From Thermus brockianus (lineage in GTDB: Bacteria; Deinococcota; Deinococci; Deinococcales; Thermaceae): DNA of 64,000 nucleotides. The notes beneath the pieces are model-generated. The model searched no databases. It was not told the origin of the DNA and saw only the letters and a list, made by a program, of their open reading frames with translations. The stretch spans positions 124,001 to 188,000 of the forward strand of contig NZ_JAKEDV010000004.1 in NCBI RefSeq assembly GCF_021462505.1, written 5' to 3'. The stretch's first letter is position 1; every line of letters begins with the position of its first letter. A program made the position numbers and the translations under genes. Below, piece after piece: positions 1-64,000 of this stretch.

Positions 1-846
1 GCCTTGGAGCGGGGAAGCGAACACCCCATCGCCAAGGCGGTTCTGGAGGCAGCCAGGGATCTCAGCCTGCCCGAGGCCCAGGCGGTGCGGGCTCTTCCCG
101 GGGAGGGGATCGAGGGAGTGGTGGAGGGGAAGAAGCTTTACCTGGGGGGTCCAGCCCTGATGGAGAGGCTTGGGGTGGCGCTTCCCAAGGAGGCCTGGGA
201 GCTATCCGAAAAGGGCTACACTCCCCTTTACCTGGCGGATGGGGAGAGGCTTTTGGCCGCCTTCGGGGTCTTTGACCCCCCCAAGCCCGAGGCGCGAAGG
301 GTGGTGGCCGCTTTAAAGGCCCTGGGCCTCAAACCCGTCCTCCTCACCGGGGACCACCCCATCCCGGCCAGGCGGGTGGCCGAGGCCTTGGGCATAGAGG
401 AGGTGCTGGCCGGGGTGCGCCCTGAGGGTAAGGTGGAGGCCATACGGCACCTCCAGGCCCAGGGGCGGAAGGTGATCTTTGTGGGGGACGGCATCAACGA
501 CGCCGCCGCCTTGGCCCAGGCCGATGCGGGCATCGCCCTGGCCACGGGCACGGACATCGCCGTGGAGGCAGGGGATGTCATCCTGCTTTCTCCGAGCCTG
601 GAAAGCTTGGTGGACGCCATCCTTCTGGCACGGCGTACCCTTCGGACCATCTACCTCAACTTCTTCTGGGCCTACGCCTACAACATCCTCCTCATCCCCG
701 TGGCGGCCGGGGCTCTTTACCCCTTCACCGGGCTTCTTCTGAACCCCATGCTGGCGGCCGGTGCCATGACCCTCTCCAGCCTCTTCGTGCTCAGCAACTC
801 CTTGAGGCTAAAAGGGTTCCAGCCAAGGAGCTTTACCGTAGCTTAA
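1..846 (+). CDS. copA: Copper-exporting P1B-type ATPase, CopA-like, C-terminal part
   Basis: The gene is cut by the left edge of the window; only the last 281 residues remain and the phosphorylated aspartate lies outside. The visible part starts in the nucleotide-binding domain with the SEHP motif of P1B ATPases, continues through LTGDHP and the VGDGINDAAALAQAD hinge, and ends with two membrane helices. The last helices carry the YN pair (AYNILLIP) and MTLSS, which are the Cu(I)-site signatures of CopA-type (P1B-1) pumps. It exports cytoplasmic Cu(I). The next gene starts 38 bases later with its own ribosome binding site, so co-transcription is likely. Silver transport cannot be excluded. Confidence 0.9.
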   Translation, partial: ALERGSEHPIAKAVLEAARDLSLPEAQAVRALPGEGIEGVVEGKKLYLGGPALMERLGVALPKEAWELSEKGYTPLYLADGERLLAAFGVFDPPKPEARRVVAALKALGLKPVLLTGDHPIPARRVAEALGIEEVLAGVRPEGKVEAIRHLQAQGRKVIFVGDGINDAAALAQADAGIALATGTDIAVEAGDVILLSPSLESLVDAILLARRTLRTIYLNFFWAYAYNILLIPVAAGALYPFTGLLLNPMLAAGAMTLSSLFVLSNSLRLKGFQPRSFTVA

Positions 847-883
847 TCCGCCGAGGCTAAGCTGGAACTAGGAGGTGAAAGGT

Positions 884-1096
884 ATGTGGTGGTGCGACCA
901 CGGTGGGTACCTGGGCTGGTGGGGGCCCCTCTTAAGCCTCCTTTGGTTCGCCCTCCTAGGCCTCTTGGTCTACTGGATCGTCAGGACCTTAGCCCCTGAG
1001 CGGCGGGACCGGGCCTTAGAGGTGCTAAGGGAGCGCTACGCCAGGGGGGAGATCGACAAGGAAACCTTTGAGCGGATGAAGCGGGACCTGGCATGA
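884..1096 (+). CDS. Small membrane protein with C-terminal SHOCT domain
   Basis: A 70-residue protein with one membrane helix (about residues 12-34) and a C-terminal SHOCT-type segment, recognisable by ALEVLRERYARGEIDKETF. SHOCT domains are short helical oligomerisation modules that often end small membrane proteins. The ATG at 884 is preferred over the GTG at 875 because AGGAGGTG (870-877) lies at proper distance before it and overlaps the GTG. The N-terminus has Trp, Cys and His (MWWCDHGG) that might bind metal; this is inference. Its stop overlaps the regulator gene by four bases. A paralogue sits at 5725. No enzymatic function is implied. Confidence 0.8.
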   Translation: MWWCDHGGYLGWWGPLLSLLWFALLGLLVYWIVRTLAPERRDRALEVLRERYARGEIDKETFERMKRDLA

Positions 1097-1770
1097 AGGT
1101 CCTCCTGGCGGACGACGACCCGGCCCTCCTCGAGGTCCTGGGGGCCTACCTGAGGGGGGCTGGGTTTGAGGTGCTGGAGGCAAAAGATGGGGAAAAGGCC
1201 CTGGAGCTTTTTCCCCGGGCCGATCTCATCATCCTGGACCTCATGCTGCCCAAGCTGGATGGCTTCCGGGTTCTGGCGGAGGTCCGCCGGGAAAGGCCCG
1301 AGCTACCCATCCTCATGCTGACGGCAAGAGGAGAGGAGGAGGAAAGGGTTAAGGGGCTGGAGCTCGGGGCCGACGACTACGTGGTCAAGCCCTTCAGCCC
1401 CAAGGAGGTGGTGGCCCGGGTCAAGGCCCTCCTCAGGCGGGCTGGCCTCAAGGAAGAGCTCAACTATGGCCCCTTGCGCCTTCTTCCCAAGGAGCGGCAG
1501 GCCTACCTGGAGGGCAAGCCCCTTCCCCTTTCCCAGCTGGAATTTGACCTCCTCCTCACCCTGGCCCAGCATCCGGGGATGGTCTTCACCCGGGAAAGGC
1601 TCTTGGAAAAGGTATGGGGGCCGGATTTCCCGGGCATAGACCGGGTGGTGGACGTGCACATCGCTGCTTTGAGAAAAAAGCTCATGGACGATCCGGAAAA
1701 CCCCCGGTTCATCGAAACGGTGCGGGGTGTGGGATACCGCTTCCGGGAAACCGATGCGCCTCTTCGCTAA
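1093..1770 (+). CDS. OmpR-family response regulator (probable copper-responsive)
   Basis: A 225-residue DNA-binding response regulator. The receiver domain (1-115) has the acidic pocket LADDDP, the phospho-acceptor Asp49 in LIILDLMLP, the switch Thr in LTARGEE and the conserved Lys in VVKPF. The C-terminal winged helix (about 130-220) has the OmpR pattern, including DVHIAALRKKL and VRGVGYRF. The start overlaps the stop of the SHOCT gene (ATGA) and the 3' end overlaps the kinase gene, so the pair is translationally coupled. Copper responsiveness is inferred from the neighbours and the Met-rich loop of its partner kinase. Confidence 0.92.
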   Translation: MKVLLADDDPALLEVLGAYLRGAGFEVLEAKDGEKALELFPRADLIILDLMLPKLDGFRVLAEVRRERPELPILMLTARGEEEERVKGLELGADDYVVKPFSPKEVVARVKALLRRAGLKEELNYGPLRLLPKERQAYLEGKPLPLSQLEFDLLLTLAQHPGMVFTRERLLEKVWGPDFPGIDRVVDVHIAALRKKLMDDPENPRFIETVRGVGYRFRETDAPLR

Positions 1771-2875
1771 GCTCTTCCTCAGCCATCTCCTGGTGGCCCT
1801 CCTGGCCCTTTTCCTGTTCTTCCTCCTGGCCGAAGCCCTGGCTCCCTCCTTCTACCGGGGACACGTGGAGCGCATGTACCACGCCCTCTCCATGATGGGG
1901 GGGCTCATGATGGGCGAGGCCTTGAGGCGGGACCTCGAGGCGGGCCTGCGTTCCACCCTCACTACCGCCCTCCTCGCCGCCCTTCCCCTCTCCGTGGCCG
2001 GGGCTGCCCTTTCCGCCTCCTTCGCCAGCCTGCGTTTCTCCCGCACCGCAAGGCTTCTTTCCGAGGGAAGCCGGCGCATGGCCCAAGGGGAGTACCGGGT
2101 GCGCCTTCCCCTTCTGGAGCAGGACGAGCTGGGCGAGCTGGCCCTCCACTTCAACCGCCTGGCCGAGGCCCTGGAAAAGGTGGAACAAAGCCGGGTAGAG
2201 CTCATCGGCACCGTAGCCCACGAGCTCAGGACCCCCCTATCCGCCCTGCAGGCCTACGCCGAGGCCCTGGCGGACAGGGTCATGGAGCCTGAAAAGGCAG
2301 CGGAAAGGATCCAGCAGGAAGTGCGGGCCATGAGCCGGCTGGTCCGGGACCTCTCCCTGGTTTCCCAGGTGGAGTCGGGAGCCGTGGAGCTTCACCCCGG
2401 GCCCCTGGATCCCAAAGAACTCCTGGAACAGGCGGCGGAACGCTTCCGCCCCGCCTTCCAGGCCAAGGGAGTGGCCCTGGAGGTGGCGGCCCCCTCCTTT
2501 CTTCCCCGGGTCTGGGCCGATGCGGAACGGACCCTCCAGGTGCTCGCCAACCTGCTTTCCAACGCCCTCCGCCATACCCCGGAGGGAGGAAGGGTGAGGC
2601 TTGGGGCGGAAAGGACAGGCCAGGCGGTGGTCTTCAGCGTGGAGGACACAGGGCCCGGCATCCCCGAGGAACACCTTCCCCGCATCTTTGAGCGCTTCTA
2701 CCGCATAGACCCCTCCCGCAGCCGTCAGGATGGGGGAACCGGAGTGGGCCTCACCATCACCAAGAGCCTGGTAGAAGCCATGGGGGGAAGGATCTGGGTG
2801 GAAAGCCAGCTGGGCCGGGGAAGCGTTTTCCGCTTCACCCTGCCCCTTTACACAGGCTTAACGGGCAAGGCTTAG
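1754..2875 (+). CDS. Sensor histidine kinase with Met/His-rich extracytoplasmic loop
   Basis: A 373-residue membrane kinase that should phosphorylate the regulator encoded just before it. TM1 is about residues 9-31 and TM2 about 70-92; between them lies a short 37-residue outside loop. A HAMP-like linker follows, then the H box with His156 (VAHELRTPLSA), the N box (LLSNALRHTPEGG), G1 (EDTGPGIP), F box (FERFYR) and G2 (GTGVGLTI). The start at 1754 (ATGCGCCTC) lies within the end of the regulator gene; an upstream GTG at 1727 would prepend nine out-of-character residues. The loop contains Met41, Met47, Met48, Met52 and Met53 with His37 and His43, a plausible Cu(I)/Ag(I) site. Confidence 0.92.
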   Translation: MRLFAKLFLSHLLVALLALFLFFLLAEALAPSFYRGHVERMYHALSMMGGLMMGEALRRDLEAGLRSTLTTALLAALPLSVAGAALSASFASLRFSRTARLLSEGSRRMAQGEYRVRLPLLEQDELGELALHFNRLAEALEKVEQSRVELIGTVAHELRTPLSALQAYAEALADRVMEPEKAAERIQQEVRAMSRLVRDLSLVSQVESGAVELHPGPLDPKELLEQAAERFRPAFQAKGVALEVAAPSFLPRVWADAERTLQVLANLLSNALRHTPEGGRVRLGAERTGQAVVFSVEDTGPGIPEEHLPRIFERFYRIDPSRSRQDGGTGVGLTITKSLVEAMGGRIWVESQLGRGSVFRFTLPLYTGLTGKA

Positions 2876-2885
2876 GGTGAGAGCC

Positions 2886-3401
2886 ATGAAGAAGCTTCTG
2901 GCGCTTGCCCTAGGCGTGGCTTTAGGCCTGGCCCAGACTCCCTCCCCCGAGGCCCTCAAAGGCCTGAAGCCCGAAGAGGCCCTGGCTCTGGCCAAGCGGT
3001 GGCGGGAGGAAGGGCAAAGGGTGGTGAGCTACGTGACCCCCGAGGCCTTCTTCTTCGAGTTCCCGGACGGCCGCAAGGCCCAGGTGGCCCTCAAGGACCG
3101 CTTCCTCCTGGCGATAGCCCCCTACGTGAGCCGTACCCATCCCTGCCAGGTCCACTACTTCTCCAGCTGCACGGGGGAACTCCAGGAGGAGGTCTTTGAG
3201 GTTCGGGTGCTGGAGGGGGAAAAGGAGGTGCTCAAGACCCAGGTCAGATCGGGGAAGGACGGGTTCTTTGAGCTCTGGTTGCCCCGCAACCGCCGCTACA
3301 CCCTGGAGATCCGCTGGGGGAACCTGGCAGCCACCAGCTCCGTGACCACCTTCAGCCAAAGCCCCACCTGCCTTACCGGCTTCCGCCTCGCCTCACGGTA
3401 G
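2886..3401 (+). CDS. CueP-like periplasmic metal-binding protein
   Basis: A 171-residue secreted protein with a signal peptide (residues 1-16, cleavage after GLA). It resembles the CueP family, periplasmic copper-binding proteins known from Salmonella. The diagnostic segment is THPCQVHYFSSCTGEL, and the three conserved cysteines are Cys87, Cys95 and Cys162. In the family these residues bind copper and take part in thiol chemistry. The ATG at 2886 follows AGGGTGAG; the GTG at 2877 would only add three residues before the Lys-Lys of the signal peptide. It follows the sensor kinase by 10 bases, in the same operon. The family assignment is by motif memory. Confidence 0.75.
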   Translation: MKKLLALALGVALGLAQTPSPEALKGLKPEEALALAKRWREEGQRVVSYVTPEAFFFEFPDGRKAQVALKDRFLLAIAPYVSRTHPCQVHYFSSCTGELQEEVFEVRVLEGEKEVLKTQVRSGKDGFFELWLPRNRRYTLEIRWGNLAATSSVTTFSQSPTCLTGFRLASR

Positions 3402-3407
3402 AACGCC

Positions 3408-4166
3408 ATGCGCCCTTTCACCTTTTTTACCCTCTTCCTCGGCCTCGCCCTGGCCCAAACTCCCCTGGGTCCGGTGCCCACGCGGGATGTTCACGCCCTT
3501 TTGTGGCACCCCTCGGGAGTCCTGCTCCTGGGCCACCACGACGGCATCGTTGCCTGGAGCAACAGCACCTCCCAGGACCTGGTGCGGCGGCGGGACTGGG
3601 ACGCCATGAACCTGGCCTGGGGAGGCGAACGCCTGATCGCGGCCGGGCACTGGATCCTTGCGGAAAGCCGGGATCTCAAGCGCTTCCGCGACCTAAGGCC
3701 CAAGGGCCTTCCCGCCCTGGACCTCCACGCCTATGCCATCGATCCCAGGAAGCCTGAGGTCCACTACACCCTCGAGGCCACCTACGGCTACTTCCGCAGC
3801 CAGGACGGCGGGCAGACCTGGGCAAAGCTTCCCGCCCGGGGCCTGCCCAAAGCGGGGATGGCCTTCTTCCTGGTGGACCAAAAGGGCCGCCTCTGGGCTT
3901 CCCTTATGGAAAGGGGGCTCTTCCTGAGCGAGGATGGAGGCGAAAGCTTCCGCCCCATTCCCTCCCCTGACCCCGCCCCGGGACCCCTGGCCCTCTCCCC
4001 TTCGGGCACCCTGTACCTGGGAGGAAAGCTCGGCCTCTGGCGGCGGACGGAAGCGGGGTGGCGCAGGATCTGGCAGGGAGCGGTGTTGGCCCTCACCGCC
4101 CATCCCCAGGAGGAGGGTTGGCTGGCCTGGGTGGACGAAAGGGGCACCCTCTGGCAGGGGCGCTGA
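3408..4166 (+). CDS. Secreted BNR/Asp-box repeat protein (F510_1955-like)
   Basis: A 252-residue protein with a signal peptide (about 1-17, cleavage after ALA) followed by beta-propeller-like repeats. Asp-box motifs are visible as SQDGGQTW and SEDGGESF, each after a hydrophobic strand, as in BNR/sialidase-type propellers. Similar proteins are annotated as F510_1955-family glycosylhydrolases and often sit in metal-resistance loci, but I see no glycosidase catalytic residues and would not infer enzyme activity. It follows the CueP-like gene by six bases and is the last gene of this operon; the next gene is convergent with only three bases between. Confidence 0.7.
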   Translation: MRPFTFFTLFLGLALAQTPLGPVPTRDVHALLWHPSGVLLLGHHDGIVAWSNSTSQDLVRRRDWDAMNLAWGGERLIAAGHWILAESRDLKRFRDLRPKGLPALDLHAYAIDPRKPEVHYTLEATYGYFRSQDGGQTWAKLPARGLPKAGMAFFLVDQKGRLWASLMERGLFLSEDGGESFRPIPSPDPAPGPLALSPSGTLYLGGKLGLWRRTEAGWRRIWQGAVLALTAHPQEEGWLAWVDERGTLWQGR

Positions 4167-4169
4167 GGG

Positions 4170-4790
4170 CTATCCCTTCCAGGCCACCCCGGCCACATGG
4201 GGGGCCACCAGGGGGAGGGGTAGTTCAAAGGCCTCCGCCTCCACCCGGGCAAACCCCGCCTCCCGAATAAGGGCTAGGGTTTCCCGGTTGGGATGGCAGC
4301 CGTCCCCCAAAAAACTCCATAAGGGGCAAAGGAGGTCCTGGAATCGGCGCAGGGAGGAGCCCCGGGGAGCGGCCACGTGTTCCAAAAAGACCAAACGCCC
4401 CCCGGGCTTCAACACCCTGAGGATCTCCGCCAAAGCCCCTCTGGGATCCTCCACCGAGCAAAGGACCAAGGTGGCCACCACGGCCTCCACGCTTTCCTCC
4501 GGCAGGGGGATGGCCTCCGCCTGGCCTAAAAGAACCTCACCGGAAAGCCCCCTCAGGCTTAGGGCCTGCTTAAGGTGGGGGTGGAAGTAGGGATTGAGCT
4601 CGAGGCCAATCCAGTGGACGCCATCCGGCAGATAGGCCAGGTTAACCCCCGTCCCCGGGCCGATCTCCAAAACCTTCCCCGCCAGGCTTCCCAGGAGTTT
4701 CTTCCGCCAGGGTTCGCTCAAGCCCACGTGCCCCCGGGAAAGGACGGGAAGGAGGGTGGCGAAAAACCGAGCCCTTAAACCCTTCTTCAT
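4170..4790 (-). CDS. Class I SAM-dependent methyltransferase
   Basis: A 206-residue methyltransferase with the Rossmann-fold motif I LEIGPGTGVNLAYL, an acidic residue ending strand 2 (GLELNP), motif II-like AEAIPLPEESVEAVVATLVL and motif III LRVLKPGGRLVFLEH. This is the UbiE/Methyltransf_11 pattern; the substrate cannot be read from sequence. The ATG at 4790 follows GGGAGG at proper spacing on the minus strand and lies 17 bases after the stop of the upstream CcdA-like gene, so the two form one transcript. Its place inside the copper island suggests a stress-related role, which is inference only. Confidence 0.85.
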   Translation of the reverse strand: MKKGLRARFFATLLPVLSRGHVGLSEPWRKKLLGSLAGKVLEIGPGTGVNLAYLPDGVHWIGLELNPYFHPHLKQALSLRGLSGEVLLGQAEAIPLPEESVEAVVATLVLCSVEDPRGALAEILRVLKPGGRLVFLEHVAAPRGSSLRRFQDLLCPLWSFLGDGCHPNRETLALIREAGFARVEAEAFELPLPLVAPHVAGVAWKG

Positions 4791-4806
4791 CCCCTTGCCT
4801 CCCATG

Positions 4807-5637
4807 CTAGAGGTTCCAGTAAAGCACCGTGTCCAACATCCCCAGGGCCACGAAGACTGCCCCTGCACCCCTTAGAAGATGGCTTCCCACGAGGCGCATT
4901 CCCTTGAGGGCCTGGCCCCGGCCCATGCGGGTGAAAAGGAGGAGCAGAAAACCCAGGGGAAAGCCCGTCCCCAGGGCGAAGAGAAGGGGAAAGAGAAACC
5001 CAAAGGAAGAAGCCAGGGCCAAAGGGAGTAGAAGCCCGAAGAAAAGCCAGAAGAGGGTAGGGCAGAAGGCCAAGCCGTAAACCCCACCCAAAGCCAAGGG
5101 CCCCAGAAGCCCACCCCACGCCCCCACCCGGGCCACCCAGCCCTCCGGTGCCGCCCAGGCCAGGGGCCAGCGCACCACTCCCAAAAGGCCCAGGCCCACC
5201 AGGATCATGAAGGGCCCAAGGGCCAGCCGCACCGGGCGGAAGATGGCCCCGGGGTTGTCCAGGGTCCCGCCCAAAACGAAGAGAACCACCCCGGCGAGCA
5301 CCAGGTAGGTGAAGGCCTTCCCCAGGAGAAAGGCCAGAAACCTGGGCCAGACCCTTCCCTCGAGGGCGAAGGGAGCCAGATAGGCCAGGGCGCTGGCCCC
5401 AGTGGTGATCTGGCAGGGGGCAAAGGCCGCCAAGACCCCGAGTAGGAAAGCGGAAAGCCAAGGGACCCCCACTTCCCGCCTCAGGCCATCCACCCAGGGG
5501 GCCAGGAGAGCGTACAGGGTGTTGGCCATTCGGTAAAGGCTTCGGGAAACCTCCTCCAGTAGCCCGCTTCCCAAGGCCAACCCCACCAGGCCCAGGACAG
5601 CAAGACCAAGCGCCAGGAGCCCTCTTCGCATGTCCAT
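4807..5637 (-). CDS. CcdA/DsbD-family polytopic membrane protein
   Basis: A protein of about 276 residues with six to seven membrane helices. Two conserved cysteine motifs sit in helices: FAPCQITTGASALAYLA and GLAFCPTLFWLFF. This matches the transmembrane electron-transfer module of the CcdA/DsbD/TauE-like families, which move reducing power across the membrane. The start is uncertain: ATG 5637, ATG 5631 and TTG 5652 are all in frame and none has a good ribosome binding site. The gene is divergent from the SHOCT/Met-rich operon, and the shared intergenic region carries two nested inverted repeats. Reduction of periplasmic copper proteins would be a plausible role. Confidence 0.75.
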   Translation of the reverse strand: MDMRRGLLALGLAVLGLVGLALGSGLLEEVSRSLYRMANTLYALLAPWVDGLRREVGVPWLSAFLLGVLAAFAPCQITTGASALAYLAPFALEGRVWPRFLAFLLGKAFTYLVLAGVVLFVLGGTLDNPGAIFRPVRLALGPFMILVGLGLLGVVRWPLAWAAPEGWVARVGAWGGLLGPLALGGVYGLAFCPTLFWLFFGLLLPLALASSFGFLFPLLFALGTGFPLGFLLLLFTRMGRGQALKGMRLVGSHLLRGAGAVFVALGMLDTVLYWNL

Positions 5638-5654
5638 CAGCTTAAGGGCCAAAC

Positions 5655-5700
5655 GTTAAGCGCCGGTAAAACCCCTTTATGCCAGCTTAACAATACCGGC
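5655..5700. promoter_or_regulatory. Nested inverted repeats in a divergent promoter region
   Basis: GTTAAGC (5655-5661) is mirrored by GCTTAAC (5685-5691), and GCCGGTA (5662-5668) is mirrored by TACCGGC (5694-5700). Both pairs are perfect. They sit between the divergent CcdA-like and SHOCT genes, so one regulator could control both. Which regulator binds is unknown; the two-component regulator at 1093 or an unseen CsoR-type repressor are candidates. Confidence 0.5.
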
Positions 5701-5724
5701 CTAGGGTACAGATGGAGGTGGATC

Positions 5725-5970
5725 GTGGGCATGATGGGTTGGGGCGGCATGGGTTTCGGGTGGTTCTTCGGGCTTCTCAACATGCTCCTGGTGCTGGCCC
5801 TCCTGGGACTTCTCCTGTACCTGGGCCTTCGGGCCTGGGAACGGGGAAGCGGGGAGCCGCGAAAGGATGCGGCCCTGGAGGCCCTGCGCCTCCGGTACGC
5901 CAGGGGCGAGCTGGACGAGGAAACCTACAGAAGGTTGCGGAAGGAACTGGAACAGGGAGGTGAAGCATGA
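5725..5970 (+). CDS. Small Met-rich membrane protein with SHOCT domain
   Basis: An 81-residue paralogue of the protein at 884. The N-terminus is Met/Gly/Trp-rich (MGMMGWGGMGFGW), followed by a membrane helix (about 15-36) and a C-terminal SHOCT segment with ALRLRYARGELDEETYRRL. The GTG at 5725 is chosen because GGAGG (5714-5718) lies six bases before it; the ATG at 5731 would be twelve bases away. Its stop overlaps the next gene by four bases (ATGA). The Met-rich outside end suggests Cu(I) binding, which is inference. Confidence 0.8.
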   Translation: MGMMGWGGMGFGWFFGLLNMLLVLALLGLLLYLGLRAWERGSGEPRKDAALEALRLRYARGELDEETYRRLRKELEQGGEA

Positions 5971-6620
5971 AACGCTACGGTTTAACTCTAGGAGTTCTGG
6001 CCCTTATGCTTTTAGGTCTTGCCCTCACCCAGGGCATGATGGGGGGTTTTGGTCCGGGGATGATGGGCTACGGCCCGCAGTACGGCCCGGGGATGATGGG
6101 CTACGGCATGATGGGCGGCTACGGGATGATGGGCATGATGGCGGTTTACCCCCCGGAAGCCCGCCCCATTTCCCAGGCAGAAGCCAAAGCGCGGATGGAA
6201 GCCTACGCCAAGCGCATCTACCCGGGGGCACGCCTTAAGGACTTCATGGCCTTCAGCCAAAACTACTACGCCCAGGTGGTGGACGAGAAAGGGCAGGGGC
6301 TTTTTGAGCTCATCGCCGATCGCTACACCGGGGTGGTTTCCCCGGAACCTGGCCCCAACATGATGTGGAACACCCGTTACGGCATGATGGGCGGGCCCGT
6401 GCAGACTCCTGTCCGCTTCCCCTTGGAGGAGGCCAAAAAGCTGGCCGAGACCTTCCTAAAAGGCTACCTCCCGGGGGCCCGGGTGATGGAAGCCGGGGCC
6501 TTCCCCGGCTACTACACCTTTGACTTCGGGCGCAAGGAGGTGGAGGGCATGCTTTCCGTGAACGCCTACACGGGGGAGGTCTGGGTCCACACCTGGCATG
6601 GCTTCTTCCTGGGTAAGTAA
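5967..6620 (+). CDS. Secreted Met-rich, PepSY-like copper-binding candidate
   Basis: A 217-residue exported protein. A signal peptide (about 1-21, cleavage near LALT) is followed by a stretch up to about residue 52 built of repeated GMMG and GPGMMGYG units with more than a dozen methionines. Two PepSY-like segments follow: ISQAEAKARMEAYAK with a FELIADRYTGVV strand, and FPLEEAKKLAETFLKGY with MLSVNAYTGEVW. Met clusters of this kind bind Cu(I) or Ag(I) outside the cell in known resistance proteins. It is coupled to the SHOCT gene and ends just before a terminator hairpin. Copper binding is inferred from composition. Confidence 0.75.
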   Translation: MKRYGLTLGVLALMLLGLALTQGMMGGFGPGMMGYGPQYGPGMMGYGMMGGYGMMGMMAVYPPEARPISQAEAKARMEAYAKRIYPGARLKDFMAFSQNYYAQVVDEKGQGLFELIADRYTGVVSPEPGPNMMWNTRYGMMGGPVQTPVRFPLEEAKKLAETFLKGYLPGARVMEAGAFPGYYTFDFGRKEVEGMLSVNAYTGEVWVHTWHGFFLGK

Positions 6621-6632
6621 CTCCCAGGGGCT

Positions 6633-6660
6633 CCGCCTGGGGCCAAAGACCCAGGCGGGG
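6633..6660 (+). terminator. Rho-independent terminator-like hairpin
   Basis: CCGCCTGGG (6633-6641) pairs perfectly with CCCAGGCGG (6650-6658) around an eight-base loop, just after the Met-rich gene. The following T-run is weak (GGTCCCAGGTTTTCC). Confidence 0.6.
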
Positions 6661-6755
6661 TCCCAGGTTTTCCTATACCCCCAGGGAGCTCAACACAACC
6701 TTCACAAAAGACCCTTTGCCTCAGGCTCCGTTACACTTTAGGTTAGGAGGGTATC

Positions 6756-7145
6756 ATGACGGAATTAAGGAAGACCCTTAGGGCCAGCCTGGCCGAGGCC
6801 CGGGCCCGGTTGGAAACCGCGCTAAGGGAAGAAGGTTTCGGCATCCTCACGGAGATCGACGTGGCCGCCACCCTCAAGGCCCGCCTGGGCCTGGAAAGGC
6901 CCCCCTACTTGATCCTGGGGGCCTGCAACCCGAACCTGGCCGCCAAAGCCCTCGAGGCCGAGCCCGCTATCGGCCTCCTCCTCCCCTGCAATGCGGTGCT
7001 CAAGGAGGGGCCAGAGGGCGTGGAGGTCCTCTTGCAGGATCCCAGGGAGATGTTCCGGGTCCTTCCTACAGAAACCCAGGAGGCGCTCAAACCCGTAGCC
7101 GAGGAGGCGAGAAACCGGCTGGAGAAAGCCTTGGCCAAACTCTAG
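6756..7145 (+). CDS. DUF302 domain protein
   Basis: A 129-residue soluble protein covering one DUF302 domain: an alpha-beta layout with SLAEARARLETALREEGFGI, a central strand ending in LGACNPNLAAKALE, and IGLLLPCNAVLKEG. The two cysteines in GACNP and LPCN are typical of this family. Members have no established enzymatic role and are often found near redox or metal genes. The ATG is preceded by TTAGGAGGGTATC, a good ribosome binding site. It has its own transcription unit, since a terminator hairpin lies upstream and the next gene is 58 bases away. Confidence 0.85.
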   Translation: MTELRKTLRASLAEARARLETALREEGFGILTEIDVAATLKARLGLERPPYLILGACNPNLAAKALEAEPAIGLLLPCNAVLKEGPEGVEVLLQDPREMFRVLPTETQEALKPVAEEARNRLEKALAKL

Positions 7146-7202
7146 GGGGTTCTGGAGGGACCTTTATACTTCTTTTACAAACCCCCCCTATCCTCTAAGG
7201 GT

Positions 7203-8606
7203 ATGAATACCGACCGCCGAACCCTTCTTAAGCTCACCGCAGGCCTCCTCCTCTCCCCCCTGGCCAGGGGGCAGGCCTCCTTTCCCGAGCCCCCGGTGCT
7301 CAAAAGCCGGGAAGGGCTCCTGGAGGTGCGGCTGAAGGCCGCCCCCACCCCCGTTACCGTAGCCGGGCGGGAGGCGCGGCTTTGGACCTATGGGGGTAGC
7401 TTTCCGGGGCCCACCCTTAGGGTACGCCCTGGGGATACCGTGCGCCTCGAGCTGGAAAACCTCCTTCCCGAGTCCACGAACCTGCACTGGCACGGGCTTC
7501 CCATCTCCCCTAAGGTGGACGATGCCCTCCTGGAGATACCCTCCAAGGAAACCTGGCGCTACGAGTTCACCGTGCCCCAGGACCTGGCGGGCACCTTCTG
7601 GTACCACCCCCACCTGCACGGGCGGGTGGCCCCCCAGCTCTTCGCCGGACTAGCGGGGGCCATTGTGGTGGAAAGCCCCGTGGACGGGATTCCCGAACTC
7701 CGGGAAGCCGAGGAGCACCTTTTGGTCCTCAAGGACCTGGAGCTCGCATCGGGCCGTCCCGCCGCCCATTCCCCCATGGACTGGATCAACGGCAAAGAGG
7801 GCAGCCTGGTCCTGGTGAACGGGGCCTCCCGCCCCACCTTGCGGGCCGGCAAGGCCACCTTGCGCCTCCGCCTCCTGAACGCCAGCAACGCCCGCTACTA
7901 CCGGCTCCAGTTGGAAGGGCATCCCCTTTACCTCATCGCCAGCGACGGGGGCTTCCTGGAGGAACCCTATGAGGTCCCCGAACTCCTCCTGGCCCCCGGG
8001 GAACGGGCAGAGGTCCTGGTGCGCTTCCAGAAGGAAGGGGCTTTCCGCCTCCTCGCCCTTCCCTACGACCGAGGGGTCCACATGATGGGCGGGATGGAGC
8101 ACATGGGCCACGGAGGAATGTCCATGGGGACAAGCCAAAGGCCCCAAACCCTCCTCACCCTGGTGGCCCCGCCCCGCCCCAAACCCCTCCCCCTGCCCAA
8201 GGCCCTGGCCAAACTGCCCGCCCTCAGCCCCAACCAGGCCAGGGTGACCCGGCGCATCACCTTCACGGAGGACATGATGGCCGGGCGCTTCTTCATCAAC
8301 GGCAAGACCTTTGACCACCGTCGGGTGGACTTCCGCGGGCGGGTGGGCGACCTCGAGGTCTGGGAGTTGGAAAACCAAGGGGACATGGACCATCCCTTCC
8401 ACCTCCACACCCATCCCTTCCAGGTCCTCTCCGTGAACGGCAAGGCCTTCCCTTACCGCGCCCTTAAGGACGTGGTGAACCTAAAGGCCAAGGAGGTGGT
8501 GCGCCTTCTGGTTCCCCTTAGGAACCTGCCCGGGAAGACCGTCTTCCACTGCCACATCGTGGAGCACGAGGACCGGGGCATGATGGGGATTCTGGAGGTG
8601 AGCTAA
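7203..8606 (+). CDS. TAT-exported multicopper oxidase (laccase/CueO type)
   Basis: A 467-residue multicopper oxidase. The N-terminus has a twin-arginine signal (DRRTLLKL plus hydrophobic stretch, cleavage near ARG-QA). All copper-ligand motifs are present in order: HWHGLP, HPHLHG, HPFHLHTHPF and HCHIVEHEDRGMMG. It should oxidise Cu(I) to the less toxic Cu(II), and possibly phenolics. A Met/His-rich insertion (HMMGGMEHMGHGGMSMG, residues about 296-312) precedes the third domain, comparable in position and character to the Cu(I)-binding insert of CueO. The following CopB gene starts on the last base of the stop codon, so the oxidase and pump are made together. Confidence 0.93.
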   Translation: MNTDRRTLLKLTAGLLLSPLARGQASFPEPPVLKSREGLLEVRLKAAPTPVTVAGREARLWTYGGSFPGPTLRVRPGDTVRLELENLLPESTNLHWHGLPISPKVDDALLEIPSKETWRYEFTVPQDLAGTFWYHPHLHGRVAPQLFAGLAGAIVVESPVDGIPELREAEEHLLVLKDLELASGRPAAHSPMDWINGKEGSLVLVNGASRPTLRAGKATLRLRLLNASNARYYRLQLEGHPLYLIASDGGFLEEPYEVPELLLAPGERAEVLVRFQKEGAFRLLALPYDRGVHMMGGMEHMGHGGMSMGTSQRPQTLLTLVAPPRPKPLPLPKALAKLPALSPNQARVTRRITFTEDMMAGRFFINGKTFDHRRVDFRGRVGDLEVWELENQGDMDHPFHLHTHPFQVLSVNGKAFPYRALKDVVNLKAKEVVRLLVPLRNLPGKTVFHCHIVEHEDRGMMGILEVS

Positions 8607-10630
8607 TGCCTCCCCACCACCATCACCACCACCATCACCACCCTTCCCACACTGCCTCTACTAAGGCTTTGGACCGGCATGCCGGCCATACCCCGGAGAT
8701 GTTCCGGAATCGCTTCCTGGTCTCACTTCTCCTCACCCTGCCGATCCTTTACGCCTCTGATGAGGTGAGGGGTTTCCTCCGCTTACCCCCCTGGGACGGG
8801 GTCCCTTGGATGCCCCTCCTCCTCGGAACCATTATCTACTTCTATGGCGGGGGCGTATTTCTCCAGGGTGCCAGCCGGGAGCTAAGGGGAAGGCGGCCGG
8901 GGATGATGACCCTGGTGGCCTTGGGGATCACCGTGGCCTTTGCCTACAGCCTGGCTGTGGAGCTGGGCCTAAAGGGGAAACCCTTCTGGTGGGAACTGGC
9001 CACCTTGGTGGACGTGATGCTCCTGGGCCACTTTCTGGAAATGAAGGCCATCCTGGGGGCAGGGGAGGCCCTAAGGGCCTTGGCCAAGCTGATGCCCCAG
9101 ACGGCCCACCGGGTCCGGGATGGCCGGATTGAGGACGTGCCCACCGAGGCCCTAAAGGAAGGCGACCTCATCCTCATCCGCCCGGGGGAGCAGGTGCCCG
9201 CGGATGGCGTGGTGGTGGAAGGAGCCACCAGCATGAACGAGGCCTTCCTCACCGGGGAGTCCCGGCCCGTGGCCAAAGGGGTGGGGGACGAGGTGCTGGC
9301 TGGGGCGTTAAACGGGGAAGGAGCCATCGTGGTGCGGGTAACCCGCACCGGAACCTCCACCACCCTGGGGCAGATCATGCGCCTGGTGGAGGAAGCCCAG
9401 GTTTCCCGGAGCCGGTTTCAGGACCTTGGTGAACGAGTCGCGGGGTGGCTTTTCTACGTGGCGGTGCTGGGTGGAAGCGCAACCTTCCTCCTATGGCTTC
9501 TAGCCGACGCATCCTTGTCCTTCGCCCTGGAGCGGGCGGTGACCGTGGTGATTATCGCCTGTCCCCACGCTCTGGGCCTGGCCATACCCTTGGTGGTGGT
9601 CAACGCCACAGCCATGGCCGCCCAAAGGGGAATCCTCATCCGAAACCGGGAGGCCTTTGAGCGGGCCACGGGCCTCCGGTACGTGGCCCTGGACAAGACC
9701 GGCACCCTCACCGAAGGGCAGTTTGAGGTGCGGGCGGTGTATGCGGATGGCCTTGGGGAGCAGGAGGCCCTAACCTTGGCCGCGGCCCTCGAGGCCCTCT
9801 CCGAGCACCCCCTGGCCCAGGCCATCCTGGAGGCCGCCAAGGAGCGGGGGCTTCCCCTCCCCTCGGTCCAGGACTTCCGGGCCATCCCCGGGAAAGGGGT
9901 GGAGGGCCGGGTGGAACGCCGCCTCTACCGGGTGGGCCGCCCAGAGTGGGCGGGGGAGCTGGGCCTGGAAGTGCCCCCTTCCCTGCGGCAGGGCCTGGAG
10001 GAGGCCGAGGCCCGGGGGGAGAGCGTGGTGGCCCTGATGGACGAAAGTCGGGTCCTCGCCTACCTGGCCCTCCGCGACCGCCTCCGCCCCACGGCCAAGC
10101 AGGCGATAGACGCCCTGAAGCGCATGGGGATCACCCCGGTGATGCTCACCGGGGACGCGGAGGCCGTGGCCCGAACCGTGGCCCGGGAGCTGGGGATAGA
10201 GCGCTACCGCGCCCGGGTGCTACCCCAGGACAAGGCCCGTATCGTGCGGGAACTAAAATCCCAAGGCCCCACCGCCTTTGTAGGGGACGGGATCAACGAC
10301 GCCCCTGCCCTCTTGGAGGCGGATCTTGGGGTGGCCATCGGAGCGGGGACCAATGTGGCCATTGAATCCGCCGATGTGGTGCTGGTCAAGAGCGATCCCC
10401 TGGACGTGGTCCGCCTCCTCCACCTGGCCCGGGCCACCCGGAGGAAGATGCTCCAAAACCTCTTCTGGGCCACGGGGTACAACATCGTGGCCCTGCCCCT
10501 GGCCGCCGGCGTAGCCTACCCCTTTGGCCTCCTGCTTCCCCCGGCCCTCGGGGCCCTCTTCATGAGCCTTTCCACGGTGGTGGTAGCCCTCAACGCCCTC
10601 CTCTTAAGGCGGGCGCGCCTGGATACCTAG
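8606..10630 (+). CDS. copB: CopB-type copper-translocating P1B ATPase with N-terminal His run
   Basis: A 674-residue P1B ATPase. The membrane metal site is CPH (residues 319-321) instead of CPC, and the last helix has MSLST, together the P1B-3 (CopB) signature associated with Cu(II)/Ag(I) export. The phosphorylated residue is Asp363 in DKTGTLT; TGES, EHPLAQAI, LTGDAE and GDGINDAPAL are present. There is no CXXC domain; instead the N-terminus has nine consecutive histidines (residues 4-12), which may bind copper or zinc. The start codon overlaps the oxidase stop (TAATG) with GGAGGTG just upstream. Confidence 0.93.
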   Translation: MPPHHHHHHHHHPSHTASTKALDRHAGHTPEMFRNRFLVSLLLTLPILYASDEVRGFLRLPPWDGVPWMPLLLGTIIYFYGGGVFLQGASRELRGRRPGMMTLVALGITVAFAYSLAVELGLKGKPFWWELATLVDVMLLGHFLEMKAILGAGEALRALAKLMPQTAHRVRDGRIEDVPTEALKEGDLILIRPGEQVPADGVVVEGATSMNEAFLTGESRPVAKGVGDEVLAGALNGEGAIVVRVTRTGTSTTLGQIMRLVEEAQVSRSRFQDLGERVAGWLFYVAVLGGSATFLLWLLADASLSFALERAVTVVIIACPHALGLAIPLVVVNATAMAAQRGILIRNREAFERATGLRYVALDKTGTLTEGQFEVRAVYADGLGEQEALTLAAALEALSEHPLAQAILEAAKERGLPLPSVQDFRAIPGKGVEGRVERRLYRVGRPEWAGELGLEVPPSLRQGLEEAEARGESVVALMDESRVLAYLALRDRLRPTAKQAIDALKRMGITPVMLTGDAEAVARTVARELGIERYRARVLPQDKARIVRELKSQGPTAFVGDGINDAPALLEADLGVAIGAGTNVAIESADVVLVKSDPLDVVRLLHLARATRRKMLQNLFWATGYNIVALPLAAGVAYPFGLLLPPALGALFMSLSTVVVALNALLLRRARLDT

Positions 10631-10645
10631 GGCTAAACTGGAGGC

Positions 10646-11860
10646 ATGGACTTCACCAGCCTAAGGGAAGCCTTCCCCTTGATTGCGGGGCGGCCGGATC
10701 TGGTCTACCTGGACTCCGCCGCCACCAGCCAGAAGCCCAAGCGGGTCCTGGAGGCCCTGGACCGCTACTACAAGGAGCTTAATGCCAACGTGCACCGGGG
10801 AGCCTACCGGCTTTCCGTGGCCGCCACCGAGGCCTACGAGGAGGCAAGGCGCCGCATGGCCCGCTTCCTCAACGCCGAGGAAAGGGAGATCATCTTCGTG
10901 CGCAACACCACCGAGGCCCTGAACCTGGTGGCCTACGCTTGGGGCTTAAGGAACCTTAAGGAGGGCGACGAGATCCTGGTCACGGAAATGGAGCACCACG
11001 CAGGGCTTGTGCCCTGGCACCTGGTGGCGGGGCTCAAGGGAGCCCGGATCAAGGCCATCCCCCTCACCGAGGAGGGCCGGCTGGACCTTTCCGCCCTGGA
11101 CCGCCTGCTTACGGAGAGGGTCAAGGTGGTCTCGGTGGTGCACATGTCCAACGTCCTGGGCACCATTAACCCCGTGGCGGAGATCGCCAGGAGGGCCAAG
11201 GAGGTGGGGGCTTTGATGGTGGTGGATGGGGCGCAAAGCGCCCCCCACCTGCCCGTGGACGTGAAGGCCTTGGGGGCAGACTTCTTCGCCCTTTCCGGCC
11301 ACAAGATGTTGGGGCCCACGGGGGCCGGGGTGCTTTGGGGGCGGTATGAGGTCCTGGAAGGCATGGGGCCCTTCCTGGGAGGAGGGGAGATGATCCTCGA
11401 GGTGCACGTGGACCGCTCCACCTACGCCCCCCCGCCCCAGCGCTTTGAGGCGGGCACCCCGCCCATCGCCGAGGCCATCGCCCTGGGGGAGGCGGCGAGC
11501 TACCTCATGGAGGTGGGCATGGAACGGGTCTTCGCCCACGACCGGGCCCTTTTGGCCTACGCCCTGGAGCGCCTGGAGGAGGTGCCGGACCTCAAGGTCT
11601 ACGGCCCCAAAGGGGAGGACCGGGGCGGGGTCATCCCCTTCACCCTGGGCCGGCTCCACGCCCACGACCTGGCCACCTTCCTGGACCAGGAGGGGATCGC
11701 CGTGCGGGCGGGCCACCACTGCGCCCAACCCCTCCACCGCAAGCTGGGCGTGCCCGCCACCGCCCGGGCGAGCTTTTACCTCTACAACACGAAGGAGGAC
11801 GTGGACCGCCTGGTGGAAGCCCTCCTCAAGATCCGCAAAGAGATGGCCGCCTGGGTTTAG
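10646..11860 (+). CDS. sufS: Cysteine desulfurase, SufS/class II
   Basis: A 404-residue PLP enzyme that takes sulfur from cysteine for Fe-S cluster assembly. The PLP lysine is Lys220 in SGHKMLGPTG, the persulfide cysteine is Cys359 in AGHHCAQPL, and the class II motif RAGHHCAQP is intact. Start ATG 10646 follows both GGAGG and a TAAACT box (10634-10639) six bases upstream, so it may be made from a leaderless transcript. No other suf genes lie beside it. The next gene begins three bases after the stop. Its position next to copper pumps may reflect copper damage to Fe-S clusters; that link is inference. Confidence 0.92.
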   Translation: MDFTSLREAFPLIAGRPDLVYLDSAATSQKPKRVLEALDRYYKELNANVHRGAYRLSVAATEAYEEARRRMARFLNAEEREIIFVRNTTEALNLVAYAWGLRNLKEGDEILVTEMEHHAGLVPWHLVAGLKGARIKAIPLTEEGRLDLSALDRLLTERVKVVSVVHMSNVLGTINPVAEIARRAKEVGALMVVDGAQSAPHLPVDVKALGADFFALSGHKMLGPTGAGVLWGRYEVLEGMGPFLGGGEMILEVHVDRSTYAPPPQRFEAGTPPIAEAIALGEAASYLMEVGMERVFAHDRALLAYALERLEEVPDLKVYGPKGEDRGGVIPFTLGRLHAHDLATFLDQEGIAVRAGHHCAQPLHRKLGVPATARASFYLYNTKEDVDRLVEALLKIRKEMAAWV

Positions 11861-11862
11861 CC

Positions 11863-14304
11863 ATGGCCGTTTTAGGACTCAGCGAAGCCGCGGCCCAAGA
11901 ACGCCTAAAAGTTTACGGCCCCAACGAGATCCCCCGGGGGCGTAAAGTTAGCCCCTGGGTCCTTTTGCTGCGCCAGTTCGTCCACCTCCTGGCCCTCCTT
12001 CTTTGGGCCGCCGCAGGGCTCGCCTACCTGGCAGGCACCCCCGAGCTGGCGGTGGCCATCCTGGCGGTCATCGGGGTGAACGGGCTTTTTTCCTTTTGGC
12101 AAGAGTACCGGGCCGAGCGCACCGCAGAAGAGCTCCTCAAGCTCGTGCCCCAGCGGGTTATGGTCCTGCGGGATGGGCGCTTCCGCCTCCTGGATGCCCG
12201 GGAGCTGGTGCCCGGGGATGTGGTGAAGCTCACCCTGGGCAACCGCGTCCCGGCGGACATCCGCCTTTTGGAAAGCGAAGACTTGGCGGTGGACGCCTCC
12301 GCCTTCACCGGGGAAAGCCTGCCGGAAACGCCTGGACCCGGGGACCTGGTCTTGGCCGGCACCCTGGTGGTCCGAGGGGAGGGACTTGGGGAGGTGGTGG
12401 CAACGGGAAGGCGCACGCGCCTGGCGGAGATCGCCCGCCTCAGCCAGACGCCTCCCCGGGAGGCCACGCCTTTGGAAAAGGAGCTTCGGCGCCTGGTGCA
12501 GACCATCGCCTGGGTGGCCTTGGGCGCTGGCGCGGCCTTCTTCGTCCTCTTCTTGGTGGCCGGGCTGGACCTTTACAAGGCTTTTGTCTTCACCCTTGGC
12601 GTCACGGTGGCCTTGGTACCCGAGGGGTTGGTGCCCACCCTCACCCTTTCCCTGGCCGTGGCCGCCCAGCGGATGGCGGCGCGGAAGGCCTTGGTGCGGA
12701 GCCTGGAGGCGGTGGAAAACCTCGGGCTTACCACGGTGATTTGCACCGACAAAACGGGGACCCTTACCGAAAACCGCCTCGAGGCCCGCCTCCTCCTCAC
12801 TCCCCAAGGCGTGGTGCGGCCCGAAGCGGTCCAAGGCCCCCTCCCCTTCCACCTCAAGGTGCTGGCGGACATCCTGGCCACCGAGGAGCTCTCCGGGTTA
12901 GACCCCCTGGAGGAGGCCCTAAGGCGCCTGGGGGCGACCTTGGGCGGGAAGCCCCTGGGCCCGGTGGTCCACCGCTACCCCTTTGACCCTAGGCGGCGCC
13001 GCTCCGGCTTCGTGGCCGGGAACGTTTTGGTGGTCCAAGGCGCCCCCGAAGCCATCGCCCCCTTGGTGCCCCAGGGGGAAACCCTCCTGGCCCAGGCGGA
13101 GGCCTGGGCAGAGGAAGGGTATCGGGTGGTGGCCTTGGCCTACCGGGAGCTTTCTGGCCCGCCCCCCGCCACCGCCGAGGAGGCGGAAAGGGAGCTTCGC
13201 TTCCTCGCCCTTTTGGCCCTGGAAGACCCCATCCGCCCCGAAGCGGCGGAGGCGGTGCGCCTGGCCCAGGAAGCGGGGATCCGGGTCCTCATGGTCACCG
13301 GGGACCACCCGGCCACGGCGCTGGCCGTGGCCCGAAAAGTGGGGCTGGTTCGGGAAAACCCCACGCTGCTCCTGGGCTCCGAACTTCCCCAAGACCTTGC
13401 CCTCTTAGGGGCCCTGGTGGACCGGGACGAGGTGGTCATCGCCCGCTCCACCCCAGAGGACAAGCTCCGCATCACCCAGGCGCTCCAGGCGCGGGGGCAC
13501 GTGGTGGCCATGACCGGGGATGGGGTGAACGACGCCCCCGCCCTGCGGACGGCCCACGTGGGGGTGGCCATGGGTCTAAGGGGCACGGACGTGGCCCGGG
13601 AAGCGGCGGACATCATCCTTTTGGACGACCACTTCGCCACCATCCTCGAGGCCATCCGCCAAGGCCGGGCCACCTACACCAACCTGCGCCGCCTCCTCGC
13701 CTACCACCTCACGGACAACGTGGCCGAGCTCTTCCCCTTCTTGGCCTGGGCCTTCACCGGGGGGCGGATCCCCTTGGCGTTGAACGTGCTCCACGTCCTC
13801 GCCTTGGACCTGGGCACCGACGCCCTCCCTTCCTTGGCCCTGGGCACCGAACCCCCCGAGGCGGCGGTGATGCGAACCCCCCCGCCCAAAAGCGGCCTAG
13901 TGACCCGGGAGGTGCTCCTGAGGGCCCTGGGGGTCCTCGGCCCCCTCGAGGCCCTTTGGACCATGGCCACCTTCCTCCTCGTCCTCTTCCTGGGGAACCA
14001 TGCGGCGGCGGCCTCGGGAAGCGCCTTCGCCGCCGTGGTCTTCGGCCAAGCGGCCAACGCCCTAGCGAGCCGGAGCGACGTTCATCCCCTTTGGCGCCTG
14101 TCCCTCAAAACCAACCCTTTTATGGCCTGGGCCCTTTTGGCGAGCCTTGCTCTCCTCTTCCTCGCCTACACCTCCCCCTTGGCCCAGGCCTTCCACCACG
14201 CCTACCCGGGTCCTTGGCTTGGCCTCTCGGTCCTAGCCTTCCCCCTGGTGGCCCTGGGAGACGCCCTTCTTAAGGCGGCTTGGCAGAGGCAGAAGGGCGC
14301 GTGA
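11863..14304 (+). CDS. P2-type cation-transporting ATPase
   Basis: An 813-residue P2-type ATPase. Order of parts: N-terminal cation ATPase domain ([20 protein letters not shown]), TGES actuator motif (AFTGESLPE), helix 4 with [14 protein letters not shown], phosphorylated Asp296 in [35 protein letters not shown] hinge, and six C-terminal helices. The text around helix 4 and the phosphorylation site ([22 protein letters not shown]) is closer to the Na,K-ATPase-like subgroup than to SERCA, so Ca2+, Na+ or H+ are all possible. It follows sufS by two bases. Ion specificity cannot be settled by eye. Confidence 0.85.
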
Positions 14305-14311
14305 GCGGAGG

Positions 14312-14317
14312 TATACT
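14312..14317 (+). promoter_or_regulatory. -10 box (TATACT) of a leaderless promoter for lutA
   Basis: TATACT lies nine bases before the lutA ATG and no ribosome binding site is visible. No clear -35 box was found. Confidence 0.55.
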
Positions 14318-14326
14318 GGGGCGCAA

Positions 14327-15037
14327 ATGCGGGTAGCCCTCTTCATCACCTGCCTGGCGGACCAGTTCTTCGCCGAGGCCGGGGTGGCGGCGGTACGGCT
14401 TCTAAGGGCCTTGGGGGTGGAGGTGGACTTCCCCGAGGGCCAGACCTGTTGCGGCCAGCCCGCCTTCAACGCCGGCTACTGGGAGGAGGCGAGGCCCTTG
14501 GCCCGAAGGACCCTCGAGGTCTTCCGGGAAGCGGACTACGTGGTCCTGCCCTCGGGAAGCTGCGCCAGCATGGTGAAAAACCACTACCCCGAGCTCCTTC
14601 CCGGAAGCCAAAAGGCCCTGGACCTCGCCGAGAGGACCTATGAGCTTTCCGCCTTCCTGGTGGGGGTCCTGGGGGTGGAAAAGCTGGGGGAAGGGCTTAA
14701 GGGAAAGCGGATCGCCTACCACCACGGCTGCCACGCCCTGAGGGAGCTTGGGGTGCGGGAGGAGCCCCTCCTTCTCCTAAAGGGAGCCGGGGCGGAGCTC
14801 GTGCCCTGGGAGGCGGCGGAGGAGTGCTGCGGCTTTGGGGGGCTTTTCTCGGTGAAGCTCCCCGAGGTCTCCTTGGCCATGGCGGACCGCAAGGTCGCCA
14901 CCTTGCCCCAGGCGGAGGTCCTCACCTCCACGGACGCGGGCTGCCTCCTGCACCTGGCGGGGCGCCTGGCCAAGAAGGGGGTGGGCCTAAAGGTGGCGCC
15001 CCTCGCCACCTTGCTTTGGGAGGCGTATGCGGGCTAA
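14327..15037 (+). CDS. lutA: LutA-like Fe-S oxidoreductase subunit
   Basis: A 236-residue protein with two CCG (heterodisulfide-reductase-like) domains, seen as GQTCCGQPAFNAG and AAEECCGFGGLF. It matches LutA/LldE, one subunit of the LutABC complex that oxidises L-lactate to pyruvate in the cytoplasm. The gene order lutA-lutB-lutC with overlaps at both junctions supports the assignment. Lactate as substrate is the family default; other 2-hydroxyacids are possible. Confidence 0.88.
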   Translation: MRVALFITCLADQFFAEAGVAAVRLLRALGVEVDFPEGQTCCGQPAFNAGYWEEARPLARRTLEVFREADYVVLPSGSCASMVKNHYPELLPGSQKALDLAERTYELSAFLVGVLGVEKLGEGLKGKRIAYHHGCHALRELGVREEPLLLLKGAGAELVPWEAAEECCGFGGLFSVKLPEVSLAMADRKVATLPQAEVLTSTDAGCLLHLAGRLAKKGVGLKVAPLATLLWEAYAG

Positions 15038-16421
15038 GGCCAAGCTTTACCCCAAGGAGGCGGCGAGGCTCCTCCGGGAAAAACCTGGGGTGCGGGAGGC
15101 GGTAACAGGGGCCACCCTGCACTTTGATAGGAACCGCCTCAAGGCCTACGCCGAGGTGCCCATCGCCGAGTGGCGGGAGCGGGCCAAGGCCATCAAGGAC
15201 CACGCGCTGAGCCACCTGGACCAGTACCTGGAGCTGGCGGAAAAGCGGCTAAAGGAAAACGGGGTCCAGGTCCACTACGCCGAGGAGCCGAAGGACGCCC
15301 ACCGCCTCCTAAGGGAGATCGTAGAGCGGCGCGGGGTGAAGCGGGCGGTGAAGGCCAAGAGCATGCTCACGGAGGAGCTCGGGGTAAACCCCCTCCTGGA
15401 GTCCCTAGGGGTGGAGGTCTACGAGACGGACCTGGGGGAGTACCTGATCCAGCTCCTGGGGGAGCCCCCAAGCCACATCGTGGGCCCCGCCATTCACCTC
15501 TCCCTGGGGGAGATCCAGAAGCTTTTCCACGAGCGCTTCGGCACCCCCTTGGACGCCCCGCCCGAGGCCCTGGCCCAGGTGGCCCGCAAGGTTTTGCGGG
15601 AGGCGTTCCTCACCGCCGAACTGGGGATTAGCGGGGCCAACTTCCTGGTGGCGGAAACGGGCACCCTGGCCCTCATGGAGAACGAGGGGAACATCCGCCT
15701 CTCCACCTCCTTGCCCAAGGTCCACGTGGCCTTCGTGGGGATTGAGAAGCTCCTCCCCCGCTTCCAGGACCTGGCCCTCTTCCTCCCCCTCACCGCCCGG
15801 GCGGCCACGGGGCAGCGCCTTTCCACCTTCGTCTCCCTCATCCAAGGCCCCGCCCGAAAGGGGGAGGAGGGCCCCGAGGAGGTGCACGTGGTCCTGGTGG
15901 ACCACGGCCGCACCGCCCTCCTCGCCGACCCCGAGGCCTGGGAGACCCTAAGGTGCCTCCGCTGCGGGGCCTGCCTCAACGCCTGCCCCGTCTACCGCCA
16001 AACCGGGGGCCACCCCTACGGCTACGTCTACTCCGGCCCCATCGGGGCGGTCCTGGACCCCGGGCTCCTCTCCCTGGAGGAGGCGTACCCCCTCCCCTAC
16101 GCCTCCACCCTCTGCGGGGCCTGCCTCGAGGCCTGCCCGGTGAAAATCCCCATCCCCAAGCTCCTCCTCACCTGGCGCCACCGGGCGGTGGCAGAGGGCC
16201 TAAGCCCCGCCTGGGAACGGGCCATGCTCGCCGCCTACCGCAGGGTCATGGAAAGCCCCGCCCTCTACCGCCTCTTCTCCAAGGCCCTCAGGGGCCTGCC
16301 CCTCCCCCAGGACCTCCTCCCCCTCCTCAGGGCCTGGACGGAGGGAAGAGGCCCCCTAAAGCCCAGCCCCAAGCCCTTCCACGAGCTCTGGAAGGAACTT
16401 AAGGAGGAACATGGACGCTAG
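15027..16421 (+). CDS. lutB: LutB-like iron-sulfur protein
   Basis: A 464-residue protein with an N-terminal LUD domain (AKSMLTEELGVN, GANFLVAETGTLALMENEGN) and a C-terminal ferredoxin-like part with two 4Fe-4S motifs, CLRCGACLNACPVYR and CGACLEACPV. It is the LutB/LldF electron-transfer subunit of the lactate oxidation complex. It overlaps lutA by 11 bases and lutC by 11 bases, indicating coupled translation. Length and domain order are normal for the family. Confidence 0.9.
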   Translation: MRAKAKLYPKEAARLLREKPGVREAVTGATLHFDRNRLKAYAEVPIAEWRERAKAIKDHALSHLDQYLELAEKRLKENGVQVHYAEEPKDAHRLLREIVERRGVKRAVKAKSMLTEELGVNPLLESLGVEVYETDLGEYLIQLLGEPPSHIVGPAIHLSLGEIQKLFHERFGTPLDAPPEALAQVARKVLREAFLTAELGISGANFLVAETGTLALMENEGNIRLSTSLPKVHVAFVGIEKLLPRFQDLALFLPLTARAATGQRLSTFVSLIQGPARKGEEGPEEVHVVLVDHGRTALLADPEAWETLRCLRCGACLNACPVYRQTGGHPYGYVYSGPIGAVLDPGLLSLEEAYPLPYASTLCGACLEACPVKIPIPKLLLTWRHRAVAEGLSPAWERAMLAAYRRVMESPALYRLFSKALRGLPLPQDLLPLLRAWTEGRGPLKPSPKPFHELWKELKEEHGR

Positions 16422-16974
16422 AACCCGCATCCTAAACCGGGTGCGTAGGGCCCTGGAGGGCCGCCCCAAGGCCCTCCTCCCCGAGCACCCCCACCTGCCC
16501 TTTCCCGAGGACCCCATCCCCCTCTTCCTAAAGCGCCTGGCGGAGAACGGGGCCGAGGGCCACCTTCTCTCCCCCGAGGAGGCCAAGGCCCTCCTAGACG
16601 GGCTCGCCCAGGGGCTTCCCGGGGTGGCCTTCGGCCGGGAGGTGCCCCGCTCCTTCCGGGAAGGCCTTCCCGAACTCCCCCCGGAGGAAGCCCCCCTAGG
16701 GGTTTCCCAGGCCCTCTTCGCCGTGGCGGAGACGGGCACCCTGGCCCTCACGAGCGCCGACGGCCGCAAGGCCCAGCTCCTTCCCCCCACCCACCTGGTC
16801 TTGGTGGAGGGGGAAAGGGTCTACCCCACCCTCCTTCAGGCCTTCCAGGAGCTAAAAGCGCTCCCCAGCGCCCTCGGCCTCCACTCGGGCCCCTCCAAGA
16901 GCGCGGACATCGGCCAGGTGATGGTGAAGGGGGTCCACGGGCCCGGGAGGCTCATCGTGGCCGTCCTCACCTAA
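16411..16974 (+). CDS. lutC: LutC-like LUD-domain protein
   Basis: A 187-residue LUD-domain protein, the third component of the lactate utilisation complex. The LUD core is visible as QALFAVAETGTLALTSADGRKAQLLPPTHLVLV, with the closing KSADIGQVMVKGVHGPGRL typical of LutC/YkgG. The start lies inside the end of lutB. Its 3' end overlaps by eight bases with the convergent signal peptidase gene. Confidence 0.88.
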   Translation: MDARTRILNRVRRALEGRPKALLPEHPHLPFPEDPIPLFLKRLAENGAEGHLLSPEEAKALLDGLAQGLPGVAFGREVPRSFREGLPELPPEEAPLGVSQALFAVAETGTLALTSADGRKAQLLPPTHLVLVEGERVYPTLLQAFQELKALPSALGLHSGPSKSADIGQVMVKGVHGPGRLIVAVLT

Positions 16975-17773
16975 GCCCGTAGGCCGCAGGCGGGGAAAGG
17001 GGCCTTAAGTTCAGGCGCAAGCCTCCCTCGTCCCGGACGAAGAGGGGCCACCACACGAAGCTCGCCCGCCCAGCGATGGCCTCCACGGGCACGGGGCCGA
17101 AGGTGCGGGAGTCCTCGCTGCCCCCCAGGGTGCGGTTATCCCCCAGGACGAAGTAGTACCCCTTTTTGAGCTTGATCCGGCCCACCTCGCAGGCCTCGGC
17201 CAGGCGGCTTCGGGCCAGGACCTCCTCGGATGGGGGAAGGAGCATCTCCCTCAGGGGCTTCAGGTAGGCGGGAAGGAGCTCCACGGCGAAGTCCCCCTGC
17301 TGGGTGATGATCCGGGTCATGCGCCCGTCCTTGTAGCAGACCCCGGGAAAGGAGTCGGGCCAGGGGGAGAGGTGGTCCGTGATGTGGCGCTCGTCCAGAG
17401 GGGTGCCGTTCACGTACACCACCCCCCGCTCCACGTAAACCTCGTCCCCCGGCACGGCCACGATGCGCTTGATGAAGAAGGCCCGGAAGGAAAAGCCTAG
17501 CACGGGGAAGCGGGCGGTGGCGTAGGGAGTGCCCTCCGGGGGCTTGAGGATGGCGATCTCCCCCCGGCGCCACTCCCTAAGGCCAAAGCGCACCAGCCAG
17601 GTCTCCCACTTGGGCACCAGGACCCTTTCGCCATTTTTCAAGGTGGGGAACATGCTCTGGCCCACCACCCCCACGGTGGTGAAGACGAAGGTGGTGACCA
17701 AAAAGGCCACCAGGAGGGCCTCCCCCACCTGGCGGAACCACTCCTTGAAAAGGTATTCCCAAAAGGCCTTCAT
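16967..17773 (-). CDS. lepB: Signal peptidase I
   Basis: A 268-residue membrane serine protease that removes signal peptides from exported proteins. One N-terminal membrane helix (about 17-37) precedes the catalytic Ser40 in GQSMFPTL; the general base is Lys102 in FFIKRIVAVPGDEV; the later box GDNRTLGGSEDSR is present. The segment between Lys102 and the GDN box is about 100 residues, longer than in minimal type I peptidases. The ATG overlaps the stop of the upstream patatin gene. Confidence 0.93.
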   Translation of the reverse strand: MKAFWEYLFKEWFRQVGEALLVAFLVTTFVFTTVGVVGQSMFPTLKNGERVLVPKWETWLVRFGLREWRRGEIAILKPPEGTPYATARFPVLGFSFRAFFIKRIVAVPGDEVYVERGVVYVNGTPLDERHITDHLSPWPDSFPGVCYKDGRMTRIITQQGDFAVELLPAYLKPLREMLLPPSEEVLARSRLAEACEVGRIKLKKGYYFVLGDNRTLGGSEDSRTFGPVPVEAIAGRASFVWWPLFVRDEGGLRLNLRPLSPPAAYGLR

Positions 17774-18525
17774 ACCCCTCCTACTCTACCCCCAAGGGCG
17801 CGCCTTGCCGCCTCCCGCCCCGCTTCCGCGATCTCCTCGAGGCGGCGGAAATCCTCTATACCCACCCCGGGAAGGTTAGGCCGCACGTAGACCTCGGGGG
17901 CGTAAAGGCTTAAGCGCACGGAGGTGAGGTGGAGTTGCATCAGGTCCACCGCCCGCCGGGCCAAGGCCAGAAGCCCCCGGGGGCTTTCCTCCAGGGAGCG
18001 CTCCGGGGTCACGTCCACGGCGTAGACCTCCGTGGCCCCCAGAAGGCGGGCGGCGTCCACGGGCAGGTTGTCCAAGACCCCCCCGTCAAAGAGGAGCCGC
18101 CCTTCCCGCTCCACCGGGGCGAGAAGCCCCGGGTAGGCGGCGGAGGCCAAGACGGCGCTCGGCAGGTCCCCTTGGGTGAGGAAAAGAAGCCTTCCCGAAC
18201 GCACGTCCACCGCCGTCACCGCCAAGGGGCGCTTTAGCTCGGCGAAGGTGGGGGGTAGGTGCTCCGCCAAGAAGTCCTTGAGCTTCCTCCGGGAGAAAAT
18301 CCCTTCCCTGGGGGAAAGGCCCAGGAGGCCAAGCCAGGGCGTCTTGCGGGCGATGGCGAGGATCTCCCCTGGGGAAAGCCCGGCGGCGAACAGGGCCCCC
18401 ACGATGGCCCCCATGCTGGTCCCCGCCACCACCTGGAAGTCCAGCCCCGCCTCCAGGAAGACCTCCAAAGCCCCGATGTGGGCGAGGCCCCTGGCCCCGC
18501 CGCCTGAAAGGGCAAGCCCGCGCAC
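17770..18525 (-). CDS. Patatin-like phospholipase
   Basis: A 251-residue single-domain patatin. The oxyanion loop GGGARG (8-13), nucleophile Ser37 in GTSMG and catalytic Asp147 in FDGGVLDN make a complete Ser-Asp dyad, so acyl hydrolase activity on phospholipids is likely. There is no signal peptide or membrane helix; it resembles the RssA/YlbK group. The start is GTG 18525, six bases after TAGGAT (18537-18532), a leaderless arrangement. It is divergent from the protein kinase gene and coupled to lepB. Confidence 0.9.
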   Translation of the reverse strand: MRGLALSGGGARGLAHIGALEVFLEAGLDFQVVAGTSMGAIVGALFAAGLSPGEILAIARKTPWLGLLGLSPREGIFSRRKLKDFLAEHLPPTFAELKRPLAVTAVDVRSGRLLFLTQGDLPSAVLASAAYPGLLAPVEREGRLLFDGGVLDNLPVDAARLLGATEVYAVDVTPERSLEESPRGLLALARRAVDLMQLHLTSVRLSLYAPEVYVRPNLPGVGIEDFRRLEEIAEAGREAARRALGGRVGGV

Positions 18526-18569
18526 GGGAAAATCCTACCGGCTTTCAGGTGAAAGGGGTGAGGGGCGGG

Positions 18570-18575
18570 TATAGT
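18570..18575 (+). promoter_or_regulatory. -10 box (TATAGT) of a leaderless promoter for the kinase gene
   Basis: TATAGT ends seven bases before the GTG at 18583. An earlier in-frame GTG at 18574 lies inside this box, which is why I prefer 18583 as start. Confidence 0.55.
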
Positions 18576-18582
18576 GAGGGGG

Positions 18583-19347
18583 GTGAGCCTTACCGGGAAG
18601 GTGCTCCTGGAAAAGTACCGGGTTATACGGCTCTTGGGCCAGGGAGCCTTGGCGAGCGTTTTCCTGGCCTTTGACCGCTTCGGCACCCCTTACGCCCTCA
18701 AGGTCTTCCCCAAGGGGGCAGAGGCCCGCAGGGACCGGGAGCTATGGGTGGGGCAAAGGCTTTCCCACCCCAACATCAACCCCGTCCTCGAGGCCCTGGA
18801 CCTGGAGGAGGGCCCCGCCCTCCTCCTGGCCTACGCCCCCGGGGAGGAGATGGGCCGCTGGATGCTCCGCCGGCCCGAACGCAAAAGGGCCCTCTTCGTC
18901 TTCCGCCAGCTCCTCTCCGCCCTCGCCCACATGCACGCGCAAGGCCTGGTCCACCGGGACGTGAAACCGGAAAACATTATCGTGGCGGGCACGGACGAGG
19001 CCAGGCTGGTGGACTTTGACCTCTCGGGACCCGCCCTGGAGGCCTTCAAGAAGCCCTTGCGGGTGGGTACCCTCCCCTACCTGGCCCCCGAGCAGGTCCT
19101 GGGGCAAAGCCCCGGCCCCGAGGCGGACGTCTACGCCGCCGGGGTCATCCTGTACTGGATCCTGGCGGGAGAGCACCCGTTCGTGGGGGCCCCGGAGGAG
19201 GTGCTCTGGGGACACCTCAAGGGGGCCATCCCCCCCATCCCCGGCCTCGAGCCCGAGCAGGAGGCGTTCTTAAAGCGCCTCCTGGCCAAGCAGCCCGCCG
19301 AGCGCTTCCCCACGGCCAAGGAAGCCCTGGAGGCCCTACCCTTCTAG
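18583..19347 (+). CDS. Minimal Ser/Thr protein kinase with DFD instead of DFG
   Basis: A 254-residue Hanks-type kinase with no membrane helix, PASTA or other sensor domain. Glycine loop GQGALASV (19-26), ATP-anchoring Lys40 (YALKVF), catalytic Asp126 in HRDVKPEN and the APE-like motif LAPEQV are present. The magnesium motif reads DFD (144-146) rather than DFG; the Asp is retained, so activity is still possible. Substrates are unknown. The gene is convergent with the amidase gene, sharing the tetranucleotide CTAG for both stop codons. Confidence 0.88.
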   Translation: MSLTGKVLLEKYRVIRLLGQGALASVFLAFDRFGTPYALKVFPKGAEARRDRELWVGQRLSHPNINPVLEALDLEEGPALLLAYAPGEEMGRWMLRRPERKRALFVFRQLLSALAHMHAQGLVHRDVKPENIIVAGTDEARLVDFDLSGPALEAFKKPLRVGTLPYLAPEQVLGQSPGPEADVYAAGVILYWILAGEHPFVGAPEEVLWGHLKGAIPPIPGLEPEQEAFLKRLLAKQPAERFPTAKEALEALPF

Positions 19348-20441
19348 CGGACGAAGGCCCCGTTGGCCAAGAAGGTGAGGACCCCTGCCAAAAGCCCCTG
19401 GGCCACCTTGTCCCGGTAAGCGGGGTCGGCGAGCCTCCGCCCCTCCACCGGGTGGTCGCCGAAGCCGATTTCCACCAACACCGCCGGCACCTTGGCATAG
19501 CGGAGGACGAAGAAATCGCCGGGGAAGCTCCCCCGGTAAGGGCTTCCCGTAGCCTGGGAAAGCTTGCGCCCCAGGGTTTCCGCCAGGCGCTGGCTATAGC
19601 GCTGGTTGGCCTGGGCCACGATGTCCGTGAGAATGCGCTCGGCAACGCTCTGGGCCTCCCGGGTAAGCCTCTGGCCGATATCCCCCCCGCCGTTCTCCCG
19701 GATGACCTGGCTCAAGACCCGGGGGTCCTGGGCCCGGCCGAAGTAGAAGACCTCCACCCCCTGGGCGGTGCGGGTGGGGGTGGCGTTCACGTGGATGGAG
19801 ATGAAGAGGTTAACCTGGGAGCTGTCCGCCATGGCCGCCCGCCGGGAGAGGTCCTCCCGTTTGTCCGGGGAAAGGTGCATGTCCTTGTCCCGGGTGAGGC
19901 GCACCTCTATCCCCTCCCGCTCCAGAAGCCGCTTGAGGCGAAGGGCCACATCCAGCACCACCTCCTTCTCCACCACGTACCCCACCATCCCCGGGTCCAC
20001 CCCCCCGTGGCCGGGGTCCAGGAGGACCACGGGCCGAGGGGGCTTGGGCGCTTTGGCGCTGGGCGGGGCCACAGGCTTGGCGGGGGGGGCAGGGGCGGAG
20101 GACTTAAGGCTCAGGTCCACCACTAGGCGCTCGGGGTCGCTGTAGCGATGGGTCGCCACCTCCACCGGGGCCTTCAGCCGCACCAGAACCCGCACCTGCC
20201 CCTTTTCGGGGACGGTCTGGACCGAGGCCACCTCTTGGGAGTTCACCACCTGGTCCTTGGCCTCGGCGCCCACCCCCTTGAAGAGGAGGACCAAAAGCCC
20301 CTCTTCTTGGGACAAGGTGTAGGCCACCTCCTTCCCCGGTAGGTCAAACACGAGCCGGGTAAAACCCTCGTGCACCCCAATGCGGGGGAAGGCCTGGGCC
20401 AGGCTCCATACCAGGGGGAAAACCAGAAGGAAAACCCGCAT
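19344..20441 (-). CDS. N-acetylmuramoyl-L-alanine amidase, AMIN plus Amidase_3
   Basis: A 365-residue exported cell-wall amidase that cuts between muramic acid and the stem peptide. A signal peptide (1-17) is followed by an AMIN domain (about 20-115, with GFTRLVFDLPGKEVAY), a proline/alanine linker, then Amidase_3 (about 137-360) with zinc-ligand motifs DPGHGGVDPG, the Glu in VVEKEVVLDVA, and SIHVNA. AMIN domains target such enzymes to peptidoglycan or septal sites. The ATG lies eight bases after TAGAAT (20455-20450), leaderless. Divergent from osmC. Confidence 0.93.
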   Translation of the reverse strand: MRVFLLVFPLVWSLAQAFPRIGVHEGFTRLVFDLPGKEVAYTLSQEEGLLVLLFKGVGAEAKDQVVNSQEVASVQTVPEKGQVRVLVRLKAPVEVATHRYSDPERLVVDLSLKSSAPAPPAKPVAPPSAKAPKPPRPVVLLDPGHGGVDPGMVGYVVEKEVVLDVALRLKRLLEREGIEVRLTRDKDMHLSPDKREDLSRRAAMADSSQVNLFISIHVNATPTRTAQGVEVFYFGRAQDPRVLSQVIRENGGGDIGQRLTREAQSVAERILTDIVAQANQRYSQRLAETLGRKLSQATGSPYRGSFPGDFFVLRYAKVPAVLVEIGFGDHPVEGRRLADPAYRDKVAQGLLAGVLTFLANGAFVR

Positions 20442-20489
20442 TCACGCCCATTCTAGCGGCAAAGCTGAGGGCTTGGTAAAATCCTGCTC

Positions 20490-20912
20490 ATGACGAAGAA
20501 GGTGGTGGTCCATAACATCGTGGGGCACCGGTTCCTGGGGGTGAACGAGCAAGGGGACAAGGTGATGATTGACGGGGACCAGCCCGCCACCGGACCCCGC
20601 CCCATGGAGCTCCTCCTCATGGCCCTGGGGGCCTGCACCGCCTACGACGTGGTGGACATCATGCGCAAGAAGAAGCAGCCCCTCGCCCGCTACCGGGTGG
20701 AGGTGGAGGGGGTGCGGGCGGAAACCCACCCCCGGCGCTACACCCACATCACCGTGACCCACATCGCCTCGGGGCCAGGGGTGACCCTCGAGGCCCTGGA
20801 ACGTGCCGTCCACCTCTCCCACACCAAGTACTGCTCCGTATCCGCTAGCCTCAACGCCGAGATCACCACCCGCGTGGTCCTGGAACCCTGGGAAGGGGGA
20901 GAGGAAGGCTAG
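20490..20912 (+). CDS. OsmC/Ohr-family protein
   Basis: A 140-residue OsmC-fold protein, expected to reduce organic hydroperoxides through two cysteines. They are visible in the family positions: ALGACTAYDVVDIM and LSHTKYCSVSASL. The layout (N-terminal beta strands, then the central helix with the first Cys) and length are normal. The ATG lies seven bases after TAAAAT (20477-20482) with no Shine-Dalgarno, so it is likely leaderless. The coaX gene begins right after its stop. Confidence 0.9.
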   Translation: MTKKVVVHNIVGHRFLGVNEQGDKVMIDGDQPATGPRPMELLLMALGACTAYDVVDIMRKKKQPLARYRVEVEGVRAETHPRRYTHITVTHIASGPGVTLEALERAVHLSHTKYCSVSASLNAEITTRVVLEPWEGGEEG

Positions 20913-21671
20913 ATGCTCCTCGCCGTGGACATCGGCAACACCTCCACCGCCCTCGGGGTTTTCGCCGGGGAGGAACTCATCGCCCACTTCCGCATCCACA
21001 CCGACCGGATGCGGATGGAAAGCGAGTACCGCGTCCTTCTCAAAAACCTCTTCTCCTTGGACGGCCTCCCACCCCCCAAGGCCGCCCTCCTCTCCAGCGT
21101 GGTCCCCCCGGTGGAGCGGGAGATGAAGGAGGCCATAGAAAAGCTCTTCGGCATCCGGGCCCAGGTAGTGGACGCCGAGAGCACGGGGCTCGAGGTCCTC
21201 ATAGATAACCCGAAAGAGGCGGGGGCGGACCGCCTGGTGAACGCCGTGGGGGCCCTGGGCTACCCAAGCCCCTCGGGCCGCTACATCGTGGTGGACTTCG
21301 GCACCGCCACCACCTTTGACCTAGTGGAAGCCCCCAACCGCTACCTGGGCGGGGCCATCACCATCGGCCCCCAGACCGCCGCCGACGCCCTCGCCGCCCG
21401 CACCGCCAAACTGCCCCGCATAGACCTGGTACCCCCCAAGGGGGTGGTGGGCAAGAACACCCTGGACGCCCTGCGCTCGGGGCTCGTCCTGGGCTACGCC
21501 GCCTTGGTGGAGGGCATGGTGCGCCGCTTCAAGGAAGAGGCGGGAGAGGCCTTGGTCATCGCCACCGGGGGCTTTGCCGGCACCCTCAAGGACCTCTGCC
21601 CCTCCTTTGACCTGGTGGACGAGGACCTAACCCTCAAGGGCCTCCTTCGCATCTACAGGGCGCAAGGGTAA
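20913..21671 (+). CDS. coaX: Type III pantothenate kinase
   Basis: A 252-residue ASKHA-fold kinase for the first step of coenzyme A synthesis. Signature segments: AVDIGNTSTALGVF (phosphate 1), GADRLVNAVGAL, DFGTATTFDLVE (phosphate 2), GAITIGPQTAADAL and ATGGFAGTL. Length matches the CoaX family. It starts immediately after the osmC stop codon. Its 3' end overlaps the convergent SRA-like gene by 38 bases. Confidence 0.94.
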   Translation: MLLAVDIGNTSTALGVFAGEELIAHFRIHTDRMRMESEYRVLLKNLFSLDGLPPPKAALLSSVVPPVEREMKEAIEKLFGIRAQVVDAESTGLEVLIDNPKEAGADRLVNAVGALGYPSPSGRYIVVDFGTATTFDLVEAPNRYLGGAITIGPQTAADALAARTAKLPRIDLVPPKGVVGKNTLDALRSGLVLGYAALVEGMVRRFKEEAGEALVIATGGFAGTLKDLCPSFDLVDEDLTLKGLLRIYRAQG

Positions 21672-21999
21672 ACCAGTACACGTACCGCCCCTCCTCCTCC
21701 AAAAGGGCGTAGCGCCACCCCTCCACCCGGTAGCACCCAAGCTCCCGCCAGGCCCCCGGCGCTTCCCGCAGGAAGACCCGCAAGGGCGTCCCCTCCTGGT
21801 GGGCTCGGAGAAGCCGCAGGTTGCCCCCCAGGGGCTCCTGGTGCCCCCGTCTCCCCTCCCCCATGTAGAGGATGCGGCCATCCGGCAGGAAAACGTTCCG
21901 GTACCCCGACTCTCCCCGGTCCACCAGGAGGCTTCGCCGACCAATCCCCCGCCGGGTGCGGTGAAAGGCGAAGACCTCGCTCCAGGTTAACCTTGACAC
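21634..21999 (-). CDS. Small SRA-like sensor-domain protein, stand-alone
   Basis: A 121-residue protein of uncertain function. The central part GYRNVFLPDGRILYMGEGRR followed by GHQEPLGGNLRLLRAHQEGT resembles the SRA-like/YDG-type sensor domain that precedes HNH nucleases in ScoMcrA-like modification-dependent restriction enzymes. Here no nuclease domain is attached and none lies next door. The GTG start at 21999 follows GGGGAAGGGGAA. The start codon overlaps the -35 box of the tRNA promoter on the other strand, and the 3' end overlaps coaX by 38 bases. The family link is from motif memory and needs a profile search. Confidence 0.5.
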   Translation of the reverse strand: MSRLTWSEVFAFHRTRRGIGRRSLLVDRGESGYRNVFLPDGRILYMGEGRRGHQEPLGGNLRLLRAHQEGTPLRVFLREAPGAWRELGCYRVEGWRYALLEEEGRYVYWFTLAPCRCEGGP

Positions 22000-22021
22000 T
22001 TCCCCTTCCCCCGGCTATCAT
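21993..22021 (+). promoter_or_regulatory. Strong sigma-70-type promoter for the tRNA genes
   Basis: TTGACA (21993-21998) and TATCAT (22016-22021) are separated by 17 bases. Transcription would start near 22028, about 37 bases before tRNA-Asp. Confidence 0.8.
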
Positions 22022-22064
22022 CCTAAGTGCCCGGTCGGACGCCCCCGACCCGGCAAAACCTCTA

Positions 22065-22141
22065 GGCCCCGTGGTGTAGTTGGTTAACACACCCGCCTGT
22101 CACGTGGGAGATCGCGGGTTCGAGTCCCGTCGGGGCCGCCA
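22065..22141 (+). tRNA. tRNA-Asp (anticodon GTC)
   Basis: A complete 77-base cloverleaf. The acceptor arm GGCCCCG pairs with CGGGGCC, followed by G and the encoded CCA. The anticodon loop CTGTCAC gives GTC at 22099-22101, and the T arm has the standard GGTTCGAGTCC. It is co-transcribed with tRNA-Phe, which begins two bases later. Confidence 0.96.
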
Positions 22142-22142
22142 G

Positions 22143-22218
22143 GCCGAGGTAGCTCAGTTGGTAGAGCATGCGACTGAAAATCGCAGTGTCGGCGGTTCGA
22201 TTCCGCCCCTCGGCACCA
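22143..22218 (+). tRNA. tRNA-Phe (anticodon GAA)
   Basis: A complete 76-base cloverleaf. The acceptor GCCGAGG pairs with CCTCGGC, followed by A and encoded CCA. The anticodon stem TGCGA/TCGCA frames loop CTGAAAA, with anticodon GAA at 22176-22178. A terminator hairpin follows directly. Confidence 0.96.
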
Positions 22219-22220
22219 CA

Positions 22221-22247
22221 AGCCGCCCTCATGGGCGGTTTTCTTTT
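22221..22247 (+). terminator. Rho-independent terminator of the tRNA operon
   Basis: CCGCCC (22223-22228) pairs with GGGCGG (22233-22238) around TCAT, followed by TTTTCTTTT. Confidence 0.85.
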
Positions 22248-22621
22248 GCACGGGTTGCCCGAGCCCACCTTTTGCTAAACTACCCCTGAAGGGGGTGGGA
22301 ACCTGCAACCAAATTCCTTAATTCCGGGTGTGCATTTGGGGCAGTAAATTTTCGGCGGATTTGGCATTTTTTGGGTATTGCCGGTGTATTCTGGGGTTGC
22401 ATTTAAAGCGGGCCATTGGGCCACGTGGGGTAGCTAGCCCCACGGGCCTCTTTGTTGTTCCTCAGGTATTCCCCCCCAACCCGGAAGGTTCCCCCCCCAA
22501 GCCAGGACCTCTACCCAGCTGGCGGGCCTTGTGCTAGGCTGGGTAGTATAAATCTGACTAGTTCCAATCTTTTGTGGCAGTAGTGGCATTTTTTATCGTA
22601 GAGATACCTATTCTTCCCCTC
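22248..22621. other. AT-richer structured intergenic stretch without a recognisable gene
   Basis: About 370 bases with composition clearly different from the surrounding genes and no convincing reading frame; a 69-codon frame at 22328 has no ribosome binding site and a proline-rich, shadow-like product. Two strong hairpins are visible: CGTGGGG (22424-22430) with CCCCACG (22438-22444), and CTACCCAGC (22511-22519) with GCTGGGTAG (22538-22546), the latter a perfect nine-base stem followed by TATAAATCT. It may hold a structured RNA or the remains of a lost gene. I see no known riboswitch. Confidence 0.4.
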
Positions 22622-22650
22622 TTGACAGTGTTGACAGACCCTCCTAAAGT
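22622..22650 (+). promoter_or_regulatory. Promoter of the small peptide gene
   Basis: TTGACA (22622-22627) and TAAAGT (22645-22650) are 17 bases apart, a near-consensus promoter. TTGACA occurs a second time nine bases on (22631-22636), a tandem repeat that could also be an activator or repressor site. The expected start is near 22657, giving a leader of about 50 bases. Confidence 0.75.
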
Positions 22651-22706
22651 GAAAGACAAGCAAACGGGGCCGACCCCCCGGAAGCTAAGGAAAAGGAGGG
22701 ATGAAG

Positions 22707-22796
22707 ATGAAGAAGCTGATCGCTAAGGTTCTGACGCTTATCGGCTCTCTGATCGCTCTCGGGCTTGCGGCTGGAGCGAGCACCCACTGGAAGTAA
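22707..22796 (+). CDS. 29-residue hydrophobic peptide, candidate secreted signal peptide
   Basis: A small gene with product MKKLIAKVLTLIGSLIALGL followed by nine residues ending in ASTHWK. Two lysines, a hydrophobic helix of about 18 residues and a small-residue stretch (AAGAS) look like a leader peptide; cleavage after AGA would release STHWK. ATG 22707 lies seven bases after GGAGG (22695-22699); ATG 22701 touches it. A near-consensus promoter and a textbook terminator enclose the frame tightly, so it is a real unit. The leader and the AxxW-like end recall AgrD-type autoinducer precursors, but no cysteine is present. The next gene is a membrane HD-GYP protein. Function is inferred and unproven; a toxin-like or membrane-inserting peptide is also possible. 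Confidence 0.65.
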   Translation: MKKLIAKVLTLIGSLIALGLAAGASTHWK

Positions 22797-22824
22797 ACAG
22801 CCAGCTTGCGCTGGCTGTTTTTGC
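22797..22824 (+). terminator. Rho-independent terminator after the peptide gene
   Basis: ACAGCCAGC (22797-22805) pairs perfectly with GCTGGCTGT (22810-22818) around TTGC, followed by TTTTGCTT. It starts right at the stop codon, so the peptide has its own short transcript. Confidence 0.92.
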
Positions 22825-22852
22825 TTGATAAAGCCCCCCGTTGTGCTAAGCT
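22825..22852 (+). promoter_or_regulatory. Probable promoter of the HD-GYP gene
   Basis: TTGATA (22825-22830) and TAAGCT (22847-22852) are 16 bases apart; the ATG lies nine bases after the -10 box, a leaderless or near-leaderless layout. Confidence 0.5.
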
Positions 22853-22861
22853 TATCTTGGA

Positions 22862-24292
22862 ATGAGGGTACAGGGGGCTTTTTTCTTTAAGGTAGCCGGG
22901 CGGCTGGAGCTGCCTTCCTTTAAAGTTTTGGCGTTTGTGCTAGCCGTCTTTCTTAGCTTTCTGGTTTCTGTTGGGCTTTTATTCGCACACTATTCCGAAA
23001 AACCCCTCACCTTATCCTCTTGGGAAATAGCGTTTTGGGCATTACTCCTGTTCTGGTCTGTCCGGGTGGAAGTAAGACTCCCCCTCAGCGCAAGCATGTC
23101 TCAGCTATTCCTTTTTGCCCTCGCCCTCATTGCCATCAGTCCCCCCTGGCTTCCCCCTCTACTGGCCTTCCTCGCCCAGTGGGGAAGTGAGGCTTGGTAT
23201 AAGCAACTTTTTAACCGGTCGCAAGATGGGGTTGCCACAGCCTTTGCTGCTCTGGTATGGGCTTTTTTGCAGGAAAATCCCGTCTGGCTAGGAAGTTGGA
23301 ATCTAAGTGCAGCAGTTGGCATTGCTCTAAGTGCCCTGGTTTTCTTCGCCGTGAATACTGGATTGGTAACTTATATAATTCACTTGGATAGTGGCACACC
23401 CCTCCGGGAAATCTGGCAACGAAACTACCATTGGCTCGCTCTCAGCTACCTCCTTCTCTCCCCCCTCGCCCTCCTCCTCGCCCGCGCCTACCAAACGCCC
23501 CTTATCGGCAACTGGGGAGGGTGGACCGTGCTCATGTTCCTCATCCCCCTCTACTACAGCCGCTTCTACTGGGATGAGAAGGTCAGGCTAGAACAGGCCT
23601 TTGATACCACCTTGGAAGTCCTGATGAACGCTTTAGAGGCCAAGGAGCAGGAAACCCGCTTCCACTCCGAGCGCGTGGCGGACATCTCCCGGGACCTGGC
23701 CCTAGCCTTCTACAAGGACCAAGCCAAGGCCCAAGACATCTACCGGGCGGCTAGGCTCCACGACATCGGCAAAATCGCCATCCCCGAAGCGGTGCTCTTA
23801 AAGCCCGGAAAGCTCACGGACGAAGAGTACGCCCTCATCCAAAGCCACCCGCAAAAGGGGGTAGAACTCCTTTCTCCCGCCCGGAAGGTGGCCTTTGACG
23901 ACCTGGTCTACCGGGTCATCCTCTACCACCACGAGCGCTGGGATGGGCGGGGCTACCCCAAGGGCCTTGCCGGGCACAACATCCCGGAAGAGGCCCGCAT
24001 CGTGGGCCTGGCGGACGCCTACGAGGCCATGACCGCCGGGCGCCCCTACCGGGAGGCGCTACCACCCGAAGAAGCCCTAAAGGAAGTCCAAGAAAACTCC
24101 GGCCGCCAGTTTGACCCCGACCTGGTCCGCCTCTTCACCCAGCTTTGGGAGCAAAACCCCATCTGGCGTGACCGGCAAGCCTACATCGCAGCAAAGGAGG
24201 GATCCTTATCACGCTCTACCTCGCCGCAGCTCTTTTCGGCCTCGGGCTCGCCCTCGCCCTCGGAGCCCGGCTCAAGGACCTCGGAGGAATAG
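22862..24292 (+). CDS. Multi-spanning membrane HD-GYP domain protein
   Basis: A 476-residue protein. The N-terminal half (about 20-240) has seven or so membrane helices without a named sensor family; the C-terminal part is an HD-GYP domain with ETRFHSERV, His300-Asp301 in LHDIGKIAIP, LIQSHPQKG, and HHERWDGRGYPKGL. All metal ligands and the GYP motif are intact, so c-di-GMP hydrolysis is likely. The membrane half is markedly less GC-rich than the HD-GYP half; the change falls near 23430. The last 30 residues (Ser/Pro-rich) are read from DNA that in another frame encodes the DUF5317 N-terminus, so the gene overlaps its neighbour by about 85 bases. Confidence 0.85.
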   Translation: MRVQGAFFFKVAGRLELPSFKVLAFVLAVFLSFLVSVGLLFAHYSEKPLTLSSWEIAFWALLLFWSVRVEVRLPLSASMSQLFLFALALIAISPPWLPPLLAFLAQWGSEAWYKQLFNRSQDGVATAFAALVWAFLQENPVWLGSWNLSAAVGIALSALVFFAVNTGLVTYIIHLDSGTPLREIWQRNYHWLALSYLLLSPLALLLARAYQTPLIGNWGGWTVLMFLIPLYYSRFYWDEKVRLEQAFDTTLEVLMNALEAKEQETRFHSERVADISRDLALAFYKDQAKAQDIYRAARLHDIGKIAIPEAVLLKPGKLTDEEYALIQSHPQKGVELLSPARKVAFDDLVYRVILYHHERWDGRGYPKGLAGHNIPEEARIVGLADAYEAMTAGRPYREALPPEEALKEVQENSGRQFDPDLVRLFTQLWEQNPIWRDRQAYIAAKEGSLSRSTSPQLFSASGSPSPSEPGSRTSEE

Positions 24293-24837
24293 ACTTAAAG
24301 GCTCCTTGGGCCTTCCTCCTCGCCGCCTTGGCCGAGGGAGGATTGGCCTATGGCACCTATCGGGGCCTCCTGCGGCCGGAATGGGCGGGACCTTTGGCCA
24401 AGTTGCTGGTCCTCTTTCTGGTGGGCTATGGCCTTTACCAAAACCGCCACCTGAAAAGCCTTTACCTGGTCCTGGTGGGGCTTCTTCTCAACACTGCCGC
24501 GATCTTCGCCAACGGGGGGCACATGCCCGTAAGTGCCGAGGCGCTGAAGCGGGCGGGCATTGGGGGCTTCGTGCCCATCGTGGAGACCAAGGGAGATGCG
24601 GTACACGCCCTTCTGGACGAAACCACCCGCCTGCCCTTTCTCGGGGACGTCATTCCCTTGCCTCCCTTGCGCAAGGTGGTGAGCCCGGGGGACCTTTTCA
24701 TCCTCCTGGGCATCGCCGGGGTAGTGGTGGAAGGTGCCTTAAGGTCTAGCCGTCCGCGCCTTTCCCGGCGGGTTCAGGCCCTAAGGGTCCTCCTCTTCCT
24801 GGCCTTGGTGTGGGCCCTCCTCCTCCTGCGGGCCTAG
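24208..24837 (+). CDS. DUF5317 family membrane protein, apparent ATC start
   Basis: A protein of about 209 residues with several membrane helices. The family is recognised by MPVSAEALKRAG, HALLDETTRLPFLGDVIPLP and KVVSPGDLFILLGI. The first canonical start in frame is TTG 24328, but the conserved first membrane helix (ITLYLAAALFGLGLALALGA) lies upstream in frame. AAGGAGG (24194-24200) is placed seven bases before an ATC codon at 24208, with no ATG, GTG or TTG between. So either ATC initiates translation, or the protein is reached by frameshift from the HD-GYP gene. It overlaps that gene by 85 bases and is surely co-expressed. Function of DUF5317 is unknown. Confidence 0.7.
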   Translation: MTLYLAAALFGLGLALALGARLKDLGGIDLKAPWAFLLAALAEGGLAYGTYRGLLRPEWAGPLAKLLVLFLVGYGLYQNRHLKSLYLVLVGLLLNTAAIFANGGHMPVSAEALKRAGIGGFVPIVETKGDAVHALLDETTRLPFLGDVIPLPPLRKVVSPGDLFILLGIAGVVVEGALRSSRPRLSRRVQALRVLLFLALVWALLLLRA

Positions 24838-24887
24838 CCCTTCGGTGTAGTGTATATGGGGGGGCATACCCCTGACCGGGAGGCGAA

Positions 24888-25892
<1,005 letters not shown>

Positions 25893-25911
25893 ACCCCTAA
25901 ATCCCCACATC

Positions 25912-25940
25912 CTCCCCGGCCTACCGGGGGGGATAGTATT
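25912..25940 (+). terminator. Terminator-like hairpin after hicdh
   Basis: CCCCGG (25914-25919) pairs with CCGGGG (25924-25929) around CCTA and is followed by GATAGTATTTTTG. Confidence 0.55.
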
Positions 25941-26010
25941 TTTGCGCAGAGCTAAGGTAAACTGGAACCACGTACCCTTAGGGCCTCTTCCCCGCACCCC
26001 CCTAAGTGGT

Positions 26011-26030
26011 ATAGACTTAAGTTCGTCTAT
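26011..26030 (+). promoter_or_regulatory. Hairpin in the leader of the pil operon
   Basis: ATAGAC (26011-26016) pairs with GTCTAT (26025-26030) around an eight-base loop, about 45 bases before the pilM start. A -10-like TATAGA overlaps the left arm, so it may be an operator instead of an RNA structure. Confidence 0.3.
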
Positions 26031-26073
26031 GAGTCCGGTTTGGGTTGTCCCTGTAGCCTAATAAGGAGGCGCT

Positions 26074-27207
26074 GTGTTCTCGGGTTTGAGCAAGCTATTT
26101 AAACCTCGGGTGGAAGCCTTAGGCCTCGAGGTGGGGGCCTCGAGCCTCAAGTTGGTGGAGCTTTCCGGCCACCCTCCAACCCTTAGGGCCTACGCCACCC
26201 GCCCCATTCCTCCCGGCACCGTGGTGGACGGCGTGGTCCGGGAACCTGGAGCCTTAGCCCAGGAAATCCGCGAACTCCTCGCCGAAGCCCGGACCAAGAA
26301 GCGGTATGTGGTGAGCGCCGTGCCCAACCCCGCCGTCATCCTGCGCACCCTCCAGGTGCCCAAGATGCCCCCCAAGGAGATGGAGGAAGCGGTGCGTTGG
26401 GAAGCGGAGCGCTACATCCCCTTCCCCATTGACGAGGTCGTCCTGGACTTCGCTCCCCTAGATCCTTTGGCGGAGGTGGCCGAAGGGGAACAGATGGAGG
26501 TCATGGTGGCGGCGGCGCGCCAGGAAGCCGTGGCCAGCCTCATAGAGGCCCTGCGGGAAGCAGGGCTTACCCCTGTGGTCCTGGACGTCAAGCCCTTCGC
26601 CGGGCTTTACCCCCTAGAGGAAGAGCTGAATAAGGAGCCTGACCGAATTGCGGTGGCGGTGGAAATCGGGGCAGAAAGCACGAGCCTCGTCCTCACCCGG
26701 GGGGACCGTCCTTTGGCGGTGCGCCTCCTCACCCTTTCGGGCAAGGACTTCACCGAGGCCATCGCCAAGAGCTTCGGGCTAGACTTCCTCACGGCGGAGG
26801 ACGTCAAGCGCACCTATGGCCTCGCCACCATCCCCACCGAGGACGAGGAGCTCCTCTTGGACTTTGATGCGGAAAGGGAGCGGTATAGCCCCGCCCGCAT
26901 CTACGATGCCATCCGGCCCGTTCTGGTGGACCTGACCCAGGAAATCCGCCGCAGTTTGGAGTTCTTCCGGGTACAGCTCGGGGATATCCAGCCCGAGGTG
27001 GGCTACCTCTACGGGGGCGGAAGCCGCCTTAGGGGGCTCGCCACCTTGCTCACCGACACCCTGGGGGTCAACTTCCTGGTGCCCGACCCCTGGAACGGGG
27101 TCCAGGTGGACCCCAAGCGCTTTGACCTGGAGAAGCTCCGGGAGGCGGGGCCCGAGCTCATGGTGCCCGTGGGCCTGGCCTTGAGGGGGGTGAGTCCCCT
27201 TGATTAG
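26074..27207 (+). CDS. pilM: Type IV pilus assembly ATPase-like protein PilM
   Basis: A 377-residue actin-like (ASKHA) cytoplasmic protein of the pilus inner-membrane platform, which binds the short cytoplasmic tail of PilN. Markers are LGLEVGASSLKLVELSG at the start, VEIGAESTSLVLTRGD in the middle and YLYGGGSRLRGL near the end. GTG 26074 follows AAGGAGGCGCT. It opens the operon pilM-N-O-W-Q, all with overlapping ends. In Thermus these genes are needed for piliation and natural transformation. Confidence 0.95.
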   Translation: MFSGLSKLFKPRVEALGLEVGASSLKLVELSGHPPTLRAYATRPIPPGTVVDGVVREPGALAQEIRELLAEARTKKRYVVSAVPNPAVILRTLQVPKMPPKEMEEAVRWEAERYIPFPIDEVVLDFAPLDPLAEVAEGEQMEVMVAAARQEAVASLIEALREAGLTPVVLDVKPFAGLYPLEEELNKEPDRIAVAVEIGAESTSLVLTRGDRPLAVRLLTLSGKDFTEAIAKSFGLDFLTAEDVKRTYGLATIPTEDEELLLDFDAERERYSPARIYDAIRPVLVDLTQEIRRSLEFFRVQLGDIQPEVGYLYGGGSRLRGLATLLTDTLGVNFLVPDPWNGVQVDPKRFDLEKLREAGPELMVPVGLALRGVSPLD

Positions 27208-27823
27208 GCTAAACCTCCTGCCCAAGAACCTGCGCCGCCGGGTGGAGCCCGGCTGGTGGCGGCTGGTGGCCGCCCTTTTCGCCCTGGTGGTCCTCCTGGT
27301 CCTGGGCTTCCTCCACTACACCGCCTACACCGAGCTTTCCCTGGCCAAGGAGGAGCGGGACGCCCTCAGGGCCGAGGTGGAGGCCTTAAGGCCCTTCATC
27401 CAGGAGCAAAACCGCTTGCAACAGGAGAGGAAGGCCCTCGAGGCCCTCCTCGCCATCCGCGAGGGCCTGCGCAAGAACTTCGTCCCCTGGTCCGAGTACC
27501 TGGCCACCTTCATCAACCAGATCCCCCGGGAAGGGGGGCGCTTCCCCGTGGCGCTCCGCTCCGTGGGCACCCGGGCCCTCACGGAGGAAGAGGCAGCCCA
27601 GCAGGCGCAAAACGGGGCCTTTGACGGCAAGAAGGTGCGGGTGGAGTTCACCCTCCAAGGGGAAGCCCTGAACCAAAGCGCCTTGGTACGCTTCATCCAA
27701 GCCTTTGAAGCCTCGCCCCGCTTTGGCATAGAGTTCCAGGGGGCCTCCTTGGACCAGAACCGGGGGCTCTACACCTTCAGCGCCCGGGTAGGCGTGGTGG
27801 GGGGTGAGCAAGGTGCTCGCTAG
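27200..27823 (+). CDS. pilN: Type IV pilus platform protein PilN
   Basis: A 207-residue bitopic membrane protein. The N-terminal cytoplasmic tail IRLNLLPKNLRRR is the PilM-binding motif INLLP; one membrane helix (about 21-43) follows, then a coiled coil (about 45-85) and a periplasmic ferredoxin-like domain. The start is TTG at 27200, overlapping the end of pilM by eight bases with GGGGTGAG before it. It pairs with PilO. Confidence 0.93.
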   Translation: MIRLNLLPKNLRRRVEPGWWRLVAALFALVVLLVLGFLHYTAYTELSLAKEERDALRAEVEALRPFIQEQNRLQQERKALEALLAIREGLRKNFVPWSEYLATFINQIPREGGRFPVALRSVGTRALTEEEAAQQAQNGAFDGKKVRVEFTLQGEALNQSALVRFIQAFEASPRFGIEFQGASLDQNRGLYTFSARVGVVGGEQGAR

Positions 27824-28412
27824 GTTGGGACAACGGGAATGGGCCCTCATCGCCATCGCCCTCACGGTGGTGGTGGCCCTTCTTTGGTACTTCCTCCTCA
27901 TCGTCCCCCTACGGCAGGAAACGGAAACCGTGCGCCAGGAGATCCAGACCCTCATCCCCGAGCGGGACCGGGGCCGCCAGGCCCAAAGGGCCCTCCCCGA
28001 GCTTCGGGCGGCCATCGCCGCCCTCCAGGCCGAGCGCCAGGCCTTCCTAAGGGCGCTTCCCCGGGAGGAACGGCTCGCCCAGGTGCTGAACGAGATCCTG
28101 GGCGAAGCCCTCCGGAGCGGAGTAACGGTGCGCTCCTTCACCCGCTCCCCCACCTCGGCCCCCGTGCCCGAGGTGCGGGCGGTGAACCTAGCCCTGTCCC
28201 TCGAGGCGCCCTTCCCCGAAACCTACGCCTATCTAAAGCGCCTAGAAGGCCTTTCCCGCTTTAGCTCCCTCTCCGGGATTAATCTGAGCGTCCAGGGCCA
28301 GGACCTAAACCCCATCCTGAGCACGAGCCTCACCCTGACCCTGTACATGCTGGCCAGGGACCTAGAGACGGGCGCGCCCTCGGGCCAGCCAACCCAAGGA
28401 GGTGAGCGGTGA
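27804..28412 (+). CDS. pilO: Type IV pilus platform protein PilO
   Basis: A 202-residue bitopic protein with one N-terminal membrane helix (about 12-33), a coiled coil with many Arg/Glu residues (38-95) and a periplasmic domain. It forms a heterodimer with PilN that links PilM to the secretin. GTG 27804 overlaps pilN by 20 bases. Position and topology support the call more than motifs do. Confidence 0.92.
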   Translation: MSKVLARLGQREWALIAIALTVVVALLWYFLLIVPLRQETETVRQEIQTLIPERDRGRQAQRALPELRAAIAALQAERQAFLRALPREERLAQVLNEILGEALRSGVTVRSFTRSPTSAPVPEVRAVNLALSLEAPFPETYAYLKRLEGLSRFSSLSGINLSVQGQDLNPILSTSLTLTLYMLARDLETGAPSGQPTQGGER

Positions 28413-29353
28413 AGGAAACCCTCGCGCGCCTCGCCCAGGCGTGGCAAAACCTGCCCCAGTCCACCAAACTTCTCTTGGCGGGTTTGCTCCTGGTGCTGGC
28501 CATCAGCTTGTGGTACGTGGGCTTCTACCTGCCCGCCCAGGCGCCGGTGGCGGCGGAAACGCCCCAAGCCCCCGCTGAGGAAACGCCGAAGGCCCTCGAG
28601 GCCCCTCCCATCCCTCCTTTGGCCGAATCCGCCCCCAGCCAACCCTCCCCGCCCACCCCTTCCCCAGCGCCCACCGCCCCCCAAGCCTCCATCAAAGCCG
28701 AGACCACCCCTCTCCCCCTGCCCCAAGCCAAACAGGAAGCCCCACCCCCTAACCCCTTCGTACCCCTGGTGGTGGAGGTTCCGGCCACGGCGGCCCCGCC
28801 CCTCTCCTCGCCCACCCCCACCCCAGCCATCCGGCCCCAGCCGGTGCCCACGGGCGCCCCGGTGCGCGTGAGCCAGGGCACCCCTTTGCCCACGCCCCAG
28901 GTGGCCACCGCCCCAAGGCCCCTGCCCGGGACCTCCGGGGCCCTTCCCGCCCCCAAGGTGCTCACCCCCACCCCCAAGGCCCAGGTAGCCCAAGCCCCGG
29001 TGGAGGCCAGCGTGGCCCCGGCCCCACCCACCGCCCTCGTGGAAGCGCCTTTATCCCAAGCTTCCCAGGAGGCTCCGCCCACGCCGGGCCAAGCCCCGGA
29101 GGGCCCCGCCAAGACCCCCCTCGAGGCCCTGGTGGAGGAAAAGGGGCTTAAGCTATCCGGTACCCTTTTGGGCCCGGTAAGCGTGGCCATCCTGGAGAGC
29201 AAGGAGGGCTACCTGGTCCTGCCTGTGGGTAGCCCCATCCCCGGGACCGAGGCGGTGGTGCGCCGTATAGAAGGCGAGCGCATCACCTTAGCCCTGAAAG
29301 AGGAAACGTTAGAACTGGCAGTTTCGCAAGCGCAAGCGGGAGGTGGTCAGTGA
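28409..29353 (+). CDS. pilW: Pilus protein PilW (PilP position), proline-rich
   Basis: A 314-residue membrane-anchored protein with one helix (about 18-37), then a low-complexity Pro/Ala/Thr-rich stretch (about 38-240) that should span the wide periplasm, and a C-terminal globular part with KLSGTLLGPVSVAILESKEG, comparable to the secretin-binding domain of PilP. In T. thermophilus HB27 the gene at this place is named pilW and is needed for secretin assembly. GTG 28409 follows AAGGAGGTGAGC and overlaps the pilO stop. Confidence 0.85.
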   Translation: MKETLARLAQAWQNLPQSTKLLLAGLLLVLAISLWYVGFYLPAQAPVAAETPQAPAEETPKALEAPPIPPLAESAPSQPSPPTPSPAPTAPQASIKAETTPLPLPQAKQEAPPPNPFVPLVVEVPATAAPPLSSPTPTPAIRPQPVPTGAPVRVSQGTPLPTPQVATAPRPLPGTSGALPAPKVLTPTPKAQVAQAPVEASVAPAPPTALVEAPLSQASQEAPPTPGQAPEGPAKTPLEALVEEKGLKLSGTLLGPVSVAILESKEGYLVLPVGSPIPGTEAVVRRIEGERITLALKEETLELAVSQAQAGGGQ

Positions 29354-31641
29354 GAAGAACCCTTATGAAGCCCTTGGTTTGGGTCTTGATTTGGGCCTTG
29401 GGAAGCTTGAGCCTTTTTGCCCTGGCGGGGAGCCTTCCGGACGAGCCCCGCTTCGCCGCCAGGGTGGACCTAAAGGTTTCGGAGAGCCAGGTGCGGGCCG
29501 GGGCCACCTTGCCCCTGGACGTGGTCCTGGAAGCCCTGGCCAAAAGCGTGGGCCTTCAGCCCCTCATCTACCGGGCCTACGACGCCTCCGGGGACCCGGC
29601 CAAGGCCCAGCCCCCCTTGCCCAACGTGAAACTGGACTTCCAGGGCAAACCCTTCCGGGAGGTGTGGGACCTCCTCTTCGCCACCTACGGGGCCCAGTTC
29701 AACCTGGACTACCTCTTCCTGCCCCCGGACGTGGTGGTGGTGGCCCCCACCCAGGTGATCACCGCCTTGGTGGACGCCCCAAGCCGCGCCGGGGCGGCGG
29801 AGCGCAGGCCTTATGTGGTGGGGATTCCCGAGGCTGCCTATCGCCAAGCCATCCAAAGCCAGGGGGGACAAGTCCAGGTGGTGTCCAATGTGGAATCCGC
29901 CAAAGCCTGGGTCCAAAACGACCTCCTTCCCTTCCTCTCCCGGGAGGCCGCCGGGCTCAACGTGAACTGGATCGTGGTGGAGGAGGCCGGGCGTCTCAAG
30001 GCCATCCTCTCCGTCCTGGCCACCCCCGAGCAACACGCCCGCTTCTCCGATATCCTCCAACGGGCGGGGATTGACTTCCGGCCCCTTCCCGCCCTGGCCC
30101 AGCCCAAGCCCCGCCTGGAGCGGGCCTACGCCCTAACCCACACTACCTTCCCCGAGCTCCTCGCCTTCCTCCAGGCCCAGGTGCCCGGGGCCCAGATCAG
30201 CGTGGTGCCCACGGACCCCAAAAAGGCCCTTGTCCTGGCCACGGAGGAGGACCACGCCCGCCTGGCCGAGCTCCTCAAGGCCGCCGATGTCCCCAAACCC
30301 CCGGCCAAGGTGCGCCGGGTCTACGCCCTACAAAACCTCACCTTCCTCGAGGCCCAGGAGCGCCTAAAGCCCCTTCTGGAAAAGGAACTTCCCACGGCCC
30401 GCCTGGAAAGCATCCCCAGCAACCCCAAAGCCCTACTCCTGGAGGCCAGTGAGGCCGACCAGGCCCTCTTCGCCGAGCTCCTAAAGGCGGTGGACGTGCC
30501 CCCGCAGGCCCCCGCCCCCACCCAGGAGGCCACGCAAAGGCGCCTTTACCCCTTGCGCTTCGCCGACGCCGAGAAGGTGGCCCCCTTCCTGGCCCGGGAG
30601 GTGCCAGGCATCGTGGTGCAGACCGTGCCGGGGCAACCCGTCCTCTCCGTGCGGGGCACGGAGAGGCAACTGGCCGAGGTGGAAACCCTCCTCGCCCAGA
30701 TTGACCGGGCCCCCGAGCAGGGCCCTCCCCTCTTCCAACGGGCTTACCAGCTCTCCAACGCCAAGGCCAGCGAGCTCGCCAAGGTCCTCCAAGAGGCCCT
30801 CCAGGCCCAAAGCCAGGCCCAGGGCCAGGGGCAGGGGCAAACCCCCACCCGGCGCCCGGCCACGGTGGTGGCGGACGAGCGCACCAACACCCTCATCGTC
30901 ACCGGGACCCAGGAGGATCTGGCCCTAGTGGAGGGGCTCATCCCCCGGCTGGACCAGTCGGTGCCCCAGGTGAACCTGAGGGTGCGCATCCAAGAGGTGC
31001 AGTCCAACCTGAGCCGTAGCCTGGGAATCCGATGGAACACCATCTCCGGCGGCAACGTGGTAGCGAGCATCCTGAGCTCTGGCCTGTCGTTGATCTTTGA
31101 CAGCACCCGCAGCCTCGCCAGCCTGAACATCATAGCGACCCTAGATGCTCTACAAAAACAAGGCCTGTCCCGTGCCCTCAGGGATGTAAACCAGCTCGTG
31201 TTGAACAACCAAACGGCACGGTTGCAATCGGGCGAAACCTTCTTCATCCGCCGTGTGGTGAACGATCGGGAGGAACGGGTTCCCTTTGACATCGGCATCA
31301 TCGTGGAGGCCACTCCCCAGATCACCGCCGACGGGCAGATTCTCCTGAACATCAAGGCCGAGGTTTCCGGCAACGTCCAGCGCAACCCCGTGAACGGGGA
31401 TGTGGACCGGTTTACCAAGCAGGTGGTGACCACCACCCTGCGGGTGCGGGACGGGCAGACCGTGGTCCTAGGGGGGCTTACCTCCCAGGAAACCAACCAG
31501 ACGCAACAGGGTGTGCCCTTCCTCATGGATATTCCCCTTATCGGCGAACTCTTCAAACAGCGTAGCCAGGACACCACGGAGAAGGAACTCCTGGTGGTCA
31601 TAACCGCCAATATCGTAAGGGAGACCGCCAACCGTCCCTAA
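29350..31641 (+). CDS. pilQ: Secretin PilQ
   Basis: A 763-residue outer-membrane secretin through which pili and incoming DNA pass. A signal peptide (about 1-27, cleavage after ALA) is followed by several periplasmic N-domain repeats, marked by repeated R-x-Y-x-L beginnings (RAYALTHTTFPELLAFLQ, RVYALQNLTFLEAQERL, RLYPLRFADAEKVAPFL, RAYQLSNAKASELAKVL), then the secretin core with VNLRVRIQEVQ, DIGIIVEATPQI and VVLGGLTSQETN. The repeated N-domains are more numerous than in most PilQ proteins, as known for Thermus. GTG 29350 overlaps the pilW stop. A terminator follows. Confidence 0.95.
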   Translation: MRRTLMKPLVWVLIWALGSLSLFALAGSLPDEPRFAARVDLKVSESQVRAGATLPLDVVLEALAKSVGLQPLIYRAYDASGDPAKAQPPLPNVKLDFQGKPFREVWDLLFATYGAQFNLDYLFLPPDVVVVAPTQVITALVDAPSRAGAAERRPYVVGIPEAAYRQAIQSQGGQVQVVSNVESAKAWVQNDLLPFLSREAAGLNVNWIVVEEAGRLKAILSVLATPEQHARFSDILQRAGIDFRPLPALAQPKPRLERAYALTHTTFPELLAFLQAQVPGAQISVVPTDPKKALVLATEEDHARLAELLKAADVPKPPAKVRRVYALQNLTFLEAQERLKPLLEKELPTARLESIPSNPKALLLEASEADQALFAELLKAVDVPPQAPAPTQEATQRRLYPLRFADAEKVAPFLAREVPGIVVQTVPGQPVLSVRGTERQLAEVETLLAQIDRAPEQGPPLFQRAYQLSNAKASELAKVLQEALQAQSQAQGQGQGQTPTRRPATVVADERTNTLIVTGTQEDLALVEGLIPRLDQSVPQVNLRVRIQEVQSNLSRSLGIRWNTISGGNVVASILSSGLSLIFDSTRSLASLNIIATLDALQKQGLSRALRDVNQLVLNNQTARLQSGETFFIRRVVNDREERVPFDIGIIVEATPQITADGQILLNIKAEVSGNVQRNPVNGDVDRFTKQVVTTTLRVRDGQTVVLGGLTSQETNQTQQGVPFLMDIPLIGELFKQRSQDTTEKELLVVITANIVRETANRP

Positions 31642-31655
31642 AACCGCCAAGGCCC

Positions 31656-31683
31656 GGGTGGGGCCCTAAGGCCCCACCCCTTT
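31656..31683 (+). terminator. Terminator after pilQ, abutting the aroC -10 box
   Basis: GGGTGGGGCC (31656-31665) pairs perfectly with GGCCCCACCC (31670-31679) around CTAA, followed by CTTT. The aroC -10 hexamer begins inside the T-run. Confidence 0.85.
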
Positions 31684-31688
31684 ACAAT
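31683..31688 (+). promoter_or_regulatory. -10 box (TACAAT) of leaderless aroC promoter
   Basis: TACAAT ends six bases before the aroC ATG. The place of a -35 box is occupied by the pilQ terminator stem. Confidence 0.6.
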
Positions 31689-31694
31689 GACCCC

Positions 31695-32846
31695 ATGAGG
31701 TTTCTCACAGCAGGCGAGTCCCACGGCCCCGAGCTTCTGGCCATCATTGAGGGGCTTCCCGCCGGGCTTCCCCTCACGGAAGAGGACATCAACCCTTGGC
31801 TTGCCAAGCGGCAACAGGGCTACGGCCGGGGGCGGCGGATGGTCATTGAAACGGACCGCGTGGAGTTCCGGGCCGGGGTACGGGCCGGGCGCACCACCGG
31901 GGCCCCGGTGGCCCTGGCCATCCGGAACGCCGACCACCGCAACTGGCTGGAGATCATGGACCCAGCCCCCGGAAACGAGCCCCGCAAAAAGGCCCTTACC
32001 GCCGCCCGCCCCGGCCACGCCGACCTGGCGGGGGGCATCAAGTACGGCCACAAAGACCTGCGGGACGTCCTGGAAAGGGCGAGCGCCCGGGAGACCGCCA
32101 TGCGGGTGGCGGTGGGGGCGGTGGCCTTAAAGCTCCTTTCCCTTTTGGGGGTGGAAGGGGTGGGCTACGTGCCCGGGATGGCCGGGGTGTGGAGCCAGGT
32201 TCCCTTCGTCTGGGAACTCGTCCCCCGCATAGAGGAAAGCCCCGTGCGCATGACCGACCCCGAGGCGGAGGCCGAGGTGATCCGCCGCATTGACCAGGCC
32301 AAGGCGGAAGGGGACACCCTGGGCGGGGTCATTGAGGCCCGCTTCCGCGGCCTGGTGCCCGGGCTCGGAAGCCACGTGCACTGGGACCGGAAGCTGGATG
32401 GCCGCCTGGCCCAGATGGCCCTCTCCATCCCGGCGGTCAAGGGGGTGGAGATCGGCCCCGCCTTTGAGAACGCCATGAAGCGGGGCTCGGAGGTGCACGA
32501 CGCCATCTACTGGAGCCCAGAACGGGGCTTCTATCGCACCACCAACCGGGCCGGGGGCCTGGAGGGGGGCATGACCACGGGGGAAGAGCTGGTCATCCGG
32601 GCGGCCCTTAAGCCCATCGCCACCCTCATGCGCCCCCTTCCCACGGTGGACGTGGTGACCCACGAGCCCAAAGACGCCGCCCGCGAGCGCTCGGACACCA
32701 CGGCTGTCCCCGCCGCCAGCGTCATCCTCTGCGCCCTCTCCGCCATCGTCTTGGCCCAGGCCTACCTGGAGAAGTTTGGCGGGGATACACTGGAGGAAAT
32801 CCAGGAACGAGTGGCCCGCTACCGGGAATGGGTCCTCCGCTACTAA
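31695..32846 (+). CDS. aroC: Chorismate synthase
   Basis: A 383-residue flavin-dependent enzyme that makes chorismate from EPSP, the last step of the shikimate pathway. Family signatures are present: GESHGPELLAIIEGLPAG, YGRGRRM, GHADLAGGIKYGHKDLRDVLERASARET, GGMTTGEELVIR and the closing DTTAVPAASVILCA. Length is usual. It starts a three-gene aro cluster; aroK begins 18 bases later. Confidence 0.96.
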   Translation: MRFLTAGESHGPELLAIIEGLPAGLPLTEEDINPWLAKRQQGYGRGRRMVIETDRVEFRAGVRAGRTTGAPVALAIRNADHRNWLEIMDPAPGNEPRKKALTAARPGHADLAGGIKYGHKDLRDVLERASARETAMRVAVGAVALKLLSLLGVEGVGYVPGMAGVWSQVPFVWELVPRIEESPVRMTDPEAEAEVIRRIDQAKAEGDTLGGVIEARFRGLVPGLGSHVHWDRKLDGRLAQMALSIPAVKGVEIGPAFENAMKRGSEVHDAIYWSPERGFYRTTNRAGGLEGGMTTGEELVIRAALKPIATLMRPLPTVDVVTHEPKDAARERSDTTAVPAASVILCALSAIVLAQAYLEKFGGDTLEEIQERVARYREWVLRY

Positions 32847-32864
32847 GGAACGTAGGATAGGTCC

Positions 32865-33419
32865 ATGGCCCGCCTCGAGGTCCCCCGCCCCGCCACCTTC
32901 ATCAGCCTCACCGGCTTCATGGGGGTGGGGAAAAGCCGCATCGGGCGGGAGCTGGCCCGGGCCCTCCTCCTCCACTTCATAGACCTAGACCGCTACATTG
33001 AAAGGCGCACGGGGCTTTCCATCCCCGACATCTTCCGCCACCTGGGAGAGGAAGCCTTTCGCCGCATGGAAAAGGAGGCGGTGCGGGAGCTGGTGGCGAA
33101 GGACTTCCTGGTCCTTTCCCTGGGCGGGGGAACCTTCGTGGACCCGGAAAACCGAAGCCTCCTCCTCGCCCGGGGGCCGGTGGTGGCCCTCTGGGCAAGC
33201 CCGGAAACCATCCTGGAACGGGCCACGAGGAAGCCCGGGGAAAGGCCCCTCCTCCAGGTGGAAAACCCCTTGGAGCGCATCCGCACCCTCCTCCAGGCCC
33301 GCGCCCCCATCTACCGGGAAGCCCACGTGCACGTGTCCACCGACCACCGCAAGGTGGAAGAGGTGGTGGAGGAGATCGTGGAGAAGCTTTGGGCGTATGC
33401 AAAGGTTAAGCGTCCGTAG
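32865..33419 (+). CDS. aroK: Shikimate kinase
   Basis: A 184-residue P-loop kinase that phosphorylates shikimate. The Walker A motif is GFMGVGKS (17-24); the shikimate-binding DLDRYIERRTG and the LSLGGGTFVD segment follow; the lid region has TRKPGERPLL with the conserved Arg. TAGGAT (32853-32858) lies six bases before the ATG, so it may have its own leaderless promoter besides read-through from aroC. It overlaps aroB by 23 bases. Confidence 0.94.
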   Translation: MARLEVPRPATFISLTGFMGVGKSRIGRELARALLLHFIDLDRYIERRTGLSIPDIFRHLGEEAFRRMEKEAVRELVAKDFLVLSLGGGTFVDPENRSLLLARGPVVALWASPETILERATRKPGERPLLQVENPLERIRTLLQARAPIYREAHVHVSTDHRKVEEVVEEIVEKLWAYAKVKRP

Positions 33420-34443
33420 TCCCGTGACCTACCCCATCCTCATCGGGGAGGGCGTCTTGGCCGAGGTGAGGGTGGAAGGCCCCCGGGCCCTCCTCTACGA
33501 CCGCCAGGTGGAGGCCTTCGCCCTGGAGGTGGCGGAGGCGCTTAGGGTGGAGCACCGCCTGGGCCTGGAGGGGGGAGAAGGGGCGAAGAGCCTGGCCGTT
33601 TATGGCCAGGCCCTCTCCTTCCTGGCGGAAAGGGGGCTTCCCCGGAACACCACCCTCCTGGTGGTGGGCGGGGGCACCCTCACGGACCTCGGGGGGTTCG
33701 TGGCCGCCACGTACCTGAGGGGGATACGCTACCTGGCCTTCCCCACCACCACCTTGGCGGTGGTGGACGCCAGCGTGGGGGGGAAGACGGGCCTCAACCT
33801 CCCCGAGGGCAAGAACCTGGTGGGAGCCTTCCACTTCCCCCAAGGGGTCTACGCCGAGCTGAAGGCGCTCCGGACCCTACCCTCCTCCACCTTCAAGGAG
33901 GGGCTGGTGGAGGCCTTCAAGCACGGGATCATCGCAGGGGACGAGGCGCTCCTCCGGGTGGAGGACCTCACCCCGGAAAACCCCCGCCTCGAGGCCTACC
34001 TGGCCCGCGCGGTGGCGGTGAAGGTGGCCATCACGGAGAAAGACCCCTTGGAGAAGGGGGAAAGGAGGCTTTTGAACCTGGGCCACACCCTGGGGCACGC
34101 CCTCGAGGCCCACACCCGCCACGCCCTGCCCCACGGGGCGGCGGTGGCCTACGGCCTCCTCTTCGCCGCCCTGTTGGGCAGGGCTTTGGGGGGAAAGGAC
34201 CTCACGCCGCTCTTGGTTGGGCTCCTCCGGTGGCTTGACCCACCCCCCGTCCCCTTGATGCCCTTTGCTACTCTTGTGCCTTACCTCCTGCGCGACAAGA
34301 AAAAGCTCTCCGAAAGCCTTCACTGGGTAGTACCCTTGGACGTAGGGAGGCTTGAGATAAGGCCCCTCCCCGAAACCCTCCTACAGGCGGCGTACGCGGA
34401 GTGGCAGAAGCTCATAACCCGAGAAGGGTTCGCCCAGGGCTAG
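33397..34443 (+). CDS. aroB: 3-dehydroquinate synthase
   Basis: A 348-residue NAD- and metal-dependent cyclase of the shikimate pathway. Visible motifs: VVGGGTLTDLGGFVAATYLRG (NAD site), PTTTLAVVDASVGGKTGLN, KNLVGAFHFPQGVY, EGLVEAFKHGII and the zinc ligands in NLGHTLGHALEA. The frame is open far upstream inside aroK, but ATG 33397 starts the conserved MQRLSVRSPVTYPILIGEG. The stop shares the tetranucleotide CTAG with the stop of the convergent lipoprotein gene. Confidence 0.95.
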   Translation: MQRLSVRSPVTYPILIGEGVLAEVRVEGPRALLYDRQVEAFALEVAEALRVEHRLGLEGGEGAKSLAVYGQALSFLAERGLPRNTTLLVVGGGTLTDLGGFVAATYLRGIRYLAFPTTTLAVVDASVGGKTGLNLPEGKNLVGAFHFPQGVYAELKALRTLPSSTFKEGLVEAFKHGIIAGDEALLRVEDLTPENPRLEAYLARAVAVKVAITEKDPLEKGERRLLNLGHTLGHALEAHTRHALPHGAAVAYGLLFAALLGRALGGKDLTPLLVGLLRWLDPPPVPLMPFATLVPYLLRDKKKLSESLHWVVPLDVGRLEIRPLPETLLQAAYAEWQKLITREGFAQG

Positions 34444-34910
34444 TAGACGTAAAAATAGGTTTCCGCCACCTGGTGCCGGCCGACCCCGGAAGCCTCCAGG
34501 TATACCCTCCAGCGGGCATCCCAATCGGTGTAAAGCCCCTCCAGGTGCAGCGAGCCCGGATAACCCTCCGTGTAAACCGCCCGTACCCGGTGAAGGCCTC
34601 GGGGAGGCGCTGCCACATAGCGGTAAGCCCGTGGGGGCAGGGCGTGGGTACCGCGAGGTAAGTAAAACTGGTCCAGGGTATATGCGTACCCATCCGGCTC
34701 CACCACCACCAGGCTCACCCAGCCAGGGGAGGCTAAGGTGAGAAAAAACCGCACCTCCTCCCCCACGAAATAGGTAGCCCCCACCCCCCGGTCCGGCTCA
34801 AAGCGCAGGATGGCCGGGGTGAAGTCCAAGCGGTAGGAAAGGGTGAGGCCCTCCAGGGTCACCGCACACCCCGAAAGGAGGCCCGCCAACACCAGGGCCA
34901 AAAGGCGCAT
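34440..34910 (-). CDS. Lipoprotein with DUF4384-like domain
   Basis: A 156-residue predicted lipoprotein: the signal peptide ends in the lipobox LLSG with Cys15. The rest resembles DUF4384, with TYFVGEEVRFFLTLASPGWVSLVVVEPDGYAYTL, a beta-sandwich segment often found in surface proteins. It is probably anchored to a membrane and faces the periplasm. CACCTCC on the plus strand just upstream gives a GGAGGTG ribosome binding site four bases before the ATG. Function unknown. Confidence 0.75.
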   Translation of the reverse strand: MRLLALVLAGLLSGCAVTLEGLTLSYRLDFTPAILRFEPDRGVGATYFVGEEVRFFLTLASPGWVSLVVVEPDGYAYTLDQFYLPRGTHALPPRAYRYVAAPPRGLHRVRAVYTEGYPGSLHLEGLYTDWDARWRVYLEASGVGRHQVAETYFYVY

Positions 34911-34924
34911 GCCACCTCCTCCCT

Positions 34925-35551
34925 TTAGCCTACGCCTTCCCCTTCGTCCTCGCCTTCAGGAAACCTTAAGGAAGCCTGGGCCACGGGGGCGAAGCGCCGC
35001 CTATGGATGGGGGAAGGCCCCAAGGCGAGAAGCGCCCTTTGGTGCTCCTCCGTGCCGTAGCCCTTGTGCCGGGCGAAGCCGTAGCCGGGGTAAAGCCGGT
35101 CCAGCTCCTCCATGAGGGCGTCCCGGTGCACCTTGGCCAGGATGCTGGCCGCCGCCACGGAGGGGCTTTTCTGGTCCGCCTTGGGGGGGGCAAGGAGGGG
35201 AAGGGAGGTGGCGAGGGGGAGGTAGTCCGTGACCAGGGCCTCGGGGGGTAGGGAAAGCGCCTTAAGCGCCCGCTCCGCCGCCAAAAGGGTGGCCTTTAGG
35301 ACCCCAAGCCGGTCCACCTCCCCCACCTCCGCCACCCCCAAGGCCCAGGCCAAGGCCACCCGCCGCACCTCCTCCGCCAGGCGGGCCCGGGCCCTTGGGG
35401 TGAGGAGCTTGGAGTCGCGGAAAGGGTAACGCCCAGGGAGCAGGATCACCGCCCCCACCACGATGGGCCCCGCCCACGCCCCCCGGCCCACCTCATCCAG
35501 ACCAGCCACCCGCAAACCCTTTCGCCAAAAGAAGGCTTCTATAGGCTCCAC
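34925..35551 (-). CDS. rnhB: Ribonuclease HII
   Basis: A 208-residue type 2 RNase H that removes ribonucleotides and RNA primers from DNA. The catalytic pair Asp19-Glu20 sits in LDEVGRGAWAGP, followed by DSKLLTPRARARL, the DYLPLA segment and ASILAKVHRDALM, and the YGFARHKGYGTEEH box near the end. All family blocks are present. It is the first gene on this strand after the divergent esterase promoter. Confidence 0.94.
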   Translation of the reverse strand: MEPIEAFFWRKGLRVAGLDEVGRGAWAGPIVVGAVILLPGRYPFRDSKLLTPRARARLAEEVRRVALAWALGVAEVGEVDRLGVLKATLLAAERALKALSLPPEALVTDYLPLATSLPLLAPPKADQKSPSVAAASILAKVHRDALMEELDRLYPGYGFARHKGYGTEEHQRALLALGPSPIHRRRFAPVAQASLRFPEGEDEGEGVG

Positions 35552-35613
35552 GGCTACCCCTCGGAGAGGCTACCCCAAGAGCCGCGCAGGGAAAAGGGCC
35601 GCCGCCCGGGGTC

Positions 35614-35642
35614 TTGCCTTAGGAACGTGCACCGAGTATAAG
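35614..35642 (+). promoter_or_regulatory. Promoter of the carboxylesterase gene
   Basis: TTGCCT (35614-35619) and TATAAG (35637-35642) are 17 bases apart; the ATG follows eight bases after the -10 box, so the mRNA should be leaderless. Confidence 0.7.
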
Positions 35643-35650
35643 ATTGTAAT

Positions 35651-37192
35651 ATGCCAAAGAAACTGGGCTTGCTGGCGCTCTTGGGATGGGCCCTGGCGCA
35701 AAGCTTCACCGTCACCACCCCTTTGGGCAAGGCCCACGGGCGGGTAGAGGGCGGGGCCATCGCCTTTTACGGGCTACCCTACGCCGAGGCTGAGCGGTTT
35801 AGGGCTCCCAAGCCCATCCAAGCCTGGCCTAAAGGCGTGGGTCAGGAGGAGGTGGCCTGTCCTCAGACCCCAGGGATCACGGAATGGTTTGGCGGGCCCA
35901 TCCCGCCCCAACGGGAGGACTGCCTGGTGGTCAACATCTACCTTCCCCTGGAACTCCCCCCGCCCGAGGGGTTTCCCATCATGGTCTACCTCCACGGGGG
36001 TGCCTTCACCTCGGGAGCGGGGGCCGAGCCCATCTACCGGGGACACCGCCTGGCCCAGGAAGGGGTTATAGTGGTGGCCCCCAACTACCGCCTGGGACCC
36101 TTGGGCTTTTTAGCCCTTCCCGCCCTGGCGGAGGAAGACCCCAGGGCCGTGGGCAACTTTGGGCTTTTGGACGTCCTCGAGGCCCTGCGCTTCGTTCAGC
36201 GCTACGCCCGCCACTTCGGGGGTAATCCGCAAAACATCACCCTTTTCGGGGAGTCCGCCGGGGGGATGATGGTCTGCACCCTCCTCGCCACCCCCGAAGC
36301 CCAAGGGCTTTTCCACCGGGCTATCGTCCAGTCGGGCGGCTGCAACTACGTAAGGACCCTGGAGGAGGACTTCCCCTTGGGCGAGGCTTGGGCCAAAGCC
36401 TGGGGGTGCGATCCCAAGGACCTCGCCTGCTTGCGAAGCCTTCCCCTGGAACGCCTCCTCCCCCGGGAGGCCACCCTCGAGGCCATGGGCCGCTTCCTCT
36501 CCCGGCCCTCCGTCTTCCGCACTGGGCCCTTCAAGCCCCACCTCTCCCCCCTCCTGCCCCAAGACCCCAGGGAAGCCCTCCGCCAAGGAAGGGCCCGGGG
36601 CATTCCCCTGATCGCCGGGGCTAACGCGGAGGAGGTTACCTTTCCCGCCTTGCAGGGGCTCCTGGGCCCTCGGGACTGGGAGGAGATCAAGCGGAGGCTT
36701 GGGGAATCAGGGCTTGCCCCGGAGCAAGCGGAGGCCCTCCTCGCCCTCTACCGGAAACGCCACCCAAGCCCCCAAACCGCCTGGGGAGAGCTCCAGACCG
36801 ACCTCACCCTCCTCTGCCCTTCCCTGCAGGCGGCCCGCCTGCAAAGCCCCCACGCCCCTACCTACGCCTATCTCTTCACTTTCCGGCCGGATGGGCTTGA
36901 GGGGCTTGGAAGCTTCCACGGCCTGGAGCTTGCGCCCCTTTTCGGCAACCTGCACGTACCCCCCTTCCTCCCCCTCTTCCTAGGGGCGGAGGCCTGGGAA
37001 AAGGCGGAATGGCTGGGGAAGCGGATGCGCCGCTACTGGACGAGCTTTGCCCGGGAAGGGGAGCCCGGGGGTTGGCCCCGTTGGCCCCTTTACCGGGAGG
37101 GCTATCTCTTGAAGCTGGACACTCCCGTGGGGCTCCTTCCCGACTTTTATGAGGAAAGGTGCGGCCCCCTCGAGGCCCTTGGTCTACTATAG
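35651..37192 (+). CDS. Type B carboxylesterase, exported
   Basis: A 513-residue alpha/beta hydrolase of the cholinesterase/carboxylesterase family. A signal peptide (about 1-16, LLALLGWALAQS) points to export. The oxyanion GGAFTSGAG, NYRLGPLGFLAL, and nucleophile Ser202 in FGESAGG are intact; the later Glu and His are expected in GANAEEVTF and SFHGLELAPLF. Six or more cysteines suggest disulfides, fitting a secreted enzyme. Substrate unknown. The molybdopterin oxidoreductase gene follows after four bases. Confidence 0.9.
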   Translation: MPKKLGLLALLGWALAQSFTVTTPLGKAHGRVEGGAIAFYGLPYAEAERFRAPKPIQAWPKGVGQEEVACPQTPGITEWFGGPIPPQREDCLVVNIYLPLELPPPEGFPIMVYLHGGAFTSGAGAEPIYRGHRLAQEGVIVVAPNYRLGPLGFLALPALAEEDPRAVGNFGLLDVLEALRFVQRYARHFGGNPQNITLFGESAGGMMVCTLLATPEAQGLFHRAIVQSGGCNYVRTLEEDFPLGEAWAKAWGCDPKDLACLRSLPLERLLPREATLEAMGRFLSRPSVFRTGPFKPHLSPLLPQDPREALRQGRARGIPLIAGANAEEVTFPALQGLLGPRDWEEIKRRLGESGLAPEQAEALLALYRKRHPSPQTAWGELQTDLTLLCPSLQAARLQSPHAPTYAYLFTFRPDGLEGLGSFHGLELAPLFGNLHVPPFLPLFLGAEAWEKAEWLGKRMRRYWTSFAREGEPGGWPRWPLYREGYLLKLDTPVGLLPDFYEERCGPLEALGLL

Positions 37193-37196
37193 GGGC

Positions 37197-39236
37197 ATGA
37201 AGGCCCGCGCCACCTGCCCCCTGGACTGCCCGGACGCCTGCAGCCTCCTCCTTACCCTGGAGGGAGGCCGCCTGGTGCGGGTGGAGGGGGACCCCCGCCA
37301 CCCCATCACCCAGGGCTTTGCCTGCGCCAAGACCTACCGCTACCCGGAAAGGGTGAAGGAAAGGCTTCTTTACCCCATGCGCCGGGTGGGCCGCAAAGGG
37401 GAGGGCCGCTTCGCCCGCATTACCTGGGAAGAGGCCCTGGACGAAATCGCAGAAAGGCTCAAGGCCGTCCTGGACGCCCACGGGGGCGAGGCCATCCTGC
37501 CCTACCACTACGCCGGCACCATGGGGCTTGTGGAAAACCAGCACCCCCTGGCCTTCTTCCGGGCCATCGGGGCCTCGGAGCTCTTGGAAACCATCTGCGC
37601 CACGGCGGGAAGCGCCGCCTGGGAGATGACCTACGGCCCCCGCCTCGCCCCCGACCCCGAGGAGATCCCCGAAAACGCCCGCTACATCCTCCTCTGGGGC
37701 ATCAATAGCCTTTCCACCAACAGCCACCTCACCCCCTTCCTCAAGGAGGCCAAGGCCCGGGGGGCCAAGGTGGTGCACATTGACCCCTACGCCAACCCCA
37801 CCTCCCGCTTCGCCCACGAGCACTTAAAGATCCGCCCGGGGACGGACGCCGCCCTGGCCTACGCCCTGGCCCACGTCCTCTTCCGGGAGGGCCTGGTGGA
37901 CTGGGCCTACCTGGAGGAGGCGGCCACGGGGGTGGAGGCGTTCCGGGAAGCGGCGGAGGCCTGGCCCCCAAGCCGGGCGAGCGCCCTCACCGGCATCCCC
38001 GAGGAGGCCATCCTTCGCCTGGCCCGGGAGCTGGGCGAGGCCAAGCGGGTCTTCCTGCGGGTGGGCTACGGCATGACCCGCCACCCGGGGGGCGGGAACG
38101 CCCTTAGGGCGGTGATCCTTCTCCCCGCCCTCCTCGGGGCCTGGCGCTACCCGGGGTGCGGGGCCATGCTCTCCACGAGCGGGGCCTTTTTCCTCAACCG
38201 GCGCTACCTCGGGGGGCGGCACCTCCTCACGGAGCACCTTCCCCACGAGGGCTACTTCCGCCCCAACCCCAGGGCCCGGGCCATCAACATGAACGAGCTC
38301 GGCACCGCCCTCACCGAGCTCCACCCGCCCATCCGGATCCTCTTCGTCTTCAACAGCAACCCCCTGGTGGTGGCCCCGAACACGGGGAAGGTCAAGGAGG
38401 GCCTTGGGCGGGAGGACCTCTTCACCGTGGTCCTGGAGCAGGTGATGACGGAAACCGCCCATTACGCCGACCTCCTCCTCCCCGCCACCTTTTTCCACGA
38501 GCACCCGGACCTCTACACGAGCTACGGCCACTACTACCTCTCTTGGAACGAGCCCTTGGCCGAGCCTGAGGGGGAGGCGAGGCCCAACACCTGGGTCTTC
38601 CGGGAACTGGCCAAGCGGCTCGGCCTAAAAGAGCCCACCCTCCACTGGGGGGCCGAGGAGGTGGCCCGAAGCCTCCTCGCCACGGACCACCCCTTCCTGG
38701 AGGGCATCACCCTGGAGAGGCTCAAAGAGGAGGGCTTCGTGAAGCTCAACCTTCCCAAGCCCTTCCTCCCCTTCGCCAAGGGCCCCGTGCGCTTTAGCCC
38801 CCCTCCTTTGGTCCTCCCCACGGAGCCCCTCCCCGAATACCCCTTGATCCTCCTCACCCCGCCCGCCCACCGCTTCCTCAACACCACCTACGGGAACGTG
38901 GAGGCCCTGGTGGCGGCGGAAGGAGGGGAGCCTAGGCTCCTCATCCACCCCTTGGACGCCGAGGCCCGGGGGATACAGGACGGGATGCTGGTGCACATCC
39001 ACTCCCCTTGGGGCCGCATCACCCGGAAGGCCCGGGTGAGCGAGGCCCCCAGGCCCGGGGTGGTGGTCCTCGAGGGCACCTGGTGGGAGAAGTGGGCCCC
39101 CGACGGCAAGGGGGTGAACCACCTCACCTCGGAAAGGCTCACGGACCTGGGGGGTGGGAGCACCTTCCACAGCACCCCCGTGGAGGTGGAGCCCCTGCGC
39201 CTCGCCGGATTTGCGCCTGGGCCACAATCCTGCTAG
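37197..39236 (+). CDS. Molybdopterin-dependent oxidoreductase (DMSO reductase family)
   Basis: A 679-residue cytoplasmic enzyme. The N-terminal 4Fe-4S motif is CPLDCPDACSLL with the fourth Cys in GFACAKTYR. The molybdopterin domain runs from about 60 to 520, with YHYAGTMGLVENQH, WGINSLSTN, DPYANPTSRFAHEHLKIRPG and FNSNPLVVAPNTG; the dinucleotide-binding C-terminal domain starts near 540 (LLTPPAHRFLNTTYGN). A Cys in ETICATAGSAAW may coordinate molybdenum. ATG 37197 follows TACTAT (37185-37190) by six bases. No partner subunits are adjacent, so the substrate is open; formate dehydrogenase-like and BisC-like activities are both possible. Confidence 0.87.
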   Translation: MKARATCPLDCPDACSLLLTLEGGRLVRVEGDPRHPITQGFACAKTYRYPERVKERLLYPMRRVGRKGEGRFARITWEEALDEIAERLKAVLDAHGGEAILPYHYAGTMGLVENQHPLAFFRAIGASELLETICATAGSAAWEMTYGPRLAPDPEEIPENARYILLWGINSLSTNSHLTPFLKEAKARGAKVVHIDPYANPTSRFAHEHLKIRPGTDAALAYALAHVLFREGLVDWAYLEEAATGVEAFREAAEAWPPSRASALTGIPEEAILRLARELGEAKRVFLRVGYGMTRHPGGGNALRAVILLPALLGAWRYPGCGAMLSTSGAFFLNRRYLGGRHLLTEHLPHEGYFRPNPRARAINMNELGTALTELHPPIRILFVFNSNPLVVAPNTGKVKEGLGREDLFTVVLEQVMTETAHYADLLLPATFFHEHPDLYTSYGHYYLSWNEPLAEPEGEARPNTWVFRELAKRLGLKEPTLHWGAEEVARSLLATDHPFLEGITLERLKEEGFVKLNLPKPFLPFAKGPVRFSPPPLVLPTEPLPEYPLILLTPPAHRFLNTTYGNVEALVAAEGGEPRLLIHPLDAEARGIQDGMLVHIHSPWGRITRKARVSEAPRPGVVVLEGTWWEKWAPDGKGVNHLTSERLTDLGGGSTFHSTPVEVEPLRLAGFAPGPQSC

Positions 39237-39245
39237 ATTGGGAAG

Positions 39246-39674
39246 GTGCGCGCGGGGGTGCCCAAGAAGCGCTCCGTGGCCCTGGCCGCCTGGGGGGAGG
39301 AGGGGCTTCTTATGGTCCTGCGGCCTCCGGAGGACCCCGAGTTCGGGGGGGCCTGGGGGCTTCCCGCCGTGAGCCTGGAAGGGGAAGAAACCCTGGAGGA
39401 GGCCGCCTTTCGCGTGGCCCGGGAGAAGCTCGGCACCGCCCTCGCCGAGGCCAGCCCCCTCGCCTTCGGCGTGGAGGAAAGGCCCCGCTACACCCTGGAG
39501 CTATGGGTCTTTGAGGGGAGGCTCCTCGCCCCCCCGAGGCTTCCCGAGCCCAAGCCCGGCAAGACCTACTACGCCGCCTTCCGCTATGGACGCCCCGAGG
39601 ACCTTAAAGATGCGGCCCGGCGGGGCTCCTTGTGCAGCCGGCTTTACCTGGCAGTGAAAGGCCTTTGCCCATGA
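39246..39674 (+). CDS. Nudix-fold protein with degenerate Nudix box
   Basis: A 142-residue protein with Nudix-like layout: [22 protein letters not shown], then [31 protein letters not shown]. The Nudix box consensus GX5EX7REUXEEXGU is only partly met: RVAREKLG lacks the second pair of catalytic glutamates. It may therefore bind nucleotides without hydrolysis, or act through other residues. The start is GTG 39246, six bases after TAGATT, whose TAG is the stop of the previous gene. The thiI start overlaps its stop (ATGA). Confidence 0.7.
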
Positions 39675-40903
39675 CGGAAACCCTGGTCCTGGTCAACCTT
39701 TTCCACGAGCTCGCCCTCAAGGGGCAGAACCGCCCCCTTTTTCTGAAGAGGGCCAAGGCCCACGTGCGGGAGGCCCTAAAGGGGCTTGGGGCCACCTTGG
39801 AGGCGGACTGGGCCATGGCCCTCCTCTTCCGCCTGGAGGCCACGGCCTGGCCCGAGGCCCAGTCCCGGCTCCAGGACACCCTGGGGGTGGAAAGCTTCGC
39901 CCGGGTCCTGCGCACGCCCCCGGACCTCGAGGCCCTCGAGGCCGCCTTGGAAGGGGTCTTGGCGGAAGCGCGTTTTGCCAGCTTCCGCATCACCGCCAAG
40001 CGCTCGGACAAGGCCTTCCCCCTCACCTCCCCCGAGATAGAAAGGCGCCTTGGGGCCTTCGTGAAGGAGAGGACGGGGGCCCAGGTAAGGCTCAAGGGGG
40101 CGGAAAGGGAGTTCGTGGTGCGCATCCTCCCCGGGGCGGCCCTCCTGGAGGTGGCCCGCTACCCGGGGCCTGGGGGGCTTCCCCCGGGGGTTTCCGGGAA
40201 GGTGGTGGCCCTCCTTTCGGGGGGCATAGACTCCCCCGTGGCCGCCTACCGCCTCATGCGCCGAGGGGCGGAGGTGGTCCTCGTCCACTTCCACCCCTTC
40301 CCCCTCCTCTCCGGGGCAAGCCGGGAGAAGGCCATGGCCCTGGCCGAGCGCCTCGCCCGCTTCCAGCACCGTATCCGCCTCCACCTCGTCCCCTTTAGCG
40401 AGGTGCAGCGGCACATCATCGTGGAGGCCCCCACCCCCTACCGGGTGGTCCTCTACCGCCGCTACATGCTCCGCATCGCCGAGGCCATTGCCAAGGAGGA
40501 GGGGGCCTTGGCCCTTTGCACGGGGGACAGCCTGGGCCAGGTGGCCTCGCAGACCCTGAAGAACCTCTATGCGGTGAACCAGGCAGCCACCCTCCCCGTC
40601 TTCCGCCCCCTCATCGGCTCCGATAAGCAGGAGATCATGGCCGAGGCCAAGCGCATCGGCACCTACCCCATCTCCATCCTCCCCGACGAGGAGTGCTGCA
40701 CCCTCTTCGCCCCCAAGCACCCCGTGACCCGGGCGAAGCTGGAGGTGGTCTTGGAGGCGGAAAAGCGCCTACCCACGGAGGAGCTCATCGCCCTGGCCCT
40801 CAAGGAAAGGGAGGTGGTCGCCTACGCCTGGCCGGGGCGGAAGCCCCTGGGAGGGCAAGGGGAGAAGGCTTTTATAATGGAGCATGGACCTCCTCGAGGC
40901 TAA
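39671..40903 (+). CDS. thiI: tRNA 4-thiouridine synthetase ThiI
   Basis: A 410-residue enzyme that thiolates U8 of tRNA. An N-terminal ferredoxin-like part and THUMP domain (about 60-165) precede the PP-loop pyrophosphatase domain with [18 protein letters not shown] (about 178-195); [18 protein letters not shown] and [14 protein letters not shown] follow. The C-terminal rhodanese domain of the E. coli protein is absent, as in many bacteria, so the sulfur carrier must be elsewhere. ATG 39671 begins MTETLVLVN and overlaps the Nudix gene stop. Confidence 0.92.
40873..40878 (+). promoter_or_regulatory. -10 box (TATAAT) of a leaderless promoter inside thiI
   Basis: A consensus TATAAT lies within the last codons of thiI, five bases before the amidase ATG. 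Confidence 0.6.
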
Positions 40904-42188
40904 AGCCCTTCTGGAGCAGGGTAAAACCACCCCCTTGGCCCTTTTGGAAGAGGCCCTGGAAAGGGCCAGGGCCTTCGCCGACCGGAACACCTTGGCCTAT
41001 CTGGACGAGGAGGCCGCCCGCAAGGAGGCGGAGGCCCTCACGGAAGAGCTTCGTCGGGGGCGGCCTCGAGGCCCCCTCCACGGCCTCCCCCTCACGGTGA
41101 AAGACCTCTTCCCCGTGAAGGGCATGCCCACCCGAGCCGGGACCCAAGCCCCCCTCCCGCCCCTTCCCGAAGAGGCCCAGGCGGTGCGGCGGCTAAGAGA
41201 GGCGGGGGCCCTCCTCTTCGCCAAGACCAACATGCACGAGATCGCCCTGGGCATCACGGGGGAAAACCCCTGGACGGGCCCCGTGCGCAACGCCATAGAC
41301 CCCACCCGCCAGGCCGGGGGGTCTAGCGGCGGGAGCGCCGTGGCCGTGGCCTTAGGCATCGGCCTCGCCTCCTTGGGCACAGACACCGGGGGTTCCATCC
41401 GCATCCCCGCCGCCTTCAACGGGGTGGTGGGCTTCAAGCCCTCCTACGGCCGCATCTCCTTGGAAGGGGCCTTGCCCCTCTCCCGCTCCACGGACCACGC
41501 CGGGCCCCTGGCCAAAACGGTGCGGGACGCCCACTTCCTCACGGAGATCCTGGCGGGGGAGAGCATCCCCCTCGAGGCCCCCCAGAACCCCACCTTCGGC
41601 GTCCCCCTGGACTTCCTGGAGGGGAGGCTAGGCCAGGGGGTAAGGAGGGCCTTCCTGCGCCTTCTGGAGGACCTCCCCACCCTGCGGGCGGAGGTCAAGG
41701 AGGTCTCCTTGCCCCTTAGGGGGGTCTACGAGGTCTACACCCGCCTGGTGCGCTACGAGGCCGCCCGCATCCACGAGAAGGCCCTAAAGGAAAACCCCGA
41801 GGGCTTCTCCCCCCAGGTTCGGGAAGCCCTCCTCCAAGGGCTTGCCCTCACGGAAAAGGACTACCGGGACGCCGTGGCCGAGCGGGAGTCCTTGCGCCTC
41901 GAGCTCATGAAGGCCCTGAGGGGCGTGGACGCCCTCCTCCTCCCCGCCCAACCCCTCCCCGCCCCCCCCTTGGGCACGGAGGAGGTGGAGCTGGAGTCGG
42001 GCCGCAAGGGCCACCGGGAGGCCTTCATCACCCTCACCCTGCCCTTTAGCCTCCTCGGGGTGCCCACCCTGGCCCTCCCCTTCGCCCGGGTGGAGGGGAT
42101 GCCCGTGGGCCTCCAGGTGGTGGGCCCCTACGCCGAGGACGGCAGGGTGCTCGCCATCGGGGGCTGGCTGGAGGAACGCCTAAAGTAG
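40884..42188 (+). CDS. Amidase-signature family hydrolase
   Basis: A 434-residue amidase with the full Ser-cisSer-Lys triad: Lys73 (LTVKDLF), cis-Ser147 ([11 protein letters not shown]) and nucleophile Ser171 ([13 protein letters not shown]). [25 protein letters not shown] is the usual continuation. It could be a general amidase or the GatA-like type; gatB and gatC are not beside it and the substrate is unknown. Its ORF starts inside thiI by 20 bases and ends overlapping the convergent transporter by nine bases. Confidence 0.9.
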
Positions 42189-43358
42189 AGCGTAAAGGAG
42201 GGCGAGGCTTAAGAGGGTGAGGGGCAGGCCCAGGCGCAGGTGCTCGCCGAAGCCCACCCGCACCCCCTCCTTCCCCGCCCCCTCGGCCACGATGAGGTTG
42301 GCCACGCTGGCGAGGAGGGTGAGGTTGCCCGCCAGGGTGCTCCCCCCGGCGAGGAGGAGCCAGTCCTTGGGGTCCTGCACCAAGGGGGCGAGGAGGAGGA
42401 CGGCGGGCACGTTGGAGATGAGGAGGGAAAGGACCACGGCGGCCAGGAGGAGGCCCAAGGGGGTGGCGGCCAAGGGGAGGAGGGCCTCGGCGAGGCCCAG
42501 GCGCTTCACCCCTTCCGTGAGGACGAAAAGCCCGCCGAAGAGCACGAGGAGCTCCCAGTCCACCCGGTGGAAGAAGCGCTCGGAGCGGAGCCTCCGGGTA
42601 AAGAGGAGAAGCCCCGCCGCCACCAGGGCCCCCTGGGCCATGGGGTAGCCGAGGAGGAAGGCCAAGAGGAGGCCTAAGGCCACGGCAAGGCCTTTCCTTA
42701 GGAGGCCCGGGTGCAGGCGGTAGCGCAAAGGGGGAAGGGGCGGGAGGGGCCTAAGGGAGCGCACCTCCGGGTAGAGGAGGGCGAGGAGGAGGACCTGAAG
42801 GAGAAGCCCGAGAAGGGCGGGAAGCCAAAGGGATCGGACAAAGTCCAGGTAGCCCAGGCCCGAAAGGCTCGCCACCAGGATGTTCTGGGGGTTGCCCGTG
42901 GGGGTCATGAGGCTTCCCGTGTTCACCGCCCCCATGAGGGCGAGGAGGTAGGGCACGGGGTTTAGGCCAAGCCCCTGGGCCACGCGCGCCACCAAGGGGG
43001 TGAGGAGGAGGGCCATGGTGTCGTTGAGGAAGAGGGCGGAAAGCCCCCCGGCCCCCAGGGTGAGGAGGGCGAGGAGGGCGAAGGGGGTCCGGGCGAAGCG
43101 CAAAAGCGCCTCCGCCGCCAGGCCGAAGAAGCCGGCGTAGGAGAGCTGGGCGTTGAGGACCATGACGCCGAAGAGGAAGACGAGGGTTTCCGCGTCCAGG
43201 GCGTGCCAGGCCTCCTCCAGGTCCAAGACCCCCAAAAGGACCAACACGCTCGCCCCCACCAGGGCCACCCCCGCCCGGTTCATGCGGAAGCCGGGAAGCC
43301 CCCCCAGGGCAAGGCCCAGGTAGGCCAGGAGGAGGACGAGGGCGCTAAGGGCCTCCAT
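42180..43358 (-). CDS. ArsB/SLC13-type anion or Na+/H+ transporter
   Basis: A 392-residue membrane protein with 10-12 helices and two internal halves. The family motifs of the ion transporter superfamily are present: ETLVFLFGVMVLNAQLSYAG, GGLSALFLNDTMALLLTPL, MTPTGNPQNILVA, and in the second half VLFGGLFVLTEGVKRLG and LLISNVPAVLLLAPLV. These hairpin motifs occur in arsenite (ArsB), citrate and NhaD-type carriers; the substrate cannot be fixed. The start overlaps the end of the acetyltransferase gene by 14 bases. Confidence 0.85.
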   Translation of the reverse strand: MEALSALVLLLAYLGLALGGLPGFRMNRAGVALVGASVLVLLGVLDLEEAWHALDAETLVFLFGVMVLNAQLSYAGFFGLAAEALLRFARTPFALLALLTLGAGGLSALFLNDTMALLLTPLVARVAQGLGLNPVPYLLALMGAVNTGSLMTPTGNPQNILVASLSGLGYLDFVRSLWLPALLGLLLQVLLLALLYPEVRSLRPLPPLPPLRYRLHPGLLRKGLAVALGLLLAFLLGYPMAQGALVAAGLLLFTRRLRSERFFHRVDWELLVLFGGLFVLTEGVKRLGLAEALLPLAATPLGLLLAAVVLSLLISNVPAVLLLAPLVQDPKDWLLLAGGSTLAGNLTLLASVANLIVAEGAGKEGVRVGFGEHLRLGLPLTLLSLALLYALL

Positions 43359-43920
43359 AGAGGCGGGCCTCGAGGCGGGCCTTCACCTTTGGCCACTCCT
43401 CCCGCAGGATGCTATAGATGACGTCGTCGCGGAAGGTCCCGTCGGGAAGCCTGCGGTTTCGCCGCAACACCCCTTCCCGCACCGCCCCCAAGGACTCCAG
43501 GGCCCTCTGGCTCCGCTCGTTTTGCAGGTTCACCTTGAACTGGACCCGCTCCGCCTGGAGCACCTCAAAGGCGTGGCGGAGGAGGAGGTACTTGGCCTCC
43601 TTGTTGGCGGGGCTTCCCCAGAAGGGCTTGAAGATCATGGTGCCGAGCTCCAGCTTGCGGTTCTCCGGCTCCGGGGCAATGACGGAGATGCGCCCCGCCA
43701 GGGCCTCCCCCAGGTAGACCGCCCAGTTCACCCGGCCGGGCTCGGAAAGGAGGGCCTCCAGGTGGGCCCTTAGGGCCTCCTCCGTGGGGCCTAAGGGAAT
43801 GCGGCTTAGGAAGCGGTAGACCTCGGGGTCGTACTGGGCGAGGAAGCCGGGAAGGTGGGCGAGGCTTAGGGGCTCGAGGCGCACGTACCGCCCGGCCAGG
43901 CGCTCGGGGAAAGTCCACAT
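43345..43920 (-). CDS. GNAT acetyltransferase (RimJ/RimL type)
   Basis: A 191-residue acetyltransferase. RYVRLEPLSLAHLPGFLAQ at the start, KLELGTMIFKPFWGSPANKEAKYLLLRHAFE in the middle and VNLQNERSQRALESLGAVREGVLRR near the end are the blocks of the RimJ/RimL subgroup, which modify N-termini or small molecules. CATAAT (43932-43927) lies six bases before the ATG, so it may be leaderless; that box overlaps the start codon of the divergent peptidase gene. Confidence 0.87.
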   Translation of the reverse strand: MWTFPERLAGRYVRLEPLSLAHLPGFLAQYDPEVYRFLSRIPLGPTEEALRAHLEALLSEPGRVNWAVYLGEALAGRISVIAPEPENRKLELGTMIFKPFWGSPANKEAKYLLLRHAFEVLQAERVQFKVNLQNERSQRALESLGAVREGVLRRNRRLPDGTFRDDVIYSILREEWPKVKARLEARLYGGP

Positions 43921-43929
43921 GGACCCATT

Positions 43930-44979
43930 ATGCTGGGGAAGGTGGAGACCCTAAAAGCGGTCCTCGCCCTCCTCCACCTCCCCCACCGGGGAAGCGCCAC
44001 GGAAGGAGAGGCCGAGGCCTTCCGCCGCCTGAAAGAGTTTTTGCAGGCGCGGGGGGTGGCGGTGGAGGTCCTACCCTTCCTGGGGGTACGAAGCTACGGC
44101 CCCGAGCTCATCGGCATCAGCCTCCTCCTCGCCCTAAGCCCCCTTTCCTTCCTCTTCCCCCTCCTCGGGGCCCTGGCCTTCTTCCTCTACTTCCAGGGGC
44201 ATAGGCCCTGGGGCTTCCTCCTGGACCGCCACCCCTCGCAAAACCTCCTGGCCTGGAAGGGGGAAGGGGAAAGGGCGCTCGTCCTCATGGCCCACGTGGA
44301 CACCGCCAAGACCTTTTTCCTCTACCACCCCAAGCGGGTAAGGGGCTTCCGGCAAAACTTCCTCGCAAACGCCCTCCTCGCCTTCCTAAGCCCCTTTTTG
44401 GCCTTCACCCCCTTGAAGTGGCCCCTGGGCCTTTACTTCCTCCTTCAAGCAGCCCTCCTCCTCCACCGGGAGGCCGGGGCGCCCTACGTGGAAGGGGGGA
44501 ACGACAACGCCAGCGGGGTGGCGGTGGCCACGGCCCTTTTCCTGGAAACCAAGCCCCCCAAAGGCTGGCGCCTCGGCCTCGCCCTCACGGGGTGCGAGGA
44601 GGTGGGGGCGCTGGGGGCCAAGGCCCTCGCCCGCCACCTGCCCCCAGGGGCCCTCGTCCTCAACCTGGACAACGTGGGCCGGGGGGAGCTTTTCTATGCT
44701 GAGGGGGAAGGGATGCTCCGCTACACCCCTTACCGCGGGCCCCTTTTGGAGGCTGCCCGCAGGACCCCTGGGGCCAGGCCCCTCCGTTACCGCCTGGCCT
44801 ACTTTGACGCCCTGCCCCTGGCGCAAAGGGGCTTTCCCACCCTCACCCTTATCCGCTTGGAAGGGGGCGTTCCCCCTAACTGGCACTGGCCCACGGACAC
44901 CTTCGCCCGGCTGGACGAGGAAGCGCTGGCCCAAACCCTGTACTACGCCAAAACCCTTTTGGCAAAGGTCCTCGCGTAA
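43930..44979 (+). CDS. M28-like membrane metallopeptidase
   Basis: A 349-residue peptidase-fold protein with zinc-binding segments of family M28: LVLMAHVDTAKTF, GGNDNASGVAVATALF and LALTGCEEVGALGAKAL, and the late His in PNWHWPTDTFARLD. Hydrophobic stretches at about 60-90 and 140-180 suggest membrane helices inserted around the catalytic core, which is unusual for M28. The peptidase site probably works in the cytoplasm or at the membrane; the orientation is unclear. No ribosome binding site was found. Confidence 0.82.
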   Translation: MLGKVETLKAVLALLHLPHRGSATEGEAEAFRRLKEFLQARGVAVEVLPFLGVRSYGPELIGISLLLALSPLSFLFPLLGALAFFLYFQGHRPWGFLLDRHPSQNLLAWKGEGERALVLMAHVDTAKTFFLYHPKRVRGFRQNFLANALLAFLSPFLAFTPLKWPLGLYFLLQAALLLHREAGAPYVEGGNDNASGVAVATALFLETKPPKGWRLGLALTGCEEVGALGAKALARHLPPGALVLNLDNVGRGELFYAEGEGMLRYTPYRGPLLEAARRTPGARPLRYRLAYFDALPLAQRGFPTLTLIRLEGGVPPNWHWPTDTFARLDEEALAQTLYYAKTLLAKVLA

Positions 44980-44990
44980 ACTGAGGGCAA

Positions 44991-45485
44991 ATGTTCCGCG
45001 TGGGCATCCTCACGGTATCCGACAAGGGCTTCCGCGGCGAGCGGGAGGACACCACCCACCTGGCCCTGCGGGAAGCCCTGAAGGGGGGGCCCTACGAGGT
45101 GGTGGCCTACGAGGTGGTGCCCGACGAGCCTCCCATGATCAAGAAGGTCCTCCGGCTTTGGGCCGACCGGGAAGGGATGGACCTCATCCTCACCAACGGG
45201 GGCACGGGCTTGAGCCCCCGGGACCGCACCCCCGAGGCCACCCGGGAGGTCTTGGAGCGGGAGGTCCCGGGGCTTCCCGAGCTCATGCGCCTCAAAGGCC
45301 TGGAGAAAACCCCCATGGCCGCCCTCTCCCGGGGGGTAGCGGGGGTGCGGGGGCGGACCCTCATCCTGAACCTCCCGGGAAGCCCCAAGGGGGCGCGGGA
45401 GTCCCTGGAGGCGGTGCTTCCCGTGTTGCCCCACGCCCTGAGCCTGGTCACGGGCAAGGTCTGGCGGGAGGGACACCATGAGTAG
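44991..45485 (+). CDS. Molybdenum cofactor protein MogA/MoaB
   Basis: A 164-residue protein that adenylylates molybdopterin before molybdenum insertion. The motifs are VGILTVSDKGFRGEREDTT, DLILTNGGTGLSPRDRTPEAT and NLPGSPKGARESLEAVLPVLPHAL. It could serve the molybdopterin oxidoreductase at 37197. TAAACT (44977-44982), formed from the stop of the peptidase gene, lies eight bases before the ATG. The next gene overlaps by eight bases. Confidence 0.92.
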   Translation: MFRVGILTVSDKGFRGEREDTTHLALREALKGGPYEVVAYEVVPDEPPMIKKVLRLWADREGMDLILTNGGTGLSPRDRTPEATREVLEREVPGLPELMRLKGLEKTPMAALSRGVAGVRGRTLILNLPGSPKGARESLEAVLPVLPHALSLVTGKVWREGHHE

Positions 45486-46605
45486 GGTGCCGGAGCCCTC
45501 CGTCTTCCTGGTGGTGGACGAGGCCAAGCGGAGGGCCCGGGAAAGGGGGGTGGAGCTCATAGACCTCTCCATCGGCTCCACGGACCTCCTTCCCCCGGAG
45601 GCCCCCCTAAAGGCCCTCCAGGAAGCCCTCTTGGACCCCAGAACCTACGGCTACTGCCTAAAGAGCTGCACCCTGCCCTTCCTCGAGGCCGCCACCACCT
45701 GGTACCAAGGACGCTACGGGGTCGCCCTAGACCCCAGGCGGGAGGCCCTGGCCCTCATCGGGAGCCAAGAGGGCCTCGCCCACCTCCTCCTCGCCCTCAC
45801 GGAGCCGGGCGACCTCCTCCTCCTCCCCGAGGTGGCCTACCCGAGCTACTTCGGCGCCGCCCGGGTGGCCTCCCTGCGGACCCACCTCATCCCCCTAGGG
45901 CCAGGGGGCCTCGCCGAGCTAAAGCGGGTGCCGGAACCCGTCCTAAAGGAGGCCAAGGTCCTCCTCCTCAACTACCCCAACAACCCCACGGGGGCGGTGG
46001 CGGACTGGGGGTACTTTGAGAAAGCCCTGGCCCTGGCCAAGCGGTACGGGCTTTGGTTCCTCCACGACAACCCCTACGTGGACCAGGTCTACGAGGGGGA
46101 GGCCCCTTCCCCCCTGGCCCTCCCCGGGGCCAAGGAGCGGGTGGTGGAGCTCTTCTCCCTCTCCAAGAGCTACAACCTGGCGGGCTTCCGCCTGGGCTTC
46201 GCCCTGGGAAACGCGGAAGCCATAGAGCGGCTAGAGCGGGTGAAAGGGGTCATAGACTTCAACCAGTACGCCGGCATCCTGCGCCTGGGCATAGCGGCCC
46301 TCCAAACCCCGAGGGAGGCCACCCGGGGCTACGCCCAGGTCTACCGGGAAAGGGCCCTGGGGATGGCAAGGGCCCTGGAGGGGGCCCTGGAGCTCCTGCC
46401 CCCCCGGGCCACCATGTACCTTTGGGGCAAGCTACCTGAGGGGGTGGACGACCTGGACTTCGCCCTCCGCCTCGTGGAAAGGGGGGTGGCCCTGGCCCCG
46501 GGCCGGGGCTTTGGGCCTGGGGGAAGGGGCTTCCTGCGCATCGCCCTGGTGCGCCCTCTAGAAGACCTCCTCCGGGCAGCCCGGACCATCCGGGAAGCCC
46601 TCTAG
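45478..46605 (+). CDS. PLP aminotransferase, LL-DAP aminotransferase-like
   Basis: A 375-residue fold-type I aminotransferase. PLP Lys230 is in SLSKSYNLAGFRLGF; LLLNYPNNPTGAVAD, LHDNPYVDQVYEG and the final Arg region (GRGFLRIALVRPLED) are typical of class I/II enzymes related to DapL. The best guess is an amino acid or LL-diaminopimelate aminotransferase, but Thermus makes lysine by another route, so a different substrate is likely. The ATG overlaps the mogA-like gene. It ends two bases from the convergent folC. Confidence 0.82.
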   Translation: MSRVPEPSVFLVVDEAKRRARERGVELIDLSIGSTDLLPPEAPLKALQEALLDPRTYGYCLKSCTLPFLEAATTWYQGRYGVALDPRREALALIGSQEGLAHLLLALTEPGDLLLLPEVAYPSYFGAARVASLRTHLIPLGPGGLAELKRVPEPVLKEAKVLLLNYPNNPTGAVADWGYFEKALALAKRYGLWFLHDNPYVDQVYEGEAPSPLALPGAKERVVELFSLSKSYNLAGFRLGFALGNAEAIERLERVKGVIDFNQYAGILRLGIAALQTPREATRGYAQVYRERALGMARALEGALELLPPRATMYLWGKLPEGVDDLDFALRLVERGVALAPGRGFGPGGRGFLRIALVRPLEDLLRAARTIREAL

Positions 46606-46606
46606 C

Positions 46607-47845
46607 CTACTGCCAGCGCTCCTCGGGGAGAAGCCCCAAAAGGCGCCGCTTCACCTCCCCCACCAGGTAGAGGCTTCCCGCCACCACCGCGCGGGGCTCC
46701 AGGGCAAGCGCCCGTTCCAGGGCCCTTAAGGGGTCCTCCTCCACCTCCGCCCCGGGGAAAAGGGGAAGGAGGGCCCTGGGGTCCTCGCACCGGGGGGAGG
46801 CGTAGCGGGTGAGGACCACGGGGCCGAGGCCGAGGAGGGCCTCCGCCATGGGGGCGTGCGCCTTGCCCTTGGTGAAGGCGAGGACGAAGGCAGCGGGGAG
46901 AAGCCCGTGGAAGCGGAGGGCCTCCCGCAGGGCCAAGGCGCCCTCGGGGTTGTGGGCCCCGTCCAGGAGGAGCTCCTTTCCCCCCAGGCTAAGCCTTTCC
47001 AGACGGCCCGGGTTCTCCGTGCGGGCAAGGCCCCTCTCCACGGCCTCCCACCCCGCCCCCAAAAGCCTTCCCCCCACCGCCGCCAAGGCCAGGTTCTCCG
47101 CCTGGTGGGGGCCGAGGAGGGAGGCTTGGAAGCGCCGCCTCTCCCCTTTCAGGGCCAGGGTGAAGGCGAGGCCCATCGGGGTGGGGGCCACCTCCTCCAC
47201 GTGGAAGTCCTCCCCCAGGACCCAAAGGGGGGTGCCGAGGGCTTGGGCCCTGGCCCTTAGCTCCTCCAAGCCCTCCCCCCGGGCGGCGGTGAGGGCGGGG
47301 ACCCCTTGGCGGAAGATCCCCGCCTTCTCCCGGGCCACGTCCCTTAAGGTGGGCCCCAGGACCTCCAGGTGGTCGTGGCCGATGTTGGTGACGATGGAAA
47401 GAATGGGCTCGGCGGCGTTGGTGGCGTCCAGACGCCCCCCAAGGCCCACCTCCAGGACCGCCAACTCCACCCCCTCCTGGGCGAAGTAGCGGAGGGCCAG
47501 GGCGGTGGTGGCCTCAAAGAAGCTCGCCCCCACCGCCTCGGCGTGGGGGCGGACCTCCTCCAAGAGGGCGTGGAGGCGGGCTTCGGAAATGGGCTTCCCC
47601 ATGAGGGCGATGCGCTCCCGGAAGTCCACCAGGTGGGGGCTCGTGTAAAGCCCCACCCTAAGCCCCGCCTCCTCCAGGATGGCGGCCAGGGCCCGGGCTA
47701 CGGTGCCCTTCCCGTTCGTCCCCCCCACCAGGGCCACGGGGTAGGCCTCCTGGGGGTCGCCCAAGCGGGCAAGAAGGGCCCGGATGCGCTCCAGGCCCAG
47801 GGTCACCACCCCCTGGCGGGCGTAGAGCCAGGCCAAAGGGTCCAT
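46607..47845 (-). CDS. folC: Folylpolyglutamate/dihydrofolate synthase
   Basis: A 412-residue Mur-ligase-type enzyme that adds glutamate to folates. The ATP loop is VALVGGTNGKGTVARAL (about 38-54), followed by GLYTSPHLVDFRERI, VLEVGLGGRLDATN, TNIGHDHLEVLG and LLLDGAHNPEGALAL. All signatures are intact. The ATG directly follows the TAG of the Fur-family gene with no spacer, so translation depends on coupling. Confidence 0.94.
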   Translation of the reverse strand: MDPLAWLYARQGVVTLGLERIRALLARLGDPQEAYPVALVGGTNGKGTVARALAAILEEAGLRVGLYTSPHLVDFRERIALMGKPISEARLHALLEEVRPHAEAVGASFFEATTALALRYFAQEGVELAVLEVGLGGRLDATNAAEPILSIVTNIGHDHLEVLGPTLRDVAREKAGIFRQGVPALTAARGEGLEELRARAQALGTPLWVLGEDFHVEEVAPTPMGLAFTLALKGERRRFQASLLGPHQAENLALAAVGGRLLGAGWEAVERGLARTENPGRLERLSLGGKELLLDGAHNPEGALALREALRFHGLLPAAFVLAFTKGKAHAPMAEALLGLGPVVLTRYASPRCEDPRALLPLFPGAEVEEDPLRALERALALEPRAVVAGSLYLVGEVKRRLLGLLPEERWQ

Positions 47846-48241
47846 CTAGCCCCTGGGGGCCGCCTTGCAGGTGGGGCAAAGCCCCCTGAAGGTCACCTCG
47901 GCCGCCCGCACCTCCACCCCGGGGTGGGCCTCCCGGGCCAGGCCCACCAGATCGGGAAGCGCCACCTCCAGGTCCACGATGGCCCCGCAGGCCTCGCAGA
48001 CCAGGTGCAGGTGGGGGTGGAGGTTGGCGTCGTACCGGGTGGCCTCCCCCGCCTTGGTGATGGGGACGAGATACCCCTCCGCCACCAGGGCCTCGAGGGT
48101 GCGGTAGACGGTGCCCAGGCTCACCTTGGGCACCACCTTGCGCACCTCCTGGTAGATCCAGGCGGCGTCCGGGTGGTGGTGGGCCTGCCGCACCACCTCC
48201 AGGATGGCCTTGCGCTGGCGGGTCAGACGCTTCAGCGCCAT
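47846..48241 (-). CDS. Fur-family metalloregulator
   Basis: A 131-residue Fur-fold repressor. The winged helix (about 1-75) has TRQRKAILEVV and VSLGTVYRTLEALVAEG; the metal-binding part has HPHLHLVCEACGAIVDLE and a second pair in CPTCKAAP, a Cys4 structural zinc site. Whether it is Fur, Zur or PerR cannot be decided. ATG 48241 lies seven bases after TATAGT (48254-48249), which overlaps a candidate GTG at 48250; this favours the leaderless ATG. folC follows directly. Confidence 0.88.
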   Translation of the reverse strand: MALKRLTRQRKAILEVVRQAHHHPDAAWIYQEVRKVVPKVSLGTVYRTLEALVAEGYLVPITKAGEATRYDANLHPHLHLVCEACGAIVDLEVALPDLVGLAREAHPGVEVRAAEVTFRGLCPTCKAAPRG

Positions 48242-48266
48242 CAGCCCCACTATACCCTAAACTCCC

Positions 48267-49178
48267 CTAAACCGCTCGGGTTTGGGCGAGGATCTCCCGC
48301 CCCCCCTGCTCCAGGACGTCCTGGGCCAGCTCCAGGCCAAGCTCCTCCGCCTCGGAGGCGTCCCCCTCAATCTCCGCCCGGATGAAGCTCTTGCCGTCGG
48401 GGGAGAAGAGCCCCCCTTCCAACACCAAGGTGCCGTCCTCCGCCACCTGGGCCAAGGCCCCCACGGGGGCCAGGCAACCCGCCCCAAGCCCCTTGAGGAA
48501 GGCCCTCTCCGCCCGCACCCGGTCGTGGGAAGGGTGGTGGTGGAGGGCGTAGCAGAGCTCCTCCGCCAGGTCATCCCCCTGCCGCACCTCCAGGGCCAAG
48601 GCCCCTTGGCCCGGGGCGGGGAGCATCACCTCGGGCTCCAAAAACTGGTCAATGCGGTTCCTTAGGTCCAGGCGCAAAAGCCCCGCCGCCGCCAGGATGA
48701 TGCCGTCGTACTCCCCGTTACCCAAAGCAGCCAAGCGGGTGTCCACGTTCCCCCTGAGCTCCTTGACCACCAAATCCGGCCGGTGGGCGAGAAGCTGCGC
48801 CTTGCGGCGCACGGAGCTCGTGCCCACCACCGCCCCTTGGGGCAGGTCCTCGAGGCGCTTGTACGCCCTCCCCAAGAAGACGTCCCTGGGGTCCTGCCGC
48901 CGGGGAATGGCGGCGATCTTGAGCCCCGGGGGCTCTTCCGTGGGCAGGTCCTTGAGGGAGTGCACGGCGATGTCAATCTCCCGGGCAAGGAGGGCCTCCT
49001 GGAGCTCCTTGACGAAGATGGCCTGCTCCTTGGGGTCCGCCCCCTGGTCCCCCCGGGTCTTCACCGTCTTCACCTTAAACTCCGCCTCAGGCCAGCTCTC
49101 CTTGAGGCGCTCCACCACCCACCGGGTCTGGGCCAGGGCGAGGGCGCTGCCCCGGGTTCCCACCACGATGACGCGCAT
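48267..49178 (-). CDS. hemC: Porphobilinogen deaminase
   Basis: A 303-residue enzyme joining four porphobilinogen molecules into hydroxymethylbilane. The N-terminal [45 protein letters not shown] and the cofactor cysteine in [11 protein letters not shown] are present. The open frame runs on upstream, but only ATG 49178 gives the conserved start; it lies eight bases after TAGTAT (49192-49187), leaderless. Length is normal. Confidence 0.95.
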
Positions 49179-49203
49179 ACTTTCCCATACTACACGAGGA
49201 CCC

Positions 49204-50454
49204 TCATTCCAGGGCGAGGCCCAAGGGGTCTTCCAGTAGCCCCGCCAAATGGCGGCAGAACCGGGCGGCCTCCGCCCCGTCAATGAGGCGGTGGTCGTAG
49301 GTAAGGCTAAAGGGCATGACGAGCCTCGGCACGAAGGCCTCCCGTTCCCCATCCCAGACGGGCTTCATCTGGGAGCGGGAAACCCCGAGGATGGCCACCT
49401 CGGGCCAGTTGACGATGGGGGTGAAGCCCACCCCGCCAATCCCCCCCAGGTTGGAGAGGCTAAAGGTACCCCCTTGCATCTCCTCGGGGGTGAGCTTCCG
49501 CTCCCTGGCCCTTTCGGAAACCTCCTGAAGCTCCGCCGCCAGGCGCAAGACCCCCTTCTGGTCCACGTTGCGGATCACCGGGACCAGGAGGCCGTGGGGC
49601 GTGTCCACGGCCACGCCGATGTGGACGTAGTCCTTGTAGATGACCTCGGCCTTTTCCGCATCTATGGAGGCGTTGAACTTGGGGAAAGCCTTGAGGGTCA
49701 GGGCCAAGGCCTTGAGGAGGAAGGCGGTGAGGGTGAGGCGGAAACCCCTTTCCTCCGCCTTCTTGGCGTAGCGCTTGCGCAGGGCCTCCAGCTCGGTGAT
49801 GTCCGCCTCGTCAAAGTGGGTGACCATGGGCACCTGGGCCCAGGCCTGGGCCATGGCCCTTAGGGTGGCCTTGCGCACCCCGCTCATGGGCTCGGTGCGC
49901 ACCGGACCCCACTTGGCGAAGTCGGGGAGCCTGGGGGCCGGAAGGCCCATCTTCGGAGCTTCCTCGGGCGCTTCCCCAAGCCCCGCCGCCCGGCGCACGT
50001 CCTCCTCCGTGATGCGCCCGGCAAGGCCCGTGCCCCGCACCCCCAGGAGGTCCACCCCGAGCTCCCGGGCAAGCCGCCTTACGGAAGGGGCGGCGGGGAT
50101 GAGGCGGCGCTCCTGCGGCTCGGGCCTGGGCGCCCCGGGGGAAGGGGCCTTAGGGGCTTGGGGCCCTAGCTTGGGGGGAGCGGGCGCCTCCACGGGTTCC
50201 TTGGGGGGCGCCTCCGCCGCGGCCTCCTCGGCCAACTCCAAGAAGGGCTGGCCCGGACGCACCTCGTCCCCCACCTTGACCAAAACCCGCCTTACCACCC
50301 CGCCCGCCTCCGCGGGCACCTCCATCACCGCCTTGTCCGTTTCCAGCTCCAAGACCGGCTGGCCGGGGGCTACCCGGTCGCCCTCCTTGACCAGGACCCC
50401 CACCACCGTGGCCGCGCTCACGTTATCGCCCAGTTCGGGAAGCTTGAGTTCCAT
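49204..50454 (-). CDS. aceF: Dihydrolipoamide acetyltransferase E2 of pyruvate dehydrogenase
   Basis: A 416-residue E2 core protein. One lipoyl domain (1-76) with lipoyl Lys41 in [13 protein letters not shown], a Pro/Ala-rich linker, the E3/E1-binding domain (about 105-150, [21 protein letters not shown]), another linker and the acyltransferase domain with catalytic [13 protein letters not shown]. It receives the acetyl group from AceE, encoded ten bases upstream. E3 is not in the window. There is a single lipoyl domain, against three in E. coli. Confidence 0.94.
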
Positions 50455-50464
50455 GCCTGGCCTC

Positions 50465-53182
50465 CTAGCGCCTGTGGGGCGGCACTTCCTCTAGCTTAAG
50501 GCCTAGCTCCGCCTGCGCTCTTTCCAAGACCTCGGCCCCCACCTTTCCCTCCTCCTGGAGGAGGGCCAAGGCGGCGTAGGCGATGTGCCGGGCGTCCACC
50601 TCAAAGAAGTCCCGGAGGGCCTCCCGGGTGTCCGAGCGGCCAAAGCCGTCGGTCCCCAGGGCGCAGAAGGGGCGGTCCACGTAGTCCCGCACCAGGTTGG
50701 GCAGGGCCTTCAGGTAGTCCGTGGCCGCCACCACCGGGCCCTCGTGCCCCTCGAGGACCTCCTTCACGTAGGGCTTCCGCGCCTTGCCGAGAAGCCGCCT
50801 TTCCCTTTCCGCCTCTATGGCGTCGTAGTAAAGGGCTTTGTAGCTGGTGGCGCTCCAGACGTCCGCCACCACGCCGTACTGGGCGAGGAGCTCCTGGGCC
50901 CGGATGGCCTCGGGCAGGATGGGCCCTGCGCCCCATAGCTGCACCCTGGGCCCCTTCCCCTCCCCTTCCCGGAAAAGGTAAAGGCCCTTGAGGATGCCCT
51001 CCTTCACCCGCTCCCGGGGCTCGGGCATGGGGGGGTGGACGTAGTTCTCGTTCTCTATGGTGATGTAGTAGAAGACGTCCTCCCCCTTCCCGTACATGCG
51101 CTTCAGGCCGTCCTCGAGGATCACGGCGAACTCGTAGGCGAAGGCGGGGTCATAGGCCAGGAGGTTGGGGGCGGCCAGGGCGTAGATGTGGCTTTGGCCG
51201 TCCTGGTGTTGCAGGCCCTCCCCGAGAAGCGTGGTGCGCCCGGCGGTGGCCCCGAGGAGGAAGCCCCGCGTGCGCTGGTCGGCGGCGGCCCAAACCAGGT
51301 CCCCGATGCGTTGCAGGCCGAACATGGAGTAGGTGATGAGGAAGGGGATGGTGGGGATGCCCCAGTGGGCGTAGGCGGTGCCGGCGGCGATGAAGTCCGC
51401 CATGGCCCCGGCCTCGGTAATCCCCTCCTCCAGGATCTGGCCCTCCTTGCTCTCCTTGTAGGCCGTGAGGGTACCGGCGTCCACGGGGATGTAAAGCTGC
51501 CCCTGGGGGGAGTAGACGCCCACCTGGGCGATCAGGGCCTCCATGCCAAAGGTGCGGGCCTCGTCGGGGACGATGGGCACGATGAGCTTGCCGATGGTGG
51601 GGTGGCGGAGGAGCTTGGCCAGGATGCGCACGAAGGCCATGGTGGTGGAGATCTCCCGCCCCCCCGAGCCCTCGTAGAACTCCCGGAAGAAGTCCTCCCC
51701 CGGCACCTCGAGGCCCCCCTTAAAGCGCACCCGCCTTTCGGGAAGGAAGCCGCCCAGGGCCTTCCGCCTCTCCTTCAGGTAGCGCACCTCGGGGGAGTCC
51801 TCCCCGGGGTGGTAGTAGGGGAGGTCCTTAAGCTTCTCCTCGGGAATGGGGATGCCGAGGAAAGCCCTGGCCTCTCTAAGGTCCTCCTCCGTGAGCTTCT
51901 TCACCTGGTGGGCCACGTTCTTGGCCATGGCCGTGGGCCCCATGCCGTAGCCCTTGATGGTGCGGGCCAGGATGACCACGGGGCTCCCCTTGTGCTCCAC
52001 CGCCATCTTGTAGGCGGCGTAGATCTTCTTCAGATCGTGCCCGCCGCGGCTACGGGTGAGCTCGGTGAGCTCCTCGTCCGTCATCCCCTCAATGAGCCGC
52101 TTAAGCTCGGGGGTGTTGAAGAAACGCTCCCGGAGCTCCTTGCCACCAAAGGCGGCGTAGCGCTGGCTTTCCCCGTCCACCAAGGCCTCAAAGCGGCGGA
52201 GGAGGTGGCCCTCCTTGTCCTTGGCGATGAGCTCGTCCCAGGCGGAGCCCCAGACGATCTTGATCACCCGCCAACCCGCCCCCCGGTAAAGCCTTTCCAG
52301 CTCCTGGATGATCTTGGAGTTGCCCCGCACGGGCCCGTCCAGGCGCTGGAGGTTGCAGTTCACCACGAAGACCAGGTTGTCCAGGTTCTCCCGGGCCGCC
52401 AGGTGCAGGGCCCCCACGGTCTCGGGCTCGTCGTGCTCCCCATCCCCCAGGAAGGCCCAGACCTTGGCGGAGCTTTTGGGCTTTAGGCCCCGGTCTTCTA
52501 GGTAGCGCATGAAGCGGGCCTGGTAGATGGCCTGGATGGGCCCTAGACCCATGGAAACCGTGGGGAATTCCCAGAAGTCCGGCATGAGCCAGGGGTGGGG
52601 GTAGCTGGAAAGCCCCCGTCCCCCGGGCACAGGGGGGTGGACCTCCCGCCGGAAGTTCTCCAGGTCGGCCTCGCTAAGCCGCCCCTCCAAGAAGGCCCGG
52701 GCGTAAACCCCGGGGGAGGCGTGCCCCTGGAAGAAGACCAGGTCCCGGTCCAGCCCCGCCTCCGGCCCCCGGAAGAAGTGGTTGAAGCCCACCTCTAAGA
52801 GCTCGGCGAGGGAGGCGTAGGTGGAGATGTGCCCCCCGATGCCGTCCGCCTTCTGGTTGGCCCGCACGACCATCATGGCGGCGTTCCAGCGGAGGATGTT
52901 GGCGATGCGCCTTTCCAACTCCAGATCCCCCGGGTAAGGGGGCTCCTTCTCCTTGGGGATGGTGTTGAGGTAGGGGGTGGAAAGGCGGTTTTGCGGGAAG
53001 TACCCCTGGAGGTAAAGGTACTCGTCCAAGAGGCGGAAAAGCTCCTCCACCCGCTCAAACCCCTCCACCCGGAGGACGTACTCCAAGGACTCCACCCACT
53101 CCCGGTTCTCCACCTCCAGGAAGCGGGCCCGCTCCTCCGGGGATAGGGCCATCCAGGCTTCCTTTAGCGCGCGTTCCGTCAT
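50465..53182 (-). CDS. aceE: Pyruvate dehydrogenase E1, homodimeric type
   Basis: A 905-residue E1 of the AceE type, decarboxylating pyruvate with thiamine diphosphate. Key segments: [38 protein letters not shown], the thiamine motif from [11 protein letters not shown] to [26 protein letters not shown], and in the C-terminal part [10 protein letters not shown] and [13 protein letters not shown] 53182 follows GGGGGGAAGC; the alternative start 21 bases upstream has no support. It forms an operon with aceF and is divergent from a LysR regulator, which may control it. Confidence 0.95.
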
Positions 53183-53279
53183 GCTTCCCCCCTTTGGCGG
53201 CAAACTACACTACACCGACTCATCCCCCAGTCTGGGGCAAAGGGGACCGCTTGTCCAATAGGAAGGCACAGGGCAAGGT

Positions 53280-53296
53280 GATAAACTTTTCTTATC
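53280..53296. promoter_or_regulatory. LysR-type operator candidate
   Basis: GATAA (53280-53284) and TTATC (53292-53296) form a perfect dyad with seven bases between, containing T-N11-A (53282 and 53294), the LysR recognition pattern. It ends directly before the lysR ATG, consistent with autoregulation. Confidence 0.55.
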
Positions 53297-54154
53297 ATGA
53301 ACCTGCGCCGCCTCAGGCTATTCCTCTTGTTGGCGGAAGAGGGGAACTTCCACAAGGCGGCGGAGCGGGCCTACCTCTCCCAGCCCGCCCTTTCCCAGCA
53401 GATCCAGGCCCTGGAAAGGGAGCTCGGGGTGCGGCTCCTGGAAAGGAGGCCCTTCCGCCTCACCCCAGCCGGAGAGGTGCTCAAGGAGGAAGGAAGCCGC
53501 CTTCTCCAGTCGGTGGAGGCGCTAAAGGAAAGGGTACGCCGGGCAGGCTGGCAGACCCTCCGCTTCGGGGTGCCGGAAAACCTCCTTCCCGACCTCATGC
53601 CCCTTCTAGACCACCTGCGCCGGGGGCTCGGCCAGGCGGTGGAGGTCCTGGAGATGCACACCCCCGAGCAGGTGAAGGCCCTGAAGGAGGGAAGGCTGGA
53701 CTACGGCCTGGCTGGGCTCCGGGTGGAGGACCCAGCCATCGGGGAGGAGCCCCTCTTGAAGGTGCCCATCGTGGTCCTCCTCCCGGAAAGCCATCCCTTG
53801 GCGGAAAGGGAACGGGTGCCCCTGGCCGCCTTGAAGGAGGAGCCCTTCCTGCTCCTTCCTAAAGAGGTTTTGCCCCCCCTGCACGAAGCCTTCATGGAGG
53901 TGTTCCGCCGGGCGGGGTTTACCCCCAGGGTGGCCCGGGAGGTGGCCCGCTTCCCCCAGGCGGTGAGCCTGGTGGCGGCTGGGGTAGGGGTCTACCTCAC
54001 CCTGGCCCCTTACCGCGTCTTCCCCCACCCGGGGACGGTGCTCAAACCCCTGGCGGAGGAGGCGGCTTTGCAGGTTTCCCTCATCTACCGCAAAAACCCT
54101 CCCCCACCCCGCCTCGAGGAGGTGCGGGAACTCCTCAAAGCCCTGGTCCTTTAG
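53297..54154 (+). CDS. LysR-family transcriptional regulator
   Basis: A 285-residue regulator with the N-terminal winged helix (NLRRLRLFLLLAEEGNFHKAAERAYLSQPALSQQIQALERELG, seen in pieces over residues 2-45) and a C-terminal co-inducer domain of the periplasmic-binding fold (about 90-285). It has no redox cysteine, so an OxyR role is unlikely. It is divergent from aceE, which suggests control of pyruvate oxidation. Its stop is shared as TTAG with the convergent gene behind it. Confidence 0.9.
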   Translation: MNLRRLRLFLLLAEEGNFHKAAERAYLSQPALSQQIQALERELGVRLLERRPFRLTPAGEVLKEEGSRLLQSVEALKERVRRAGWQTLRFGVPENLLPDLMPLLDHLRRGLGQAVEVLEMHTPEQVKALKEGRLDYGLAGLRVEDPAIGEEPLLKVPIVVLLPESHPLAERERVPLAALKEEPFLLLPKEVLPPLHEAFMEVFRRAGFTPRVAREVARFPQAVSLVAAGVGVYLTLAPYRVFPHPGTVLKPLAEEAALQVSLIYRKNPPPPRLEEVRELLKALVL

Positions 54155-54408
54155 GCCTGGAGGCCAGGGGGTTCGCCTTCCCCCCAGCTCAGCTCCACCA
54201 GGCCGATGAGCTCCTCCACGGGGACGCCGTAGTCCCGGGAAAGGCGGGTGATCTCGTGCCCAAGCCGTCTGAGGTGGGCCAACTGCGCTGGGCTCGCCTC
54301 GTGGGCTAGGTCCAGAAGCCAAGAGAGGAGGGTCTCCGCCTCCTCGTCCGTGAGGCCATCGGTCAGGGCCTCGTCCTCCAAGAGCAGGTGGGCTGGGTCT
54401 TCCCTCAT
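54151..54408 (-). CDS. Small acidic helical protein, unknown
   Basis: An 85-residue protein I do not recognise. It is acidic and all-helical in appearance, with LTDEEAETLLSWLLDLAHE and LAHLRRLGHEITRLSRDYG, no signal peptide and no membrane helix. It overlaps the stop of the FtsB-like gene by four bases (ATGA), so both are made together, which is the main support for its being real. Confidence 0.65.
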   Translation of the reverse strand: MREDPAHLLLEDEALTDGLTDEEAETLLSWLLDLAHEASPAQLAHLRRLGHEITRLSRDYGVPVEELIGLVELSWGEGEPPGLQA

Positions 54409-54668
54409 CGCCTCTTTAGCGTCTCCTCCTGACGCACCAAGCCGAGCCTGCGGGCCAGGGCCTCGAGGTGGGCGGGGTCCTGGGCTGCGGCAACCTGGGC
54501 CCTGAGCTCGGCCACCCGGGCCTCGGCCCGGGCGATGGCCTCCTCTAGCCTAGCCCTTTCCCCCGCCAAGCGGTAGGCCCGCACCCCCTCCTGCCCCAAA
54601 AGAAAAAGGGCATGGGCCACCCCCAGGGCGAAGACCAGGTGCAGGATGCGGTAAACGGGCCGCTCCAA
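54405..54668 (-). CDS. FtsB/DivIC-like septum protein
   Basis: An 87-residue bitopic protein with one membrane helix (about 9-25) and a following coiled coil rich in Ala, Glu and Arg (about 30-68), ending in LEALARRLGLVRQEE. Size and topology match the FtsB/DivIC septum-formation initiators. TTG 54668 is chosen because a consensus TATAAT (54683-54678) lies nine bases upstream, and the longer frame would run through that promoter. The family is defined mostly by layout, so other small coiled-coil membrane proteins are possible. Confidence 0.7.
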   Translation of the reverse strand: MERPVYRILHLVFALGVAHALFLLGQEGVRAYRLAGERARLEEAIARAEARVAELRAQVAAAQDPAHLEALARRLGLVRQEETLKRR

Positions 54669-54814
54669 GGTGGCCCCATTATACCCCGGAGAGGCCCTTG
54701 CGGTGTGGACAAGGCTTCTCCAAAAATAAAAGGAGAATCTTGGCAAAAGTCCCTCCAGAAGACGCCCTCGGTGGCGAAAAACAGATATTGTACTTGTTTA
54801 ACAGGGCTCAAGTG

Positions 54815-54842
54815 TTGCATTTGCACATGGCCTGTGTATACT
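54815..54842 (+). promoter_or_regulatory. Promoter of the second Fur-family gene
   Basis: TTGCAT (54815-54820) and TATACT (54837-54842) are 16 bases apart. The leader of about 17 bases includes AAGGAGGAGCC before the ATG. Confidence 0.65.
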
Positions 54843-54865
54843 GGAATTGAAAGGAAGGAGGAGCC

Positions 54866-55309
54866 ATGCCAAGGACCAAGGAAAAGGAAAACTACCGGGC
54901 GCGGCTAAAGGCGGTGGGGCTGCGGCACACCTTGCCCCGGGAGCGCATCCTGAGCTTCCTGGACCGCAAGAACGTACACCCCACCCCGGAGGAGCTCTAC
55001 CAGGGCCTGAAGAAGCGGGGCTACGATATCGGCCTTTCCACCGTCTACCTAAACCTCCATGTCCTGCGGGAACACGGCCTCATCTACGAGTTCAAGGACC
55101 CTAAGGGCTACACCCGGTACGACGGCTACAACGAGCCCCACGCGCACCTGGTCTGCACCTCCTGCGGCAAGGTGGAGGACCTCCTCCTGAAGAACCTGCC
55201 CGAGCTGGACCTCGAGCCCGCCCTCAAAGCGGCCGCCGAGCGCACGGGCTGGGCCCTGGAGGGCTTCCGCTTGGAGTTCAGGGGCAAGTGCCCGAACTGC
55301 CAGGGCTAA
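54866..55309 (+). CDS. Fur-family metalloregulator (PerR-like)
   Basis: A 147-residue Fur-fold repressor with an N-terminal extension of about 10 charged residues. Winged helix: LRHTLPRERILSFLDRKNVHPTPEELY and IGLSTVYLNLHVL. Metal part: NEPHAHLVCTSCGKVEDL and a second Cys pair in KCPNCQG, giving a Cys4 zinc site. His and Asp residues of the regulatory site (RYDGYNEPHAH) look PerR-like, but peroxide versus iron sensing needs a tree. A bidirectional terminator separates it from the convergent aminopeptidase. Confidence 0.88.
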   Translation: MPRTKEKENYRARLKAVGLRHTLPRERILSFLDRKNVHPTPEELYQGLKKRGYDIGLSTVYLNLHVLREHGLIYEFKDPKGYTRYDGYNEPHAHLVCTSCGKVEDLLLKNLPELDLEPALKAAAERTGWALEGFRLEFRGKCPNCQG

Positions 55310-55323
55310 GGGAGGCGGATGGA

Positions 55324-55350
55324 GGGCCCGGGGAGTCCCCCGGGCCCTTT
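55324..55350. terminator. Hairpin terminator between convergent genes
   Basis: GGGCCCGGGG (55324-55333) pairs with CCCCGGGCCC (55338-55347) around AGTC, followed by TTTCTTA. It can serve both the fur-like gene and the aminopeptidase. Confidence 0.75.
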
Positions 55351-55351
55351 C

Positions 55352-56746
55352 TTACTGGGCCAGGGTTTCCGCCAGGCGCAGGATGGTCCGCACCCCGAAG
55401 CCCGTCCCCCCTTCCGGCCCCAGGGCGTGGGCCTTCTTGGCGAAGGCGGGCCCGGCGATGTCCAGGTGGACCAAGGGCACCTTCACGAACTCCGCCAGGA
55501 AGAGGGCGGCGGTGATGGCCCCGCCGTTTCGGTCTCCCACGTTTTTCAGATCGGCCACGGGGCTTTTGAGCTTCTCCCGGTAGGCCTTCTCCAAGGGCAT
55601 GGGCCAGACCTTCTCCCCGGCCTCCTCCGCCGCCTTCCGCACCTTCTCCCCAAACTCCCCCTCCGTGGCGAAAAGGGCCGCCACCTCCTCCCCCAAGGCC
55701 ACCACCGCCGCCCCCGTGAGGGTGGAAAGCTCCAGGATGCGCTCGGCCCCCTGCCGCTCCGCATAGGCGAGGGCGTCCGCCAGGGTGAGGCGGCCTTCGG
55801 CGTCGGTGTTCATCACCTCCACGGTCTTGCCGGAAAGGGTCTTGAGCACGTCCCCCACCCGATAGGCCCGTCCCGAGACCAGGTTCTCGCAGGCGGCCAC
55901 GTAGCCCCATAGCTCCAGGGGAAGGCCGAGGAGGGCCGCAGCCTTAAAGGCCCCGAGCACCGCCGCCGCCCCCGCCATGTCCGACTTCATGGTGGCCATA
56001 CTCTCCGTGGGCTTTAGCGAGTAGCCCCCGGAGTCAAAGGTGAGGCCCTTACCCACCAGGTCCAGCCTCCCCTTAGCCCCTTCCGGGCGGTAGCGGAGGT
56101 GGATGAAGCGGGGCGGGTTCTCCGAGCCTTGGGCCACCGCCAGGAAAGCCCCCATGCCCAGCTCCCGGATGGCCCCTTCGTCCAGGACCTCCACCTCTAC
56201 CCCGAGCGCTTTCAGGGAAAGGGCCGCCTCCGCTAAGGCCTCGGGGGTGAGGAGGTTTGGGGGCTCGTTCACCAGGTCGCGGGCGAAGTAGACCCCCTCC
56301 GCCACCTTCCTCGCCCGCTCCAGCGCCTGGGGCTCGGCGCCGGAAAGCTCCAGGGCCAAGGGCTTTTCCGCCTTCTCCGTCTTGTGGCGGGTGTAGCGGT
56401 AGGCCCCGAGGTAGAGCCCTTCCGCCAAGGGGTAGGCCTCCGCCACCTCCTCCACGAGGACCCGGGGGAAGGAGTACCGCCCGAGGGCCTGGGCAAGCCG
56501 GCCCCCAGCCGCCCGGAGGTCTTCGCCCAGGGCGAAAAGGAGGACATGCCCTTCCGGCGTGGCGAGGAGGAGGTGGTCCCCCGCCTCCTTTAGCCCCGCC
56601 CCCTCCCAGGCCCGGCGCAAAAGCCCGCCCAAACGGGCGTCCAGGGCCTCCCCCTGGGGGAGGAGGGCTCCTTTTTGCACGAAGACCACCTTCAAAGGGG
56701 CTTCCGCTTCCAGAAAGCTTGCCTGGCTAGCGCTTAGGGTGATCAC
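55352..56746 (-). CDS. pepA: Leucyl aminopeptidase, family M17
   Basis: A 464-residue cytosol aminopeptidase. The metal- and active-site blocks are GKGLTFDSGGYSLKP, MKSDMAGAAAVLGA, the signature NTDAEGRLTLADAL and GPAFAKKAHALGPEG. The long open frame upstream is an antisense shadow of the DUF1385 gene. The start is GTG 56746, seven bases after TATAAC (56759-56754), a leaderless layout. It releases N-terminal residues from peptides in the cytoplasm. Confidence 0.93.
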   Translation of the reverse strand: MITLSASQASFLEAEAPLKVVFVQKGALLPQGEALDARLGGLLRRAWEGAGLKEAGDHLLLATPEGHVLLFALGEDLRAAGGRLAQALGRYSFPRVLVEEVAEAYPLAEGLYLGAYRYTRHKTEKAEKPLALELSGAEPQALERARKVAEGVYFARDLVNEPPNLLTPEALAEAALSLKALGVEVEVLDEGAIRELGMGAFLAVAQGSENPPRFIHLRYRPEGAKGRLDLVGKGLTFDSGGYSLKPTESMATMKSDMAGAAAVLGAFKAAALLGLPLELWGYVAACENLVSGRAYRVGDVLKTLSGKTVEVMNTDAEGRLTLADALAYAERQGAERILELSTLTGAAVVALGEEVAALFATEGEFGEKVRKAAEEAGEKVWPMPLEKAYREKLKSPVADLKNVGDRNGGAITAALFLAEFVKVPLVHLDIAGPAFAKKAHALGPEGGTGFGVRTILRLAETLAQ

Positions 56747-56788
56747 GCCTAGGGTTATACCACGCCCGCCCGTGGCAGAATGGGAAGG

Positions 56789-57670
56789 ATGCGCTTCTTG
56801 CTTTTGGCCAAACAGGCGGCCTTGGGAGGGGCTGCGGCCCTCGAGGGCGTGATGATGAAGGCCCCGTGGGCCTGGGCCCTGGCGGTGCGGCTCCCAAATG
56901 GCGAGATCCACGTGGAGCGCCACGAGGAGCGAGCCCTCACCGAACGCTACCCCTTTGCCCGCCTCCCCCTCATCCGGGGAGTGGTGGCCCTCTTTGACGC
57001 CCTTTCCGTGAGCTACCGCGCCCTGGCCCGGAGCGCCGAGCTCGCCGGGGAGGAGGAGATGCCCAAGGGGGCGCTTTGGGGCACCGTGGCCTTTAGCCTC
57101 CTTTTGGGCATCGCCCTCTTCATCGTCCTGCCCGGCTTCCTCTCCGGGCTCTTGGTGGACCCCGCCCGCCACCCGGTGCTTTACAACCTCCTGGCGGGGC
57201 TCCTCAAGGTGGGGATCCTCCTCGGCTACCTCCGCTTCATCGGCCGCATGCCGGAGATCCAGCGCTTCTTCATGTACCACGGGGCGGAGCACAAGGCCAT
57301 TCACGCCTACGAGAAGGGCCTTCCCCTCACGGTGGAAAACGTCCTGGCCCAGCCCCGCTTCCACCCCCGGTGCGGCACCACCTTCCTGGCCTTCGTCATC
57401 GTGGTTTCCGTTTTGGTCTATAGCCTCATCCCCGCCCCCGAGGTGCTCTGGTGGCGGCTTTTGGCCCGGGTCCTCTTCCTCCCCGTGGTGGCGGCCTTGG
57501 CCTTTGAGCTCCTCTACTTCTCCGCCCGGCATGAGGACCCCCTTTCCCGCCTCCTTAGGGAGCTCGGCTTCCGCTTCCAGGCCCTCACCGTGGCCGAGCC
57601 CACCCCGGAGATGGTGGAGGTGGCCATCCGGAGCACGGAGGCGGCCCTGGGGGAGAAGGTGGTGGCATGA
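56789..57670 (+). CDS. DUF1385 (YqhQ-like) membrane protein
   Basis: A 293-residue membrane protein of the DUF1385 family. The hallmark GGAAALEGVMMKAP near the N-terminus, RGVVALFDALSVSYRALARSA, the RFFMYHGAEHKAIHAYEKG box and RFHPRCGTTFLAFVIVVSVLVY are all present, with four to five helices. ATG 56789 is preferred; an in-frame ATG at 56780 lies within a possible -10 box (CAGAAT). The function is unknown; the YHGAEHK and RCGT motifs suggest metal binding. It overlaps mnmA by four bases. Confidence 0.87.
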   Translation: MRFLLLAKQAALGGAAALEGVMMKAPWAWALAVRLPNGEIHVERHEERALTERYPFARLPLIRGVVALFDALSVSYRALARSAELAGEEEMPKGALWGTVAFSLLLGIALFIVLPGFLSGLLVDPARHPVLYNLLAGLLKVGILLGYLRFIGRMPEIQRFFMYHGAEHKAIHAYEKGLPLTVENVLAQPRFHPRCGTTFLAFVIVVSVLVYSLIPAPEVLWWRLLARVLFLPVVAALAFELLYFSARHEDPLSRLLRELGFRFQALTVAEPTPEMVEVAIRSTEAALGEKVVA

Positions 57671-58776
57671 AGCGGGTGCTCGTGGCCATGTCCGGGGGGG
57701 TGGACTCCTCCGTGGCGGCCCTCCTCCTCAAGGAGGCGGGCTACGAGGTGGTGGGGGCCATGATGCGCTTCTGGCCCGACCTGCCCCCCGTGCGCCTGGA
57801 GGGCGGGAAGCCCCGGGCCTGGGAGAGCTGCTGCACCCCGGACGCCGCCTACGAGGCCAGGCGGGTGGCGGAGCTTCTCGGCATTCCCTTCTACCTCCTG
57901 GACTACCGCGAGGTCTTTGAGGAGGAGATCATCGGGCCCTTCCTGGAGGACTACGCCCAGGGGCGCACCCCCAACCCCTGCGCCCGCTGCAACACCCACG
58001 TGAAGTTCGGGGCCCTCCTCAAGCAGGCGAAAAGGCTCGGCCTGGACTACGTGGCCACGGGGCACTACGTGCGCAGGGAAGGGGAGGCCCTCCTCCGGGG
58101 CCTGGACCCGAGGAAGGACCAGACCTACTTCCTCTGGGGCACCCCCAAGGAGGCCATCCCCCACCTCCTCTTCCCCGTGGGGCACCTCACCAAGCCGGAG
58201 GTGCGGGCCCTGGCGGAAAGGGCGGGCCTCCCCACCGCCCGAAAGCCCGAAAGCCAGAACCTCTGCTTCGTGGCCGGGGACCTGAGGGAGTTCCTGCAGA
58301 CCAGGCTCCAGGTCCGCCCGGGCCCCGTGGTGGACGCCCTCACGGGGGAGGTGGTGGGGGAACACCAGGGGGCAAGCCTCTACACCCTGGGGCAACGGAA
58401 GGGGCTTGGGCTCTTCAAGCCCCACCTGGAGCGGTACGTGGTGGGGCTGGACCCGGGGCGGAACGTGGTCTACGTGGGGCCCAAGGAGGCTACCCTTTGG
58501 CAGGGTCTGGAGGGGGAAGGCCTCAACCTCCTGGCCGAGCTTCCGGAGGAGGTGGAGGTGCAGGTGCGCTACCGCACCCCCCCCGTGCGGGCCAAGGTGG
58601 AGTCCCTAAACCCCTTGCGCCTCCGGTTCCAAGAGCCCGTCTTCGCCGTCACCCCCGGGCAGAGCGCCGTCTTCTACCAGGGGGAAAGGCTTTTGGGCGG
58701 GGCGGTGATCCGGCGGGGGCTTTACAACCTGGCGGGGCTTAGCCTCGAGGCCCCCATGGCCCTGACCGTCCCCTGA
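57667..58776 (+). CDS. mnmA: tRNA-specific 2-thiouridylase MnmA
   Basis: A 369-residue enzyme that thiolates U34 of Lys, Glu and Gln tRNAs. The PP-loop is AMSGGVDSSVAALLLK (about 8-23); the catalytic cysteines lie in NPCARCNTHVKFG and ESQNLCFVAGD; a central GRKPES-like binding region and the C-terminal beta-barrel (about 280-365) complete the protein. Start overlaps the DUF1385 gene stop (ATGA). Confidence 0.94.
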   Translation: MKRVLVAMSGGVDSSVAALLLKEAGYEVVGAMMRFWPDLPPVRLEGGKPRAWESCCTPDAAYEARRVAELLGIPFYLLDYREVFEEEIIGPFLEDYAQGRTPNPCARCNTHVKFGALLKQAKRLGLDYVATGHYVRREGEALLRGLDPRKDQTYFLWGTPKEAIPHLLFPVGHLTKPEVRALAERAGLPTARKPESQNLCFVAGDLREFLQTRLQVRPGPVVDALTGEVVGEHQGASLYTLGQRKGLGLFKPHLERYVVGLDPGRNVVYVGPKEATLWQGLEGEGLNLLAELPEEVEVQVRYRTPPVRAKVESLNPLRLRFQEPVFAVTPGQSAVFYQGERLLGGAVIRRGLYNLAGLSLEAPMALTVP

Positions 58777-58811
58777 CAAGGGGCTGGCAGAGTACGGGTG
58801 GGAGGTTAGGT

Positions 58812-59783
58812 ATGCGGAAAGCCATCGGCCTAGCAGTCCTAGCGGTAGCCAGCGCGGCCTTCGCCCAGCAGGTGGTGCGGGCGGACGGGTCCTCCACCGT
58901 CTACCCCATCACCCAGGCGGTGGCGGAGGAGTTCGCCGCCCGCAACCCCGGGGTGAAGGTGGTGGTGGCCTTCTCCGGCACCGGGGGCGGCTTCAAGAAG
59001 TTCTGCCGCGGGGAAACGGACATCCAAAACGCCAGCCGGCCCATCATGCCGGAGGAGCTCAAGGTCTGTAAGGAAAACGGCATCGCCTTCATTGAGATCC
59101 CCGTGGCCTACGACGCCCTCACGGTCATCGTGAACCCTAAAAACACCTGGGCCACCTGCTTGAAGACCTCCGAGCTCAAGGCCATCTGGGAGCCGGGCTC
59201 CAAGATTACCCGTTGGAACCAGATCCGCCCCAACTGGCCCAACCAGCCCCTGAGGCTCTTCGGGGCCGGGGCCGACTCCGGCACCTTTGATTACTTCACC
59301 GAGGCCATCATGGGCAAAGCCAAGGCCATCCGCACCGACTACCAGCCCACGGAGGACGACAACGTCACCATCCGGGGCGTGGCCGGGGACACCTACGCCA
59401 TGGGCTTCCTGGGTGTGGCCTACTACGAGGAGAACAAGGACAAGGTGAAGGCGGTGGCGGTGGATAACGGCAAGGGGTGCGTCCTGCCCAGCCGGGAAAA
59501 CGTTCTGAACGGCACCTACCAGCCCCTCTCCCGGCCCCTCTTCATCTACGTGAACGCCAAGAGCCTGGAGCGGAAGGAGGTGCAGGAGTTCGTGGACTTC
59601 TACCTCTCCCCCGCCGCCCGGCGGGCCATCCGCTCCACGGGCTACATTGAGCTCCCCGCCGAGGCCTACCAGATCGGCCAGGAGCTGGTGAAGCGGAAGA
59701 AGACGGGTACCTTCTTCATGGAACTCCCGGCGGGGACGCCCCTTTCCAAGTTCGTGGAGGAGCTTAAGAAGGAGCTAAAGTAG
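58812..59783 (+). CDS. pstS: Phosphate ABC transporter substrate-binding protein
   Basis: A 323-residue PstS. A signal peptide (1-18, cleavage after AFA) precedes the phosphate-binding fold: RADGSSTVYPITQAVAEEF, FSGTGGGFKKFCRGETDIQNASRP in pieces, FGAGADSGTFDYFTEA and the YEENKDKVKAVAVDNG region. No lipobox was found, so it may be free in the periplasm. GGGAGGTTAGGT precedes the ATG. It leads the pstS-C-A-B operon; a terminator hairpin between pstS and pstC should raise its level over the permease. Confidence 0.94.
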   Translation: MRKAIGLAVLAVASAAFAQQVVRADGSSTVYPITQAVAEEFAARNPGVKVVVAFSGTGGGFKKFCRGETDIQNASRPIMPEELKVCKENGIAFIEIPVAYDALTVIVNPKNTWATCLKTSELKAIWEPGSKITRWNQIRPNWPNQPLRLFGAGADSGTFDYFTEAIMGKAKAIRTDYQPTEDDNVTIRGVAGDTYAMGFLGVAYYEENKDKVKAVAVDNGKGCVLPSRENVLNGTYQPLSRPLFIYVNAKSLERKEVQEFVDFYLSPAARRAIRSTGYIELPAEAYQIGQELVKRKKTGTFFMELPAGTPLSKFVEELKKELK

Positions 59784-59799
59784 CCCCGGAAGGGTCCTT

Positions 59800-59826
59800 G
59801 GGGGTGGGGCTAACCCCACCCCCTTT
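59800..59826 (+). terminator. Hairpin between pstS and pstC (partial terminator)
   Basis: GGGGGTGGGG (59800-59809) pairs with CCCCACCCCC (59814-59823) around CTAA, followed by TTT. It strongly resembles the pilQ terminator and is likewise followed at once by a -10-like TAGAAT (59826-59831). Confidence 0.7.
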
Positions 59827-59840
59827 AGAATGGGGAAGGC

Positions 59841-60743
59841 ATGGAGATCCTGAAGCAAAGGCCCTCGAGGCACCCTTGGGAGGTGCTCACCTTCGCCCTG
59901 CTCCTCCTCCTCTCCTCCGTGACCCTCCTCACCACCCTAGGGGTCATCCTGAGCCTCCTCGGCGACGTGGCGGAGTTCTTCCGCCGGGTGCCCCTTAGGG
60001 AGTTCCTCTTCGCCCCCGAGTGGACCCCCCTTTTCGCCAATCCCCGCTACGGCATCGCCCCCCTGATCCTGGGAACCTTCATGGTCACCTTTATCGCCCT
60101 CTTGGTGGCGGTGCCTTTGGGGCTGGCCCTCGCCATCTACCTCTCCGAGTATGCGGAAAGCGCCCAGCGGGCCCGCATCAAGGGGATGCTGGAGCTCTTT
60201 GAGGGCATCCCCACCGTGGTCTTCGGTTACTTCGCCCTCCTCTTCGTGACCCCCCTCCTTCAAAAGGTGATCCCGGGCCTCAACATCTTCAACCCCCTCT
60301 CCGCCGGCCTCGTCATGGGTTTCGCCATCATCCCCTACATCTCCAACGTAGCCGCCGACGCCATGGAGTCCGTACCCCGCTCTATCCGGGAAGCGGCCTA
60401 CGCCCTGGGAGCCCGCCCCTACGAGGTGGCCCTGAAAGTGGTCTTCCCCGCCGCCATCTCCGGCATCATCGCCGCCATCATTCTGGCCACAAGCCGGGCC
60501 ATTGGGGAAACCATGATCGTGGCCATCGCCGCCGGGCAACGCCCCGCCCTTACCCTAGACCCCCGGGAGACCATCGCCACCATGACCAGCTACATCGTCC
60601 AGGCAGCCACGGGGGACCAGCCCACGGGCTCCACCGCCTACTACGCCCTCTTCGCCGTGGGCTTCACCCTCTTTGCCCTCACGCTCCTCCTGAACATCCT
60701 GGCCCAGTGGATCGTGGAGCGCTACCGGGAGCGGTATGAATAG
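59841..60743 (+). CDS. pstC: Phosphate ABC transporter permease PstC
   Basis: A 300-residue permease with about six helices. The ABC permease loop is visible in REAAYALGARPYEVALKVVFPAAISGIIAAI, with LFEGIPTVVFGYFALLFVTPLL earlier, both typical of PstC. The ATG lies nine bases after TAGAAT and also after GGGGAAGG, so expression independent of pstS is possible. It overlaps pstA by eight bases. Confidence 0.92.
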   Translation: MEILKQRPSRHPWEVLTFALLLLLSSVTLLTTLGVILSLLGDVAEFFRRVPLREFLFAPEWTPLFANPRYGIAPLILGTFMVTFIALLVAVPLGLALAIYLSEYAESAQRARIKGMLELFEGIPTVVFGYFALLFVTPLLQKVIPGLNIFNPLSAGLVMGFAIIPYISNVAADAMESVPRSIREAAYALGARPYEVALKVVFPAAISGIIAAIILATSRAIGETMIVAIAAGQRPALTLDPRETIATMTSYIVQAATGDQPTGSTAYYALFAVGFTLFALTLLLNILAQWIVERYRERYE

Positions 60744-61941
60744 GACCCACACTCCCGATGCTTTCGGCGTAGACCCTTGGAAGACCCGCATTGACCGGGT
60801 CTTCGCCCGAGCCTTGGTCCTGCCCCTCCTTCTGGCCCTAGGCCTCCTCGCCCTCCTCCTGGGGGACACCCTGTACCGGAGCTTCTCCGTCCAGGTGGTG
60901 CGGGCGGACGAGGGGCCCGGGAAGACCTATCCCTTCGGCCTTTCCGCCCAGGAAATCCTCCGGCAAGACCTCCTCGCCCGGGGCTACACCGAGGAGGAGG
61001 TGGCCTTCGCCCTCGAGGACCCCAAGGAACGGCAGGTGCTCTTCCTTCAGAACCGGGTGGAGCTCATGTGGAACACCCAGGACGGGCCCTTCCGTTACGT
61101 GGTCACCGGGGTCTACGACGAGCGGGTGGCGGACTTCTCCCTGGCCGAGGGCCTGAGGCGCTGGAACGAGCTCAAGGCCAACCTCCAGGAAGGGGAGCGC
61201 CTCGTGCTCAACCCCTGGCTGGACCAGACCTTCCTCACCCGCCCCCCCTCCCGCTCCCCCCTAACGGCGGGCATAGGGGTGGCCATCTGGGGCACGGTCT
61301 GGGTCCTCTCCTTAGCCCTCCTCATCGCCATCCCCGTGGGCATCGGCACCGCCATTCTCCTAGAAGAATACCTAAAGGAGGGGAGGCTTTCCCGGCTCCT
61401 GGAGGTGAACCTGCGCAACCTGGCGGGAGTGCCCTCCATCGTCTATGGGCTTTTAGGCCTGGCCCTCTTCGTGCGGGGGATGGGGCTTGGACCCACCATC
61501 CTCGCCGCCTCCATGACTTTGGGGCTTCTCGGCATCCCCGTCATCGTGGTCACGGCCCGGGAAGCCTTGAGGGCGGTACCGGAGTCCTTGCGCCTGGCGG
61601 CCTTCGCCCTGGGGGCCACGAGGCGGCAGGTGGTTTTCCGGGTGGTGGTCCCCGCCGCCCTGCCCGGTATGGTCACCGGGGTCATCCTCTCCGCCGCCCG
61701 CCTCATCGGCGAGGCCGCCCCCCTCCTCCTGGTGGGGGCAGCAGCCTACGTGCCCTTCCTCCCCTCAGGGCCCCTTTCCCAGTACACGGTGATCCCGGTA
61801 CAGATCTACCTCTGGATCAGCCAGAACCAGCCGGAGTTCGCCCGGGTGGCGGCGGCAGGCATCCTGGTCATGCTCCTCGTGCTCTCCGTGCTCTACTTCT
61901 TGGCCCTTTACCTCAGGAACCGCTTTAGGAGGGAATGGTGA
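60736..61941 (+). CDS. pstA: Phosphate ABC transporter permease PstA with extra domain
   Basis: A 401-residue permease. After TM1 (about 32-50) comes an insertion of about 130 residues (52-180) with little hydrophobicity, probably outside the membrane, then the five remaining helices with [25 protein letters not shown] and the permease loop [31 protein letters not shown] in pieces. PstA proteins are usually near 290 residues, so the insertion is the odd feature. It overlaps pstB. Confidence 0.9.
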
Positions 61942-62750
61942 GCCTGGAAATGCTCAAAGACCACGAGACGGTGCGCACAGCCCCCGTTTCCGAGGCCGAG
62001 GCCTTGGTGGACGTGCGCCACCTCAACCTCTGGTACGGCCCCAAGCAGGCCCTTTTCAACATCTCCGTGCGCTTCCCCAAAAACAAGGTCACCGCCATCA
62101 TCGGCCCCTCGGGGTGCGGCAAGAGCACCCTCCTGCGCTCCCTCAACCGCATGAACGACCTGGTGCCGGGGGTGCGGGTGGAAGGGGAGGTGCGCTACGA
62201 AGGGGTGAACATCTACGACCCCCGGGTGGACCCGGTGGCGGTGCGGCGCCACATCGGCATGGTCTTCCAAAAGCCCAACCCCTTCCCCAAGACCATCTTT
62301 GAGAACGTGGCCTTCGGCCTAAGGCTCATGGGGGTCAAGGGGAGCGAGCTGGAGGACCGGGTGGTGGAGGCCCTGAAGCGGGCCGCCCTTTGGAACGAAG
62401 TGCAAGACCGCTTTAAGAAGGAGAGCGGGCTCAGGCTTTCCGGCGGGCAGCAACAGCGGCTTTGCATCGCCCGGGCCATCGCCGTGGAACCCCCCCTCCT
62501 CCTCATGGACGAACCCACCAGCGCCCTGGACCCCATCGCCACCCAGGCCATTGAGGACCTCATCCTGGAGCTAAAGGAGCGCTACACCGTGGTCATCGTC
62601 ACCCACAACATGCAGCAGGCGGCCCGGGTTTCCGACCGCACCCTCTTCATGCACCTCGGGGTTCTCGTGGAGGAAGGCCCCACGGACCTCGTCTTCACCA
62701 AACCCAAGCACCCCTACACCGAGGCCTACATCACGGGCCGCTTCGGCTAA
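61935..62750 (+). CDS. pstB: Phosphate ABC transporter ATP-binding protein
   Basis: A 271-residue ABC ATPase that powers phosphate import. Walker [23 protein letters not shown] loop [23 protein letters not shown] signature [14 protein letters not shown] and Walker [14 protein letters not shown] are all present, and the SLNRMNDL and KPNPFP stretches are specific for PstB. The start may be ATG 61935, GTG 61938 or ATG 61950; AGGAGG (61927-61932) supports one of the first two. No phoU gene follows. Confidence 0.95.
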
Positions 62751-62753
62751 ACT
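62748..62753 (+). promoter_or_regulatory. -10 box (TAAACT) formed by the pstB stop codon
   Basis: The TAA stop of pstB is the first half of TAAACT, which ends seven bases before the MFS transporter ATG. Confidence 0.5.
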
Positions 62754-62760
62754 TTACGGC

Positions 62761-63933
62761 ATGTCTGCCCTCGGCCTCCTCTTCCTCACCCTCTTCAACA
62801 GCGTCCTGGGGCTTTCCCTCCTCTTCCCCATCCTGGGGCCTTTGGGGAGGGAGCTCGGCCTGAGCGAGGTCCAGGTGGGCCTCTTCTCCACGGGCTACGC
62901 CCTCATGCAGTTCCTCCTCGCCCCCTACTGGGGCAGACGGAGCGAAAGGGGCAGGAAGCCCGTGCTCCTCCTGGGCATCCTGGGCTTTGCCCTAAGCTTC
63001 CTCCTCTTTGGCCTTTTTGCCCTCTTGGGGCAGAAGGGCCTCCTTCCCCCAAGCCTCCTTTTCCCCCTCCTCCTCCTCGCCCGGCTCTTGGGCGGGGCCT
63101 TCAGTTCCGCCACCCTGCCCACGGCCCAGGCCTACGCGGCGGACGTCACGGGCAGGGAAAACCGCACCGCCGGCATGGCCCTTCTGGGGGCAGCTTTTGG
63201 CCTGGCGGTTATTCTGGGCCCGGCGTTAGGGGCAGGGCTTGCGGCCCTTTTTGGGCTATTGGCCCCGGTCTTCTTCGCCAGCGCCATCGCCCTTTTGAAC
63301 GCCCTCTTTGTGGCCCTCACCCTCCCCGAGTCCCGGCCCCAAGGGGCGAAAGCGGAGGGGCGCCTCTCCCCCTTTGACCCCCGGGTCTTCCCCCTCCTCC
63401 TCCTGGGCCTGGCCTTGAACCTATCGGGCGTGGCCTTGGAGCAGACCATCGCCTTCCTCTTCCAAGACCGCCTGGGCCTGAGCGGGGTGGAAACCGCCCG
63501 CAAGGTGGGGATGGCCCTGGTGCTCTATGGACTCGTGGCGGTCTTCATCCAGGGGTTTTTGGTGCGGAAGCTTTCCTGGCCCCCCAAAACCCTCCTCCTC
63601 CTGGGGCTTCCCGTGGGGATGTTGGGGTTTTCCCTGCTCGCATTGGCCCACACCTTTCCCCTCCTCGCCCTAGGCCTCGCCCTCCAGGGAGCGGGGGCGG
63701 CCCTGGCGGGCCCCGGGATCACGGCAGCCCTTTCCCTGGCGGTGGGGGAGGGGGAGCAGGGGCTCGTGGCGGGGCTCAATAGCGCCGCCCAAGCCCTGGG
63801 GCGGATGCTTGGACCCCTTTTGGGCACGGGGCTTTACCGGCTCATGCCCGAGGCCCCGTACCTGCTTGGGGCCGGGCTTTTGGGGCTTTCCCTCCTTCTC
63901 CTCCCCGCCCTCTTCCGGCGGGTGCGGCTCTGA
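62761..63933 (+). CDS. MFS efflux transporter
   Basis: A 390-residue major facilitator protein with 12 helices. The conserved loop 2-3 motif reads YWGRRSERGRKPVLLLG, and GITAALSLAVGEGEQGLVAGLNSAAQALGRMLGPLLG resembles the motif C/second-half region of drug-proton antiporters such as TetA-like carriers. Substrate unknown. It is probably leaderless from the TAAACT box over the pstB stop. Its stop overlaps the recF start (TGATG). Confidence 0.88.
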   Translation: MSALGLLFLTLFNSVLGLSLLFPILGPLGRELGLSEVQVGLFSTGYALMQFLLAPYWGRRSERGRKPVLLLGILGFALSFLLFGLFALLGQKGLLPPSLLFPLLLLARLLGGAFSSATLPTAQAYAADVTGRENRTAGMALLGAAFGLAVILGPALGAGLAALFGLLAPVFFASAIALLNALFVALTLPESRPQGAKAEGRLSPFDPRVFPLLLLGLALNLSGVALEQTIAFLFQDRLGLSGVETARKVGMALVLYGLVAVFIQGFLVRKLSWPPKTLLLLGLPVGMLGFSLLALAHTFPLLALGLALQGAGAALAGPGITAALSLAVGEGEQGLVAGLNSAAQALGRMLGPLLGTGLYRLMPEAPYLLGAGLLGLSLLLLPALFRRVRL

Positions 63934-64000
63934 TGCGGCTCCTTCTTTTCCGGCAGAAAAACTTCCGCAACCTGGCCTTCACCGCCTTCCGTCCCCCCCA
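63933..64000 (+). CDS. recF: DNA repair protein RecF, N-terminal fragment
   Basis: The first 22 codons of a gene cut by the right edge. The visible MRLLLFRQKNFRNLAFTAFR fits the RecF start, where a short strand and FRNL precede the ATP-binding domain. The start overlaps the stop of the MFS gene (TGATG). The call rests on very little sequence. Confidence 0.6.
   Translation, partial: MRLLLFRQKNFRNLAFTAFRPP

Follow-up and report, generated by a model that had tools for sequence, protein, structure and literature searches.

Which codon starts the second gene of an HD-GYP/DUF5317 pair is the question raised by positions 22862-24837 of the window, by which we mean the whole 64,000-nucleotide stretch of Thermus brockianus DNA analysed here. 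The DUF5317 gene carries no ATG, GTG or TTG where its protein seems to begin, and the region where it must start lies inside the coding sequence of the HD-GYP gene. The relevant features, all on the plus strand, are as follows.

22862-24292, plus strand: HD-GYP phosphodiesterase gene with a MASE9-type membrane N-terminus, start ATG at 22862, stop TAG at 24290-24292.
24169-24171, plus strand: TGA, upstream in-frame stop in the DUF5317 frame.
24194-24200, plus strand: Shine-Dalgarno (SD) sequence AAGGAGG, within the HD-GYP coding sequence.
24208-24210, plus strand: ATC, putative near-cognate start codon of DUF5317 (ATT or ACG in relatives), based on orthologue counts.
24208-24837, plus strand: DUF5317 membrane protein, 209 codons and a stop, based on Pfam PF17248 and an AlphaFold2 model.
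24208-24292, plus strand: two-frame overlap of 85 nt between the HD-GYP tail and the DUF5317 N-terminus, based on leucine codon bias across relatives.
24289-24291, plus strand: rare isoleucine codon ATA, whose TA together with the next G forms the HD-GYP stop TAG, in 23 of 26 Thermus species.

The HD-GYP product matched the Pfam families HD_5 (146 bits) and MASE9 (82 bits), and its translation contains the HD and GYP motifs (HDIGK and HHERWDGRGYP) within one domain. The DUF5317 frame matched PF17248 with 123.6 bits against a cut-off of 25, and lies in the -1 frame relative to HD-GYP, which reads past the ATC as far as its TAG, with approximately the 28 last codons overlapping DUF5317. After the TGA at 24169-24171, the first ATG, GTG or TTG in the DUF5317 frame is the TTG at 24328, and given this stop and the absence of usual starts, a canonical start further upstream is barred. 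Both this absence and the spacing of 7 nt between AAGGAGG and ATC had been reported in the first-pass annotation, and both were confirmed. When the 817 GGAGG sites that the window contains, counting both strands, were scored for an ATC, ATT, ATA or ACG codon at 7 nt, followed by a frame of at least 100 amino acids and with no usual start upstream or up to 39 codons downstream, only the site described here showed the full pattern.

The same annotation had placed the beginning of a conserved first membrane helix at the ATC, and several observations agree with this. The AlphaFold2 model of DUF5317 (pLDDT 90) contains a helix at residues 2-17, and this first helix is also present in DUF5317 homologues that start with ATG. 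A DUF5317 paralogue in the genome from which the window is taken (L056, 1559-2053) has an ATG start that aligns at this residue, plus or minus one, and in the homologous gene pair of Clostridia an ATG, GTG or TTG is found at the equivalent position, where the two genes overlap by 4 nt (NTGA) or by 11 nt. The usual start codons in homologues outside the Thermales indicate that this position is the true start. A gene caller limited to ATG, GTG and TTG is forced to choose a downstream codon, here TTG 24328, which would leave the first helix out of the protein. However, the first usual codon is scattered by species, from codon 8 to codon 71, identity over residues 2-27 is 89% within Thermus and the changes fall mainly on the third positions of the DUF5317 codons, and the helix that would be lost is confidently folded and shared with the ATG-started homologues. 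A downstream start was rejected for the lack of a conserved position, and we consider it very unlikely that the protein begins there. The true N-terminus of DUF5317 escapes any such gene caller. Bacterial genes known to have a non-canonical start are very few, and standard annotation is unable to detect them. In two Clostridia-class genomes (L167 and L168), DUF5317 heads far longer open frames of 543-584 amino acids and seems to be fused to a further C-terminal domain. No relative of DUF5317 was found in the PDB, either by sequence or by fold (best E 1.2), a search for the family name found no paper on DUF5317, and only a role beside HD-GYP is suggested for its function.

Of 111 genomes from the phylum Deinococcota, 63 carry DUF5317, and the junction with the upstream gene, read in all 63, has the same layout throughout. 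Start codons were counted over 62 rows, omitting a same-species genome with ATT, a duplicate locus and a second copy. The codon at the start position was ATC in 23 genomes, ATT in 4 and ACG in 35, and was never ATG, GTG or TTG, although these 62 rows are related by descent and do not represent 62 independent events; on the protein tree, the start-codon states required about 8 changes, two ATG outgroup rows included. The codons divide by clade: Thermus has 22 ATC and 4 ATT, and outside Thermus there are 35 ACG and a single ATC, the latter in one sister genus. The first-pass annotation had suggested aligning orthologues, with an ATG at the same codon pointing to a sequencing error or strain mutation. 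Apart from the rarity of ATC starts nothing speaks for such an accident, and since none of the 63 orthologues within the Thermales, from independently assembled genomes, carries ATG there, this explanation is refuted and its probability is close to nil.

The SD core occupies positions -12 to -8 at a fixed distance in all 62 genomes and reads GGAGG in 56, GGGGG in 5 and GAAGG in 1, meaning that GGAGG or GGGGG stands 7 nt upstream in 61 of 62, and the pattern is conserved in every DUF5317-bearing genome of the phylum. Nucleotide -1 is T and nucleotide 0, the first of the start codon, is A in 62 of 62 genomes. Among the wobble positions of the HD-GYP codons between -45 and 0, only three are invariant: -12 and -9, which belong to the SD, and 0, the A itself. 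In contrast to this, the flanking residues of the DUF5317 frame vary, with P, G, L, S, R, F, H or I at residue -1 and T, S, R, Q, E, D, N or G at residue +1. An almost invariant SD core, spacing and A amid variable codons is the pattern predicted by a start codon behind an SD. Of the options offered earlier, ATC serving as a start, as in infC, has the best support. In five Thermales genomes the DUF5317 frame contains upstream in-frame stops at -15, -15, -15, -18 and -21, which places the start at or adjoining the ATH or ACG codon; an upstream canonical start was rejected on these grounds. Where the codon is ACG, its CG also opens an arginine codon of HD-GYP, thus only the A is clearly free of HD-GYP constraint and ACG as such is tied to initiation less strongly than its A. 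Compared with other genera, the HD-GYP gene of Thermus is longer by about seven codons in the stretch from WRDR to the SD (24170-24200), suggesting that the SD, AAAGGAGG, was rebuilt at an unchanged distance from the start. In one genome (G068, locus L105), DUF5317 is apparently frameshifted mid-gene.

The other explanation offered in the first-pass annotation, a frameshift fusion with HD-GYP, is disfavoured. Ribosomes translating HD-GYP would slip into the -1 frame near the SD, which would act as stimulator, and produce an HD-GYP-DUF5317 fusion protein. DUF5317 is indeed in the -1 frame, the overlap is open in both frames, and internal SD sequences can stimulate -1 frameshifting. Thermus also contains weak one-codon slip sites (G_GGA in 26 of 26, and A_AAG in 23), but these are absent outside Thermus-type sequences, and a conserved slippery heptamer X_XXY_YYZ was not found, the maximum at any offset being 3 of 61 genomes. 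Neither was there a downstream stimulatory RNA structure, with z = +1.4 for the window and z = -0.8 and 0.0 for the alignment consensus. Moreover, slippage offers no reason for an invariant A at nucleotide 0, and the Clostridia homologues are separate genes. Two genomes in which the upstream frame is not intact bear on this as well. In G039 (L055, upstream of 1699), a family-2-like glycosyltransferase gene stands in place of HD-GYP and stops 58 nt short of DUF5317; only the SD and a remnant of the HD-GYP C-terminus survive. DUF5317 is intact in this genome, with ATT-ACG at the start and no usual start codon, yet there is no HD-GYP from which to slip; the tree places this DUF5317 with those of Thermus, so that it may be an acquired gene. 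In G024 (L016), a break at the GYP motif interrupts the HD-GYP frame, and the tail stop comes earlier (+73), while DUF5317 is intact and the SD and ATC are kept; the break could be an assembly error rather than a real loss. Taken with the evidence on both sides, we regard frameshifting as unlikely.

A start codon within another gene leaves the overlap with two frames to serve, and the codon usage of DUF5317 reflects this. Within the overlap, DUF5317 codons shun G at the third position, which is the second position of the HD-GYP codons. Across relatives, only 6 of 410 leucine codons in the overlap end in G versus 1071 of 1998 downstream, and for valine these numbers are 3 of 62 and 490 of 856. 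In G039, without HD-GYP, leucine codons with G are back at 4 of 7, which is a small sample. The HD-GYP stop TAG is derived from the isoleucine codon ATA and the following G in 23 of 26 Thermus species, and ATA accounts for 9 of 135 DUF5317 isoleucine codons downstream of the overlap. Variation at fourfold sites is lower in the overlap than downstream (0.28 versus 0.38). The codon bias, the ATA-G stop and the reduced fourfold variation make it most likely that this tail of HD-GYP is translated and under selection. This selection on the tail itself, and the ACG in most relatives, go beyond what had been noted earlier.

The anatomy of the junction and the two-frame constraint are thus observed, and our main reading, with a probability of about 0.8, is that DUF5317 is translated independently of HD-GYP by near-cognate initiation, with the following mechanism and origin. 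The 30S subunit would be held by the strong SD, which lies within the HD-GYP coding sequence and 7 nt ahead of the start, and initiation would use fMet on a near-cognate codon: AUC in the window, AUU in some Thermus genomes and ACG in other Thermales. The poor start codon would keep output low and is expected to make it sensitive to IF3, as in infC and Streptomyces sigR, so that this is probably low-level, IF3-sensitive initiation. The ancestral state would have been an ordinary HD-GYP/DUF5317 pair with an ATGA overlap, in which one substitution gave ACGA, later ATCA or ATTA in Thermus. That substitution would have removed the HD-GYP stop TGA and weakened the DUF5317 AUG together, thereby extending HD-GYP by a tail that now appears to be under selection. 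With such a tail selected, DUF5317 output is probably below the level of HD-GYP. The initiation event, its IF3 sensitivity, the ratio of the two proteins and the order of these events are what we infer from the arrangement and its conservation. If correct, a single substitution is able to lengthen one gene and down-tune the next.

The base after the start codon is A in 52 of 62 genomes, hence a reversion to ATG would truncate the HD-GYP tail. In the ten genomes with another base at this position, ATG would create no HD-GYP stop, and the codon is still ACG or ATC, an indication that weak initiation is also selected for, as the order-wide retention of ACG or AUY suggests too. The unusual element is the conserved ACG, which mismatches the anticodon at the middle base. 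We are inclined to think that ACG, with this central-base mismatch, is a natural and conserved start codon, on a bacterial chromosomal gene, in approximately 35 Thermales species, kept because it is embedded in the translated HD-GYP tail and because, as a weak start, it fixes how much HD-GYP is made relative to its membrane partner. Relative to the literature on start codons, an ACG start would be an exception, and it would provide a clean test system, in cultivable thermophiles, for a central-base mismatch as a natural bacterial start and for IF3 control of genes besides infC.

A special route is conceivable: the initiator tRNA could be a variant one, or ACG could be turned into AUG by C-to-U editing, which is known for ACG start codons in chloroplasts (PMC9845219). 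However, C-to-U editing is unable to convert AUC or AUU to AUG, and no single special tRNA would match all three of AUC, AUU and ACG. To our knowledge, there is no mRNA C-to-U editing of this kind in these bacteria, and we consider such a route extremely improbable.

When near-cognate initiation at DUF5317 is compared with known systems, the Clostridia pair (L040, L147-L171) has the same gene order and homologous proteins, but a usual start and, instead of a long two-frame overlap, one of 4 or 11 nt. The dnaX gene and IS elements share with the DUF5317 locus -1 overlapping frames and an internal SD-like motif, but the DUF5317 locus lacks a conserved slippery heptamer and a stimulatory structure, and its motif and spacing suit initiation. 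In Streptomyces, sigR starts with GTC behind the SD AGGAGGTG and is repressed by IF3, and the start is GTC in 32 and GTT in 2 of 34 species (PMC5472188). As with DUF5317, this is a conserved non-canonical start with a very strong SD in a two-gene operon, in the case of sigR a regulatory operon in which the start sets the partner ratio (PMC5472188). Unlike DUF5317, sigR comes first in its pair, and its effect was shown by experiment; the putative DUF5317 start is buried in the upstream gene and is found order-wide as AUC, AUU or ACG.

The classic case is infC, which starts with ATT in E. coli and ATC in Streptomyces (PMC5472188). It resembles DUF5317 in its near-cognate start, strong SD and long evolutionary retention, but it is autoregulated by its own product, whereas DUF5317 is a membrane protein with no known translation role. 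In Thermus, all 23 infC genes with a start readable by one pattern (L117, L120-L123, L125-L131, L133-L137, L139-L144) showed AGGAGGTG or GGGAGGTG followed by TAG or TAA and then ATA. In L143, ATA is the only start-like codon of infC and is thus the likely start. The strong SD and ATA indicate that this clade uses near-cognate initiation in the classic IF3-regulated gene. In other families of the phylum (L138, L145 and L146), infC likewise has ATA after GGAGGTG.
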